Shown in pieces: positions 1 through 45,527 of a stretch of 45,527 nucleotides of DNA (the first letter of the stretch is position 1; each line of letters opens with the position of its first letter). This stretch comes from Thermoproteota archaeon (GTDB lineage Archaea > Thermoproteota > Thermoprotei > Gearchaeales > Gearchaeaceae), in NCBI GenBank assembly GCA_021324265.1, contig JAJPJK010000007.1:1-45527 (forward strand), given 5' to 3'. The notes beneath the pieces were generated by a model. It was not told the origin of the DNA. It was given only the letters and a program-made list of their open reading frames with translations, and searched no databases. The position numbers were made by a program, and so were the translations under genes.

Positions 1-839
1 AGCTTGCCAGAGAGTTGGGTGTGGATTTAACTAAAATAAAGGGTTCAGGGCCTGCAGGAAGAATTACAGAGGAAGACGTAAGGAAGTATGCTGAGTCACA
101 AAAGCAAGTAGAAGTAAAAGTTGAAGCTAAGGCAGCTAGGGCTGAACTTGAGGAGCGAATACCAATTACTGGTATTAGGAGAATGATCGCTGAAAGACTT
201 GTAAAAACTGCTAGAACGGCTGTAATAGTTACGCATATGGATGAGTGTGACGTTACCGAGCTAGTAAGAGTGAGGGAAATGTTAAAACAGGAAGCTGAAA
301 AAAAAGGTGTTAAATTGACCTTCTTACCCTTTATCGTTAAGGCTGTAATCAAAGCGCTTAAGGAATATCCTTTGTTTAATGCATCAGTAGATGAGGAAAA
401 GAATGAACTGGTAATCAAGAAATATTATAACATAGGAATAGCTACAGCAACTGAACAAGGACTCATCGTTCCAGTAATAAAGAACGCTGACACTAAAGGA
501 ATATTTGAGCTCGCAAAGGAGATCGAGGATTTAAGTGAAAGAGCTAGAAAGGGGAGCTTAAAAGTGGAAGAGGTAATTGGAAGTACTTTCTCAATTACAA
601 ACATAGGTCCTTTAGGAGGAACATTTGCTACTCCTATATTGAATGGCCAAGATGTTGCAATATTAGGTGTAGGTAAGATCAAGAAGAGACCTGTTGTGAT
701 TGAGGATAAAATAGAAATAAGAGATGTGTTAACTCTATCTTTATCTTTTGATCATAGAGTTATAGATGGTGCACAAGCAGCGATCTTTACCAATGAAGTG
801 ATTAAATATTTAGAAAAACCCTATTTACTATTAGTTTAA
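1..839 (+). CDS. Dihydrolipoyl acyltransferase (E2), 5' partial
   Basis: This is the C-terminal part of the E2 core of a 2-oxoacid dehydrogenase complex, which moves an acyl group from lipoyl-lysine to CoA. The reading frame is open from base 3, so the apparent TTG start at 15 is internal and the lipoyl domain lies outside the window. The visible part begins in the peripheral subunit-binding domain (LARELGVDL, then GSGPAGRITEEDV), passes through a charged linker, and continues into the trimeric acyltransferase domain. The catalytic motif FDHRVIDG is near the C-terminus. The substrate cannot be read from this part; archaeal complexes of this type have been shown to use branched-chain 2-oxoacids. 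The E3 gene lpdA and lipB lie 3.6 kb downstream. The stop interlocks by 4 bp with the convergent cyclase gene. Confidence 0.93.
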   Translation, partial: LARELGVDLTKIKGSGPAGRITEEDVRKYAESQKQVEVKVEAKAARAELEERIPITGIRRMIAERLVKTARTAVIVTHMDECDVTELVRVREMLKQEAEKKGVKLTFLPFIVKAVIKALKEYPLFNASVDEEKNELVIKKYYNIGIATATEQGLIVPVIKNADTKGIFELAKEIEDLSERARKGSLKVEEVIGSTFSITNIGPLGGTFATPILNGQDVAILGVGKIKKRPVVIEDKIEIRDVLTLSLSFDHRVIDGAQAAIFTNEVIKYLEKPYLLLV

Positions 840-1492
840 AACTCAGCGAATACAGTGCAAGGAGAGCTATCTATTTCTTCAAAAAATAAAGGAATCACGT
901 AAAGTTTCCTAATCTTTTCTGGAAGTTTTTGCAAATTCATATCTTCTACGATTATGAACCTATCCTTAGAAAGTAGTATTCTATGTGCCTCTCTTCCTTC
1001 TTGCCTATGCAAAGGTGAGGATAGTGAGATGAAATCGAAGCCTATTCCTCTTAGTTTTTCATAATTCCTAAGATACTTAGCAGCGTTAGCGCTAAATCCT
1101 GGCCCTTCGAATTGATATGCGTTTTTATCTTTTTCTCTATACACTTGAAAATCTGTTTTTATGAGTAGGAATTCTGCTTCTGTTATGTCTTTTTCGTATT
1201 TTGCTAAATCGTTTTCTTCAATGAGTTCGCCTTTATCTTTCTTTATTCTCAGGATTGAAACTTTTTCAAATATGAAATCCTCTAGGCTGTAATCAGATAC
1301 GCCTTTGCCGCCATCTATAAAGTGCTTTTGACAGTCTGCATGTGTGCTAATGTGGTTTCCGAACCTTAATTCAAATGTATTTGCGGAATCTCCTTTGCTA
1401 ATTTGTGTTATAGGTGTTATCACAAGCTTTGTATTCCCCATGTAAGTAGGGGTGTTCACATTGATTTTGTGGGATAATAAAGCATAGGGCAT
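836..1492 (-). CDS. Cyclase-family metal-dependent hydrolase (kynurenine formamidase-like)
   Basis: A 218-residue protein of the cyclase/kynurenine formamidase family, which hydrolyses amides or esters using a divalent metal. The family metal motif (H-x-G-T-H-x-D-x-P-x-H) appears as HISTHADCQKHF, with the usual proline replaced by glutamine. The later DRFIIVEDMNL matches the conserved strand near the end of the family fold. Length fits the family (about 200-220). The ATG start is divergent from sod across only 34 bp. The substrate is unknown: the family includes kynurenine formamidases, isatin hydrolases and many uncharacterised members, and no tryptophan-catabolism gene is nearby. Confidence 0.82.
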   Translation of the reverse strand: MPYALLSHKINVNTPTYMGNTKLVITPITQISKGDSANTFELRFGNHISTHADCQKHFIDGGKGVSDYSLEDFIFEKVSILRIKKDKGELIEENDLAKYEKDITEAEFLLIKTDFQVYREKDKNAYQFEGPGFSANAAKYLRNYEKLRGIGFDFISLSSPLHRQEGREAHRILLSKDRFIIVEDMNLQKLPEKIRKLYVIPLFFEEIDSSPCTVFAEF

Positions 1493-1526
1493 AACATTTT
1501 TATCCCATTCCGTCCATAATACCTTA

Positions 1527-2159
1527 ATGCCTTCGGAACATAAGTTTCCTGTTAAGCCTTTTCCTGTAGATAAACAGATTCAAGGTATATCAGTTAGAAC
1601 AAATCAAGAACACTACAAACTCTATCAAGGATACGTGAATAGATGGAATGAAATTCTAGAGAAACTGAAAACAGCAGATAGAAGCAAGGCAAACGCTACC
1701 TATAGTGAATTCAGCGAATTGAAGAGACAAGAAACTTTCAATGCTAACGGCAAGATATTGCATGAATTGTTTTTCCCAACAATACTAGGCGGTGATGGTA
1801 AACCTAAGGGTGAAATCCTAGAGAAGATAAAACAGGATTTTGGTTCCTTCGAAGCATGGAAGGAGGATTTCATTGCAACTGGTATGTCCGCTAGAGGATG
1901 GGCGATTTTAGCTCTAGAGCTCCAATCTGAGAAACTTTTCAACTTCCTAGTGGATCTCCAGAATGTGGGTCATGTACAAGATACCGTTGCCATCCTTGCT
2001 CTTGATGTATTCGAGCATGCATACTTTATAGACTACGGAACAAACAGGAAGTCGTATATAGATGCTTTCTTCAACAATATAAACTGGGATTTCGTAGAGA
2101 AAAGATATCAATACGCAAAAAAGGTAGCTCAGATTTATAAAGAATACTTTAAGGAGTAA
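1527..2159 (+). CDS. sod: Superoxide dismutase, Fe/Mn family
   Basis: Converts superoxide to oxygen and hydrogen peroxide in the cytoplasm. The 210-residue protein has all four metal ligands at family spacing: His29 (NQEHY), His79 (KILHELFF), Asp160 and His164 (DVFEHAYFIDYG). The N-terminal alpha-hairpin and C-terminal alpha/beta domain are complete. Whether iron or manganese is used cannot be read from the ligands. The ATG start lies 34 bp from the divergent cyclase start, so its promoter must sit in that gap or inside the neighbour's 5' end. Its presence indicates exposure to oxygen. Confidence 0.96.
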   Translation: MPSEHKFPVKPFPVDKQIQGISVRTNQEHYKLYQGYVNRWNEILEKLKTADRSKANATYSEFSELKRQETFNANGKILHELFFPTILGGDGKPKGEILEKIKQDFGSFEAWKEDFIATGMSARGWAILALELQSEKLFNFLVDLQNVGHVQDTVAILALDVFEHAYFIDYGTNRKSYIDAFFNNINWDFVEKRYQYAKKVAQIYKEYFKE

Positions 2160-2167
2160 CTAATTAA

Positions 2168-2175
2168 TTTTTATA
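2168..2175 (+). promoter_or_regulatory. TATA box of the LLM oxidoreductase gene
   Basis: The stretch TTTTTATA is centred 26 bp upstream of the GTG start at 2197. This is the archaeal TATA position for a leaderless transcript and supports that start. No Shine-Dalgarno sequence lies between. Confidence 0.55.
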
Positions 2176-2196
2176 CTTTCTTTATCATAAAACCAT

Positions 2197-3225
2197 GTGC
2201 TCAGATTAGGGTATTGGTGTGGACAGGAGCAATACGATCCAAAGGCTCTGGTAGACTTCGCAAAGATAGCTGAAGTTGTAGGCTTTGATATGATAAGCGT
2301 TAGCGACCATTTCCATCCTTGGAGCGATACTGGGGGCCAATCAGGTTTTCCGTGGCTTATTGTAAATTTAATTGCCGATAAAACTCAGAATGTTGAAGTT
2401 GGTACTACAGTTACGACTCCGTTATTTAGGTATCATCCAGCGATAGTGGCTCAAGCCTTTGCAACGCTTGGTTATCTATATCCCAAGAGAATTTTTTTGA
2501 CATTAGGCGTAGGTCATTCAATGAATGAAACGCCGTTAGGTTTTAATTGGCCTGAAAGCGTGGAAGAAAAGATTAAAAGATTGGAGGAAGCTGTTGAAAT
2601 CATTCACTTGCTATGGGCAAAGGATTTCGTTACGTATTATGGAAATTACTATAAACTTTTCAAAGCAAAACTCTATACTAAGCCACGCAGTAAAATCCCT
2701 ATATACATTGCAACAGCTACAAAGGAGGCAGCAAAGATAGCTGGTAGGTATGGAGATGGAATTTTGGTCAATCCAAGAGGTCTTGAGAGATTCGATGACA
2801 TCGTATACGCAATGGAAAATGAGGCCAAAAAAAATGGAAGAGATGCTAAGAAGCTGCTAAAATTGGTTGAATTTAAAGTTTCATACAGTGTGGATTATGA
2901 CGAAGCTCTGAAATCAACGCTATATTGGGCCCCTACAGCAATTGATAGGAAAATTAGAGAGAAAATATCTGATCCAAGAGAATTGGAGGACAATGTTTCA
3001 GAAAAAGAGATAGAGAAAATAAAGAAAACTTGGCTTATTGCAACCGATCCTGAGCAGATAATAAAAAGCTTGGAATTCTTTTTAAATCTCAAGGTAGATG
3101 TAATATTTTTCCATTCTTCAAGTCCAAATGAAAGAGCTTTCCTAAATATGTTAGGTAGGGATATATTGCCATGGCTCAAAGAAATATACGAACTTAGGAG
3201 AGAGCCTATAAAAATTACAGATTAA
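2197..3225 (+). CDS. F420-dependent LLM-class oxidoreductase (FGD/Mer-like)
   Basis: A 342-residue luciferase-like TIM-barrel flavin/F420 oxidoreductase. The segment SDHFHPWSDTGGQSGFPW matches the F420-dependent glucose-6-phosphate dehydrogenase and archaeal F420-alcohol dehydrogenase subgroup, whose members have SDHFHPW followed by a Gly/Ser-rich loop. LTLGVGHSMNE corresponds to the conserved GVGxGExxNE strand. The substrate (sugar phosphate, alcohol or another compound) cannot be assigned. Fno and an FrhB-type protein elsewhere in the window support F420 use by this organism. GTG is the only workable start, because the nearby ATG at 2195 is out of frame. Confidence 0.85.
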   Translation: MLRLGYWCGQEQYDPKALVDFAKIAEVVGFDMISVSDHFHPWSDTGGQSGFPWLIVNLIADKTQNVEVGTTVTTPLFRYHPAIVAQAFATLGYLYPKRIFLTLGVGHSMNETPLGFNWPESVEEKIKRLEEAVEIIHLLWAKDFVTYYGNYYKLFKAKLYTKPRSKIPIYIATATKEAAKIAGRYGDGILVNPRGLERFDDIVYAMENEAKKNGRDAKKLLKLVEFKVSYSVDYDEALKSTLYWAPTAIDRKIREKISDPRELEDNVSEKEIEKIKKTWLIATDPEQIIKSLEFFLNLKVDVIFFHSSSPNERAFLNMLGRDILPWLKEIYELRREPIKITD

Positions 3226-3228
3226 TGG

Positions 3229-4395
3229 CTAAATTATTGATATAACCGATTGATACCATTTGAACACGTATTCTGGAATACTGAAACCTCTTTGCTCCAT
3301 TCTTCCAACCATGAAGATTGGCAAGGGGCTCAGCAAAAAAGTTGCCTTAAGATAAAACCTATTGGGTTCACCCTTTTTGTATTCAGTTGGTATAACGTAA
3401 TTTAAATCTGAAATTGCACCTATCGATGAGTTCTCATTGCCTGTTATAGAAATGATCTTGCCTCCCATGCGTTTAAAATTTCTGCACCAACCAACAACAA
3501 CTTCTGTTTCTCCTGAATAGGAAATAACCATGAATATATCTCCAGTTCTTGGAGAAGGTAAATTCGTATCCCTGACCACGTAAACCCAATCACCTAATAT
3601 TCGTTTGATATGTCCTATTCTTACTGCTGTCATCCTTGCCACTTCAAGACCGCTTCCCAATCCACCAAAAAAGCAGGCATTTCTTCTCTCTAGTTCATCG
3701 GTTATTGCGTTGAGGAATTCGACTGCTTTAGGGTTGTCGAACGTCTTTAGCACATCGATTGTTAAATTATCTATGTACTGTTTTAGGTGCTCAGGCGAAG
3801 CATCATTGTTTATGGCTTCAGCAAGTGCCTCAAAAAGTACTGCACTTCCCAGTTCATAGATATCGCCCAAGATGCCTCTTTCCCTAAATTCTCTTATACC
3901 CTCTTCGCCTACTTCATGTTCTCTTTTACCTTTTAACAGTAGCGTTGTACCGAATTTATAACCAAGCTTCGCCAGCGGAGAATCTGGATCTGAAGTTAAA
4001 ACATTAATTTTATAATCCTTGTTATTTCCGGTATCTACGATGTATTGGGCAAGCTTCTGAGAATCTATCAACGGTATCAAAGCTTTTCCGCTTCCAGAAT
4101 TGACGAGTAAACAAAAAGGTCCGTATCTTTTCCTAATAATCGGAGCTGCTTCGTATAAATCTCTACCAGGAAAGCCAATATCACTTCTATCGAGTACAAG
4201 TTTTCCCCTCTCCATTTTTGCTATTTCGCTACAAGCAATGCTCAATGCTCCCTTCGATCTACCTTCACCAGTAGGTATAATCACTCTTGCTGATACCAGG
4301 TTATAATAAAAGTTTTTTAGGCTTTCCTCATCGAGTTCAAATAAGTTTTCCTTTACTGTAGATAAGTATCTAAGTTCAGCTATTTCCTTTAGCAT
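3229..4395 (-). CDS. Tandem SIS-domain sugar-phosphate isomerase/binding protein
   Basis: A 388-residue protein with two sugar isomerase (SIS) folds. The first spans about residues 30-215, with a phosphate-binding-like segment NSGSGKALIPL. The second spans about 225-388, with the classic SYSGETEVVV loop after GLGSG. Tandem SIS domains occur in GlmS-type isomerases, but the N-terminal glutaminase domain of GlmS is absent. Likely roles are a ketose/aldose phosphate isomerase or a sugar-phosphate sensor; the substrate is unknown. The gene is divergent from lpdA across 49 bp and its stop lies 3 bp from that of the LLM gene. Confidence 0.75.
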   Translation of the reverse strand: MLKEIAELRYLSTVKENLFELDEESLKNFYYNLVSARVIIPTGEGRSKGALSIACSEIAKMERGKLVLDRSDIGFPGRDLYEAAPIIRKRYGPFCLLVNSGSGKALIPLIDSQKLAQYIVDTGNNKDYKINVLTSDPDSPLAKLGYKFGTTLLLKGKREHEVGEEGIREFRERGILGDIYELGSAVLFEALAEAINNDASPEHLKQYIDNLTIDVLKTFDNPKAVEFLNAITDELERRNACFFGGLGSGLEVARMTAVRIGHIKRILGDWVYVVRDTNLPSPRTGDIFMVISYSGETEVVVGWCRNFKRMGGKIISITGNENSSIGAISDLNYVIPTEYKKGEPNRFYLKATFLLSPLPIFMVGRMEQRGFSIPEYVFKWYQSVISII

Positions 4396-4413
4396 GTGTG
4401 ATTATAACCCTAA

Positions 4414-4424
4414 CTATAAATAAT
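4414..4424 (+). promoter_or_regulatory. TATA box of lpdA-lipB
   Basis: CTATAAATAAT is centred 26 bp upstream of the lpdA ATG at 4445, the expected spacing for a leaderless archaeal transcript covering lpdA and the overlapping lipB. Confidence 0.6.
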
Positions 4425-4444
4425 CTTAACTCGACATTCTCTTT

Positions 4445-5818
4445 ATGGTTTATGATGTAGCTATTATAGGGAGTGGGCCGGGAGGCTATGTTGCTGCTAT
4501 AAGAGCGGGTCAGTTAGGTAAAAAAGTTCTTTTAGTGGAAAAAGATAAACTTGGAGGCGTTTGTTTGAACTATGGCTGTATTCCAAGTAAGGCTATAATT
4601 CATATCGCTCATCTATATCGGAAGATAAAATGGATGAATGAAATAGGCTTAGCTATGGGAGAAATAGAACTAGACTATGCAAAAATAAAAAGCTGGAAGG
4701 AGCAGGTAGTTGATAGGCTCAGAAAGGGTATAAAGTTCCTGCTGGATTCTTATGGAGTAGAGCAAATTCAAGGAAATGCTAAAATATTCGAAGGTGGTAA
4801 AATCGAGGTTGAAGGAAAATCATTTGATACGAAAAATATAATCATAGCTACTGGTTCTTCACCACTCGAACTCCCCAACTTGAAGATTGATGGTAAAGAT
4901 GTTTTAGACTCTACCGCTGCACTCGAGCTCACTGAATTACCTAAGCGTCTTCTTGTAGTAGGAGGTGGTGCAATAGGACTTGAGTTAGGCTGTGCTTTCC
5001 AAAATTTTGGTAGCGAACTCTTTGTTGTTGAAATAATGGATCAATTACTACCTGGTTTTGATAAGGAGGTTTCAGAGGTCATAAAAAGAAACATAACTAA
5101 AAAGGGCGGCCATGTTTATTTGAATTCAAAGGTTGTTGAGGTAAAGAAAGCTAATGGTAAAATAAATGTTGTAATAGATACACAAGGTAAAAATGAGGAG
5201 TTAGAAGTTGATAAGATACTCCTAAGCGTTGGAAGAAAACCTAACAATCAAGATATAAATTTGAAGGGTTTGGGGGTTGATAAAAAGGGCTTTGTGCAAG
5301 TAGATGAATTTCAAAGAACAAATCTTGAGAACGTATTCGCTATAGGGGACATTACTGGTCCTCCATTCTTGGCACATAGAGCATCAAAACAAGGAATAGT
5401 AGCAGCTGAGGTTATAAGCGGAATGAAAAGTGCATACGATTATAGAGCAATACCTTCAACCTTCTTTACGGATCCAGAGATAATTTCTATAGGTAAATCC
5501 CAAGAGGAAGCCTCGAAAGAGAGAGAAATTTTAGTAGGCAAGTTTCCTTTTTTAGCATTGGGTAGAGCATTAACACAAGGTTCAACCGAAGGCTTTGTTA
5601 AAGTAATAGCCGATAAGCAAAGCAACGTTATATTGGGAATACAGGCTGTTGGTGAAGGCGTTTCTGAACTTAACGGGGAAGCTACACTTGCTATAGAGGC
5701 AACATTAACGCTAGAAGATTTAGGCTTGGTAATGCATGCGCATCCTACGCTCTCTGAGGCATTGATGGAGTCTGCAGAAAATGCTTTAAGAAAGGCTATT
5801 CACATTTTAAATAGATGA
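4445..5818 (+). CDS. lpdA: Dihydrolipoamide dehydrogenase (E3)
   Basis: Reoxidises dihydrolipoyl groups with NAD+ in 2-oxoacid dehydrogenase or glycine cleavage complexes. The 457-residue flavoprotein has the FAD GxGxxG motif at residues 9-14, the redox disulfide Cys40/Cys45 in GGVCLNYGCIPSK, the NAD-binding GGGAIGLELG, the second FAD motif AIGDITG, and the C-terminal HAHPTLSE with catalytic His433 and Glu438. The stop overlaps the lipB start as ATGA, so the two are cotranscribed. With the upstream E2 and LipB this forms a lipoate-dependent oxidation module. Confidence 0.96.
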   Translation: MVYDVAIIGSGPGGYVAAIRAGQLGKKVLLVEKDKLGGVCLNYGCIPSKAIIHIAHLYRKIKWMNEIGLAMGEIELDYAKIKSWKEQVVDRLRKGIKFLLDSYGVEQIQGNAKIFEGGKIEVEGKSFDTKNIIIATGSSPLELPNLKIDGKDVLDSTAALELTELPKRLLVVGGGAIGLELGCAFQNFGSELFVVEIMDQLLPGFDKEVSEVIKRNITKKGGHVYLNSKVVEVKKANGKINVVIDTQGKNEELEVDKILLSVGRKPNNQDINLKGLGVDKKGFVQVDEFQRTNLENVFAIGDITGPPFLAHRASKQGIVAAEVISGMKSAYDYRAIPSTFFTDPEIISIGKSQEEASKEREILVGKFPFLALGRALTQGSTEGFVKVIADKQSNVILGIQAVGEGVSELNGEATLAIEATLTLEDLGLVMHAHPTLSEALMESAENALRKAIHILNR

Positions 5819-6477
5819 TTAAAGGTTATTTGCTGGATTTTGATCAGCTTAACTATCTCAAAGCGCTTGAGCTTCAAAGAAAACTTGTTGATTTAAGGAA
5901 TGAGAATAAAATCCCTGAAACGTTGATACTTTTGGAGCATGAGCATGTCATAACAATAGGAAACCGCGGTAAGGAAGCTGATATATTGGACAAATCCCTA
6001 CCTTATTACTATGTTGAGCGAGGAGGAGAATTAACTTACCATGGCCCCGGCCAACTTGTGGGATATCCAATATTTGATCTTAAATCTCTAAAGCTCGATG
6101 TTAAAGAGTTCGTATCAAAGCTTGAAAGCGCGATATGCTTAGCTCTTAAAAAGTTCAATATTGAGTGTGATAAAGAACATGTCTTTGCAGGCGTTTGGAC
6201 AAAAAAGCAAAAAATTGCTTCAATAGGGATCGCTTTGAAGAATTTCGTTACATTCCATGGATTTGCCCTCAATGTAAATACTGATTTGAGTTACTTTTTT
6301 AAGATCAGGCCATGCGGTATGGAAGCTAGTGTAATGACATCGATGGAAAAGATTTTGGGAGAAAAAATAAATATGAAAGAAGTGAAAGATGCGATTATAG
6401 AAGGTTTTCAAAAGGTTTTCGATATAGAGTTCGAGAGGAAAAGTCTTGAAGATTTAGCTTTAAAGCTTTTTGAATAA
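5815..6477 (+). CDS. lipB: Lipoyl(octanoyl) transferase LipB
   Basis: Transfers octanoyl groups from acyl carrier to apo-lipoyl domains, the first step of lipoylation. The 220-residue protein has the diagnostic RGGELTYHGPGQ (residues 69-80), Lys133 in KIASIGIAL and catalytic Cys167 in IRPCGMEAS. These correspond to E. coli Lys135 and Cys169. It overlaps lpdA by 4 bp. No lipA is in the window. Its 3' end overlaps the convergent thiolase gene by 18 bp, so both C-termini are encoded by the same bases on opposite strands. Confidence 0.95.
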   Translation: MIKGYLLDFDQLNYLKALELQRKLVDLRNENKIPETLILLEHEHVITIGNRGKEADILDKSLPYYYVERGGELTYHGPGQLVGYPIFDLKSLKLDVKEFVSKLESAICLALKKFNIECDKEHVFAGVWTKKQKIASIGIALKNFVTFHGFALNVNTDLSYFFKIRPCGMEASVMTSMEKILGEKINMKEVKDAIIEGFQKVFDIEFERKSLEDLALKLFE

Positions 6478-7665
6478 CATCGATATTCCTTGTCCTACAC
6501 CAATACACATTGTAGCTAATGCGTATTCGATATTCCTTCTTTTTGCCTCATGGAATAGTGTAGTTGTTATCCTTGCGCCTGAACATCCCAATGGATGGCC
6601 TATTGCAATGGCTCCTCCATTTGGATTCAATCTGCTGTCATCAGGATCTATTTGGAATTCTTTTAGACAAGCCAATACTTGTGCTGCAAAAGCTTCATTG
6701 ATCTCAATTAAATCAATATCCTCCAACTTAAGACCTATCTTTTTCAAAAGCTTTTGGGTAGCAGGCACTGGGCCTATGCCCATTATGTTTGGATTGACGC
6801 CTGCAGTAGCCCATGAAATAACTTCCATTTTTGGATTATAGCCTAAATCTTCTGCCATTTTCTTATTCATCAGAAGAACAACAGAAGCACCATCGTTAAT
6901 GCCGGAGCTATTCCCAGCTGTAACGGTGCCATTTTCTTTAAAAACGGGTTTTAATTTCGCCAACTTTTCCAAAGAAGTATCAGGCCTTGGCCCTTCATCC
7001 TTGTCAACAATAGTCAAATTCTTTGTTTTATGATCCAAAATCTCTACAGGAATTATCTCTTCATTGAATTTACCCTCTTTTTGAGCTTTTACTGCTTTCA
7101 TGTGACTGTTGTATGCGAATAAATCTTGTTCTTCTCTCGTTATTTTATATAATTCTGCCAGATTCTCAGCAGTTTCCCCCATGCTTATTGGTGGATATTC
7201 TTTGGGCCACTTCGGGTTTACAAACCTCCAGCCAATAGTTGTATCGTAAACTTGGATTTCTCTTTGAAATGGCATCGTAGCCTTAGGTATGACGAATGGA
7301 GCTCTACTCATACTCTCCACGCCTCCTGCAATATAGATGTCTCCAATTCCTGATTTTATCATTGAAGATGCTATCGCAATGGCTTCTAGCCCTGATCCAC
7401 AGAGTCTATTTATAGTAGCGGCGGGAACCGAGATGGGTAAACCAGCGAGTATAACGCCCATTCTTGCAACATTTCTATTATCCTCTCCAGCCTGATTTGA
7501 ACAGCCAATGTAAACATCATCGATAAGCCTGGGGTCAAGGTTATTCCTCTCGACTATCTTTTTCAACAAAAGTGCTATGAGATCATCAGGTCTCACAGAG
7601 CTCAAAACACCACCATATTTGCCTATAGGAGTTCTTATCGCATCTATGATTACAACTTCATTCAT
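6460..7665 (-). CDS. Acetyl-CoA C-acyltransferase (classical thiolase)
   Basis: Cleaves 3-oxoacyl-CoA with CoA, or runs in reverse. With the ATG at 7665 the protein has 401 residues; a TTG at 7686 would add seven poorly supported residues. The catalytic set is complete: Cys89 in NRLCGSGLEA, His357 in GHPLGCSGA and Cys387 in ATMCIGVGQG, plus NEAFAAQ. This is the bacterial-type degradative thiolase (FadA/PcaF-like), not the archaeal mevalonate-pathway thiolase that pairs with a DUF35 partner. It is the last gene of a minus-strand run with two crotonases and meaB, which suggests a role in the final cleavage of acyl-CoA oxidation. Confidence 0.93.
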   Translation of the reverse strand: MNEVVIIDAIRTPIGKYGGVLSSVRPDDLIALLLKKIVERNNLDPRLIDDVYIGCSNQAGEDNRNVARMGVILAGLPISVPAATINRLCGSGLEAIAIASSMIKSGIGDIYIAGGVESMSRAPFVIPKATMPFQREIQVYDTTIGWRFVNPKWPKEYPPISMGETAENLAELYKITREEQDLFAYNSHMKAVKAQKEGKFNEEIIPVEILDHKTKNLTIVDKDEGPRPDTSLEKLAKLKPVFKENGTVTAGNSSGINDGASVVLLMNKKMAEDLGYNPKMEVISWATAGVNPNIMGIGPVPATQKLLKKIGLKLEDIDLIEINEAFAAQVLACLKEFQIDPDDSRLNPNGGAIAIGHPLGCSGARITTTLFHEAKRRNIEYALATMCIGVGQGISMLFKKL

Positions 7666-7702
7666 GGATAAATCTTCAATAAACAAGCATATGAATCTTA
7701 AA

Positions 7703-8491
7703 TTATTTCCCTTTAAACACTGGTTTTCTTTTCTCTAAGAATGCCTTTAATCCCTCAGCGTGATCCTCTGTAGCTCCTGCGATATCTTGCAAATAGGCCT
7801 CGTACTCTAGACTATCCTCTAAATCGTGATTAAGTGAATAATAAACCAATTTTTTAGTAAGGGCTATTGCTTTAGTTGGAAGAGAAGCGTATTTAGCTGC
7901 GATTTCCTCTGCTCGAGAATTAAGTTTATCCTCCTCTACAACGTTGTTAACCAATCCTAATTCAAGTGCTTTCTTTGCATCTATAGTTTCACCCAATGTG
8001 AAAAATTCCATTGCTCTGCTTAGACCTAAATTTTTAAGAACGAAAAAGCATGAACCGGTGTCAGGTACCAAACCAACGTTTAGAAATGCCTCGACAAATG
8101 AAGCTTTTTCACTCATTAATTTATAATCGCACGACAATGCAAGTCCAATTCCAGCTCCAGCTGCAACTCCATTTATAACCGATATGACTGGTTTTGGCAT
8201 TGAAACAATTTTGAGAACAATCCTGTTGAAATTCTTTCTCAAAAACCCTCCATAATCAAATTTTTCACCTTTTTCATAAAATGATTTCATATATCTCAAA
8301 TCTATACCTACACAGAATGCCCTTCCTGTGCCTGTTAAGATTACGCATCTAATGCTTTCATCCTTAGCAATTTCACTGAGCGTTTTATCTAAAAGTTCGA
8401 TGGAAGGTCCGTCAAGAGCGTTTAAAACTTCAGGCCTATTCAATGTAATTTTGGCTATTCCTTCTTTTTTTTCTAAAAGGATACTGCTCAT
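7703..8491 (-). CDS. Crotonase-fold enoyl-CoA isomerase, PaaG-like
   Basis: A 262-residue crotonase superfamily member. Both catalytic glutamates of enoyl-CoA hydratase are replaced: the GGCELA position reads GAGIGLA (Gly116) and the QPE position reads EAF (Phe135). Asp144 in GLVPDTG matches the catalytic Asp of PaaG and of many enoyl-CoA isomerases. It is therefore more likely a delta3-delta2-enoyl-CoA or PaaG-type isomerase than a hydratase. No other phenylacetate genes are present, so that pathway is not claimed. It lies between the thiolase and a small gene in the same minus-strand run. Confidence 0.85.
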   Translation of the reverse strand: MSSILLEKKEGIAKITLNRPEVLNALDGPSIELLDKTLSEIAKDESIRCVILTGTGRAFCVGIDLRYMKSFYEKGEKFDYGGFLRKNFNRIVLKIVSMPKPVISVINGVAAGAGIGLALSCDYKLMSEKASFVEAFLNVGLVPDTGSCFFVLKNLGLSRAMEFFTLGETIDAKKALELGLVNNVVEEDKLNSRAEEIAAKYASLPTKAIALTKKLVYYSLNHDLEDSLEYEAYLQDIAGATEDHAEGLKAFLEKRKPVFKGK

Positions 8492-8512
8492 AATGGAAAA
8501 AATTCTTATAAG

Positions 8513-8806
8513 TTAAAAAGCTGTCCTCATTCTGTACTTTATAATAAAAAATTCCTCCATAACTCTTTCATCAATTCTTCTTATACCTTTAAAACTCAAT
8601 AAAAGCAAGATAGCTCCGATGATATCGGTTACAACTGGTTCAGGAAAAGCAAACATCGCAAGAGCGATCTTGATAAGATGATTCCTTCTTTCTACATATT
8701 TCAATTTCTTAAGAGCTTTTCTTGAATTATCTAATGCATATGCAAGTTCATTAAGTTCATGAGCTCTTTCTATGAGTAGATCCCTTAATAACTTATAATT
8801 TCGCAC
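8513..8806 (-). CDS. Small protein with a hydrophobic C-terminal segment, unknown function
   Basis: I do not recognise this protein. It has a charged helical N-terminal half (ERAHELNELAYALDNSRKALKK), a basic stretch (YVERRNH), then one or two hydrophobic helices (IKIALAMFAFPEP and VVTDIIGAILLLLSF) and a basic tail. It is probably membrane-associated. An ATG at 8869 would extend it but would overlap the upstream crotonase gene by 35 bp. The GTG at 8806 gives a 97-residue protein without overlap and lies downstream of an AT-rich TTAAATATTTTT. Its place between two crotonase genes on the same strand suggests cotranscription. Confidence 0.55.
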   Translation of the reverse strand: MRNYKLLRDLLIERAHELNELAYALDNSRKALKKLKYVERRNHLIKIALAMFAFPEPVVTDIIGAILLLLSFKGIRRIDERVMEEFFIIKYRMRTAF

Positions 8807-8834
8807 AATAAGAGTTTCAAAAAAATATTTAAGA

Positions 8835-9614
8835 TTATCTACCTTTAAAGACGGGTTTTCTCTTTTCAATGAATGCCTTCATTCCCTCTTTAGCATCTTC
8901 AGTTGAAAGCAACAAGTAGAATAATCTTCTTTCATATTCGAGTCCTTCTTTTAAATTGGTTTCGAATGCTTTCCTAATGGAATCCTTGATGAATTCAACC
9001 GCAATTGGAGCTTTGCTGGCAATTTCTTTAGCTAGTTTTAAAGCTTCTTGCATGAGAAGTTCCTTGGGTACTACTTTATTCACGATTCCAAGCTCATAAG
9101 CCTCTTTGGCAGGTATAAACCTACCTGTCAAGCATACTTCCATAGCTTTTTGTTTCCCTATCAATCTAGCAAGTCTTTGAGTACCTCCAGCTCCAGGCAT
9201 AAGTCCAAGGTTTATTTCAGGCTGGCCGAACATCGCATCTTCTGAAGCGATGATCATATCGCAGCTCAATGCAAGTTCACATCCACCGCCTACTGCATAA
9301 CCTTGTATAGCTGCTATAACAGGTTTTTTAATATTTTCCATCATCTTTTCCCAAACCGCTAGAGGGCTCTTTTCTAGAGCTTCTATTGGGCTAAGGGTAG
9401 ACATCTCTTTAATATCAGCTCCAGCTGAGAAATGGTTAGAACCTGTTATTATCATAACTTTTATCCCTGGATCTTTTTCGAAACCTTCAATTGCGTCGAT
9501 GATTTCTTCGACGGTTTTCTTATTTAATGCATTGAGTTGTGCTGGTCTGTTTATTTTTACTATTCCTACTTCTTCAACGCGTTCTACCATTATATTTTCG
9601 TATTTTTTCTCCAT
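8835..9614 (-). CDS. Enoyl-CoA hydratase (crotonase)
   Basis: Adds water to 2-enoyl-CoA. The 259-residue protein has both catalytic glutamates in context: Glu113 in GGGCELALSCD and Glu133 in FGQPEINLGLMPGAGGTQRL, with the oxyanion-hole segment FSAGADIKEM. It closely resembles short-chain crotonase (crotonyl-CoA or 3-hydroxypropionyl-CoA type). It lies 24 bp downstream of meaB on the same strand. With the PaaG-like isomerase and thiolase it makes a short beta-oxidation segment. No acyl-CoA dehydrogenase or 3-hydroxyacyl-CoA dehydrogenase is in the window. Confidence 0.92.
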   Translation of the reverse strand: MEKKYENIMVERVEEVGIVKINRPAQLNALNKKTVEEIIDAIEGFEKDPGIKVMIITGSNHFSAGADIKEMSTLSPIEALEKSPLAVWEKMMENIKKPVIAAIQGYAVGGGCELALSCDMIIASEDAMFGQPEINLGLMPGAGGTQRLARLIGKQKAMEVCLTGRFIPAKEAYELGIVNKVVPKELLMQEALKLAKEIASKAPIAVEFIKDSIRKAFETNLKEGLEYERRLFYLLLSTEDAKEGMKAFIEKRKPVFKGR

Positions 9615-9638
9615 AGCCTAAGAAATCTAGCTTCGTTC

Positions 9639-10583
9639 TTAAGCTTTATGTAAGCTATCTTTGAATTCTTCTATAACATTTTTTGCGGCCTTGTATCTCG
9701 ATATCTTTCCTTGATATACTTCTTCTGTGATTTTTTCAAGTTCTTGTTCTTTATTCTTTACGAAATCGTCCAAAAGTTTCAAGAAGTAGGAATTGAGATC
9801 TTCAATAATGCTACTTTTTATCTTCAGCTTTCTTCTTTTATCCAATTCACCACTTTTGGAATATTCATCCCAAATGTTTATTAGCGAATCGTATAACTCC
9901 TTTATTCCTTCATTGTATAATGCAGAGGTATATACGATCCTCTTGTCTTTCCCCATAATCGTCCTTAATGTAACACCCGTTATCTTATTCCTATCCAAAT
10001 CTCCTTTGTTTATTACATAGATGTCAGCAATTTCCATGAGGCCTGCTTTGAGCGCTTGTATTTCATCTCCCGAGTATGGCATTAAAATAACCGCAACTAT
10101 GTCTGCCTTCTTAAATATTTCTGTCTCGATCTGACCTGCACCCACAGTTTCGATAAATATTATATCTTTACCGCTAGCTTCAAGAATAAGAACAGCCTCA
10201 TCTATAGCCCTTGAAAGACCACCAGTCCATCCTCTTGTTGCTAGGCTACGTGCATATACCTTTGGATCAGATACCTCTTCGATCATCCTTACTCTGTTTC
10301 CCAATAGTGCTCCGCCAGAAATAGGGCTTGAAGGATCAACGAGCAGAACTCCTACATTATGATTCCTATTTATGGCCTCTTTGACCAACTTTGATATTAG
10401 TGTACTTTTACCTACTCCCGGAGGTCCTGTAATTCCTATTATTTTTGCCTTGCCAGAATATTCTTCAAAATCTTCAAGAATCTCATAAATGTTGGTATAT
10501 CCTTCTTCTATCATAGTTATGGCTTTAGCTATATATCTTCTATCGCCATGTAGGATTCCTTCTTTAATTTGTTCTAAATCCAC
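9639..10583 (-). CDS. meaB: Acyl-CoA mutase chaperone GTPase (MeaB/ArgK)
   Basis: A G3E-family GTPase that gates B12 loading and repairs B12-dependent acyl-CoA mutases. The 314-residue protein has the P-loop GPPGVGKS (residues 53-60), the switch region with ETVGAGQ, and the guanine motif NKGD (192-195) followed by L. The start is GTG. It is divergent from the mutase large subunit across 39 bp, so partner and chaperone probably share a control region. It heads a minus-strand run that also encodes crotonases and thiolase. Confidence 0.94.
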   Translation of the reverse strand: MDLEQIKEGILHGDRRYIAKAITMIEEGYTNIYEILEDFEEYSGKAKIIGITGPPGVGKSTLISKLVKEAINRNHNVGVLLVDPSSPISGGALLGNRVRMIEEVSDPKVYARSLATRGWTGGLSRAIDEAVLILEASGKDIIFIETVGAGQIETEIFKKADIVAVILMPYSGDEIQALKAGLMEIADIYVINKGDLDRNKITGVTLRTIMGKDKRIVYTSALYNEGIKELYDSLINIWDEYSKSGELDKRRKLKIKSSIIEDLNSYFLKLLDDFVKNKEQELEKITEEVYQGKISRYKAAKNVIEEFKDSLHKA

Positions 10584-10622
10584 GATGATTAAGATAGATT
10601 TTAATTCTTTTAAAAATAAAAT

Positions 10623-12407
10623 ATGCTCGTGATTACGAGTTCAGATCTCTTAAAAGATTTCCCAAAGGGATATTGGAAGAGGAAGCTCGAGGAGAAAATA
10701 TCCAAGAGAAATAGAATTTCTGGGCTCTATAATAAGGAAGAGATTGAAAAATTAGGTGATGCTGAGTATAGATGGAGAAGCGAAGTTTATGAGCCTTGGA
10801 TAAAGGAGAAACCCGAAAGGAAATCGAAATTTGAAACTGCTTCTGGAATAGAACTGAAACCTATCTATACGCCTTATGATATAAAGCACATTGATTATCT
10901 TGAAGATCTCAACTTCCCTGGCTGTTATCCTTACACTCGAGGTGTCTATCCTTCAATGTACAGGGGAAGACTTTGGACAATAAGGGAATTTAGTGGTTTC
11001 GGTACGCCGGAAGATACTAATAAGAGACTCAAGTTCCTATTGGAGCATGGAGAAACAGGGTTGAGTATAGCGTTCGATATGCCAACACTTTACGGATACG
11101 ATTCTGATTCGCCTAGAGCGTTTGGAGAAGTAGGTAAGATGGGTGTTTCTGTTAGTTCTTTGCAAGATATGGAAGCACTCTTTAAAGATATTCCACTTGA
11201 TCAAGTCACTACTTCAATGACTATAAATGCACCAGCTATTGTCCTATTGGCTTTATATATTGCAGTGGCTGAAAAACAAGGGGTGCCCATTCATAGACTT
11301 AGCGGTACAATACAAAACGATATTTTGAAAGAGTACATTGCTCAGAAGGAATGGGCATTTCCGCCTGAAGCTCATCTTAGAATAATAAGGGATATGATGG
11401 AATTTTGCAGCAAGAACATGCCTAAGTGGAATTATATCAGTATAAGCGGGTATCATATCAGAGAAGCAGGAGCCAACGCTATTCAAGAACTTGCTTTCAC
11501 TCTTATGGATGGCTTTACATATGTCGAGCTTGGCATGAGTGCAGGCTTAGATCCTAACGAATTCGCCACGAGATTATCTTTCTTTTTCAATTCCACTATG
11601 GATTTCTTTGAAGAAATCGCAAAATTCAGGGCTGCTAGAAGAATATGGGCAACCGTACTTAAGGAAAGATATGGGGTTAAGAATCCGCGTGCATTATTAT
11701 TGAGATTTCACACTCAAACAAGTGGAGCATCTTTAACTTGGCAGCAACCATTAAATAATATTGTTAGGACAGCAATTGAGGCATTAGCTGCTGTACTTGG
11801 GGGCACTCAAAGCCTTCACACCAATTCCTACGATGAAGCTCTATGTTTGCCAACAGAAGAGGCGGTAGTTGTAGCTGTTAGAACGCAGCAAATTATAGCT
11901 CACGAAACAAATGTTGCAAGTGTTATTGATCCTTTGGCTGGTTCTTATTACGTAGAGTGGTTGACTGATAAGCTTGAAGAAGAGGCTTATAGATATTTTG
12001 ATAAGATCGAAGAACTAGGCGGAATGGTCGAGGCGATAAAGAAGGGTTATCCACAAAAGGAAATTATTGAAAACGCGTATCGCCAAGCCATGAAAGTAGA
12101 GAATAAGGAAGATATCATTGTAGGCGTAAATGAATATATTGCGAAGGATGAAAGAATTGTGAATGTTTTTAAGACGAATCCTGAAGTGGAGAAGAAGCAG
12201 AGGGAAAGAATACAGAAACTGAAGCAAAGTAGGGATAACAAAAAAGTGAAGGAGGCATTGGAGGAAGTTAGAAGAGCCTTTGAAGATCCTTCAATTAATC
12301 TTATGTATCCCATTTTAAAGGCTGTTAAAGCTTATGCTACGCTACAGGAAATAATGGATATAGGAAGGGAAGTATATGGAACGTGGAAGGAACCTTCAAT
12401 ACTTTAG
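10623..12407 (+). CDS. B12-dependent acyl-CoA mutase large subunit, isobutyryl-CoA mutase-type active site
   Basis: A 594-residue catalytic subunit of the methylmalonyl-CoA mutase family, without a fused B12 domain (the small subunit follows). The fold is clear from [40 protein letters not shown] and [12 protein letters not shown]. Two substrate-specifying residues differ from true methylmalonyl-CoA mutase: Tyr89 (P. shermanii numbering) is Phe123 in IREFSGFG, and Arg207 is Gln241 in EYIAQKEW. The spacing of 118 residues is identical. Phe/Gln is the established signature of isobutyryl-CoA mutase, whose split IcmA/IcmB architecture also matches. Automatic annotation would probably say methylmalonyl-CoA mutase; the residues favour isobutyryl-CoA/butyryl-CoA interconversion. 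Confidence 0.9.
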
Positions 12408-12846
12408 GGAAGTAATAAATAAGCTTCCTAAGCGAATAAAGGTACTCGTAGCTAAGCCTGGCTTAGATGCCCATGATAGAGGTGTCCATGTTTTGATGCG
12501 CTACTTCAGGGATGTAGGTTTTGAGGTAGTTTATTCAGGTATACTTGCAACTGTTGATGAAATCGTTCAAACAGCGATTGATGAGGATGTCGATGTAATC
12601 GCACTTAGTTCAATGAACGGTGCCCATATGGTTCACTTTCCTGCAGTTATAGAAAAACTAAGGGAGAAAGGTGCCAACGATATAATCGTCGTAGGAGGGG
12701 GAATAATACCTGATGAAGATAAACCTAAACTAGAAGCCATAGGTGTTACGGGCAACTATGGTCCGGGTACACCATTGGAAACGATAGTGTCTCACATTCT
12801 TGATAGATTACTAAGAGAAAAATTCAAAATAGACTCTAAAGTTTAG
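12376..12846 (+). CDS. Acyl-CoA mutase small (cobalamin-binding) subunit
   Basis: A 156-residue B12-binding Rossmann-like subunit that partners the preceding mutase. It has the base-off/His-on motif DAHDRG with His33 as lower cobalt ligand, followed by SSMNGAHM and [11 protein letters not shown], which line the nucleotide-tail pocket. It overlaps the large-subunit gene by 32 bp. The purine-rich GGAAGGGAAG just upstream of the ATG may serve as ribosome binding site and supports this start. Its 3' end overlaps the convergent citrate synthase gene by 11 bp. Confidence 0.94.
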
Positions 12847-13990
12847 AAAGCCAATTCCTTTTATAGGGAAAATTGAGACCCCTTGGGCCTACATAGTCGG
12901 CTTTTGGTCTTATTATTTTATTTTCCTGAACCTGCTCAATATAATGAGCAGCCCAACCAACAACTCTTGACAAAGCGAACAAAGGCGTGTAAAGTGGGAT
13001 ATCCAAATCCAGTGTATAGTAAATGGGGCCTATCCAGAAATCTACATTGGCAGGAATCTTTCTTTCCCTCCACATGACCTCTTCGAACTTTAGCATTATC
13101 TTATACATATTCAGGTATTGCGGTTTTTTCTCTAATATTTTGGCGAAGATTTTTTTCGCTACAGCTGTTCTAGGATCCAATTTTTTGTAAACTCTGTGAC
13201 CAAACCCCATAACTTTTTCTTTTTTAGCCAATGTTTCCATGATATATCTTTCGGCATCATTTTCATCCTTTATTTTGAGTAACATTTCAGTTGCTTTTTC
13301 GTTAGCTCCTCCATGCAGAGGCCCTTTCAAAGCACCTAATCCAGCTGAAATCGCTGAGTAAATGTCTGAAAGTGTTGATCCTACACATCTCGTGGTGAAA
13401 GTTGAAGCGTTGAAATCATGATCCATATAAAGTATCATAGTGATATCAAATATTCTAGAAGAAAAATTATCCGGAACTTCACCTTTGAGCATGTAGAGGA
13501 AATTTTCGGAATGACCTAAGTCATATCTGGGCTTGATAGGCTCTTTATTCTTAAATATTATTCTATATCCATTAGCGGTTATAGTTGCAAGTTTAGATAT
13601 TATCTTTATTGCTCTTAAAATAAGGTCATCATAACTTTGGCTGTACCATTTTTCATCATAAGCCATTAGTAATTCGAGCCCTATCCGTTGGACATCTATA
13701 GGTGTTAGATATTTTCCTTTAAGTTTAATGAAAATTTCAAATATTTCATCCGGAACATCTCTTTCTCGTTTTAGCTTAGATATAAAATCACCTAATTCAT
13801 CTTCATTCGGTAATTTTCCCTTCAATATAAGATAAGCTGTTTCTTCGAAAAAAGAATTCTCAGCAAGATCACCTATTTCATAACCTCTATAGATCAATTC
13901 GCCTTCAGGGTCGCTTACAGATATAGAAGACTTGTCTACAATGACGTTTTCAAGACCCTTTGGAACACGGACGTATTCTATTCTCTCCAT
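12836..13990 (-). CDS. Citrate synthase / 2-methylcitrate synthase
   Basis: Condenses oxaloacetate with acetyl-CoA or propionyl-CoA. The 384-residue protein carries the active-site residues His191 (MDHDFNAS), His226 (GPLHGGANE), His265 (GFGHRVYK) and Asp317 (PANVDFW). Length and residue positions resemble archaeal citrate synthases such as that of Thermoplasma. It lies 16 bp downstream of prpB on the same strand, so context favours methylcitrate synthase, though archaeal enzymes often accept both acyl-CoAs. Residues alone do not settle the substrate. Confidence 0.92.
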   Translation of the reverse strand: MERIEYVRVPKGLENVIVDKSSISVSDPEGELIYRGYEIGDLAENSFFEETAYLILKGKLPNEDELGDFISKLKRERDVPDEIFEIFIKLKGKYLTPIDVQRIGLELLMAYDEKWYSQSYDDLILRAIKIISKLATITANGYRIIFKNKEPIKPRYDLGHSENFLYMLKGEVPDNFSSRIFDITMILYMDHDFNASTFTTRCVGSTLSDIYSAISAGLGALKGPLHGGANEKATEMLLKIKDENDAERYIMETLAKKEKVMGFGHRVYKKLDPRTAVAKKIFAKILEKKPQYLNMYKIMLKFEEVMWRERKIPANVDFWIGPIYYTLDLDIPLYTPLFALSRVVGWAAHYIEQVQENKIIRPKADYVGPRGLNFPYKRNWLSKL

Positions 13991-14006
13991 ACATCTAAAC
14001 TTAACT

Positions 14007-14873
14007 TCATTTCATATTAAAACTTGAATTTGCAACTTTCTTATCCAATTCAATGTATCTTTCATATCCAATCAATTCATAAAATTCCTTTCTAGTCATC
14101 ATTTTAGATAGAAAGTCTTTTTGAGTACCCTTATCTTTAATTTCTCTTAAAACCTCCTTCATAGCGAAAAGAGAGGCCCTTAATAGCGTTACTGGGAACA
14201 AAACTATATCATAGCCTGCACTTCTGAATTCTTCAAGCGTTAAATAAGGTGTTTTACCAAACTCAGTCATATTTGCTATTAAGGGGGCTTTCACTTCTTT
14301 GGCAAACTTCTTGAATTCATCCAAGCTTTCTAAAGCTTCTGGAAATATCACGTCTGCTCCAGCTTCAAGGTAAAGTTTTGCTCTCTCTATAGCAGAATCG
14401 ATTCCCTCGACAGTTCTTGCATCGGTTCTTGCAATTATCAAGAAGTCATCTCCTTTTCTAGCATGCAGTGCCATCTTTATCTTTTTTATCATCTCTTCAA
14501 CATTTACAAGCTGTTTATCTTCAAGGTGTCCACATTTTTTAGGCATTACTTGATCTTCTATTTGAATTGCATTCGCGCCTGCAGCTTCAAGCTCCTTTAC
14601 TGTTCTATATACGTTTATTGCTTCTCCATAACCTGTATCTACGTCTACAATTATTGGAAGATTTGAAACCATTCTTATCTCCTCTACCAAACGCTTAACC
14701 TCTGTGAGTGTTATGATTCCTAGATCTGGTAAAGCCATGCTGCCTGAGAAAGCAGCACCTGAAAGATATAGAATTTCGAAGCCTAACTTTTGGCATAACA
14801 ATGCAGATATTCCGTTAAATACTCCTATAGCTGGCCTTGCTTTCTTATCTAATAGCTTTCTAAGCTCATTCAT
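14007..14873 (-). CDS. prpB: 2-Methylisocitrate lyase
   Basis: Splits 2-methylisocitrate into pyruvate and succinate, the last step of the methylcitrate cycle. The 288-residue PEP mutase/isocitrate lyase family protein has the metal motif DVDTGYGE (residues 77-84), the catalytic PKKCGH with Cys114, and NMTEFGKTP, which is typical of PrpB rather than isocitrate lyase. Its length also fits PrpB (about 290-300). It overlaps prpD by 4 bp (ATGA) and is followed 16 bp later by the citrate/methylcitrate synthase gene. Confidence 0.92.
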   Translation of the reverse strand: MNELRKLLDKKARPAIGVFNGISALLCQKLGFEILYLSGAAFSGSMALPDLGIITLTEVKRLVEEIRMVSNLPIIVDVDTGYGEAINVYRTVKELEAAGANAIQIEDQVMPKKCGHLEDKQLVNVEEMIKKIKMALHARKGDDFLIIARTDARTVEGIDSAIERAKLYLEAGADVIFPEALESLDEFKKFAKEVKAPLIANMTEFGKTPYLTLEEFRSAGYDIVLFPVTLLRASLFAMKEVLREIKDKGTQKDFLSKMMTRKEFYELIGYERYIELDKKVANSSFNMK

Positions 14874-16207
14874 TTATACGTCAGAGCCTCTACGACATCA
14901 CTTATGCTCTTGTCTTCGATGTTTCTCAATTCATTTAGTATTGTTTTGGTTCTTTCACCTAACAGTGGTTTTGTCATTTTCATGAACTTTGTATTCAACT
15001 CTTCTTCAGTAAGCGGATTTCTGTAATGTCCTTTTGGATAAATTATCTCATCCTCTACTTTTTGCCCATCACTTGTTACAACCTTGATTTTTGCAGGGCA
15101 ACCTTGGGGATACATCTTATCGAGCTCATCATCGACATAGATCCTAATTTTTTTCATAAGAGACTTCACCTTAGGATTGAATAAGTCATAGTAAGAATCG
15201 ACCTCTATCTTGCCGTTTGCAAGAATATATGCTACAATAAAGGGCAAGCTGTGATCTGCAGTCTCTTTGGTTTTAGGATCCCATTTCTCTGGATCCTTGA
15301 CTATTATATTATATGATACTTTGAAAGTCCCAATCTCTATGCTCTCTATTTTATTGACATCGATTTTATCTCTTATTTTGAAAGCGACTTCTGCAGCCCC
15401 CATGGAATGATACTCAACAGGATAATTCTTTATGCTCGTTTCCAAGATCTTATTATCTAACTCTAAATCCAGTTCAAATTCACCAGAGACCTGCTTGAAA
15501 AATCCTCTTTCTCCTTCAAAGACAGGCGAGGGCCCTGTTATTCCTTGTTCTGCAAGCAGAGAGTAAAAAGTTGCGTTTCTTACTGCATTAGGAGAGCTTA
15601 GACCTTTCCACATGCTAAGTTCTCCTATTCTTGTTTGCCTTAGCGTTATAACGTTTGAGGCCGTTAAATTTATTGCCTGTGTCAGTTTTTGAGCATCCAA
15701 GTCTAGCAATTTACCAATGCCTGCTGTTGCTCCTATTGCTATATAAGATACATGGTCCCATCCTCTTTCTCTAATGCTTGATGCATCAGCAAGTTTACAT
15801 ATTAGCTCATATGCTAGGGCTAAAGCTGTTATTAGATCTTTTCCTGTTTTGTTCTTGGCTTCTGCAATAGCGATTAGACCTGCGATGCAATCACTTGGAT
15901 GCAGGGCCTCTTTTGAAAGATATGTATCATTATAATCATAGAATCTCGTCATAGAAGAATTCACAAATGCTGCATAATCTAGTGTGGTTTTTTTTCCGAG
16001 ACCCCATATTCTTGCATCTCTTTCAGATCTCGTATTCTCAACGACCTTTCGAACCATCTTAATGGTTTCTTCTTCAAGTGCAGGAAGTGCTACTGAAAAG
16101 GTATCAATTATTCGTCTTTTAGCCTCATTAACCACTTCTGGTCTTAGATCATCGTATTCTAAAGATAATACGAAGTCTGCTATTCTCCTGGCAAGTTGGT
16201 CAGTCAT
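14870..16207 (-). CDS. prpD: 2-Methylcitrate dehydratase, MmgE/PrpD family
   Basis: Dehydrates 2-methylcitrate towards 2-methylaconitate. The 445-residue protein shows family segments: RFYDYNDTYLSKEALHPSDC near residue 90, YELICKLADAS, GLSSPNAVRNA, FEGERGFF, YPVEYHSMGAAE and ETADHSLPF. It is the first gene of the operon prpD-prpB-synthase and overlaps prpB by 4 bp. The upstream AT-rich region on this strand (about 16216-16240) contains TTTAAATA and TTTTAATT boxes that could be the promoter. A related role in cis-aconitate chemistry cannot be excluded, but the operon supports propionyl-CoA use. Confidence 0.9.
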   Translation of the reverse strand: MTDQLARRIADFVLSLEYDDLRPEVVNEAKRRIIDTFSVALPALEEETIKMVRKVVENTRSERDARIWGLGKKTTLDYAAFVNSSMTRFYDYNDTYLSKEALHPSDCIAGLIAIAEAKNKTGKDLITALALAYELICKLADASSIRERGWDHVSYIAIGATAGIGKLLDLDAQKLTQAINLTASNVITLRQTRIGELSMWKGLSSPNAVRNATFYSLLAEQGITGPSPVFEGERGFFKQVSGEFELDLELDNKILETSIKNYPVEYHSMGAAEVAFKIRDKIDVNKIESIEIGTFKVSYNIIVKDPEKWDPKTKETADHSLPFIVAYILANGKIEVDSYYDLFNPKVKSLMKKIRIYVDDELDKMYPQGCPAKIKVVTSDGQKVEDEIIYPKGHYRNPLTEEELNTKFMKMTKPLLGERTKTILNELRNIEDKSISDVVEALTYK

Positions 16208-16295
16208 ATCATTACATATTTAAACAAGAATTAAAACTTCTGAGTACTTCATTTTTATTGATTATTTTAATAATATTTATTAGCACTGAATCAGC

Positions 16296-16841
16296 ATGGA
16301 AGCCATTGCTGTAAAATCAAAGGAGGAGGCCATTAAGAGGGAGAAAAGAAAGGCCATACTTCTCGTGGGAAAAGGGAATCCTCCCAAGGATTATCCTAAA
16401 GAAAAATTTCTTGAGTATATAAAATTAAAGTTTAATCTGGAAAAAATCGACGAAGCTAGTAGGAAGAGGTTTGAAGAGCTAGATCAAGAAATAAAAAAAT
16501 GGCCAAGGAATGCAAATAATGATCCTTCATATTTTAACATTGTCAATCTTTGTGAAGAACTCAGATATGCCCTCGGATTCGTGACAGATTTCGCTTTTGA
16601 GAATTATTGCTCCCCTACATTATCTGAGGCGATTTATGATTTAATATCGAGAGGTTTTTATTCAATAATAGTAGTACCTATCGATTATTTGTTAGGTCTG
16701 GAAAAAGAATCTATGGAAGAAATAGATAGGATCAAAAGTCAAAGTTCTGTAGAAATTATGATTGCATGGCCTTATAAAATAGGCCTTCAAGCTGATTTCA
16801 TAGCTACACATATCTTGTCATTTATTAGGAAAAGTTTCTGA
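16296..16841 (+). CDS. CbiX/SirB-like class II chelatase-fold protein lacking both metal-site histidines
   Basis: A 181-residue protein resembling the archaeal CbiX-related family: LLVGKGNPPKDYPKEKF near the N-terminus, then KKWPRNANNDP, CSPTLSEAIYDL, IIVVPIDYLL and MIAWPYKIG near the end. Functional CbiX/SirB enzymes insert Co2+ or Fe2+ into sirohydrochlorin using a His in the first loop (VGHG) and a second in the GGxH loop. Here these read VGKG and LLGLEKES, so both histidines are gone. It may be a non-chelatase paralogue. An AT-rich TATA-like region (about 16265-16281) precedes the ATG, and the gene is divergent from prpD across 88 bp. Confidence 0.5.
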   Translation: MEAIAVKSKEEAIKREKRKAILLVGKGNPPKDYPKEKFLEYIKLKFNLEKIDEASRKRFEELDQEIKKWPRNANNDPSYFNIVNLCEELRYALGFVTDFAFENYCSPTLSEAIYDLISRGFYSIIVVPIDYLLGLEKESMEEIDRIKSQSSVEIMIAWPYKIGLQADFIATHILSFIRKSF

Positions 16842-16894
16842 ATTTTTCATGGAAAATTTTAATCTATTTTTTGGATTTTCATGGGTTATTTTTT

Positions 16895-16904
16895 CTTATA
16901 TACT
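16895..16904 (+). promoter_or_regulatory. TATA box of the ESCRT-III gene
   Basis: CTTATATACT is centred 27 bp upstream of the ATG at 16926. This supports that start over the ATG at 16881, which lies upstream of the box. Confidence 0.55.
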
Positions 16905-16925
16905 AAACTTGGTAATCTCAACAGA

Positions 16926-17567
16926 ATGTCTAGGCTAGAAAAAGAGTGGGATAGGCCTTTAAAAGAACCTGTATCAGAGAGAATAAAAGAAGCAGTGCAA
17001 CCTAGTACTCCATTGAAACAAAGGATATTCCAAGTAATTCACAGATTAAAGCTCCAATCAAGTAAACTCGATATACTCGCTGAAAAATTGAGGGATAAAG
17101 ATAGGCGTCTATTTGAAAAGGTAATCGATAGCTATGTAAAGCACGATATGGATAAGGCTAAGATATTCGCCAATGAAACCGCGAATACTAGAAAAGCTCT
17201 CAAGCTCGTCGAGAACTGTAAATCTGCACTTGAATCAGTAGTGCTAAGACTTGAAACTGTTGAATCTGTTGGTGATGTAGCCGTTGCAATAAGCGGCGCA
17301 ATAAGTGTAATACAATCCGTAAGAGGTAGGTTGAGTGGCATATTCCCAGAGCTAGATAAAGAATTGGTCGCAATAAACGAGAATCTCTCAGGTCTACTCT
17401 ATGAAACAGCAGGTCCGGAGGGTATGATAGGAGGCTTCGAAGTAACAACTGAAGAATCTGATGCAATAATGAAGGAAGCTATGAGCGTAGCAGAATCCAG
17501 AGCTAAAGAAAAGTTCTCTGAGATACCACTCGGCACATCCTTAAACGTAGAGCAAAAACAGAGCTAA
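16926..17567 (+). CDS. ESCRT-III/Snf7-family protein (CdvB-like)
   Basis: A 213-residue coiled-coil protein of the archaeal ESCRT-III family, which forms membrane-remodelling filaments in cell division and vesicle release. It has the expected basic helical N-terminal region (PLKQRIFQVIHRLKLQSSKL), conserved ARAN-type helix (HDMDKAKIFANETANTRKAL), and SAISVIQSVRG, GIFPELDKELVAI and FEVTTEES further on. The C-terminal AKEKFSEIPLG may be a short Vps4-binding (MIM-like) tail. There is no winged-helix extension, so it resembles CdvB paralogues more than CdvB itself. No cdvA or cdvC is nearby. It is followed within 31 bp by the NfeD-stomatin genes. Confidence 0.85.
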   Translation: MSRLEKEWDRPLKEPVSERIKEAVQPSTPLKQRIFQVIHRLKLQSSKLDILAEKLRDKDRRLFEKVIDSYVKHDMDKAKIFANETANTRKALKLVENCKSALESVVLRLETVESVGDVAVAISGAISVIQSVRGRLSGIFPELDKELVAINENLSGLLYETAGPEGMIGGFEVTTEESDAIMKEAMSVAESRAKEKFSEIPLGTSLNVEQKQS

Positions 17568-17598
17568 CAATTTTATTTTATTAAATTATTTTCTTTTT

Positions 17599-18897
17599 GT
17601 GAGATTTAGCAGCACACTCTATCTTACCTTCTTTATTATAATAGCTCTAATATTCGTTACACCTTTACATGCTCAAAATGAAGGCAAGTATTATGTCATT
17701 TCAATAAATGAAAACATAGATTTGGGTTCTCAGACTTTTCTTGAAAATTCTATCGATGACGCTCTAAGAAATGGCTATTCAGGTTTCGTTATAGTACTCA
17801 ACACCTTTGGAGGATATTCCCAAAACATGGAGGCAATGATAGAAAAAATTCAATATGCGGAATCTCAAAACATGACTGTCATAACATTGGTGGCTCCTGT
17901 CGGGGCTCATGCTACAAGTGCAGGATCCTTCATTGCACTTGCATGTTCGAAAATTTATATGGTTCGTGGAACCTCTATAGGGTCAGCAACTCCTGTTTTG
18001 GGGGCAGTCGATAATAGCACTAAAACAAAGGTAATAGAAGCCTTCGCTGCATATGCAAGGGCCTTAGCTGAAGGAAAAGGCAGAAATGCTACAGCTGCGG
18101 AAGAGATGGTCACCATGGGTAAGTCGTATACGGCAGAAGAGGCATATTCACTCAAGCTAATTGATGGTGTTCTAAATGCCTCTACTGTGAGCGGAGCACT
18201 GAGCGAGCTCGGAATCAATTACGATACCATACATACTCCAGGATTTTACTCTAATTTCCTTTCTATACTCTCAGATCAGAATGTAGCTGCAGCATTGACA
18301 TTGTTAGCTACATTCGGTTTGCTATTCGGCCTTGCAGCGCAATCTGAGATTCTCATAGCTGTTGGAATCGTAGGGCTTATATTGACGTTGGTGAGTTATT
18401 CTATTATTTCACCATTCATAGGAGCGATTGCGCTATTTCTTGTTGGAGCCATTCTTTTATTGGTTGAGCTTAAAATCGGTGAAGGTCTAGGTGCAATTCC
18501 TGCAGCTATTTTTATGGCAATCGGTTTTCTTTTGTTGTATATTCCTGTAACTCCGCCTGAGACAAGCTCAGGAGGATTGCCAAAGGTTGGTTTCTTTGAA
18601 ATTGGTATCTCCCAGTACGCTATAGCGGGGGCAATAGTGGTCCTTGGGTCAATCGCTGGGATCTATCTTCACAAGATTGCTCAAACTGTTAGAAGAAAAA
18701 CCGCTATTTTGGATGTTAATAAACTGATAGACAAGATTGGATATAGTGTTACAGAGATATCTTCGAAAAAGACTGGAGTTGTGAATGTTGAGTTTGAAGA
18801 ATGGAGCGCTAAGAGTGATGATGAAATACCTCCTAATACAAAAGTTAAGGTCATAGGTATTGAAGGTAATGTATTGATAGTGAAAAAAGCCGAATGA
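17599..18897 (+). CDS. nfeD: NfeD-type membrane serine protease (ClpP-class), long form
   Basis: A 432-residue membrane protease of the NfeD/1510 family that works with stomatins. It starts at GTG with a signal peptide (hydrophobic residues about 8-22, likely cleavage near HAQ at 24-26). The ClpP-like domain follows, with nucleophile Ser107 in AHATSAGSF and a probable general-base Lys144, by comparison with PH1510 Ser97/Lys138. Then come four or more membrane helices (about 230-370) and a C-terminal OB-like NfeD domain. It overlaps the next gene by ATGA. A T-rich spacer (17570-17598) before it could hold a terminator for the ESCRT-III gene or its own TATA. Confidence 0.92.
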   Translation: MRFSSTLYLTFFIIIALIFVTPLHAQNEGKYYVISINENIDLGSQTFLENSIDDALRNGYSGFVIVLNTFGGYSQNMEAMIEKIQYAESQNMTVITLVAPVGAHATSAGSFIALACSKIYMVRGTSIGSATPVLGAVDNSTKTKVIEAFAAYARALAEGKGRNATAAEEMVTMGKSYTAEEAYSLKLIDGVLNASTVSGALSELGINYDTIHTPGFYSNFLSILSDQNVAAALTLLATFGLLFGLAAQSEILIAVGIVGLILTLVSYSIISPFIGAIALFLVGAILLLVELKIGEGLGAIPAAIFMAIGFLLLYIPVTPPETSSGGLPKVGFFEIGISQYAIAGAIVVLGSIAGIYLHKIAQTVRRKTAILDVNKLIDKIGYSVTEISSKKTGVVNVEFEEWSAKSDDEIPPNTKVKVIGIEGNVLIVKKAE

Positions 18898-19283
18898 GCT
18901 TTTCCATTAAGATTGGACTTGCGGCGACTTTATTTTTAATAGCTATTGCGTTATTCGGCGTATTCGTAATATATGTTGCTTTTCTTCAGAACGATTTCTT
19001 AATTTTCATTGCTGGCTACGTACTCATATTAGCTGCAATCATATCCTTCTTTGGCCTGGGGGTTGCTGATGTGATGGTCAAAAGGAAAAAATACTTCGAT
19101 ATGAATAGATTGAAGGGTGAAATCGCTGAGGCGAAGATGGATATTGAAAAAGGTTCTAAAGGTGTTGTTTATGCAGAAGGGGAAGAATGGACGGCCTTTG
19201 CGCTTGAGGATATAAAACAAGGCGATGAGCTAATTATTGAAGATGTTGAGAAAGGAATTCTTTACGTAAAGAAGAGAAAATAG
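18894..19283 (+). CDS. Short NfeD-like membrane protein
   Basis: A 129-residue protein with two N-terminal transmembrane helices (about residues 6-30 and 35-60), a charged linker, and a C-terminal OB-type NfeD domain (KGVVYAEGEEWTAFALEDI). It lacks a protease domain. It is translationally coupled to the long NfeD gene (4-bp overlap) and lies 28 bp before the stomatin gene. Its likely role is as a partner or scaffold in the stomatin-NfeD membrane assembly. Confidence 0.85.
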   Translation: MSFSIKIGLAATLFLIAIALFGVFVIYVAFLQNDFLIFIAGYVLILAAIISFFGLGVADVMVKRKKYFDMNRLKGEIAEAKMDIEKGSKGVVYAEGEEWTAFALEDIKQGDELIIEDVEKGILYVKKRK

Positions 19284-19311
19284 GCTTATAAGTGCAATAT
19301 CGATAGAGTAA

Positions 19312-20271
19312 ATGATGTTAAAGTTTCCAGTTATATATCAAGAATTAGCAAGCCCTGCAACAATATTCCTCATTATTATTCTAATTATAATCGTAGTCTT
19401 GTTAATACGTGCATCTATAAGACGTGTATACGAATATGAGCGCGTAATTGTTTTTAGGCTTGGTAAGTTCATTGCTGAAAAAGGACCTGGCCTTGTTTTC
19501 ATAATTCCTTTCATAGATACTACCCAGAAAGTCGATTTGAGGGAGAGATTTATTTCTGTAACTAAACAAACATGTATTACCAAAGATAATGCTCCTGTAG
19601 ATATCGATTTTCTAATATATTATCGTGTAATATCTGCTTCAGATTCAGTTCTAAAGGTTCAAAATTTTGAAGGAGCTGCAACAGGTATAGGGACAACTAC
19701 TTTGAGAGCAGTGATAGGCGATATCTTACTAGATGAAGTCTTGTCTAAGAGGGAAACAATTAATCAGATCCTTAGAGCTAAACTTGATGAGGTTACTGGG
19801 AGATGGGGTGTCAAAATTACAAACGTTGAGATAAGAGAAATACTTCCTCCCAAGCAGGTGCAAGATGCGATGATATTACAAATGTCAGCAGAAAGGAGCA
19901 GAAGAGCGCTGATAACTGAAGCAGACGGTAAGAAACAAGCTGCAATTACTATAGCTGAAGGTGAAAAACAAGCGGCTATATTGAGAGCTGAAGGCGATAG
20001 ACAATCTGCTATATTGAGAGCTGAAGGTGACAGGCAGGCTACAATACTGAGAGCAGAAGGTTTCTCAAATGCCTTAGATCTAATATTTAATGCTGCCAAA
20101 AAGCTCGATAGTAATACTATGACACTTCAGTATTTTGATACACTCAAATCGCTAGCGCAGAGCCCTTCTACTAAGTTTATATTCCCAATGGAATTCACTT
20201 CCTTGCTCTCTCCAGTTCAAGAAATGGCTAGAAAAGCAACAACAAATAAGGAAGAAAAGCAACAGCAATAA
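19312..20271 (+). CDS. Stomatin/SPFH (band 7) membrane protein
   Basis: A 319-residue SPFH protein: one N-terminal membrane helix (about residues 16-34), then the band-7 domain (RRVYEYERVIVFRLGKF, GPGLVFIIPFID, DAPV-like NAPVDIDF), and a long alanine/glutamate-rich coiled coil. Members form large membrane-bound oligomers in lipid microdomains, and stomatins can be substrates of NfeD proteases. The coiled coil contains four 11-residue repeats. Two ATGs are adjacent (19312 and 19315), and either could be used. The stop lies 3 bp from that of a convergent small gene. Confidence 0.94.
   Translation: MMLKFPVIYQELASPATIFLIIILIIIVVLLIRASIRRVYEYERVIVFRLGKFIAEKGPGLVFIIPFIDTTQKVDLRERFISVTKQTCITKDNAPVDIDFLIYYRVISASDSVLKVQNFEGAATGIGTTTLRAVIGDILLDEVLSKRETINQILRAKLDEVTGRWGVKITNVEIREILPPKQVQDAMILQMSAERSRRALITEADGKKQAAITIAEGEKQAAILRAEGDRQSAILRAEGDRQATILRAEGFSNALDLIFNAAKKLDSNTMTLQYFDTLKSLAQSPSTKFIFPMEFTSLLSPVQEMARKATTNKEEKQQQ
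19921..20052 (+). repeat. Four tandem 33-bp repeats in the stomatin coiled coil
   Basis: Four imperfect 33-bp units (starting 19921, 19954, 19987 and 20020) encode ADGKKQAAITI, AEGEKQAAILR, AEGDRQSAILR and AEGDRQATILR. Units two and three are the most alike. The eleven-residue period fits a right-handed coiled coil, as seen in other SPFH proteins. Third-position differences show the repeats are old rather than recent slippage. Confidence 0.85.
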
Positions 20272-20274
20272 AAA

Positions 20275-20421
20275 CTATTCAGGTATACTTTCAGTCTCCA
20301 GTTTTCCTTCCTTTAAATAGACAATTAAGAATCTATTGTCTTCGAATATTAAAGTAATTTCGTTCGGTTTCTCATCGACTGTTAATAACCTTTTGCCTAT
20401 TACGCCATCGTACTTTGCCAT
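20275..20421 (-). CDS. Small protein of 48 residues, unknown function
   Basis: I do not recognise this protein. It reads MAKYDGVIGKRLLTVDEKP and continues with alternating hydrophobic and charged residues (ITLIFEDNRFLIVYLKEGK) that suggest a small beta-rich fold. It is supported by a strong TATA box 27 bp upstream of its ATG, by tight packing (3 bp from the stomatin stop), and by ending just before the promoter of the TRAM gene region. It is too short to be assigned a function. Confidence 0.6.
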   Translation of the reverse strand: MAKYDGVIGKRLLTVDEKPNEITLIFEDNRFLIVYLKEGKLETESIPE

Positions 20422-20442
20422 GTTCAAAAAAATTAAGTTAGT

Positions 20443-20454
20443 ATTATATAAAAT
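20443..20454 (-). promoter_or_regulatory. TATA box of the 48-residue protein gene
   Basis: On the minus strand this reads as a TTTTATATAAT-like box centred 27 bp upstream of the ATG at 20421. It is one of the clearest TATA boxes in the window and supports the small gene being real. Confidence 0.6.
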
Positions 20455-20459
20455 ATTCC

Positions 20460-20672
20460 TTAAGTTACTACTTCAGCTATCGCAAACTTTCCAGCTACCT
20501 TAATGATCTTTGCTTTTACCTTATCTCCTTTCTTCGTATTCTTCACAAAAATTACGAAGCCCTTTACCCTTGCTACGCCATCTCCTTGTCTTCCTACTTC
20601 TTGAATTTCTAGTTCGTATACTTCGTTTAATTTTACTGGTTTTTCAAAAAACCTTCTATTACTCGTATCCGT
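20460..20672 (-). CDS. Stand-alone TRAM-domain protein, start codon unresolved
   Basis: The reading frame encodes an archaeal TRAM protein: LNEVYELEIQEVGRQGDGVA, then VKGFVIFVKNTKKGDKVKAK and FAIAEVVT. These small beta-barrel proteins bind RNA and act as chaperones. The frame runs from a TGA (20673-20675) to TAA without any ATG, GTG or TTG before the TRAM core. Candidate starts are ACG at 20670 or 20664. Alternatively, removing one A after the TTG near 20677 would give TTG-ACG-GAT in frame, so a base-calling error or a recent indel is possible. The whole open frame is given here. Confidence 0.7.
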   Translation of the reverse strand, partial: TDTSNRRFFEKPVKLNEVYELEIQEVGRQGDGVARVKGFVIFVKNTKKGDKVKAKIIKVAGKFAIAEVVT

Positions 20673-20752
20673 TCAACCCGTTTTGATATTTTTTAATCTT
20701 CCTACTATTTAAATTTTTAAAATTTTTTTAATTGGATAGCAAATTTAGGATT

Positions 20753-22030
20753 ATGCCTGATGCTGATGTAATCGTTGTTGGAGCGGGTCTAGCTGGTTTG
20801 AGCGCAGCTTATAGGTTGGCGAAGCTTGGGAGGAATGTCATTGTTTTGGAAAGAGGCGAATATCCTGGTTCAAAGAATGTAACAGGTGGTAGAATGTATC
20901 TCCATGCGATTAAGAAAAACATCGACATACCTATTTCTGAAATGCCTTTTGAAAGATTTGTAGTAAGGGAATGCATCACGTTCTTAGATCAAAGTTCTTC
21001 AGTAACATTAGAATTGAATAATTATAATGTTTCTGAACCTATGAGTGCAACTGTTCTAAGAGCTAGATTTGATCGCTGGTTTTCTGAGAGAGTAGAAGAA
21101 AGAGGTGCTACAATAATCACTAAAGCCAAAGTCGATGATTTGATCTTAGAAGATGGATTTGTAAAAGGCGTTATTGTCGGTGGCGAAAAGCTTACATCTA
21201 ACGTAACAATAATTGCTGAAGGAGTGAATAGTTTTTTGGCAGAAAAACTCGGGCTTCGCAAAAGCTTTGTTCCAGAATCTGTAACCGTGGCCGCTAAAGG
21301 GATTGTTGAACTTGGAGAGGAAGAGATAAACAAAAGATTCAATTTAAAGGATAAAGAGGGGGTCGCCCATGCCATTATAGGCTTTACGAATGGCGTTCAT
21401 GGAGGTGGTTTTATCTATACCGATAGGGAGGTTGTCTCAATAGGTGTTGTATGTTTACTTAAATCCTTAGTTGAGCATGGGAAGTCCATTGCTGATATTT
21501 TCGAAGATTTCAGATTGCATCCCGCAGTTCAAAGATATATCGAGGGAGGAAAGCTTGTTGAATATTCAGGGCATTTGACTCCAGAGCTCGGTTATAACAT
21601 GATACCAAAAATTTATTCTAATGGTGTGCTCATAGCTGGGGATGCAGCAGGTTTCTTTCTAGAAGGAGGTCCTATATTAAGGGGTATGGATTTCGCAATT
21701 GAATCAGGTTCGCTTGCAGCTGAAGCTGCTAACATTGCTTTAAATAAAAATGATTATTCTGAGCAAACTCTGAAAATTTATATGGATCTTTTAAACGATA
21801 GTTTCGTATTGCGAGATTTAAGAATGTATAAAAACTCTCCAAAGGCAATTAGCAATCCAAGGCTATATACTTCTTATCCCAAATTGGTCAATCAAATATT
21901 TACCCAACTAATGCATATCGATGGTAATCCAAGGCCGCACATGGGGAGCATTATTTTTAATAATATTTTGAGAAATGGCCAAATTATATATTTACTTAGA
22001 GACATTTTCGATTTCTTAGCTTCACTTTAA
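20753..22030 (+). CDS. fixC: FixC-like electron transfer flavoprotein:quinone oxidoreductase
   Basis: A 425-residue FAD protein that passes electrons from electron transfer flavoprotein to quinone. The FAD motif VVGAGLAGLSAAYRLA is at the N-terminus, followed by GEYPGSKNVTGGRMY, which is diagnostic of FixC/ETF-QO, and IAGDAAGFFLEGGPILRGMD near residue 300. The ATG at 20753 is preferred over an in-frame TTG at 20732 because it begins directly at the Rossmann strand and has AT-rich TATA-like sequence upstream. FixX follows after 1 bp. No fixA/fixB is in the window. Confidence 0.92.
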   Translation: MPDADVIVVGAGLAGLSAAYRLAKLGRNVIVLERGEYPGSKNVTGGRMYLHAIKKNIDIPISEMPFERFVVRECITFLDQSSSVTLELNNYNVSEPMSATVLRARFDRWFSERVEERGATIITKAKVDDLILEDGFVKGVIVGGEKLTSNVTIIAEGVNSFLAEKLGLRKSFVPESVTVAAKGIVELGEEEINKRFNLKDKEGVAHAIIGFTNGVHGGGFIYTDREVVSIGVVCLLKSLVEHGKSIADIFEDFRLHPAVQRYIEGGKLVEYSGHLTPELGYNMIPKIYSNGVLIAGDAAGFFLEGGPILRGMDFAIESGSLAAEAANIALNKNDYSEQTLKIYMDLLNDSFVLRDLRMYKNSPKAISNPRLYTSYPKLVNQIFTQLMHIDGNPRPHMGSIIFNNILRNGQIIYLLRDIFDFLASL

Positions 22031-22031
22031 G

Positions 22032-22331
22032 ATGGCAGAAGTAAATAAACCTCTTAAAATCAATGAAAGATTGGCGCTGACAACGTATATTACCGATGTT
22101 GAGAGCCATATACAGGTAGATAATGAAAAATGCAAAGATTGCGTTACTAAGGCATGCTTGTATGTATGTCCTGCGAAGGTTTATGAGCTTAAGGATGGGA
22201 AGATAATAGCTCACTATGAAGCTTGCCTAGAATTAGGCGGCTGCATAATTGCTTGCCACCAAATGGGCAATAAAGGAATAACATGGAAATATCCCAAAGG
22301 AGGTCAAGGTGTAGTATTCAAATATGGATGA
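22032..22331 (+). CDS. fixX: FixX ferredoxin-like protein
   Basis: A 99-residue ferredoxin-like partner of FixC that carries the iron-sulfur centre between FAD and quinone. Cysteines are at 34, 37, 42, 46 (CKDCVTKACLYVCPAKVY) and 65, 71, 75 (CLELGGCIIAC), consistent with one [4Fe-4S] cluster and a degenerate second site. Such proteins are fused to FixC in mitochondrial ETF-QO. The gene begins 1 bp after the fixC stop, so the two are cotranscribed. Confidence 0.93.
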   Translation: MAEVNKPLKINERLALTTYITDVESHIQVDNEKCKDCVTKACLYVCPAKVYELKDGKIIAHYEACLELGGCIIACHQMGNKGITWKYPKGGQGVVFKYG

Positions 22332-22345
22332 TGTACAAATCTTTA

Positions 22346-22357
22346 GATTTTTAAAAA
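22346..22357 (+). promoter_or_regulatory. TATA box of the FUN14-like/polymerase pair
   Basis: GATTTTTAAAAA is centred 26 bp upstream of the ATG at 22377, the expected distance for a leaderless transcript that would carry both overlapping downstream genes. Confidence 0.5.
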
Positions 22358-22376
22358 CAAAATAAGTAATAACAAT

Positions 22377-22670
22377 ATGGCCTTCGTATTTGAGCAAGCC
22401 GTTGCACTTGTATTGCCTTTTGTAATAGGTCTGTTAGTAGGTTATATTTTGAAGCAATCTTTAAAGTTACTTGCAGCTGTTGTAGTATTAATTTTAATCC
22501 TTCTTTTAGCAGGTATCATCGATGTGAATGTATTGAAGTATGGATTTGAGCATGTCTTAGCATATGGTTCAGCAGCTTTTGATGCCGCTAAGAGCGTTGC
22601 AAGCATCCTACCTTATTCTTCAGTACTTTTCATAATTGGTGTTGCAATAGGGTTCCTCTTATCTAAGTGA
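22377..22670 (+). CDS. Small membrane protein, FUN14-like
   Basis: A 97-residue protein with three hydrophobic segments: FVIGLLVGYILKQSLKL (about 15-31), AVVVLILILLLAGII (about 34-48) and SSVLFIIGVAIGFLLSK at the C-terminus. The GxxxGY-K pattern in the first helix and overall size resemble archaeal FUN14-family proteins, whose function is not established. Its stop overlaps the start of the Y-family polymerase as GTGA, so the two are translated together, an unexpected pairing. Confidence 0.6.
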   Translation: MAFVFEQAVALVLPFVIGLLVGYILKQSLKLLAAVVVLILILLLAGIIDVNVLKYGFEHVLAYGSAAFDAAKSVASILPYSSVLFIIGVAIGFLLSK

Positions 22671-23755
22671 AAATTATTGCATGTATTGATCTAGATTATT
22701 TTTACGCTCAGTGCGAAGAAGTTCTTAATCCTGACTTAAAGAACAAGCCTGTAGTCGTATGCATGTATTCAGGAAGAGGCAAAGAAGGGGGAGCAGTTGC
22801 AACATGCAACTATGTTGCTAGGAAATATGGTGTGAAATCTGGGATTGCAATAACAAGAGCCAAGCAGTTACTTAAAAATGTGGAAGCTTATTTCATACCT
22901 GCGAGATTAGAACTTTACGATCAGATATCTCAGAGGGTAATGGAGATTGTTAAGAAGTATGCCGATACTCTAGAGATAGTAAGTGTCGATGAAGCTTTTC
23001 TGGATATAACTTCAAGATCTGAAGAAGATTTCAATAAAGCTGAAAATCTTATGAGGAGGATGAAGGAGGAGATATATGAAAGGGAAAAACTCACTTGTTC
23101 TGTAGGCATTTCATTTAGCAGAGTGATCGCTAAGATAGCCTCAGGATTGAATAAACCTAATGGACTAGTTGTTATAGCGCCAGAAGATTTAGAATCCAAG
23201 ATATGGCCTTTAGCAGTAGAAGAAATACCTGGAATTGGGCCTAGAACAAAGGAGATCCTCAACAAATTGGGAATTTTGACTATAGGAGATTTGGCTAAAG
23301 CAAATATCATGACTTTAATTCAGATATTTGGAAGAAAAAGCGCTACCTACTTGAAGCTTGCTGCTGAAGGCAAAGATAAGGAGGAACCCAGAGAGTCAGA
23401 GGAATCAAAACAGTATAGTAGAATGGCTACCTTGAAGGAAAACACTCTTTCTCTTAGAGATATTCTCCCTTATATTGAGGAATTGTGCAAGGATATTAGT
23501 TTGACTCTTAAGCAGAACGGTAAGCTAGCCAAAGGCGTAGGTCTGACAGCTATTCTCGAAGACTTAACCACTTTGTCAAAGAATAAAACATTAGATCAGC
23601 CTGTAAATAGTTTTGAAAAGATATTTGAAGTAGCCAAGGAATTGTTGCCTGAATTAATTTCTAAGTCTAACAAATTGTTCAGGAGAATATCTGTAAGAGT
23701 ATTCAATTTAGTCGATATAACAGGAGTGAAAACTTTAGAGGAGTTCGTTTCATAA
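22667..23755 (+). CDS. dinB: Y-family DNA polymerase IV (Dpo4/Dbh)
   Basis: A translesion DNA polymerase of 362 residues. Catalytic acidic residues are Asp8 (CIDLDYFYAQCEE) and Asp108/Glu109 (SVDEAFLDI), with the Tyr steric gate in the YFYAQ region, and a helix-hairpin-helix thumb motif (EIPGIGPRTKEILNKLGI) near residue 185. The C-terminal little-finger domain is complete; the end is not an obvious PCNA-binding motif. GTG start overlapping the FUN14-like gene by 4 bp. The stop overlaps the convergent zincin gene by 6 bp. It closely resembles Sulfolobus Dpo4 in the palm. Confidence 0.95.
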   Translation: MKIIACIDLDYFYAQCEEVLNPDLKNKPVVVCMYSGRGKEGGAVATCNYVARKYGVKSGIAITRAKQLLKNVEAYFIPARLELYDQISQRVMEIVKKYADTLEIVSVDEAFLDITSRSEEDFNKAENLMRRMKEEIYEREKLTCSVGISFSRVIAKIASGLNKPNGLVVIAPEDLESKIWPLAVEEIPGIGPRTKEILNKLGILTIGDLAKANIMTLIQIFGRKSATYLKLAAEGKDKEEPRESEESKQYSRMATLKENTLSLRDILPYIEELCKDISLTLKQNGKLAKGVGLTAILEDLTTLSKNKTLDQPVNSFEKIFEVAKELLPELISKSNKLFRRISVRVFNLVDITGVKTLEEFVS

Positions 23756-24226
23756 CACATTGAGGCGCTTTGCAAGTTCTAAGATTTTTTCTCTATTTTC
23801 CCAAGGGACAGTTAAATATTCTAAGATTTCTTCCTTAGACATACCCAATCTTTTAGCTTCTTCAACAGTATACATATATGCTTCCACCTCTGTAGGTCTT
23901 TCTGCATAACTATATCTTCTATCAAAGAGATCCGCTCCTCTTTTCCATTGTCTCACATGTATGAGCTCATGTAGTATGTCTAAGTAAATGTCTCTTTCAT
24001 TTCCTTTTCTCAAGTATTTCTGGCAGATATATATTGAACCATCCGCATCCTCTACCCACATGTAGCCGTCGCACTCAACAATCCTTATCTTGGTCGTTTT
24101 CTTCATATCTTCAAATTCTTCTTTGAGAACATTTCTAACGATCCATGAATCTTCTAGTCCACTGAAGACTTCTTCGATTTTGTATTCTCCTTTTTTTAGC
24201 TTTCGGTTGATTTTGAAGGCCGTCAT
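23750..24226 (-). CDS. Small putative zinc metallopeptidase (HExxH)
   Basis: A 158-residue protein with a zincin signature: LHELIHVRQWKRG gives His86, Glu87 and His90, and a third ligand is likely Glu113 or Glu115 in ERPTEVEAYMY. A beta-strand region precedes the metal helix (IRIVECDGYMWVED), as in minimal gluzincin-like domains. It has no signal peptide, so it should act in the cytoplasm. I do not recognise a named family. It faces the polymerase gene convergently, which does not imply a shared function. Confidence 0.6.
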   Translation of the reverse strand: MTAFKINRKLKKGEYKIEEVFSGLEDSWIVRNVLKEEFEDMKKTTKIRIVECDGYMWVEDADGSIYICQKYLRKGNERDIYLDILHELIHVRQWKRGADLFDRRYSYAERPTEVEAYMYTVEEAKRLGMSKEEILEYLTVPWENREKILELAKRLNVL

Positions 24227-24269
24227 TTCCCTTTTTTATCTTTTTTACTGAATAAAAAATTAACAAACT

Positions 24270-25115
24270 ATGCATATTGATTATTTCTACCAGCCTGTTT
24301 CAAGCATAACCAAACTCGCAGTAGGCATGAAAAGTGTGAAGGTAGATAAAAGAACGAGATTTCAGCATGTAATAATAGCTGAGCTTTATGAATATGGACT
24401 AAGCCTAATCCTTGATGATTTAATACAAGTTACCAAAGCCGATGAAGCATATTATCATGAAGCGCTAGTGCATCCTGCGCTTTTCCTTCATGAAAAACCA
24501 GATAAAGTGCTCATCATAGGCGGCGGTGATGGCTGTGCAGCGAGAGAAGTATTAAAACATGATATTGAATCATTAAAGCTAGTAGATATAGACGGTGAAC
24601 TTGTAGAGTTATGTAAAACATATTTAAAAGAGATCAATCAGGGATCTCTTGAAAACAAGAAGCTTGAACTCGTAATAGCAGATGGTAAGGAATTTGTTAA
24701 TAAAGAGAGAGAACTCTTTGATTGCATCATACTTGATTTAACAGACCCTTTTGGTGCTGAAATAGGTAGAGAACTTTACTCCAGCCTTTTCTATTCAAAA
24801 ATCAAAAGGTTGCTTCATGAAAACAGTGTGCTTGTTACTCAAGCAGGTACAGCATTCTATTATTCAAAGGTTTTCGATGAAGTATATGGCAATTTGGCTA
24901 AAAATTTCAAGCATGTATTTAGTTATGAAAACTGGATACCATCCTTTGGATACAGCTGTTGCTTCATTTTGGCTTCAGATAAGTATGATCCTCTCCTTTT
25001 AAATAGGGAAAAGCTTGAAAAGGTAATGGAGAGAAAGAATATTCCATTGAAGTTTTATAATCCCAATACTCATGAGGCTATGTTTAAGAAAGGAATTACT
25101 AGAATGTTAGTTTAA
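24270..25115 (+). CDS. speE: Spermidine synthase / polyamine aminopropyltransferase
   Basis: Transfers an aminopropyl group from decarboxylated S-adenosylmethionine to an amine acceptor. The 281-residue protein has the N-terminal beta domain, the substrate segment QVTKADEAYYHEALVHPAL, the nucleotide motif IIGGGDGCAARE (GGGDG at 84-88) and the catalytic-loop ILDLTDPFG. Archaeal enzymes of this type may make spermidine, thermospermine or aminopropylagmatine; the acceptor cannot be told here. The stop interlocks by 4 bp with ubiX on the other strand. Confidence 0.93.
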   Translation: MHIDYFYQPVSSITKLAVGMKSVKVDKRTRFQHVIIAELYEYGLSLILDDLIQVTKADEAYYHEALVHPALFLHEKPDKVLIIGGGDGCAAREVLKHDIESLKLVDIDGELVELCKTYLKEINQGSLENKKLELVIADGKEFVNKERELFDCIILDLTDPFGAEIGRELYSSLFYSKIKRLLHENSVLVTQAGTAFYYSKVFDEVYGNLAKNFKHVFSYENWIPSFGYSCCFILASDKYDPLLLNREKLEKVMERKNIPLKFYNPNTHEAMFKKGITRMLV

Positions 25116-25687
25116 TCCTCCATTCCTCCCTTCCAAATCCGCAAGCTCTTGTCCTCGATTCCGAAGTATCTTAGTGCTCTAGCTACTGATTGATCAACTA
25201 AATCTATCAAATCTTTTGGTTTCGCATACCAAGCAGGTAAAGGCGGAAAGATGACTACGTTTGGTAAAATTGCTAGCTTCCTAAGATTATCTATATGTAT
25301 ATAACTCAATGGTGTTTCCCTAATCATAAGTACTAGTGTTCTTTTTTCTTTAATGCAAACATCAGCAGCTCTTAAAAGGAGATTATTTGATAGACCATTA
25401 GCTATACTGGCAACTGTCTTCATAGAGCATGGAGCAATCAGCATGCCATCAGTTTGGAAAGAACCACTTGCAATTGGTGCAGTAAAATCGTATTCATCGT
25501 AGCTGTAACTGGCTAATTTGATCAGGTCTTCCTTTGATATTTCTAGCTCATTCTTAATAACTTGCCATGCAGATGAGGAAACAATTAGATGTGTTTCATG
25601 TTGCATATTTTTCAGTTTAATGAGGGCACGCAGAGCATATATAGCTCCCGATGCCCCAGAAACACCTACAATAATTTTTTTGGTCAT
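25112..25687 (-). CDS. ubiX: UbiX-like flavin prenyltransferase
   Basis: Attaches dimethylallyl phosphate to FMN to make the prenylated cofactor of UbiD decarboxylases. The 191-residue flavoprotein has GVSGASGAIYALR at the N-terminus, VSSSAWQVI, SGSFQTDGMLIAPCSMKTV and the late RETPLS and PPLPAWY motifs typical of UbiX/Pad1. No ubiD is in the window. It overlaps the upstream DHH gene by 4 bp (ATGA) and is the last gene of the elp3-DHH-ubiX operon. Confidence 0.94.
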   Translation of the reverse strand: MTKKIIVGVSGASGAIYALRALIKLKNMQHETHLIVSSSAWQVIKNELEISKEDLIKLASYSYDEYDFTAPIASGSFQTDGMLIAPCSMKTVASIANGLSNNLLLRAADVCIKEKRTLVLMIRETPLSYIHIDNLRKLAILPNVVIFPPLPAWYAKPKDLIDLVDQSVARALRYFGIEDKSLRIWKGGMED

Positions 25688-26673
25688 AGTTCGCTTACGG
25701 CCTTCAATACTTCCTTAATTTCTTTAGCAGTATATCTTTTACCGAATAATTTATCCAAAATTTTTGACTTCAAGGATAATTTAGGAGAGCAGCCACATGC
25801 AAATGGGTGCCCGCCACCATTGAATCTTCTTGCAATCTTCAATAAATTCACGTTTTTGTTCAAGCCTGCATACAGTGATACTGATCTGTTAGAATAAATC
25901 ACGACAGTGAAGTCCAATTTATGCTCTAGACTTGCATATTTACCAGTCAAACTTCCAGGCAACTTTGTTTTCCTAACATCTATTATTGTGTATCTGAAAT
26001 TGCTTTTAGTTGTATAGACTGGCAGCGTTTTGACATATTCCTTAATTTTTTCATCATTTCTTTGCTCCTTTTTAGCCCATTTAAGGATCTTTTCGTCATT
26101 GATCTTCCCTTCACTAAGGACCTCGAAGATGTACTGTAATCTTTTTTTATTCCTTAATGCTCTGTTTATGTTAATTGCTTCTTCAGTAGCATATGTAGCA
26201 CTATCTGCATCATTCGCTATCCTTACTAAGTTCTCAATAATATCGTCATTCATTCCGAAAACCTTAGCTACAAGTTCTGCAGCGCTTATAGCAGGTTCGA
26301 CATAGATTTTTGCATGTTTACCCAATCTTTCTATCGAGTCTGCGGGCCAAGAATGATGATCTATCCATATTACTTCGCACTTAGAATTGTAAACTTTCTC
26401 CAATGTTTGGGCTATGCTATCTAGCTGTTCTTCATTAGGTGAAAGGTCTGATAAGATAATTGTCTTATTTTCGACATTAAGCTCTGCAAGATGATTTGAA
26501 AGATTTCTAGGTGATGAAGGTATGTAAAAGCCATCTCCAAATTTTCTTTTTATTATCGACGCGCAAATTATACCGTCCACATCATCATGAGAAATTATGA
26601 TGACGTTTTTATCAGTGTTAAAACTTGGTTTCTTTTTTGATTTGAAAAATTTTAATATGTTGAATATTTTCAT
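25684..26673 (-). CDS. DHH-family phosphoesterase
   Basis: A 329-residue DHH/DHHA1 phosphoesterase. Metal-binding motifs are ISHDDVDGI (Asp30, Asp31, Asp33), LSDLSPN, and WIDHHSW (Asp105-His106-His107). The C-terminal DHHA1 motif is RRFNGGGHPFACG. Relatives include RecJ-like exonucleases, nanoRNases and oligonucleotide or cyclic-dinucleotide hydrolases. The archaeal RecJ/GAN type is longer, so a NrnA-like or other oligonucleotide hydrolase is a fair guess. It shares one base with the elp3 stop (TAATG) and overlaps ubiX by 4 bp. Confidence 0.85.
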   Translation of the reverse strand: MKIFNILKFFKSKKKPSFNTDKNVIIISHDDVDGIICASIIKRKFGDGFYIPSSPRNLSNHLAELNVENKTIILSDLSPNEEQLDSIAQTLEKVYNSKCEVIWIDHHSWPADSIERLGKHAKIYVEPAISAAELVAKVFGMNDDIIENLVRIANDADSATYATEEAININRALRNKKRLQYIFEVLSEGKINDEKILKWAKKEQRNDEKIKEYVKTLPVYTTKSNFRYTIIDVRKTKLPGSLTGKYASLEHKLDFTVVIYSNRSVSLYAGLNKNVNLLKIARRFNGGGHPFACGCSPKLSLKSKILDKLFGKRYTAKEIKEVLKAVSEL

Positions 26674-28112
26674 TAGATTTCGATAAGTGATGCTCTATTT
26701 AAATTTTTAGCCATGTAAGGTCCTTCTAAATTATATCCAAATTTTCTGTAATATCCCCTAACGCCTATTGCGCTTATGATTATCATTTTCCCTAATCCAT
26801 ATTCATACAGAGCTATTCTTTCAGCTTCGGCCAACAACATTTTGCCATACCCCTTATGTTGCCAAGCCTCTTCGCTCTTGATACCAACTGGGACAGAAGA
26901 CCCATATACGTGTAATTCTCTTACTATAGCAGCATTTTTTGCTTCTCTCTTCCAAGAATCCTTAGGTATTCTAAGTCGTAAGTAACCTATAAGGGTTAAG
27001 TCATCATCTTCAAAAGTTAAAAAGTGTTCAACGCCTTCAGAAGCTATGTAGCTCCTTCTTATCAATCTAACTTTGCTCTGGTCTAGTTTATGGCCTTCCT
27101 TTATTTCCCTTATTCCTACCTCTCTGCACCTCGTACATAGGCATCTTATACCTTCTTTTTTTAGTTTTCGATTCACATATTCTCTTAGATCGCCTCTTCT
27201 TATTCCACCAATTACGAGGCTAGAAGGAAGGTCTCTTTGAACTCTATTAACTCTAATGTAAGGCGGTAAAAATTTTGTAATCTCGCATATAAGCTCAGCT
27301 GCTTCCTCCTCATTGAGAGGTTTATAGTTTCCTTCTCGATATTCTTTTTCAAGTTCAGAGCCGGGCAATACAACAGTAGGATAAATTTTTATCATATCAG
27401 GGCAAAATCTTGAATCATAAAAAATGCGCTTAAAAGATTCAATGTCCTTTTCTTTCGAAGAACCTGGCAAACCAAGCATCATATGATAGCACACTTCAAA
27501 ACCTGCATCCTTCAGTAGTCTTGTAGCTGCTATAACTTCCTCGATTCCATGTCCCCTTTTTACTTTTTCCAATACATCATTGTGAGTTGATTGAACTCCT
27601 ATCTCAACGCGAGTTACGCCTAAGTTTAAAAGCTCTTCAAGTATCGCTTCATCGAGCCAATCAGGTCTTGTCTCTATGGATATGCCTACACATTTTATTA
27701 ATGCATTTTCATTCTTCATTATTTCCTGCTCTATGTTGAAACCTTCCTCGTAGTTAATCCTAGGGAAATCGTTTAGCGCTTTGACTGCCGAGCCTATAAA
27801 CCATCTTCTATAGTTCTTGGGTAAGGCTGTAAAGGTACCTCCAACGGCAATTATTTGGGATTTGGAAGGAAAATGGCCCATCATTAAGTATTGTTTCAGT
27901 CTTTCCATTGTCTGATAATAAGGATGATAAGCATTCATTGCTGCACGATTCACTGCAGGTTCTCCAATAAGATAACTTTTAGGCGCGCCAAATGATGGGC
28001 CTCCAAAACAATAAGTGCATTTAGCAGGACAATCAAAAGGAGCGGTTACGATAGCAACGACAGAAATACCTGATGCAGCTCTTATTGGTTTCTTTATTTC
28101 ACTAAGCTCCAC
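26673..28112 (-). CDS. elp3: Elp3-like tRNA uridine(34) acetyltransferase, short N-terminus
   Basis: A radical SAM plus GNAT enzyme that starts the cm5-type modification of wobble uridine. Radical SAM cysteines are 28, 32 and 35 (DCPAKCTYCFGG), then EPAVNRA, GGTFTALP, SIETRPDW and VEIGVQS. The C-terminal acetyltransferase contains RELHVYGSSVPVG, WQHKGYGKMLL and YYRKFGYNLEGPYM. At 479 residues it is about 50-60 shorter than usual archaeal Elp3, since the GTG start is preceded by a stop two codons upstream and the N-terminal helical region is missing. The cluster spacing is CX3CX2C rather than the CX4CX2C usual in Elp3. Confidence 0.88.
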   Translation of the reverse strand: MELSEIKKPIRAASGISVVAIVTAPFDCPAKCTYCFGGPSFGAPKSYLIGEPAVNRAAMNAYHPYYQTMERLKQYLMMGHFPSKSQIIAVGGTFTALPKNYRRWFIGSAVKALNDFPRINYEEGFNIEQEIMKNENALIKCVGISIETRPDWLDEAILEELLNLGVTRVEIGVQSTHNDVLEKVKRGHGIEEVIAATRLLKDAGFEVCYHMMLGLPGSSKEKDIESFKRIFYDSRFCPDMIKIYPTVVLPGSELEKEYREGNYKPLNEEEAAELICEITKFLPPYIRVNRVQRDLPSSLVIGGIRRGDLREYVNRKLKKEGIRCLCTRCREVGIREIKEGHKLDQSKVRLIRRSYIASEGVEHFLTFEDDDLTLIGYLRLRIPKDSWKREAKNAAIVRELHVYGSSVPVGIKSEEAWQHKGYGKMLLAEAERIALYEYGLGKMIIISAIGVRGYYRKFGYNLEGPYMAKNLNRASLIEI

Positions 28113-28169
28113 TTTTCATCTCTCTTTAAGTAAACGAATTAATAAAGGTTAGTTGTTCATTATGGGTTA

Positions 28170-29111
28170 ATGATTAAGAGATTCAGCATTAGTGATGTAA
28201 ATGGATTAGTTAGGCTTTATAACGAATCTATGCGCGAAGATCCCGATTTTCGTCCGCTTAATTATGAGGAATTTCAGTACAGATACCTAGAATTGCCTTA
28301 TGAAACTATAGCCTTGGTTTCATCATCTGGATCTACTATTGATGGTGGTATTATAGCCGATGTGGATCCGCTGATGGAGAAAAAGTTTGGGAGAAAAATT
28401 TCTGTCGTAGATCTTATGGTAGCAAAAAAGGATAATTTCTTAGAGATTTCAAAATCGTTAATTAGTGCTTTGGAGCAATCTCTTAAGCAGTTAGGTGTAG
28501 AAGAAATTCAATTCCACTTCGTTGCTGAAAATATGAAGGATGTTCAAGAAGTTCTGTTTGCTTCTGGGTTTGAGCAGAGTAGGATTTGGTATTACATGGA
28601 GCGTGATGTGGAGCAAATTGACTTGCCAGATCTTCCTAGTGGTTTTAAATGGGACCACATAAGATTCAGAGGTAAATATGCTAATGCGAGGAAATGGTTA
28701 GAATGTCACAACAAAGCTTTCGAAACTCATTATGGTATGCGACCACTAAGGTATGAAGAGCTTAAGTCTTATTTGTTTGAAGAAAGCTTTGATCCAACAG
28801 GATATTTTGGAATATATGAAATTGGAAAAAGGCGCTTCGTTGCACAATGTTCATGTGAAGTCGATACAAAGTTAAACGAATACCAAATGGCCAGTAAAGG
28901 AGTAATATGGACTGTAGGCGTCTTGGAAGAAATGCGAGGTAGGGGGTTTGGGAAGCTACTTGTTATGAAGGCTATAAATTGGTTATATAGCAAAGGCGTA
29001 AAGAGGGCTGCAATTCATGTCGATTCGCTAAACGAAAGAGCCTTTAATATATACAGCAACTTAGGTTTCAAAATTTTAAGAAAGAGACTATTCTATAGTA
29101 AGACCCTCTAG
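28170..29111 (+). CDS. Tandem GNAT acetyltransferase, MshD-like layout
   Basis: A 313-residue protein with two GNAT folds. The N-terminal one (about 1-150) looks degenerate. The C-terminal one has the acetyl-CoA motif VGVLEEMRGRGFGKLL, then AIHVDSLNERAFNIYSNLGF and a final aromatic Y. Length and layout match mycothiol synthase (MshD, about 315 residues), including an inter-domain NKAFETHYG and FDPTGYF that resemble the MshD segments. The acceptor is unknown. It is convergent with a cysteinyl-tRNA-synthetase paralogue that resembles MshC, overlapping by 24 bp. N-terminal protein acetylation or another small-molecule target remains possible. Confidence 0.7.
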   Translation: MIKRFSISDVNGLVRLYNESMREDPDFRPLNYEEFQYRYLELPYETIALVSSSGSTIDGGIIADVDPLMEKKFGRKISVVDLMVAKKDNFLEISKSLISALEQSLKQLGVEEIQFHFVAENMKDVQEVLFASGFEQSRIWYYMERDVEQIDLPDLPSGFKWDHIRFRGKYANARKWLECHNKAFETHYGMRPLRYEELKSYLFEESFDPTGYFGIYEIGKRRFVAQCSCEVDTKLNEYQMASKGVIWTVGVLEEMRGRGFGKLLVMKAINWLYSKGVKRAAIHVDSLNERAFNIYSNLGFKILRKRLFYSKTL

Positions 29112-30272
29112 TATTCCCGTCAAGCTAGTAAATGTTCTATAGGCCTCTTTTAATAATTCAACACTACCTTCGTCCAGGCTCTTTCTCGTCACGAATTTGT
29201 TTAATTCAATCCACTCTTTTATTGCTTTTCTCGAATTGAGGTTGTTTTCAAGACTTTTAATAAATCTATTTTTATATTCTAATATTCTTTTATTAATATT
29301 AATACCTTTCTTGCTTCTATTTATTTTAGGCAGCATTTTATTAACTAATTTTTTATTATATATTAGAAGATTTTCATTAAAACTATAATCTCTTTTTTGA
29401 TCAAGCCCATAATAGTATAATCTTATTGCATCAAGATCAAATTCCTTTTTTATACTCCTATAATATATTATATTTCCAAGTGATTTTGACATTTTATCTC
29501 CTTTATATTTCAAGAGACCTGTATGAAGAAAAAATCTCGACACTGGATACGTTCCTGAGTAATATTCGCCTATGATTTGTATGAATTCATGATGTGGGAA
29601 TATCAATTCTTTTGCTCCCACATGTATATCGCAAACACCTTCAAATAGAGTTTTAAGAACTGTGAAATCCTGAAGATGCCAGCCAACCATTCCTGTTCCG
29701 TATATCTTGTTGTTTTCATATCCTGCATTCATCCATAGTCTGAAGTCGCATGGATTTCTCTTATTTTCATCTGGTTCAAGTATCGTATGTAATATGGTTT
29801 CTCTATCCATTCTAGATAATTCACCAAGGTGTTTAGATTTCGAAATATCACAGTATATGCCATTTTTTGTTTGGTAAGTCAAACCCTTACCTTTTAGATT
29901 TTCTATTATCTCTATAGATTGTTCGATGTAAGTTGAAGGTCTGACAAATGTTATGTTTTTTCCTAAAAGCTCAGATATATCTAGCGTAACTCTTTCGTAA
30001 TACCGTTCAATAATCTCTTCAGGTTTCATTTTCTCCTTCTCAGCCCTTTCAGAGATCTTAAGATCCATATCAGTTAGGTTTATGACTATTTTGTATTGAA
30101 GGCCATTATATTCAAAGTATCTTCTTAGAAGATCTGTAGCCAGTAAAACGCGTAGATGACCGAGGTGGAGATCGTCATAAAGCGTTGGTCCACATACGAA
30201 AATCTTCACCGATCTATCATGAGCTTGAAAAAGTTCAGTCTTGCCCGAAATGCGGCTATAAAATTTGAGCAT
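29088..30272 (-). CDS. Cysteinyl-tRNA synthetase paralogue, MshC-like architecture
   Basis: A 394-residue class I synthetase fold with HLGH (residues 37-40) and KMSKS (260-264). Compared with true CysRS (about 460), it ends after the helical bundle (SLTGILEG) and lacks the C-terminal anticodon-binding part. Zinc ligands are altered: Cys27 and His227 are kept, but the GWHIEC cysteine is Asp202 (GWHLQD) and the second Glu of HHENE is Ile231 (HHEFI). HHEF and the truncated end both match MshC, the cysteine ligase of mycothiol synthesis, although MshC keeps the Cys that is Asp here. The last 100 residues are very AT-rich (29210-29400). It may ligate an amino acid to a small molecule rather than tRNA. 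A divergent genuine CysRS is the alternative. Confidence 0.7.
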   Translation of the reverse strand: MLKFYSRISGKTELFQAHDRSVKIFVCGPTLYDDLHLGHLRVLLATDLLRRYFEYNGLQYKIVINLTDMDLKISERAEKEKMKPEEIIERYYERVTLDISELLGKNITFVRPSTYIEQSIEIIENLKGKGLTYQTKNGIYCDISKSKHLGELSRMDRETILHTILEPDENKRNPCDFRLWMNAGYENNKIYGTGMVGWHLQDFTVLKTLFEGVCDIHVGAKELIFPHHEFIQIIGEYYSGTYPVSRFFLHTGLLKYKGDKMSKSLGNIIYYRSIKKEFDLDAIRLYYYGLDQKRDYSFNENLLIYNKKLVNKMLPKINRSKKGININKRILEYKNRFIKSLENNLNSRKAIKEWIELNKFVTRKSLDEGSVELLKEAYRTFTSLTGILEGLTIE

Positions 30273-30310
30273 GAAGAATTTATTTAGCGAATTTAATTTA
30301 AGCTTTTAGA

Positions 30311-30550
30311 ATGAAGTTAAAGCTAAGAAGCGAGAAGGATCTTTTGCGCTATGTTTTGGCACTTAACATAGATGAAGGAATAAGAATTCCAATAAAAGAG
30401 GGTATGATAATTATAACGAGGTATGATTCAAGGTTTTATTTAAAAATGGAAGGTAAAAATGAGCTAGAAAAAATATTTAACGATGATAATGAATTGTTAA
30501 ATTTCATTAGGCCATATATTTCATTTCCAAACGAGGCAGAACTTTATTAG
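30311..30550 (+). CDS. Small protein of 79 residues, unknown function
   Basis: I do not recognise this protein. It mixes helical (SEKDLLRYVLALN) and strand-like (EGMIIITRYDSRFYLKM) stretches and a C-terminal helix (NELLNFIRPYI). It has no cysteines or membrane segment. It is divergent from the CysRS-like gene across 38 bp, sharing its control region, and its stop interlocks by 4 bp with the glycosylase gene. The dense packing and AT-rich promoter region (30283-30303) support a real gene. Confidence 0.6.
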   Translation: MKLKLRSEKDLLRYVLALNIDEGIRIPIKEGMIIITRYDSRFYLKMEGKNELEKIFNDDNELLNFIRPYISFPNEAELY

Positions 30551-31272
30551 TAACGAATTTGGCATTTTGGACAAAAATAAGATATTCTTTTAGCCAAACC
30601 CGTCCTTTTCCTAGCAATCTTGCTTTCACAAATCTTACATGTCTTAAATCCGTAAACTTTCATGTAATTGCGAAGCCTACCGTTCTCTTTTCTCACTTTA
30701 TAGAAAAGCAATGAAAATTCCCTTACTTCTTTGAGTAATCCTAGAAGCATTTCTTCAGGTATTTGGTTTGTTGTGGATTCTGGATGTATTTTAGCTGAAA
30801 ATAATGATTCGACCTTAATTATATTGCCAACGCCAGGCAAAATATCTTGATCTAATAGAACATCACATATAGCCCTTTTATCTTTCTTGATAATTTCGAG
30901 AACCTTGTCTGCCTTCCAATTTTCATCTAAAATGTCTTCTATTTTCATTCTATATTCTCGGAGTGTGTTAACTGAACAATTATAGAAGAAAACTTTTCTT
31001 TTTCCTTCCAACGCCAATCTGATTCTATTCTCATTTCTCGTTATTTCATCAATGGAATAGCTGCCGTACATCAGAAAATGTATTTTAATCAATCCGTAAC
31101 CAGCTATATCTATGATCAAGTTTTTACCATGACTGATAATTCTCTGTATGCGTTTACCAATGATTTCTTCGAATCTTACTCTTCTTGAATTGCCCCAAGC
31201 CTTGTGAATATCCTCTCCCTCTAAGATTTCTCTCAATCTCTCCGCGACAACTTTAACACTAGGTCCTTCCAT
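30547..31272 (-). CDS. Fpg/Nei-family DNA glycosylase-like protein without the N-terminal proline
   Basis: A 241-residue base-excision repair protein of the formamidopyrimidine/endonuclease VIII family. It has the H2TH region LLDQDILPGVGNIIKVE and a C-terminal zinc finger with Cys212, Cys215, Cys234 and Cys237, plus the beta-hairpin residues TGLAKRISYF. Family enzymes start (M)PEGP or (M)PELP, with the N-terminal proline as nucleophile. Here the start is MEGP, so no proline is exposed, and no upstream start in frame is available. It shares one base with the preceding DUF72 stop (TAATG). Confidence 0.85.
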   Translation of the reverse strand: MEGPSVKVVAERLREILEGEDIHKAWGNSRRVRFEEIIGKRIQRIISHGKNLIIDIAGYGLIKIHFLMYGSYSIDEITRNENRIRLALEGKRKVFFYNCSVNTLREYRMKIEDILDENWKADKVLEIIKKDKRAICDVLLDQDILPGVGNIIKVESLFSAKIHPESTTNQIPEEMLLGLLKEVREFSLLFYKVRKENGRLRNYMKVYGFKTCKICESKIARKRTGLAKRISYFCPKCQIRY

Positions 31273-31988
31273 TACAATAATTTTGAGAAGCTAAGCGCAT
31301 CTTCATACATAAAGATATTATTGAAGAGAATGTACTTTTCTGATGCGTTAATGTCTGTGATTTTAGTTTTTAGAACCTTTAAGTCATCTATTGAATATTT
31401 ATAGCTATACATTTTCTTCCCGGGCGGTGATCCATGCAACCTTGTATAGAGAATATTACTTGAAGAAAGATATCTAGGTTCCGAAGCAAAGAGGTCTGTA
31501 CAATGTATTAAATCGAATTCCTCGCATAAGGCTTTTATGTACTCTTCTTTCCAACCTCTGAGTTCTACTGCTATTTTAATTTCATCCCTCACTATTTCAT
31601 AAAAGAATTTTTTGGCGTTATTGATATTTTCTTCAGTATCTCTAAAGCTTGATGGAAGTTGTATAAGACATATTTTCGCTTTCAATATCTTGCAAGCATT
31701 TAGGGTCTTCTCCCATGATTCGAAGACGGCCTTTGTTGGTTTTAATGAACCATGTTCATTGCTTGGTTTAACGTTTGATCTTTTCCAAGTTGGGCTGCTT
31801 GGAGGATGACTTACACCTTGAAAACATTTCACGGTGAATTCGAAATCATGAGGAGCTTCCATTCTAAGCATTTTCAGTCTTTCGTCTGGGACTATATTAT
31901 AAAAGGTTTCTTGGATTTCAACAAGCTTAAAATTCTTAAAATATTCTTTCCTGCTCTTCTGAAATCCACAGCAGCCTATTTTGATCAC
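31272..31988 (-). CDS. DUF72 (YecE-like) family protein
   Basis: A 238-residue TIM-barrel-like protein of the DUF72 family: IGCCGFQKSRKEYF at the N-terminus, VEIQETFYN, FEFTVKCFQGVSHP, LIQLPSSF, IAVELRGW, and TRLHGSPPG near the end. Its biochemical function is not established. In archaea such genes are often beside DNA repair genes, and here it is translationally linked to the Nei-like glycosylase. Nothing in the sequence assigns a substrate. Confidence 0.88.
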   Translation of the reverse strand: MIKIGCCGFQKSRKEYFKNFKLVEIQETFYNIVPDERLKMLRMEAPHDFEFTVKCFQGVSHPPSSPTWKRSNVKPSNEHGSLKPTKAVFESWEKTLNACKILKAKICLIQLPSSFRDTEENINNAKKFFYEIVRDEIKIAVELRGWKEEYIKALCEEFDLIHCTDLFASEPRYLSSSNILYTRLHGSPPGKKMYSYKYSIDDLKVLKTKITDINASEKYILFNNIFMYEDALSFSKLL

Positions 31989-32046
31989 ATTAAATCAATA
32001 CTATTTTTAAAGTAAAGTTTAAGTTAAAATCAACTCTAATCATGTT

Positions 32047-32373
32047 GTGTCCATAACCATAGATGATCTAAAGAAGATCGATCTGCGAGTAGGAAAAGTA
32101 ATAGAAGCGAAGCGTGTTGAAGGTACGGATAAACTTCTGTTACTAAAAGTTAACTTAGGAGGAGAAGTAAGGAACATCGTTACAGGTATAGGTGATCAGT
32201 ATGAACCAGAGTATCTGTTGGGTAGGAATGTCGTTGTTGTAGCTAATCTCAAGCCTAGGGTAATAAGGGGAGTTGAAAGTCAAGGTATGATATTGTGTGC
32301 TGTGGATGAAGAAGAAAATGTTTTCCCCATCACCACTCTTGGTGATGCAAAGGAGGGTTCAAAAGTATACTGA
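32047..32373 (+). CDS. Stand-alone tRNA-binding (EMAP/CsaA-like) OB-fold protein
   Basis: A 108-residue OB-fold protein like the C-terminal tRNA-binding domain of methionyl-tRNA synthetase or CsaA: IDLRVGKVIEAKRVEGTDKL, GEVRNIVTGIG, and KPRVIRGVESQGMILCA. It probably binds tRNA and assists a synthetase in trans, or acts as a chaperone. GTG at 32047 is the start, since the ATG at 32042 is out of frame and stops after four codons. The polyprenyl synthase gene follows 6 bp later. Confidence 0.9.
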   Translation: MSITIDDLKKIDLRVGKVIEAKRVEGTDKLLLLKVNLGGEVRNIVTGIGDQYEPEYLLGRNVVVVANLKPRVIRGVESQGMILCAVDEEENVFPITTLGDAKEGSKVY

Positions 32374-32379
32374 CTTGAG

Positions 32380-33201
32380 ATGCAGAATACGGATCTATTA
32401 GGAAATCCGATCTTTCTCAAAAAAGTTGCCTTATTCGAGAAGGCATTACAGAGGGAGATTGAGAGATATAAAGATTCTGTCTTTTATGAATCCTTACTTT
32501 ATGCTTTAAGCAATGGTAAGAGGCTAAGGCCTATCTTAGTGCTACTATGTTCTGAATTGTTAAACGTCCCAAAAAAAGAACCTTTTTCTGCCGCCATCAT
32601 GGTTGAGCTAATACACACTGTTTCTTTAGTTCATGATGATATGATAGATAAGGATGTTGAAAGGCGTGGCATGCAAAGTTATCATATGAAGTACGGTGAA
32701 GAACAAGCTTTATTACTAGCAGATTTTGTACTTTCTTTAGTTTTGGAATTATCATTGAGATATTCAGATACAGAGATTCCAACAATGACTTCAAGAACAG
32801 TTAGAAGAATGAGCGAGGGCCAGCTATTAGAGATAAAGCTTCGAGATAAAGATAAAATAAATTGGAATGATTATTTTAAAATTATAGACAGTAAAACCGC
32901 TTCATTGTTTGAGCTTTCTTCTAGAACAGGTGCTATTTTAACTACAGAAGACCCATATTATATTGATGCAGCATCAGAATACGGTCGTAACTTAGGTCTA
33001 GTTTATCAAATTTATGATGATTTACGTGATTGGTCGAAAAAAGAATATGTTCAGAAGCTGGATGTAGATGATATAGGAAATTTCCTTAAGGGTAAAATTC
33101 AATATCATATGGAATTATCGAGGAATGCTTTGAAATCGTTACCTGAAAGTCAAGCAAGGGAGTTATTAGAAAGATTTCTTAATGTAATAGTAAAAGTTTA
33201 A
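32380..33201 (+). CDS. Polyprenyl (geranylgeranyl) diphosphate synthase-like protein
   Basis: Chain-elongating prenyltransferase for archaeal lipids or quinones. The first aspartate-rich motif is VHDDMIDKD (Asp86, 87, 90) with the following RRG, the second is YDDLRDW (Asp213, 214, 217), and NGKRLRP is present at 45-51. At 273 residues it is about 40-50 shorter than typical family members. The conserved GK-rich stretch and KTLP-like segment after the second motif are replaced by KKEYVQKLDVDDIG. It may be a divergent enzyme or the partner of another synthase. The stop interlocks by 4 bp with trpB. Confidence 0.85.
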   Translation: MQNTDLLGNPIFLKKVALFEKALQREIERYKDSVFYESLLYALSNGKRLRPILVLLCSELLNVPKKEPFSAAIMVELIHTVSLVHDDMIDKDVERRGMQSYHMKYGEEQALLLADFVLSLVLELSLRYSDTEIPTMTSRTVRRMSEGQLLEIKLRDKDKINWNDYFKIIDSKTASLFELSSRTGAILTTEDPYYIDAASEYGRNLGLVYQIYDDLRDWSKKEYVQKLDVDDIGNFLKGKIQYHMELSRNALKSLPESQARELLERFLNVIVKV

Positions 33202-34493
33202 TTTAAGTTGAGTTTCTCTGCATAAGCGTCTAGATCTAAGAATCCATGTCCGCTAATATTCATTAGGATTACGCTTTCTTTATTTTGCTTTTCTAATTTG
33301 AGTGCTTCATCAATGCATCCCCTTACTGCATATGCTGATTCAGCAGCTACCAGCCATCCTTCCGATTCCAAGAAAATTTTTGCAGCTTCGAAAACTTCTT
33401 TTTCATTAATAGGGTAATATTTTGCTCTGATTATTCCTTCCTCGCGCAATAGGCTTATTATAGGTGCTGCGGCATGATACCTTAATCCGTCACCCTTTAT
33501 TTCCTTGAACTCAGAATTATGACCGAGCGTATACATTTTTAATAAGGGGGTTTGACCCGCTACGTCTGCAAAATCATACTCATATTTCCCCTTTACTAAG
33601 TTTGGTGCAGCTTCAGACTGTACTGCAAGGAATTCGATTTCTCTTTTACTCACCAATTTTTCTCTTATAAAGGGTAGCGCAATGCCTCCGAAATTTGACC
33701 CACCGCCTAAACATGAAATTACTAGATCCGGAAATGTATCTATTTTCTTGAATTGTTCAATAGCTTCCAATCCTATAATGGTTTGGTGCATTAAAACATG
33801 ATTGAGAACAGATCCTAGGGCATATGTTGCATTATCCTGTTTAGATGCATATTCAAGTCCTTCTGCTATGGCTATCGATAAAGAGCCTGGATGATTAGGA
33901 TCCTTTTTCAAATACTTTCTTCCTACTTCTGTAATATCGCTTGGTGAAGCATGCACATTTGCACCATAAAGTTTCATAAGAATTCTTCTCTGTTTTTTCC
34001 ATTCGTAAACATTTCTTACCCAAAATACCTCACAATCCAATCCCAGCAATTTAGCTGCATATGCAAGTGCAGTTCCCCATTGACCAGCACCAGTTTCTGT
34101 AACGAGTTTTTCTTTACCTTCTTTCTTTGCATAATAGGCCTGTGCAAGGGCTGTGTTAAGTTTATGTGAACCTGGTGGGCTCAGATCTTCCCTTTTGTAG
34201 AAAATCTTAACTTTGCTTAGACCAAGTCTTCTTTCGAGTCTTTCAGCCCTATAAAGAGGTCTAGGTCTTCCTACATGAAGGTACAGCTCAATGAGCTCGT
34301 TAGGTATTGCTACCCATCTTTCATTGGAGAATTCTTGTTTCAAACATTCTTTTATCATAACTCGCTCAAGGAATTCCATTCTTGAAACTCCATCACCAGG
34401 CTCTTTGGGTTCTGGTAAAGGTTTTGGTAAATCAGGAATTATGTTATACCAATATTTAGGTAGTTCGGCATCATCGAGAACTATCTTTGTCAT
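33198..34493 (-). CDS. trpB: Tryptophan synthase beta chain, TrpB2 type
   Basis: A 431-residue PLP enzyme that makes tryptophan from indole and serine. The PLP lysine is Lys111 in PPGSHKLNTA, followed by TETGAGQWG, the phosphate loop CLGGGSNFGG, and ESAYAV near the end. The extended N-terminus and length above 420 are typical of TrpB2, which usually works without TrpA. No other trp gene is nearby. TrpB2 may also serve indole salvage. It is divergent from nre across 53 bp. Confidence 0.95.
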   Translation of the reverse strand: MTKIVLDDAELPKYWYNIIPDLPKPLPEPKEPGDGVSRMEFLERVMIKECLKQEFSNERWVAIPNELIELYLHVGRPRPLYRAERLERRLGLSKVKIFYKREDLSPPGSHKLNTALAQAYYAKKEGKEKLVTETGAGQWGTALAYAAKLLGLDCEVFWVRNVYEWKKQRRILMKLYGANVHASPSDITEVGRKYLKKDPNHPGSLSIAIAEGLEYASKQDNATYALGSVLNHVLMHQTIIGLEAIEQFKKIDTFPDLVISCLGGGSNFGGIALPFIREKLVSKREIEFLAVQSEAAPNLVKGKYEYDFADVAGQTPLLKMYTLGHNSEFKEIKGDGLRYHAAAPIISLLREEGIIRAKYYPINEKEVFEAAKIFLESEGWLVAAESAYAVRGCIDEALKLEKQNKESVILMNISGHGFLDLDAYAEKLNLN

Positions 34494-34546
34494 AACCTAA
34501 TATCAATTTAAGATTAAAATCTCTTGTTAATCTTTCTAAGCATGTA

Positions 34547-35851
34547 ATGGAATTTGAGGTTGATGATTTAAAGATAAACTATCCAAATATCAGTAAAGGA
34601 AGAATTCTTGAGCCATCCGCATCAATTTGTATACCTTGCAGAGGAGTGAGATATCTCTGTGGACGTTCCTATTGTCCTTTAATATTAAAAACAACTAAGC
34701 TAATTAGAACAATAGAACTTCGGAAAAGAGTTATACAGGGCTCTAGTCCTCCAGCAGTATTCGTTGGGAGATTCGGTTATCCTAAAGTGAGAATCGGCCC
34801 TCTCCTTCCTTCACTTTTGGGCGATACAAGTAGATATGATTTTCCTGAAGGTTGGTCTGCATTAAGGCTTGAAGATATATTAAACTTTAGATTTTCAATG
34901 GTTAGGAGTTATAAATTTGCCAGTATTGAGGAAGCAAGAATAGAACCCAATTGGCTTCAGAGCCTTCAAGAAATGGTTGCTTCGAGAAATCCTGTTGATA
35001 TGGAGGTGAAATTAGCGAGTATCCCAAGTAATAAGCCATTGCTAGATGACGTAGTAGAGCCACTTGGCCCTTCGGCAAGACTTGAGCACTTCACTTTTCT
35101 TTCAAACTTCAAAATTGACGATAGAGTTGAAAAGGCATACTATGATAGGGATTTAAAGGCAGGGGAAGCGCTATTCAAACTTTACTTAGAGAATGTAGAG
35201 ATTTCAAGATTGTCTAAAATACTGAGCTTAGGGATGCTGGGGACTAGAAAAAATAGGAAGCTAGTTCCTACTAGATGGAGTATAACTGCTGTAGATGATA
35301 CAGTATCAAAAAAGCTAGTGGAAAGGATTAAGGATTTCGAAACCATCGATAATATTAGAGTCTTTTACATTGAAAAACACCTCAATCGTTTTGTTGTAAT
35401 GCTTTTTCCTTCAAAGTGGTTATATGAATGGATTGAATGTTGGTATCCTCAAACGACTTGGAATCTATATGGTCAAGAACCTGAGGCAGAGGGAGATTAT
35501 GAAGGATATAGTGGAAGAAAGGAATATGCATCTCTTGGTGGTTGCTACTACGCTGTAAGGTTAGCCATAGCAGAATACTTGTACAAAGAGAAAAAGCAGG
35601 CTGGAGCTTTGGCAATAAGGGAGATTCTTCCAGGCTTCATAACTTCTATAGGTGTCTGGTTTGTTAGAGAGAGTATAAGAGATCTGTTGAAACAAAAATA
35701 TATTGAGGTAGATAATTATACCGGTGCTCTAGATTATATATTCTCGAAATTAAAATTTAATAGAAATAAATTGATAGAAAAAAGTAAGATACTTAAATAT
35801 ATTTATTTCCAAAAGAAAATTGAAGATTATTTAGATAAATTTAATACTTAA
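34547..35851 (+). CDS. Archaeal DNA repair protein Nre
   Basis: A 434-residue archaeal Nre protein, which acts in DNA damage repair together with PCNA in haloarchaea. A zinc-binding cysteine set is at 28, 31, 38 and 43 (CIPCRGVRYLCGRSYC), followed by SPPAVFVGRFGYPKV, GPLLPS and, in the C-terminal half, the conserved TRWSITAVDDTVSK and SLGGCYYAVRLA. The C-terminal QKKIEDYL (Gln422, Ile425, Tyr428) fits a degenerate PIP-box for PCNA. The last 40 codons are AT-rich. The 3' end overlaps fno by 21 bp. Confidence 0.9.
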   Translation: MEFEVDDLKINYPNISKGRILEPSASICIPCRGVRYLCGRSYCPLILKTTKLIRTIELRKRVIQGSSPPAVFVGRFGYPKVRIGPLLPSLLGDTSRYDFPEGWSALRLEDILNFRFSMVRSYKFASIEEARIEPNWLQSLQEMVASRNPVDMEVKLASIPSNKPLLDDVVEPLGPSARLEHFTFLSNFKIDDRVEKAYYDRDLKAGEALFKLYLENVEISRLSKILSLGMLGTRKNRKLVPTRWSITAVDDTVSKKLVERIKDFETIDNIRVFYIEKHLNRFVVMLFPSKWLYEWIECWYPQTTWNLYGQEPEAEGDYEGYSGRKEYASLGGCYYAVRLAIAEYLYKEKKQAGALAIREILPGFITSIGVWFVRESIRDLLKQKYIEVDNYTGALDYIFSKLKFNRNKLIEKSKILKYIYFQKKIEDYLDKFNT

Positions 35852-36508
35852 ATTCCATCTTTTTGTATTTAAAGATATATTAAGAATTGTAACAGTTATT
35901 GATTCGAGCAAATAAGATAGCTCTATATCACCTACATATAGCGGATTCAGTCTTTCATCAAGATCCGTAGCCAAATTTGTAAATATATCTGTTGCCGATT
36001 TATCGCTGCTGCAATAAAGTAAGTCATAGTTTAGCATGGAATAAGGGTCTGCTAGTTTTTTTGCAGGTAAAGTGTGAAAAGAGGAAACAACCCTATTTTT
36101 CAAAGTTCTAGCGATAACTTCACCAGCTGATCTAGCATTAGGTGCTATGATTGTTGGGTCATAAATGAATTTCCCATCTTTTTTGTTTATTGGAACAATA
36201 GGAGATATTATTAGAGCCTCTTTGTTGATATAATCACCAATATTTTTCAAAAAATCAATTAGATACTGGGCCGGTATCGCGATGACAACTACATCTGCTT
36301 CCTTTGCTGCATCCTCATTCTTCATCCCTTTAATTGTTCCTTTAAGCTCCGTCTGATAAGCAAGTATAGCTTTGCTTGCATAATCTTTGGCTTCGTTGAC
36401 CGCTTTCTGCTCATCTCTTGAACCTATTATTACTTCATGTTTTCTTGCCCATCTTATTGCTAGTCCTGTGCCAAGATCTCCAGTACCTCCAAGTATAGCT
36501 ATCTTCAT
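35831..36508 (-). CDS. fno: F420H2:NADP+ oxidoreductase
   Basis: Exchanges hydride between reduced F420 and NADP. The 225-residue protein has the NADP-binding start KIAILGGTGDLGTGLAIRWA, the IIGSRDEQKA loop that binds the 2'-phosphate, VVVIAIPAQ, and SSFHTLPAKKL. It matches Fno/NpdG in length and layout. It would connect the window's F420 enzymes (LLM oxidoreductase, FrhB-type protein) to biosynthetic NADPH. It is divergent from the radical SAM gene across 72 bp. Confidence 0.92.
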   Translation of the reverse strand: MKIAILGGTGDLGTGLAIRWARKHEVIIGSRDEQKAVNEAKDYASKAILAYQTELKGTIKGMKNEDAAKEADVVVIAIPAQYLIDFLKNIGDYINKEALIISPIVPINKKDGKFIYDPTIIAPNARSAGEVIARTLKNRVVSSFHTLPAKKLADPYSMLNYDLLYCSSDKSATDIFTNLATDLDERLNPLYVGDIELSYLLESITVTILNISLNTKRWNLSIKFI

Positions 36509-36548
36509 ACTTTTGTAATGTGGTCTTGCAATTTATCGATTTCGAAAG

Positions 36549-36558
36549 GCTTAAATCC
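36549..36558 (+). promoter_or_regulatory. TATA box of the radical SAM gene
   Basis: GCTTAAATCC is centred about 28 bp upstream of the ATG at 36581, consistent with leaderless transcription. Confidence 0.5.
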
Positions 36559-36580
36559 TTCTTTATAGTTCTATTATTAA

Positions 36581-38143
36581 ATGGTTAGGGTAGTTCTAAC
36601 TTGCGATAGAACCCTAGCAGGGGAGTTTCACCACATCCCTTTGTTAGATTTCTTTAGTTGCGCACCTGTCGAGAGGACTCCTAAATTTCTATACGATTTC
36701 CTGACTGGCCAAGTACCTACATATGATGGCATAATGGTAAGGGCTCCATATCCGCTTAGAAAGATAGAGGCTGGTTTGCTTAGAGGTTATAAGCCGAATG
36801 AAGTCGTTGTCGTGCATCCTGATCATGTTCATAAATACATCGATGAAGATACTAGAATTGTAGGGATTAATTCCATGGATCCCTTGGGCCTTGGCCCAGT
36901 AACTATGATGTTCACCTATGGCGGCGTTTATACAGCATATACAAAGTACTATTTCATAAAGGCTGTGAATGCAATTAATGAGATAAGAAGGAAGAGGAAC
37001 TTGAAATTCAAACTCGTTATGGGTGGAAGTGGGGCATGGCAGCTAGATGTTAAAAGAAATTATGTGGATAAGCTCGGGATTGATCACGTTATAATGGGAG
37101 AAGTCGATCATCTTCTTCCTGATCTATTCTATGACATCGAGAATGATGGTCTTGATAGATTTATAAAGATAAGAGGGCACCCCAATATAGAGGATATTCC
37201 TATAATAACAAGACCTGCCATGCATGGTTTTGTTGAGACCATGCGTGGTTGTGGTAGGAATTGTCATTTTTGCGAACCTAACTTAAGAGTAGGTAGATAC
37301 ATGCCTATAGAGAGGATAAGGAAGGAAATCTTAACAAATCTTAGTGGTGGTATAAGTAATGTATGGCTTCACAGCGAGGATATCTTCCTTTATAAGGTAG
37401 AGGACAAATCCTATTTTTATCCAAATAGAGATGCGCTCATTGAATTGTTCAGTAATGTTATGTCTATCAAAGGTGTTACACATGCCAATCCAACACATGG
37501 CACTGTTGCACCTGCTGCAGCTGATCCTGGCCTCATCAAAGATTTATCAAAAATACTTCGTGCAGGCCCAAGAAATTGGATCGGTATACAACCGGGGCTA
37601 GAATCAGGTTCTGGTAGAATATTGACTAGCTATATGCCTTTAAAAGCTAAACCATTCGATGCAGAGGACTGGTCGGACGTCATATTTGAAGGTAATGTTG
37701 TTCTCAATGAAAACTATTGGTTCCCCGCATATACAATAATTATTGGTCTTCCTGGTGAGAAGCAAGATGATTTATGGGAAACTGCGAGATTAATAGATCG
37801 GCTGGAAAGAGAATTGCCGAAGAAGGTTGGTGAAAAGGCGCACTTCACAGTTACGCCTCTTAGCTTTGTGCCTATAGGTTTGCTTAGAGATAAGGACTTT
37901 TATAGTATAGATGAGCAAATGAGTGAAGCTGCCTTTGCGGTTATCTATAGAGCTTGGAGACATACAATAATGGAAATCTCAAGAGCTGCCAGAGATGTTT
38001 TCAAAACTAACCCTCTATTCAAAGCATTTATGTTTGGTCTCTGCATGTTCGGAGCGAACATCATTTTAAGAAGTATAGAGAAGTGGGGAGAAAAACAGGG
38101 CTTTGATCCAGAAAAAGCAAAAAGACTTAGGTGGGATAGCTAG
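36581..38143 (+). CDS. B12-binding-type radical SAM protein, archaeal, function unknown
   Basis: A 520-residue radical SAM protein with cluster cysteines 224, 228 and 231 (MRGCGRNCHFCEP). The first 200 residues look like a B12-binding-type Rossmann domain (VVVHPDHVHKYI, VGINSMDPLGLGP, LVMGGSGAWQ, VIMGEVDHLLPDLF) without the DxHxxG cobalamin ligand. After the core come QPGLESGSGRI and TIIIGLPGEKQDD. The C-terminal 100 residues are helical (IMEISRAARDVF). Related archaeal proteins include the tetraether ring synthases (Grs), but identity with those is not shown. No substrate gene sits beside it. The stop interlocks with an AsnC-domain gene. Confidence 0.8.
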   Translation: MVRVVLTCDRTLAGEFHHIPLLDFFSCAPVERTPKFLYDFLTGQVPTYDGIMVRAPYPLRKIEAGLLRGYKPNEVVVVHPDHVHKYIDEDTRIVGINSMDPLGLGPVTMMFTYGGVYTAYTKYYFIKAVNAINEIRRKRNLKFKLVMGGSGAWQLDVKRNYVDKLGIDHVIMGEVDHLLPDLFYDIENDGLDRFIKIRGHPNIEDIPIITRPAMHGFVETMRGCGRNCHFCEPNLRVGRYMPIERIRKEILTNLSGGISNVWLHSEDIFLYKVEDKSYFYPNRDALIELFSNVMSIKGVTHANPTHGTVAPAAADPGLIKDLSKILRAGPRNWIGIQPGLESGSGRILTSYMPLKAKPFDAEDWSDVIFEGNVVLNENYWFPAYTIIIGLPGEKQDDLWETARLIDRLERELPKKVGEKAHFTVTPLSFVPIGLLRDKDFYSIDEQMSEAAFAVIYRAWRHTIMEISRAARDVFKTNPLFKAFMFGLCMFGANIILRSIEKWGEKQGFDPEKAKRLRWDS

Positions 38144-38376
38144 TATCTTTCTATTACGACTGAAGTGGTTGTTTTTACTACGCCTGCAATCCCTAGCAGC
38201 TTATCCTTTACAACTTTTGATAGTTCTGAGAAGTCCTTAGCCTCGACTTTAAGAACTATGTCAAATTCACCTGTTACTGCATATGCTTCTTTTACGTTCT
38301 CTATTTTCCTTACCTCAGTTCCTACTTTATCTATTTTGTTTGGCTCTGCTACTATAAAAATAAAGGCTTCTACCAT
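38140..38376 (-). CDS. Stand-alone Lrp/AsnC ligand-binding (RAM) domain protein
   Basis: A 78-residue protein consisting only of the Lrp/AsnC effector domain (EAFIFIVAEPNKIDKVG, VKEAYAVTGEFDIVLKVEA). It has no DNA-binding helix-turn-helix. Such proteins oligomerise and bind amino acids, and may modulate full-length Lrp proteins. The pattern AVTGEFDIV is conserved in the family. It is divergent from frhB across 84 bp. Confidence 0.9.
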   Translation of the reverse strand: MVEAFIFIVAEPNKIDKVGTEVRKIENVKEAYAVTGEFDIVLKVEAKDFSELSKVVKDKLLGIAGVVKTTTSVVIERY

Positions 38377-38426
38377 GGTATCTCTCTTCTATTTACAATT
38401 AAAGGATTTAAATATTTTTTAGAAAG

Positions 38427-38438
38427 CTTTATAAATTA
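38427..38438 (+). promoter_or_regulatory. TATA box of frhB
   Basis: CTTTATAAATTA is centred about 28 bp upstream of the frhB ATG at 38461. The intervening bases include an out-of-frame ATG that stops after four codons. Confidence 0.6.
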
Positions 38439-38460
38439 ATTTAATGAGTGTTGTAATGTA

Positions 38461-39483
38461 ATGTCTCAACTCTTGACCTTTGGCGATCTAGCTTCATTAG
38501 TTGTTAAACCAAATTTATGTATAAGATGTGGTGCATGCGTTGCTGTATGTCCTCCTGATGTACTTGAAGTAAGAGAGCATACTTCTGAAGGGGCTCAGCT
38601 TGTTGGTGTATGTACACTTTGTGGTTTGTGTCCTCTAGTATGTCCTGTACTTCACCCTTACGAGGCTCCTCTGGAAAAACCACTGGGTGACTATCTAGAA
38701 TATGGCATATTCAAAGCAAGCGATCCTCAGTTAAAGGCTACAGATGGAGGTGTTACGACTGTTCTTCTGGAAGAAGCATTTGAGCTGGGTATTATAGATG
38801 GGGCGATTGTCGCAACTAAGGATGAGGAATGGTATGCAAAGGCTGTGATAGTGACTGATAAAAAAGAACTTAGGAAATATGCGCAAACCATATACTGGCA
38901 TGTTCCTATGGTAACTCCGCTGAGAACAGCAATAGAAAAGATGAAACTCAAAAAAATAGCCATAGTTGGTACAGGCTGCCAAACAGCAGCAGCTAAACTA
39001 ATGGATAAGATACCCAAATTTAAGGGGAGGGTGGTTCTTCTATTAGGTCTATTTTGCTCGAGTACGTGGATGAGGGAAGATTTTTACGATATTGTCAAGG
39101 CAAAGTTAAACCTAACCCCAAAGGATATTGATGATATTTTAGTAAAGAATAAGTTGATTTTTAAGCTTAAGAATGGAGAAACAAGGGAATTACCTATAGA
39201 GGATTTCGATAGTGTAATATTCGGTTCTTGTCATGTTTGTCATGATTTCACGGCTGAAGTTAGTGATGTATCGCTTGGTGCTAACGGAGCTCCTCCTGGA
39301 TGGAATTTCGCGCTTATTAGAACCCAGCTAGGCAAGCAACTTATTGAGAATGCTGTGAAGTCTGGAAAGCTATTGAAAAGCGATGCTAAGCCTAAAATTA
39401 AGTTCGTCACTAGAAGAGCGATCGATCAAAAGCTTAGGACAATACCTGAATCTAAGCAGTTGCCAGTTTTGCAAACTAGATGA
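38461..39483 (+). CDS. frhB: F420 hydrogenase/dehydrogenase beta-subunit-like protein (FrhB)
   Basis: A 340-residue FAD/iron-sulfur protein of the FrhB family, which moves electrons between F420 and a partner. Two [4Fe-4S] motifs are at the N-terminus (Cys20, 23, 26, 30 and Cys51, 54, 57, 61). The FrhB core follows with DGGVTTVLLEEAFELGIIDGA, VGTGCQTAAA and LGLFCSSTW, and a late FGSCHVCHDFTAEVSDVS. No hydrogenase large or small subunit is present, so it is an orphan FrhB used with an unknown partner. It overlaps the next small gene by 4 bp. Confidence 0.9.
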   Translation: MSQLLTFGDLASLVVKPNLCIRCGACVAVCPPDVLEVREHTSEGAQLVGVCTLCGLCPLVCPVLHPYEAPLEKPLGDYLEYGIFKASDPQLKATDGGVTTVLLEEAFELGIIDGAIVATKDEEWYAKAVIVTDKKELRKYAQTIYWHVPMVTPLRTAIEKMKLKKIAIVGTGCQTAAAKLMDKIPKFKGRVVLLLGLFCSSTWMREDFYDIVKAKLNLTPKDIDDILVKNKLIFKLKNGETRELPIEDFDSVIFGSCHVCHDFTAEVSDVSLGANGAPPGWNFALIRTQLGKQLIENAVKSGKLLKSDAKPKIKFVTRRAIDQKLRTIPESKQLPVLQTR

Positions 39484-39746
39484 GTTCAGTAGATAATGTT
39501 GAACTACCATATTTAGCAGAGGAGTTTGGTTTTAAAAAAGCATATCTTACCAGTCATGGTTCGCTTGTTCTTATTTTGGAAAAAAATGGGAAGTTGATAT
39601 ATAGAGAAATAGATGATGCTTGGAGATATATAGAAAACGTTAATCGTGTAGAGGCTCCTCTGGTTAGCGATTTGATGCTAAAATTATTGTATGAGAAGAT
39701 TTCAGAAGTAAAGCAAGAAATGGAAAGAGAGGCGGAACAAGCTTAA
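39480..39746 (+). CDS. Small protein of 88 residues coupled to frhB, unknown function
   Basis: I do not recognise this protein. It has a strand-rich N-terminal half (KKAYLTSHGSLVLILEKNGKL, IYREIDDAW) and a helical acidic/basic C-terminal half (LYEKISEVKQEMEREAEQA). It has no cysteines or membrane segment. Translational coupling to frhB by ATGA suggests that the two proteins act together, perhaps as a small subunit or assembly factor. The pckG TATA-like sequence GCTTAAATCA overlaps its stop codon. Confidence 0.7.
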   Translation: MSSVDNVELPYLAEEFGFKKAYLTSHGSLVLILEKNGKLIYREIDDAWRYIENVNRVEAPLVSDLMLKLLYEKISEVKQEMEREAEQA

Positions 39747-39770
39747 ATCATTCATTATTCAATATATATT

Positions 39771-41534
39771 ATGACAATACCTGAGGAGGAGGTAATTTCA
39801 ACCAATCGTTATTTATTTGAATGGGTTTATTCCGTTGCTTCCTTGACAAGACCGAATCGTATTTATTGGTGCGACGGAAGTGATGAGGAATATGAAAGTT
39901 TAATTAATGAAATGGTTTCGAATGGTATTTTAATCAAGCTCAATCAAGATAAGTTTCCTGGATGCTATCTTCATAGGAGCAATCCCAATGATGTTGCGAG
40001 AACAGAAGAGGCAACATTCATATGTACTAGAAATAAAGACGATGCAGGCCCTACAAATAACTGGATGCCTGTAGACAAAGCAAAGGAGATTCTAAATAAT
40101 ATTCTTAAGGATTCGATGCGTGGAAGAACAATGTATGTAGTTCCATATGTTTTAGGACCTCTAAAGTCCCCTTATTCGAGGATTGGTATTCAGATAACGG
40201 ATAGTCCCTATATCGTTGCAAATCTAAGGCTACTCACACGTATGGGCAGGAAGGCCTTGCAAAAACTCGGAAATTCTAGAGATTTCGTTAAAGGGATACA
40301 TTCTATGTGTAACTTAGATCCTCGTAATCGCTTTATTTGTCATTTTCCTGAAGAAAAACTCATAATAAGCGTAAATTCTAACTACGGCGGTAATGCTATA
40401 TTGAGCAAGAAATGCCATGCATTGAGAATAGCTAGCTATGAGGCAAGAAATGAGGGCTGGCTAGCAGAACATATGCTTATAGTTAGTATAGTTGATCCTG
40501 AAGGGAGGATGTATCACATTGCTGGTGCTTTTCCTAGTGCAAGTGGTAAAACAAATTTAGCTATGCTGAAGCCTAGAGGATATTTTGAGAATTGGAAGGT
40601 CTTCACACTCAGTGATGACATCGCTTGGTTACATACAGATAAAGAAGGAAGATTAAGGGCCATAAATCCTGAAACGGGATTCTTTGCTGTTGCTGTTGGA
40701 ACGAATTACAATACAAATCCAAATATGATGGAGACGATCAAAAAGAATACAATATTTACAAATGTAGCCATGACCGAGGACGGTGAACCATGGTGGGAAG
40801 GCCTTGAGGAACCCAAGAAATTAGTTTACGATTGGAGAGGTGAAGTATGGAATAAAAAAGGTCCTGCAGCGTATCCAAATTCTAGATTCACAGTTTCAGC
40901 TTATCAATATCCCTATCTTTCACCTCTTTTTGATGATCCTGAAGGTGTTCCTATTTCTGCAATTCTATTTGGTGGGAGGAGAAGAAAAACTGTTCCACTA
41001 GTTCTTGAGGCATTTGATATAGTTCATGGAGTTTTGATGGGGGCTATGCTGAGAGCTGAAACAACTGTGGCAGCGAGTGGAAAAGTTGGGATCCTTAGGA
41101 ATGATCCAATGGCAATGTTACCTTTCTGCGGTTATAACATGGCTGATTACTTTACTCACTTCCTCGATGTAATGAAAAGATTACGATACCCTCCAAGGTT
41201 CTTCCTAGTTAACTGGTTTAGAACTGGCAGCGATGGAAGTTATCTCTGGCCAGGATTCAAGGATAACATGTATGTTTTGAAATGGATCCTTGAGCGAGTC
41301 GAAGGTAAGGCAAGGGCTATCGAGACACCAGTTGGCTATGTCCCTGATCTTGAAAGTTTTGATCTTACAGGACTAGAGATTCCTAGAAAGAATCTTGAAG
41401 AACTTTTTAGGATAGACAAACAAGAGTGGCTTCAAGAATTCAATGAAGTTGAGAAATTCTTTGAGTTATTTGGTAATCGTTTTCCCTCTGAACTTTGGGA
41501 AAAATTCTATGAAATTAAATCGAGATTGGCTTAA
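39771..41534 (+). CDS. pckG: Phosphoenolpyruvate carboxykinase (GTP)
   Basis: Converts oxaloacetate and GTP to PEP and CO2, a gluconeogenic entry step. The 587-residue protein is full length for the GTP family. It has SVNSNYGGNAILSKKCHALR, the P-loop FPSASGKTN (residues 254-262), the metal site TLSDDIAWLH, and ILFGGRRRKTVPLV. In most GTP-type enzymes the P-loop is PSACGKTN with a hyper-reactive cysteine; here Ser258 replaces it. GCTTAAATCA at 39741-39750, 25 bp upstream, is a likely TATA box. The stop shares one base with the start of the HD gene (TAATG). Confidence 0.96.
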   Translation: MTIPEEEVISTNRYLFEWVYSVASLTRPNRIYWCDGSDEEYESLINEMVSNGILIKLNQDKFPGCYLHRSNPNDVARTEEATFICTRNKDDAGPTNNWMPVDKAKEILNNILKDSMRGRTMYVVPYVLGPLKSPYSRIGIQITDSPYIVANLRLLTRMGRKALQKLGNSRDFVKGIHSMCNLDPRNRFICHFPEEKLIISVNSNYGGNAILSKKCHALRIASYEARNEGWLAEHMLIVSIVDPEGRMYHIAGAFPSASGKTNLAMLKPRGYFENWKVFTLSDDIAWLHTDKEGRLRAINPETGFFAVAVGTNYNTNPNMMETIKKNTIFTNVAMTEDGEPWWEGLEEPKKLVYDWRGEVWNKKGPAAYPNSRFTVSAYQYPYLSPLFDDPEGVPISAILFGGRRRKTVPLVLEAFDIVHGVLMGAMLRAETTVAASGKVGILRNDPMAMLPFCGYNMADYFTHFLDVMKRLRYPPRFFLVNWFRTGSDGSYLWPGFKDNMYVLKWILERVEGKARAIETPVGYVPDLESFDLTGLEIPRKNLEELFRIDKQEWLQEFNEVEKFFELFGNRFPSELWEKFYEIKSRLA

Positions 41535-42043
41535 TGGGTGCTTTAGACTTTTTACTTAAGGCATATGAATTGAAGGAACTTGATAGAAAAGGATGGGTTA
41601 AGAAAGTAGGTATTAAAAATCCGGAAAGCGTTGCTAGTCATACATACGGAATGCTTTTACTTGCATTATTATTCTATAAGGATTCATCTATCATGAAGGA
41701 AATCGTTATCCACGATTTGGCAGAAGTATTGATAGGCGATCTTACTCCTGAAGAGAAATCTAATGAATCTAAAGATAGAGAAAAAGAGGCATTTAAACAT
41801 TTAGTTTCTACTTTAGACAAAGCAAAGCAAGATGAACTAATCAGTCTCTATGAACAAGCAAATTTCGATATGTTTGTAAAAGAACTCGATAAGCTAGATC
41901 TTGCGATTCAAGCGTTGTATTATAAGGAGAAGGGTTATCCTAAAGAAAAATTGGAAGAATTCATCTTGACAGCTGATACATCAATAAAAAATCAGAAACT
42001 AAGAAAAATTTTTGAAGAGGTAAAAGTCAGATTTTATTCGTGA
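41534..42043 (+). CDS. HD-domain phosphohydrolase (YfbR/HDDC2-like 5'-nucleotidase)
   Basis: A 169-residue HD-domain metal hydrolase. Metal ligands are His36 (PESVASHTYG), His60-Asp61 (IVIHDLAEVLIGDLTP) and a later Asp in the KELDKLDLAIQA helix. This pattern matches the YfbR/HDDC2 group, which dephosphorylates (deoxy)nucleoside monophosphates. It is coupled to pckG by a one-base stop-start overlap. The 3' end overlaps the convergent acyl-CoA synthetase gene by 17 bp. Confidence 0.88.
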   Translation: MGALDFLLKAYELKELDRKGWVKKVGIKNPESVASHTYGMLLLALLFYKDSSIMKEIVIHDLAEVLIGDLTPEEKSNESKDREKEAFKHLVSTLDKAKQDELISLYEQANFDMFVKELDKLDLAIQALYYKEKGYPKEKLEEFILTADTSIKNQKLRKIFEEVKVRFYS

Positions 42044-43949
42044 TCTTCTTTATTTCTTCAACCGAATCTGGATTCTCCAGTACAGATAGTTCACCAAATT
42101 CTCTGTTGACAACTGCTGCCCTTATTATTCTTCTCATGATCTTTCCAGATCTCGTTTTGGGTAGGTCGCTGACAAAGTAGATTTTGCTCGGTTCAAATGC
42201 CTTGCCTATTTCTTTTGAGACAAGCTCCTTCAGTTCACTTTCGAGTTTTTCGTTGCCTATAAAGTTTCTTTTAAGTACAACAAAGCATGCAATTTCTTCT
42301 CCTTTAATTTCGTTAGGTATCCCTATACACGCTGATTCGGAGACAGCATAATGCTTATTTAATACTCCTTCTATTTCCGCAGGTCCTATTCTTTTTCCAG
42401 CTACCTTTATAGTATCATCCGCTCTGCCTAACAAATACCAGAAACCATCTTCATCGATCAATGCAAGGTCTCCATGATACCAGACATTTTTAAATCTAGA
42501 CCAATATGTTTCTAGATACCTTTCCTTATCTTTCCAGAATCCCTTCGTCATTGATGGAGCGGGTTTTTTACAAACTAAGTATCCTATGCTACCTCTTATT
42601 GGTTTTCCTTCATCATCAAATACATCTACATCCATACCCAGTCCAGGGCCCCATAGCGTTGAAGGTTTAAGCTCTACAACAGGAGATGGGAGCAGAAAAC
42701 ATCCAAAAATTTCGGTGCCACCAGAAAGATTTATGAATGGTCTTCTTTCTTCTCCAATATCTTTCATAATCCAAAGCCATGTATCAGGATCAATAGGTTC
42801 TCCGGTATTTCCGAATGTTCTTATGCTACTAATGTCATGATTCTTAGCGATGCGTGAACCGTATCTCTTAAGAATTCTTGCTACAGTTGCCGCAAAACCA
42901 AATGCTGTTACCTTTGTATTTTCTATTATTTTCCAGATCCTATCTTGATCTGGATAGTCTATAGCTCCTTCAAATATTATATGTGTCGAATGTAAAACTT
43001 GGGAACCGATTATCTGCCAAGGCCCCATCATCCAGCCTATATCAGTGATCCAAAGCAATTTTCCGTCTTCTTTAAGATCCATATTGAAAAAGATCTCTTT
43101 TGTTGGCTGAATTATTGAGCCTATGTGAGTTATTACTGCACCCTTTGGTTTGCCTGTTGTTCCAGATGTATATAAGAGTAATGCTGGGTCTTCAGCTTCT
43201 GTTTCTTCACATTCAACAAGTTTGTTACTTTTCATTGCTTCGTCAAAAAACACTTGTCCGGGACTTAGCTCTGTATTCTCTCCTATCCTCCTCACTATCA
43301 AACACTTTATGGCTTTTTCAGACAATTCAATAGCTTTTTCAGCGTTTTTCTTCAATTCTATGAGATTACCCCTTCTATAGTAGCCATCGCATGTGACTAA
43401 AAACTTTGGAGATGCATCTTGTAATCTTTGTGCAACTGCATTCGGTGAAAATCCAGAAAAAATGGGTGCGAAGACCGCGCCTATTTTGAGTGATGCGAAT
43501 AGCGTTACGACTGTTTCTGGAAGCATTGGCATGTAGCACGCGATTACATCCCCTTTTTTAACTCCATTTTCTTTAAAATAGTTTGCAAGTCTTGATACAT
43601 GATCTTTTAACTGTGAGTAGCTATACTCTCTTATCTCTCCCTTCTCGCCAAACCAAATAAAAGCAAGTTTATCTGTTTTATGCTTTTCAAGTGCGTTATA
43701 TTCTACATTAACTTTTCCTCCAACAAACCATTTTGCCCATTCTATACCATCTGATATATCTAATACTTCTTTATAATTTTCAAAAAACTCAATTTCTAAA
43801 TAATCTACTATGTCTGACCAAAATTTTCTAATATTATCATGACTAAATTTTACTAGTTGCCTATAATTTTCAAATTTTTTTTCTTCCATATATTTTGTAA
43901 CGTTTGCTTCTTCAATTACTTCTTTGGGAGGTTTCCAGAGATATGTCAT
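42027..43949 (-). CDS. AMP-forming acyl-CoA synthetase (Acs family, enlarged acyl pocket)
   Basis: Activates a carboxylic acid to its CoA ester via an acyl-adenylate. The ATG at 43949 gives 640 residues (a TTG one codon upstream is less likely). Motifs are LLYTSGTTGKPKGAVITH, YHGDLALIDEDGFWYLLGR and the C-terminal lysine in KTRSGKIMRR. Where acetyl-CoA synthetase has WWQTE with Trp414 closing the acyl pocket, this protein has SGGTE (Gly410). In Metallosphaera, glycine at this position goes with acids larger than propionate, such as 4-hydroxybutyrate, and acetoacetyl-CoA synthetases have a similar SGGTD. The preferred acid is therefore probably C4 or larger. Confidence 0.93.
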   Translation of the reverse strand: MTYLWKPPKEVIEEANVTKYMEEKKFENYRQLVKFSHDNIRKFWSDIVDYLEIEFFENYKEVLDISDGIEWAKWFVGGKVNVEYNALEKHKTDKLAFIWFGEKGEIREYSYSQLKDHVSRLANYFKENGVKKGDVIACYMPMLPETVVTLFASLKIGAVFAPIFSGFSPNAVAQRLQDASPKFLVTCDGYYRRGNLIELKKNAEKAIELSEKAIKCLIVRRIGENTELSPGQVFFDEAMKSNKLVECEETEAEDPALLLYTSGTTGKPKGAVITHIGSIIQPTKEIFFNMDLKEDGKLLWITDIGWMMGPWQIIGSQVLHSTHIIFEGAIDYPDQDRIWKIIENTKVTAFGFAATVARILKRYGSRIAKNHDISSIRTFGNTGEPIDPDTWLWIMKDIGEERRPFINLSGGTEIFGCFLLPSPVVELKPSTLWGPGLGMDVDVFDDEGKPIRGSIGYLVCKKPAPSMTKGFWKDKERYLETYWSRFKNVWYHGDLALIDEDGFWYLLGRADDTIKVAGKRIGPAEIEGVLNKHYAVSESACIGIPNEIKGEEIACFVVLKRNFIGNEKLESELKELVSKEIGKAFEPSKIYFVSDLPKTRSGKIMRRIIRAAVVNREFGELSVLENPDSVEEIKKITNKI

Positions 43950-43983
43950 CAATCATAAATCATAGTAAGAGGATAAAATCTTT

Positions 43984-44844
43984 ATGAAAATTGGCTTTAT
44001 AGGCCTTGGAAGAATGGGCAGTAGGATGGCAATGAATGTTCTTTCGCAGTTCAAAGAACTTTATGTGTATAATAGAACCAAAGAAAAAGCCAAAAATCTA
44101 TTGGATAAAGGTGCTATATGGTGTGATAGTCCAAAGGAAGTAGCAATGAATACAGATGTTGTTATAACTATGCTGAGAGATTCCCAATCCGTTCGTTGGG
44201 CCTTATTGAGTGAAGTAGGAGCTTTTAATGGAGCAAAGAAGGGTATGTATTTCGTTGATATGAGTACAATTCAGCCTAAAGTTACGATTGAAATTGCTCT
44301 GGAAGCGTCTAAGAGGAATCTTCATTTCATCGACGCACCTGTGATAGGAAGCGTAGATCAAGCTGCTGAAGGAACACTTACAATAGTCTGTGGTGGTTCA
44401 GAAGAAGATTTCAAAGTGATAAAACCTATTCTGCAATCCATGGGCAAGAATATTTTTTATGTAGGCCCAGCAGGCAGCGGTTCTAAACTTAAGCTGATTA
44501 ATAATGCATTGATCGCCAACTTTCCGATTATTTTCAGTGAAGTTATTAATGTAGCTCGTAAAGCTGGTTTAAGAGATGAGATCGTTTTAGGGGTTTTGAA
44601 AGCTGGCATATTTGGGAAAGCTATTGAGTACTATGAAAAAAGGATCATCGGAAAAGATTTTACAACAAGATTTTCCCTGGATTTAATGCTGAAGGATATT
44701 AAGTACTTCAAGGAATTGGCAGAAGATTTGGCTGTAAAACCCTTGTTGACTGCGCGTTTAGAAGAATTATATCAAGAAGCATTCAATAAAGGGTTAGGAA
44801 ATCTAGACTATACAGCTATATCATTACTGCACGAAAAATCCTAG
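43984..44844 (+). CDS. 3-Hydroxyisobutyrate dehydrogenase-like beta-hydroxyacid dehydrogenase
   Basis: A 286-residue NAD(P)-dependent beta-hydroxyacid dehydrogenase. It has the Rossmann start KIGFIGLGRMGSRMA, the substrate motif FIDAPVIGSVDQAAEGTLTI, and catalytic Lys170 in GSKLKLINN. The NRT after the second strand (VYNRTKEKA) suggests NADP use. The family includes 3-hydroxyisobutyrate, tartronate-semialdehyde and glyoxylate/succinic-semialdehyde reductases, so the substrate is not certain. A valine-catabolism role would fit the mutase in this window. It is divergent from the acyl-CoA synthetase across 34 bp. Confidence 0.88.
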   Translation: MKIGFIGLGRMGSRMAMNVLSQFKELYVYNRTKEKAKNLLDKGAIWCDSPKEVAMNTDVVITMLRDSQSVRWALLSEVGAFNGAKKGMYFVDMSTIQPKVTIEIALEASKRNLHFIDAPVIGSVDQAAEGTLTIVCGGSEEDFKVIKPILQSMGKNIFYVGPAGSGSKLKLINNALIANFPIIFSEVINVARKAGLRDEIVLGVLKAGIFGKAIEYYEKRIIGKDFTTRFSLDLMLKDIKYFKELAEDLAVKPLLTARLEELYQEAFNKGLGNLDYTAISLLHEKS

Positions 44845-45527
44845 GTTTCATCTAATTTCAACATTTCTTTTTTTATTTTTTCAACTGTTTGTTCTTCGTC
44901 GATTATTCTTACAACCCTATAACCTGAAATTTCTAGCAACTTGATCACTGCAGCCTTGAATTTCTTTCCTTTCTGGTTTGATTTTCTCATGAAAAGAGCC
45001 TCATATGGAATTCCCAATTCTGTTAATTCTTCTTCGGTTTCTTTCCTAATGGTTTCTGGTCTATTGGTTACTATAACAATTTTTCTTCCATTTTTTAGGT
45101 ATTCAGTATCTATGTCCTTTATTATTTCATGAATTGGCTTATCCATCTTCAAGTATTTTTCGCTATAGAAGAGCTTGAAGAATTCTTCTTTTTTATCCTT
45201 ATCGAGGTTCCTAGGATCTGTATTTATGGGCAGTTGTAATTCATTTAGACATGCATTTTTCCTTTGCTCTACGTCAAAGATCACATTATCGAGTTCGCAG
45301 ACAACGAGTTCTGCATCGCTTTCGATATCAAGCTCAAGAGGTCTGCATTCAGCATTATATGGACATCTTAAGCAAGTGTTATATTCTCCTCTCAGTGCAG
45401 CTTCCTTCAGAGGAGGCCTTTTATTTGCTATGTGCTCATGAAGTGTTATTGTCCTCTCTTTCAAAATGTCATAGTACTTAGGATCTTTTATAATTTCGAA
45501 GGCTCTCTTTTTTCCTCCCCTTTTATC
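44841..45527 (-). CDS. HAD-like phosphatase-domain protein with N-terminal Cys cluster, 5' partial
   Basis: The frame is open to the window edge, so the TTG at 45464 is internal and the true start lies outside. The visible N-terminal part is basic (KRGGKKRAFEIIKDP), followed by TITLHEHIANKRPP and a metal-binding-like CLRCPYNAEC. A HAD-like domain then begins with VVCELDNVIFDVEQRK, where the usual DxD is E-L-D, continues through KIVIVTNRPETI, and ends with a lysine-containing RKSNQKGKKFKA and VVRIIDEEQTV. It resembles HAD phosphatases such as polynucleotide 3'-phosphatases, but the first nucleophilic Asp is Glu, so activity is uncertain. Confidence 0.6.
   Translation of the reverse strand, partial: DKRGGKKRAFEIIKDPKYYDILKERTITLHEHIANKRPPLKEAALRGEYNTCLRCPYNAECRPLELDIESDAELVVCELDNVIFDVEQRKNACLNELQLPINTDPRNLDKDKKEEFFKLFYSEKYLKMDKPIHEIIKDIDTEYLKNGRKIVIVTNRPETIRKETEEELTELGIPYEALFMRKSNQKGKKFKAAVIKLLEISGYRVVRIIDEEQTVEKIKKEMLKLDET

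Follow-up and report, generated by a model that had tools for sequence, protein, structure and literature searches.

A predicted two-subunit isobutyryl-CoA mutase in Thermoproteota and its archaeal relatives with a Phe/Gln active site

Introduction

Which acyl-CoA is rearranged by the two-subunit, B12-dependent mutase that is encoded, next to a meaB gene, in the genome of an archaeon of the phylum Thermoproteota? The DNA analyzed here (the window, a stretch of 45,527 nucleotides) is one end of contig C13 in a genome of 1.45 Mb, 25 contigs and ∼95% completeness. By its sequence, the enzyme would ordinarily receive the name methylmalonyl-CoA mutase, and the whole archaeal clade to which it belongs is probably named wrongly. 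Such mislabelling matters because the methylmalonyl-CoA route, or individual steps of the 3-hydroxypropionate/4-hydroxybutyrate cycle, is inferred from annotations of this kind.

Isobutyryl-CoA mutase was known from bacteria only according to a 2010 paper (PMC2847961), and a Cuniculiplasma gene annotated as ‘isobutyryl-CoA mutase subunit B' appears in the literature solely as one item of a proteome listing (PMC7285479). Our literature search found no paper in which an archaeal isobutyryl-CoA mutase was assayed. The chemistry of the reaction is already known, and it is the broad archaeal clade of such enzymes that appears to be uncharacterized.

Subunits and family membership

The large subunit is the sole PF01642 protein of the genome and scores 779 bits against the acid_CoA_mut_N model (TIGR00641), whereas the small subunit scores 150 bits against acid_CoA_mut_C (TIGR00640), both above the curated cut-offs. 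The small subunit contains the B12-binding motif DAHDRG (DxHxxG), and its ORF overlaps that of the large subunit by 32 bases, provided that the ATG at 12376 is the start (Table 1). In the profile search, the large subunit did not exceed the cut-off of the full methylmalonyl-CoA mutase equivalog model, and against the IcmF equivalog (NF045497), it reached 361 bits compared with the required 1500; a single chain combining B12, G-protein and mutase domains is absent, and meaB is a separate gene. The AlphaFold model of the large subunit (pLDDT 84.1, pTM 0.87) superimposes with TM scores of 0.90 on 4r3u, 0.86 on 1req and 0.75–0.79 on the IcmF entries, so that the nearest solved structure, by sequence (46% identity) as well as by fold, is 4r3u, a 2-hydroxyisobutyryl-CoA mutase. 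This proximity and the low score against the IcmF equivalog count against the assignment of the enzyme as an isobutyryl-CoA mutase.

The first-pass annotation of the window, which proposed that the enzyme interconverts isobutyryl-CoA and butyryl-CoA, relied in part on the likeness of the separate large and small subunits to IcmA/IcmB of Streptomyces. The separation is real and is common to both systems but is not specific to isobutyryl-CoA mutases: the archaeal Tyr/Arg mutases and 2-hydroxyisobutyryl-CoA mutase (HcmA/HcmB) are split alike, and therefore, the layout is weak evidence and was dropped as specific support. The two systems also differ in that the Streptomyces enzyme supplies an antibiotic precursor, whereas the role proposed for the archaeal enzyme is catabolic.

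Table 1. Features of the mutase locus, with positions counted from the first letter of the window
Feature	Position	Strand	Evidence or remark
E2 of 2-oxoacid dehydrogenase complex, C-terminal part	15-839	+	contig-edge gene
Dihydrolipoyl dehydrogenase (E3)	4445-5818	+	TIGR01350 525 bits, cut-off 409
Lipoate-protein ligase family	5815-6477	+	PF21948
Thiolase (acetyl-CoA C-acyltransferase)	6460-7686	-	profile match
Second enoyl-CoA hydratase/isomerase family protein	7703-8491	-	profile match
Enoyl-CoA hydratase (crotonase family), putatively hydrating crotonyl-CoA	8835-9614	-	profile match; adjoins meaB in L014 too
MeaB G-protein chaperone, divergent from mutase	9639-10583	-	TIGR00750 283 bits, cut-off 240.75
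B12-dependent acyl-CoA mutase, large substrate-binding subunit (IcmA-like)	10623-12407	+	594 aa ORF; TIGR00641
Phe123 codon (Tyr89 of MutB; Phe598 of IcmF)	10989-10991	+	alignment
Ala150 codon (Ala in methylmalonyl-CoA mutase and IcmF; Asp in 2-hydroxyisobutyryl-CoA mutase)	11070-11072	+	alignment
Leu156 codon, TLYG motif common to IcmF (His or Gln in Tyr/Arg enzymes)	11088-11090	+	tracks epimerase absence
Gln241 codon (Arg207 of MutB; Gln742 of IcmF)	11343-11345	+	alignment
His278 codon (His244 of MutB)	11454-11456	+	alignment; invariant
Small cobalamin-binding subunit (IcmB-like)	12376-12846	+	156 aa ORF; TIGR00640; matches 2yxb, 4r3u_C
Citrate/2-methylcitrate synthase	12836-13990	-	TIGR01800 412 bits, below cut-off 421
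Methylisocitrate lyase PrpB	14007-14873	-	TIGR02317 403 bits, cut-off 354
PrpD-family 2-methylcitrate dehydratase	14870-16207	-	PrpD models 118-184 bits, below cut-offs

Active site

To read the residues, the large subunit was aligned by phmmer to 1REQ, human MUT and 4R3U, and some 90 sequences were aligned with MAFFT. Both stretches (14 and 22 residues) on which the original comparison was anchored are present in the large subunit, and the offset to Propionibacterium shermanii MutB (1REQ) is constant at +34 and gapless throughout the active site: Tyr89, Ala116, Arg207 and His244 of MutB correspond to Phe123, Ala150, Gln241 and His278. Because of this constant offset, the 118-residue spacing between Phe123 and Gln241 is exact, and the replacement of Tyr89 and Arg207 that had been claimed from the sequence holds. 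The Tyr/Arg pair binds the free carboxylate of methylmalonyl-CoA and marks methylmalonyl-CoA mutase; it is absent from the large subunit in the alignment. The methylmalonyl-CoA mutases, including MutB, MUT and the archaeal Tyr/Arg enzymes, otherwise share the fold, the catalytic histidine and the B12 domain with the window enzyme, at roughly 43–60% identity.

In the solved IcmF (4xc6), Phe and Gln occupy the aligned places, as the first-pass annotation had stated, and Ala the third, which is the same Phe/Ala/Gln set as in the window enzyme (positions 618 and 762 counted along the 4xc6 chain, or 598 and 742 after subtraction of the 20-residue tag). The two enzymes have in common the TLYG motif and a G-protein chaperone, but IcmF is fused to its G-protein, whereas the window enzyme is unfused, shows about 30–35% identity to IcmF and is far removed from it in the tree. 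IcmA of Streptomyces likewise has Phe/Gln instead of Tyr/Arg. In HcmA (4r3u), the set is Ile/Asp/Gln, so that the Gln at the Arg207 position is shared, but 2-hydroxyisobutyryl-CoA mutase is marked by Ile (or Val) at MutB position 89 and Asp at position 116, where the large subunit has Phe and Ala. Thus, the proposed alignment with MutB, IcmF and HcmA places neither Tyr nor Arg at the two positions.

Conservation and phylogeny of the Phe/Gln mutases

The nearest named relative is ‘Thermoprotei archaeon isolate CPBay_Spr30G08_23' (locus L014), whose mutase shows 81% identity. The other archaeal relatives of the Phe/Gln type (59–81% identity), which come from Thaumarchaeota/Nitrososphaerota, Thermoplasmata and L014, retain Phe/Ala/Gln at all readable sites, with the exception of L049 that has N at the Gln position; given this conservation, the Phe and Gln are not due to chance. 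The matched loci in genome contigs are archaeal save for one Chitinophagales locus of the Tyr/Arg type, and a locus labelled ‘bacterium' (L036) groups with the archaeal ones. The mutase domain is present in 181 of the 397 genomes of a phylum-wide sample, and the sites were read in 102 copies from 82 genomes: Phe and Gln are found in 45 of these copies and Tyr and Arg in 57, with no mixed pairs. A third type, Val/Val/Gly, was found later in two genomes, beyond the 102 scored copies.

In the tree, which was built after removing the three diagnostic columns and contains no IcmA row because no IcmA sequence was found among the plasmid records, the window enzyme lies within an archaeal Phe/Gln clade with 100/100 support, the outcome of the phylogeny with archaeal mutases that had been suggested as a check. 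The Phe/Gln rows form three clades (100/100 support each) plus one Deinococcus protein, and a single origin of the 26 Phe/Gln rows that were tested was not rejected (p-AU 0.45). The HcmA-type enzymes form a clade of their own, and both these and IcmF stand apart from the window enzyme.

Mutase type and methylmalonyl-CoA epimerase

If Tyr/Arg denotes methylmalonyl-CoA as the substrate, genomes with such mutases are expected to encode methylmalonyl-CoA epimerase. Among the genomes with a single mutase copy, an epimerase over the cut-off (TIGR03081, 114.95) is present in 31 of the 32 Tyr/Arg genomes compared with 1 of the 20 Phe/Gln genomes; the Tyr/Arg exception (G041) scores 112.5, and the Phe/Gln exception is G166. 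The carboxyltransferase (PF01039) is found in 26 of the 32 and 3 of the 20 of these genomes, respectively. Fisher's test for site type versus epimerase gives 6e-13, a value that ignores relatedness and includes five Tyr/Arg genomes whose extra copies had not been read. The link does not come from one lineage because the Phe/Gln genomes with a single mutase belong to 8 families and the Tyr/Arg ones to at least 10, although the genomes are still not independent. Five apparent Phe/Gln-only genomes (G346, G140, G220, G376 and G403) were ruled out because each has an additional Tyr/Arg copy, and one apparent Tyr/Arg-only genome (G364) because of an additional Phe/Gln copy.

In the 21 genomes with both mutase types and an epimerase, the epimerase gene and the Tyr/Arg copy are no more than 23 kb apart in 13, and in none is the epimerase close to the Phe/Gln copy; where epimerase and carboxyltransferase adjoin a mutase, this is the Tyr/Arg copy. 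When 510 alignment columns were ranked by the information on epimerase presence, the column of Leu156 came second, that of residue 241 fifth and that of residue 123 seventh. From the residue signature combined with the epimerase comparison, it follows that a considerable proportion of the archaeal genes carrying the methylmalonyl-CoA mutase domain belong to the other type; the two residues and the presence of epimerase provide a rule for correcting such annotations.

In the window's genome (∼95% complete) and in the sister genome G001 of the same family, no PF01039 carboxyltransferase was found, nor any epimerase over the cut-off of 115, the best glyoxalase-family matches scoring 38 and 36.5 bits, respectively. 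With one mutase, no epimerase over the cut-off and no acyl-CoA carboxylase, the window's genome has no recognizable methylmalonyl-CoA supply; given the ∼95% completeness, these absences could be gaps. In four thaumarchaeal loci, a carboxyltransferase gene lies 2–9 kb from the Phe/Gln mutase, which counts against isobutyryl-CoA as the substrate.

Gene neighborhood and proposed pathway

The meaB gene reported as adjacent to and divergent from the mutase was recovered above the curated cut-off of TIGR00750. After it, in the same orientation, come two enoyl-CoA hydratase genes and then thiolase, whereas the synthase, PrpB and PrpD genes converge on the mutase from the other side. Between the two hydratases and overlapping the end of one is an ORF of 118 aa (8513-8869, minus strand) with no Pfam/NCBIfam match. 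The window starts inside the E2 gene, and the E2 lipoyl domain together with E1beta/E1alpha is found at the edge of contig C21 (left end, L237); because the two parts of the E2 gene are located at the ends of different contigs, C21 probably abuts the contig of the window, although no overlap was found.

Related loci share much of this arrangement. The order in L014 is hydratase-hydratase-MeaB-mutase-synthase-PrpB-PrpD, and in thaumarchaeal loci PrpB-synthase(-PrpD)-MeaB precede the mutase; a citrate/2-methylcitrate synthase is near the Phe/Gln mutase in 29 of the 39 loci examined. In 27 related archaeal loci, the gene directly after the small subunit of the Phe/Gln mutase encodes an acyl-CoA dehydrogenase, and in G172, E1alpha-E1beta-E2-E3 and acyl-CoA dehydrogenase lie beside MeaB and mutase. 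The window's genome also encodes, at other sites, acyl-CoA dehydrogenases and 3-hydroxybutyryl-CoA dehydrogenases; in G001, the two are side by side.

The active-site residues, the lack of epimerase and carboxylase, the phylum-wide link to epimerase and the neighboring genes all support the interconversion that had been predicted, and the locus most likely encodes, together with a separate MeaB chaperone, an isobutyryl-CoA mutase that has two subunits, depends on adenosylcobalamin and serves in the breakdown of valine via butyryl-CoA. By analogy with known enzymes, MeaB would gate the loading of adenosylcobalamin into the small subunit, the Co-C bond would break on substrate binding, the adenosyl radical would abstract a hydrogen from one methyl group of isobutyryl-CoA, and the CoA-carbonyl group of the substrate radical would migrate, reversibly, to give n-butyryl-CoA, with Phe123 and Gln241 providing a neutral pocket where methylmalonyl-CoA mutases have Tyr/Arg. 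Isobutyryl-CoA would be delivered by the 2-oxoacid dehydrogenase of valine breakdown, and butyryl-CoA would pass through acyl-CoA dehydrogenase, enoyl-CoA hydratase, 3-hydroxyacyl-CoA dehydrogenase and thiolase to acetyl-CoA. The adjoining 2-methylcitrate genes suggest the use of propionyl-CoA, a compound that the isobutyryl-CoA mutase reaction does not yield, and thus count against this assignment; the B12-independent 2-methylcitrate cycle may process propionyl-CoA from other sources.

A candidate methylmalonate-semialdehyde dehydrogenase near E1 on C21 was rejected (336 bits compared with the MMSDH cut-off of 448.5), its best match being to the betaine-aldehyde dehydrogenase type. Farther along the window, an acetate-CoA-ligase family gene (42027-43952, minus strand) and a gene of the 3-hydroxyisobutyrate dehydrogenase/tartronate-semialdehyde reductase family (43984-44844, plus strand) lie side by side, both scoring below the curated cut-offs; with the latter, a distant HIBADH-family gene, the classical valine route may still operate, which counts against the assignment.

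Alternative substrates

The Phe/Gln pair leaves room for substrates other than isobutyryl-CoA because IcmF, whose main reaction is the interconversion of isobutyryl-CoA and butyryl-CoA, was also crystallized with isovaleryl- and pivalyl-CoA. A broader proposal is that an old, widespread second archaeal class of split mutases straightens both isobutyryl-CoA from valine and 2-methylbutyryl-CoA from isoleucine for beta-oxidation, with the leftover propionyl-CoA entering the adjoining 2-methylcitrate cycle. We regard this as unlikely; if true, it would be a route for branched-chain amino acids that bypasses methylmalonyl-CoA altogether.

It is rather improbable that the main substrate is a different neutral acyl-CoA, be it 2-methylbutyryl-CoA, converted to n-valeryl-CoA in isoleucine breakdown with the valeryl-derived propionyl-CoA feeding the 2-methylcitrate cycle, or isovaleryl- or pivalyl-CoA. 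Phe/Gln speaks against a free carboxylate and permits other neutral chains, as in the IcmF structures, and the 2-methylcitrate synthase and lyase genes are persistently found beside the Phe/Gln mutase. However, the pocket residues examined match those of IcmF, and the methylcitrate genes could handle the propionyl-CoA of ordinary isoleucine breakdown.

That the enzyme is a methylmalonyl-CoA mutase despite both substitutions is highly improbable: the best curated family is the N-terminal domain model of that enzyme, but this model is broad, and whereas a Y89F mutant of MutB was solved with substrate (5req), the window enzyme has lost Arg207 too, its genome lacks the epimerase (over the cut-off) and the carboxyltransferase, and across the phylum, the split of site types follows the epimerase, with the Tyr/Arg copy adjoining epimerase/carboxyltransferase in genomes that have both types. 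Least probable of all is a 2-hydroxyisobutyryl-CoA (or lactyl-CoA) mutase, the closeness to 4r3u and the common Gln notwithstanding, because that enzyme has Ile/Asp/Gln and falls in its own clade, and among the genes seen next to the window mutase, there is none for a 2-hydroxyacyl-CoA ligase or lyase.

Other mutase loci

In each of two loci, L048 and L258, a single meaB is flanked by two oppositely oriented mutases, one of the Phe/Gln and one of the Tyr/Arg type, suggesting a chaperone common to both. In L243 (9991-11310, plus strand; genome G027), directly after a Tyr/Arg mutase, MeaB (residues 45-282) is fused to a glyoxalase-fold methylmalonyl-CoA epimerase domain (310-432) in a protein of 440 aa, and the genomes of family f7 that have the mutase contain epimerase ORFs of 440–459 aa, as for this fusion.

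The Natribaculum luteum plasmid carries a haloarchaeal Phe/Ala/Gln mutase (L086, 6001-7701, plus strand) outside the main archaeal Phe/Gln clades, clustered with thiolase, acyl-CoA carboxylase and AMP-binding genes, which is possibly a separate origin of Phe/Gln. The mutases with Val/Val/Gly at the three diagnostic positions (L227 and L228, from G220 and G140; with flanks, L270, 7850-9553, and L271, 7104-8807, both on the minus strand) possibly act on a bulkier acyl-CoA; their neighbors are a B12-binding subunit and a gene resembling phenylacetate-CoA ligase, joined in L270 by a MaoC dehydratase.
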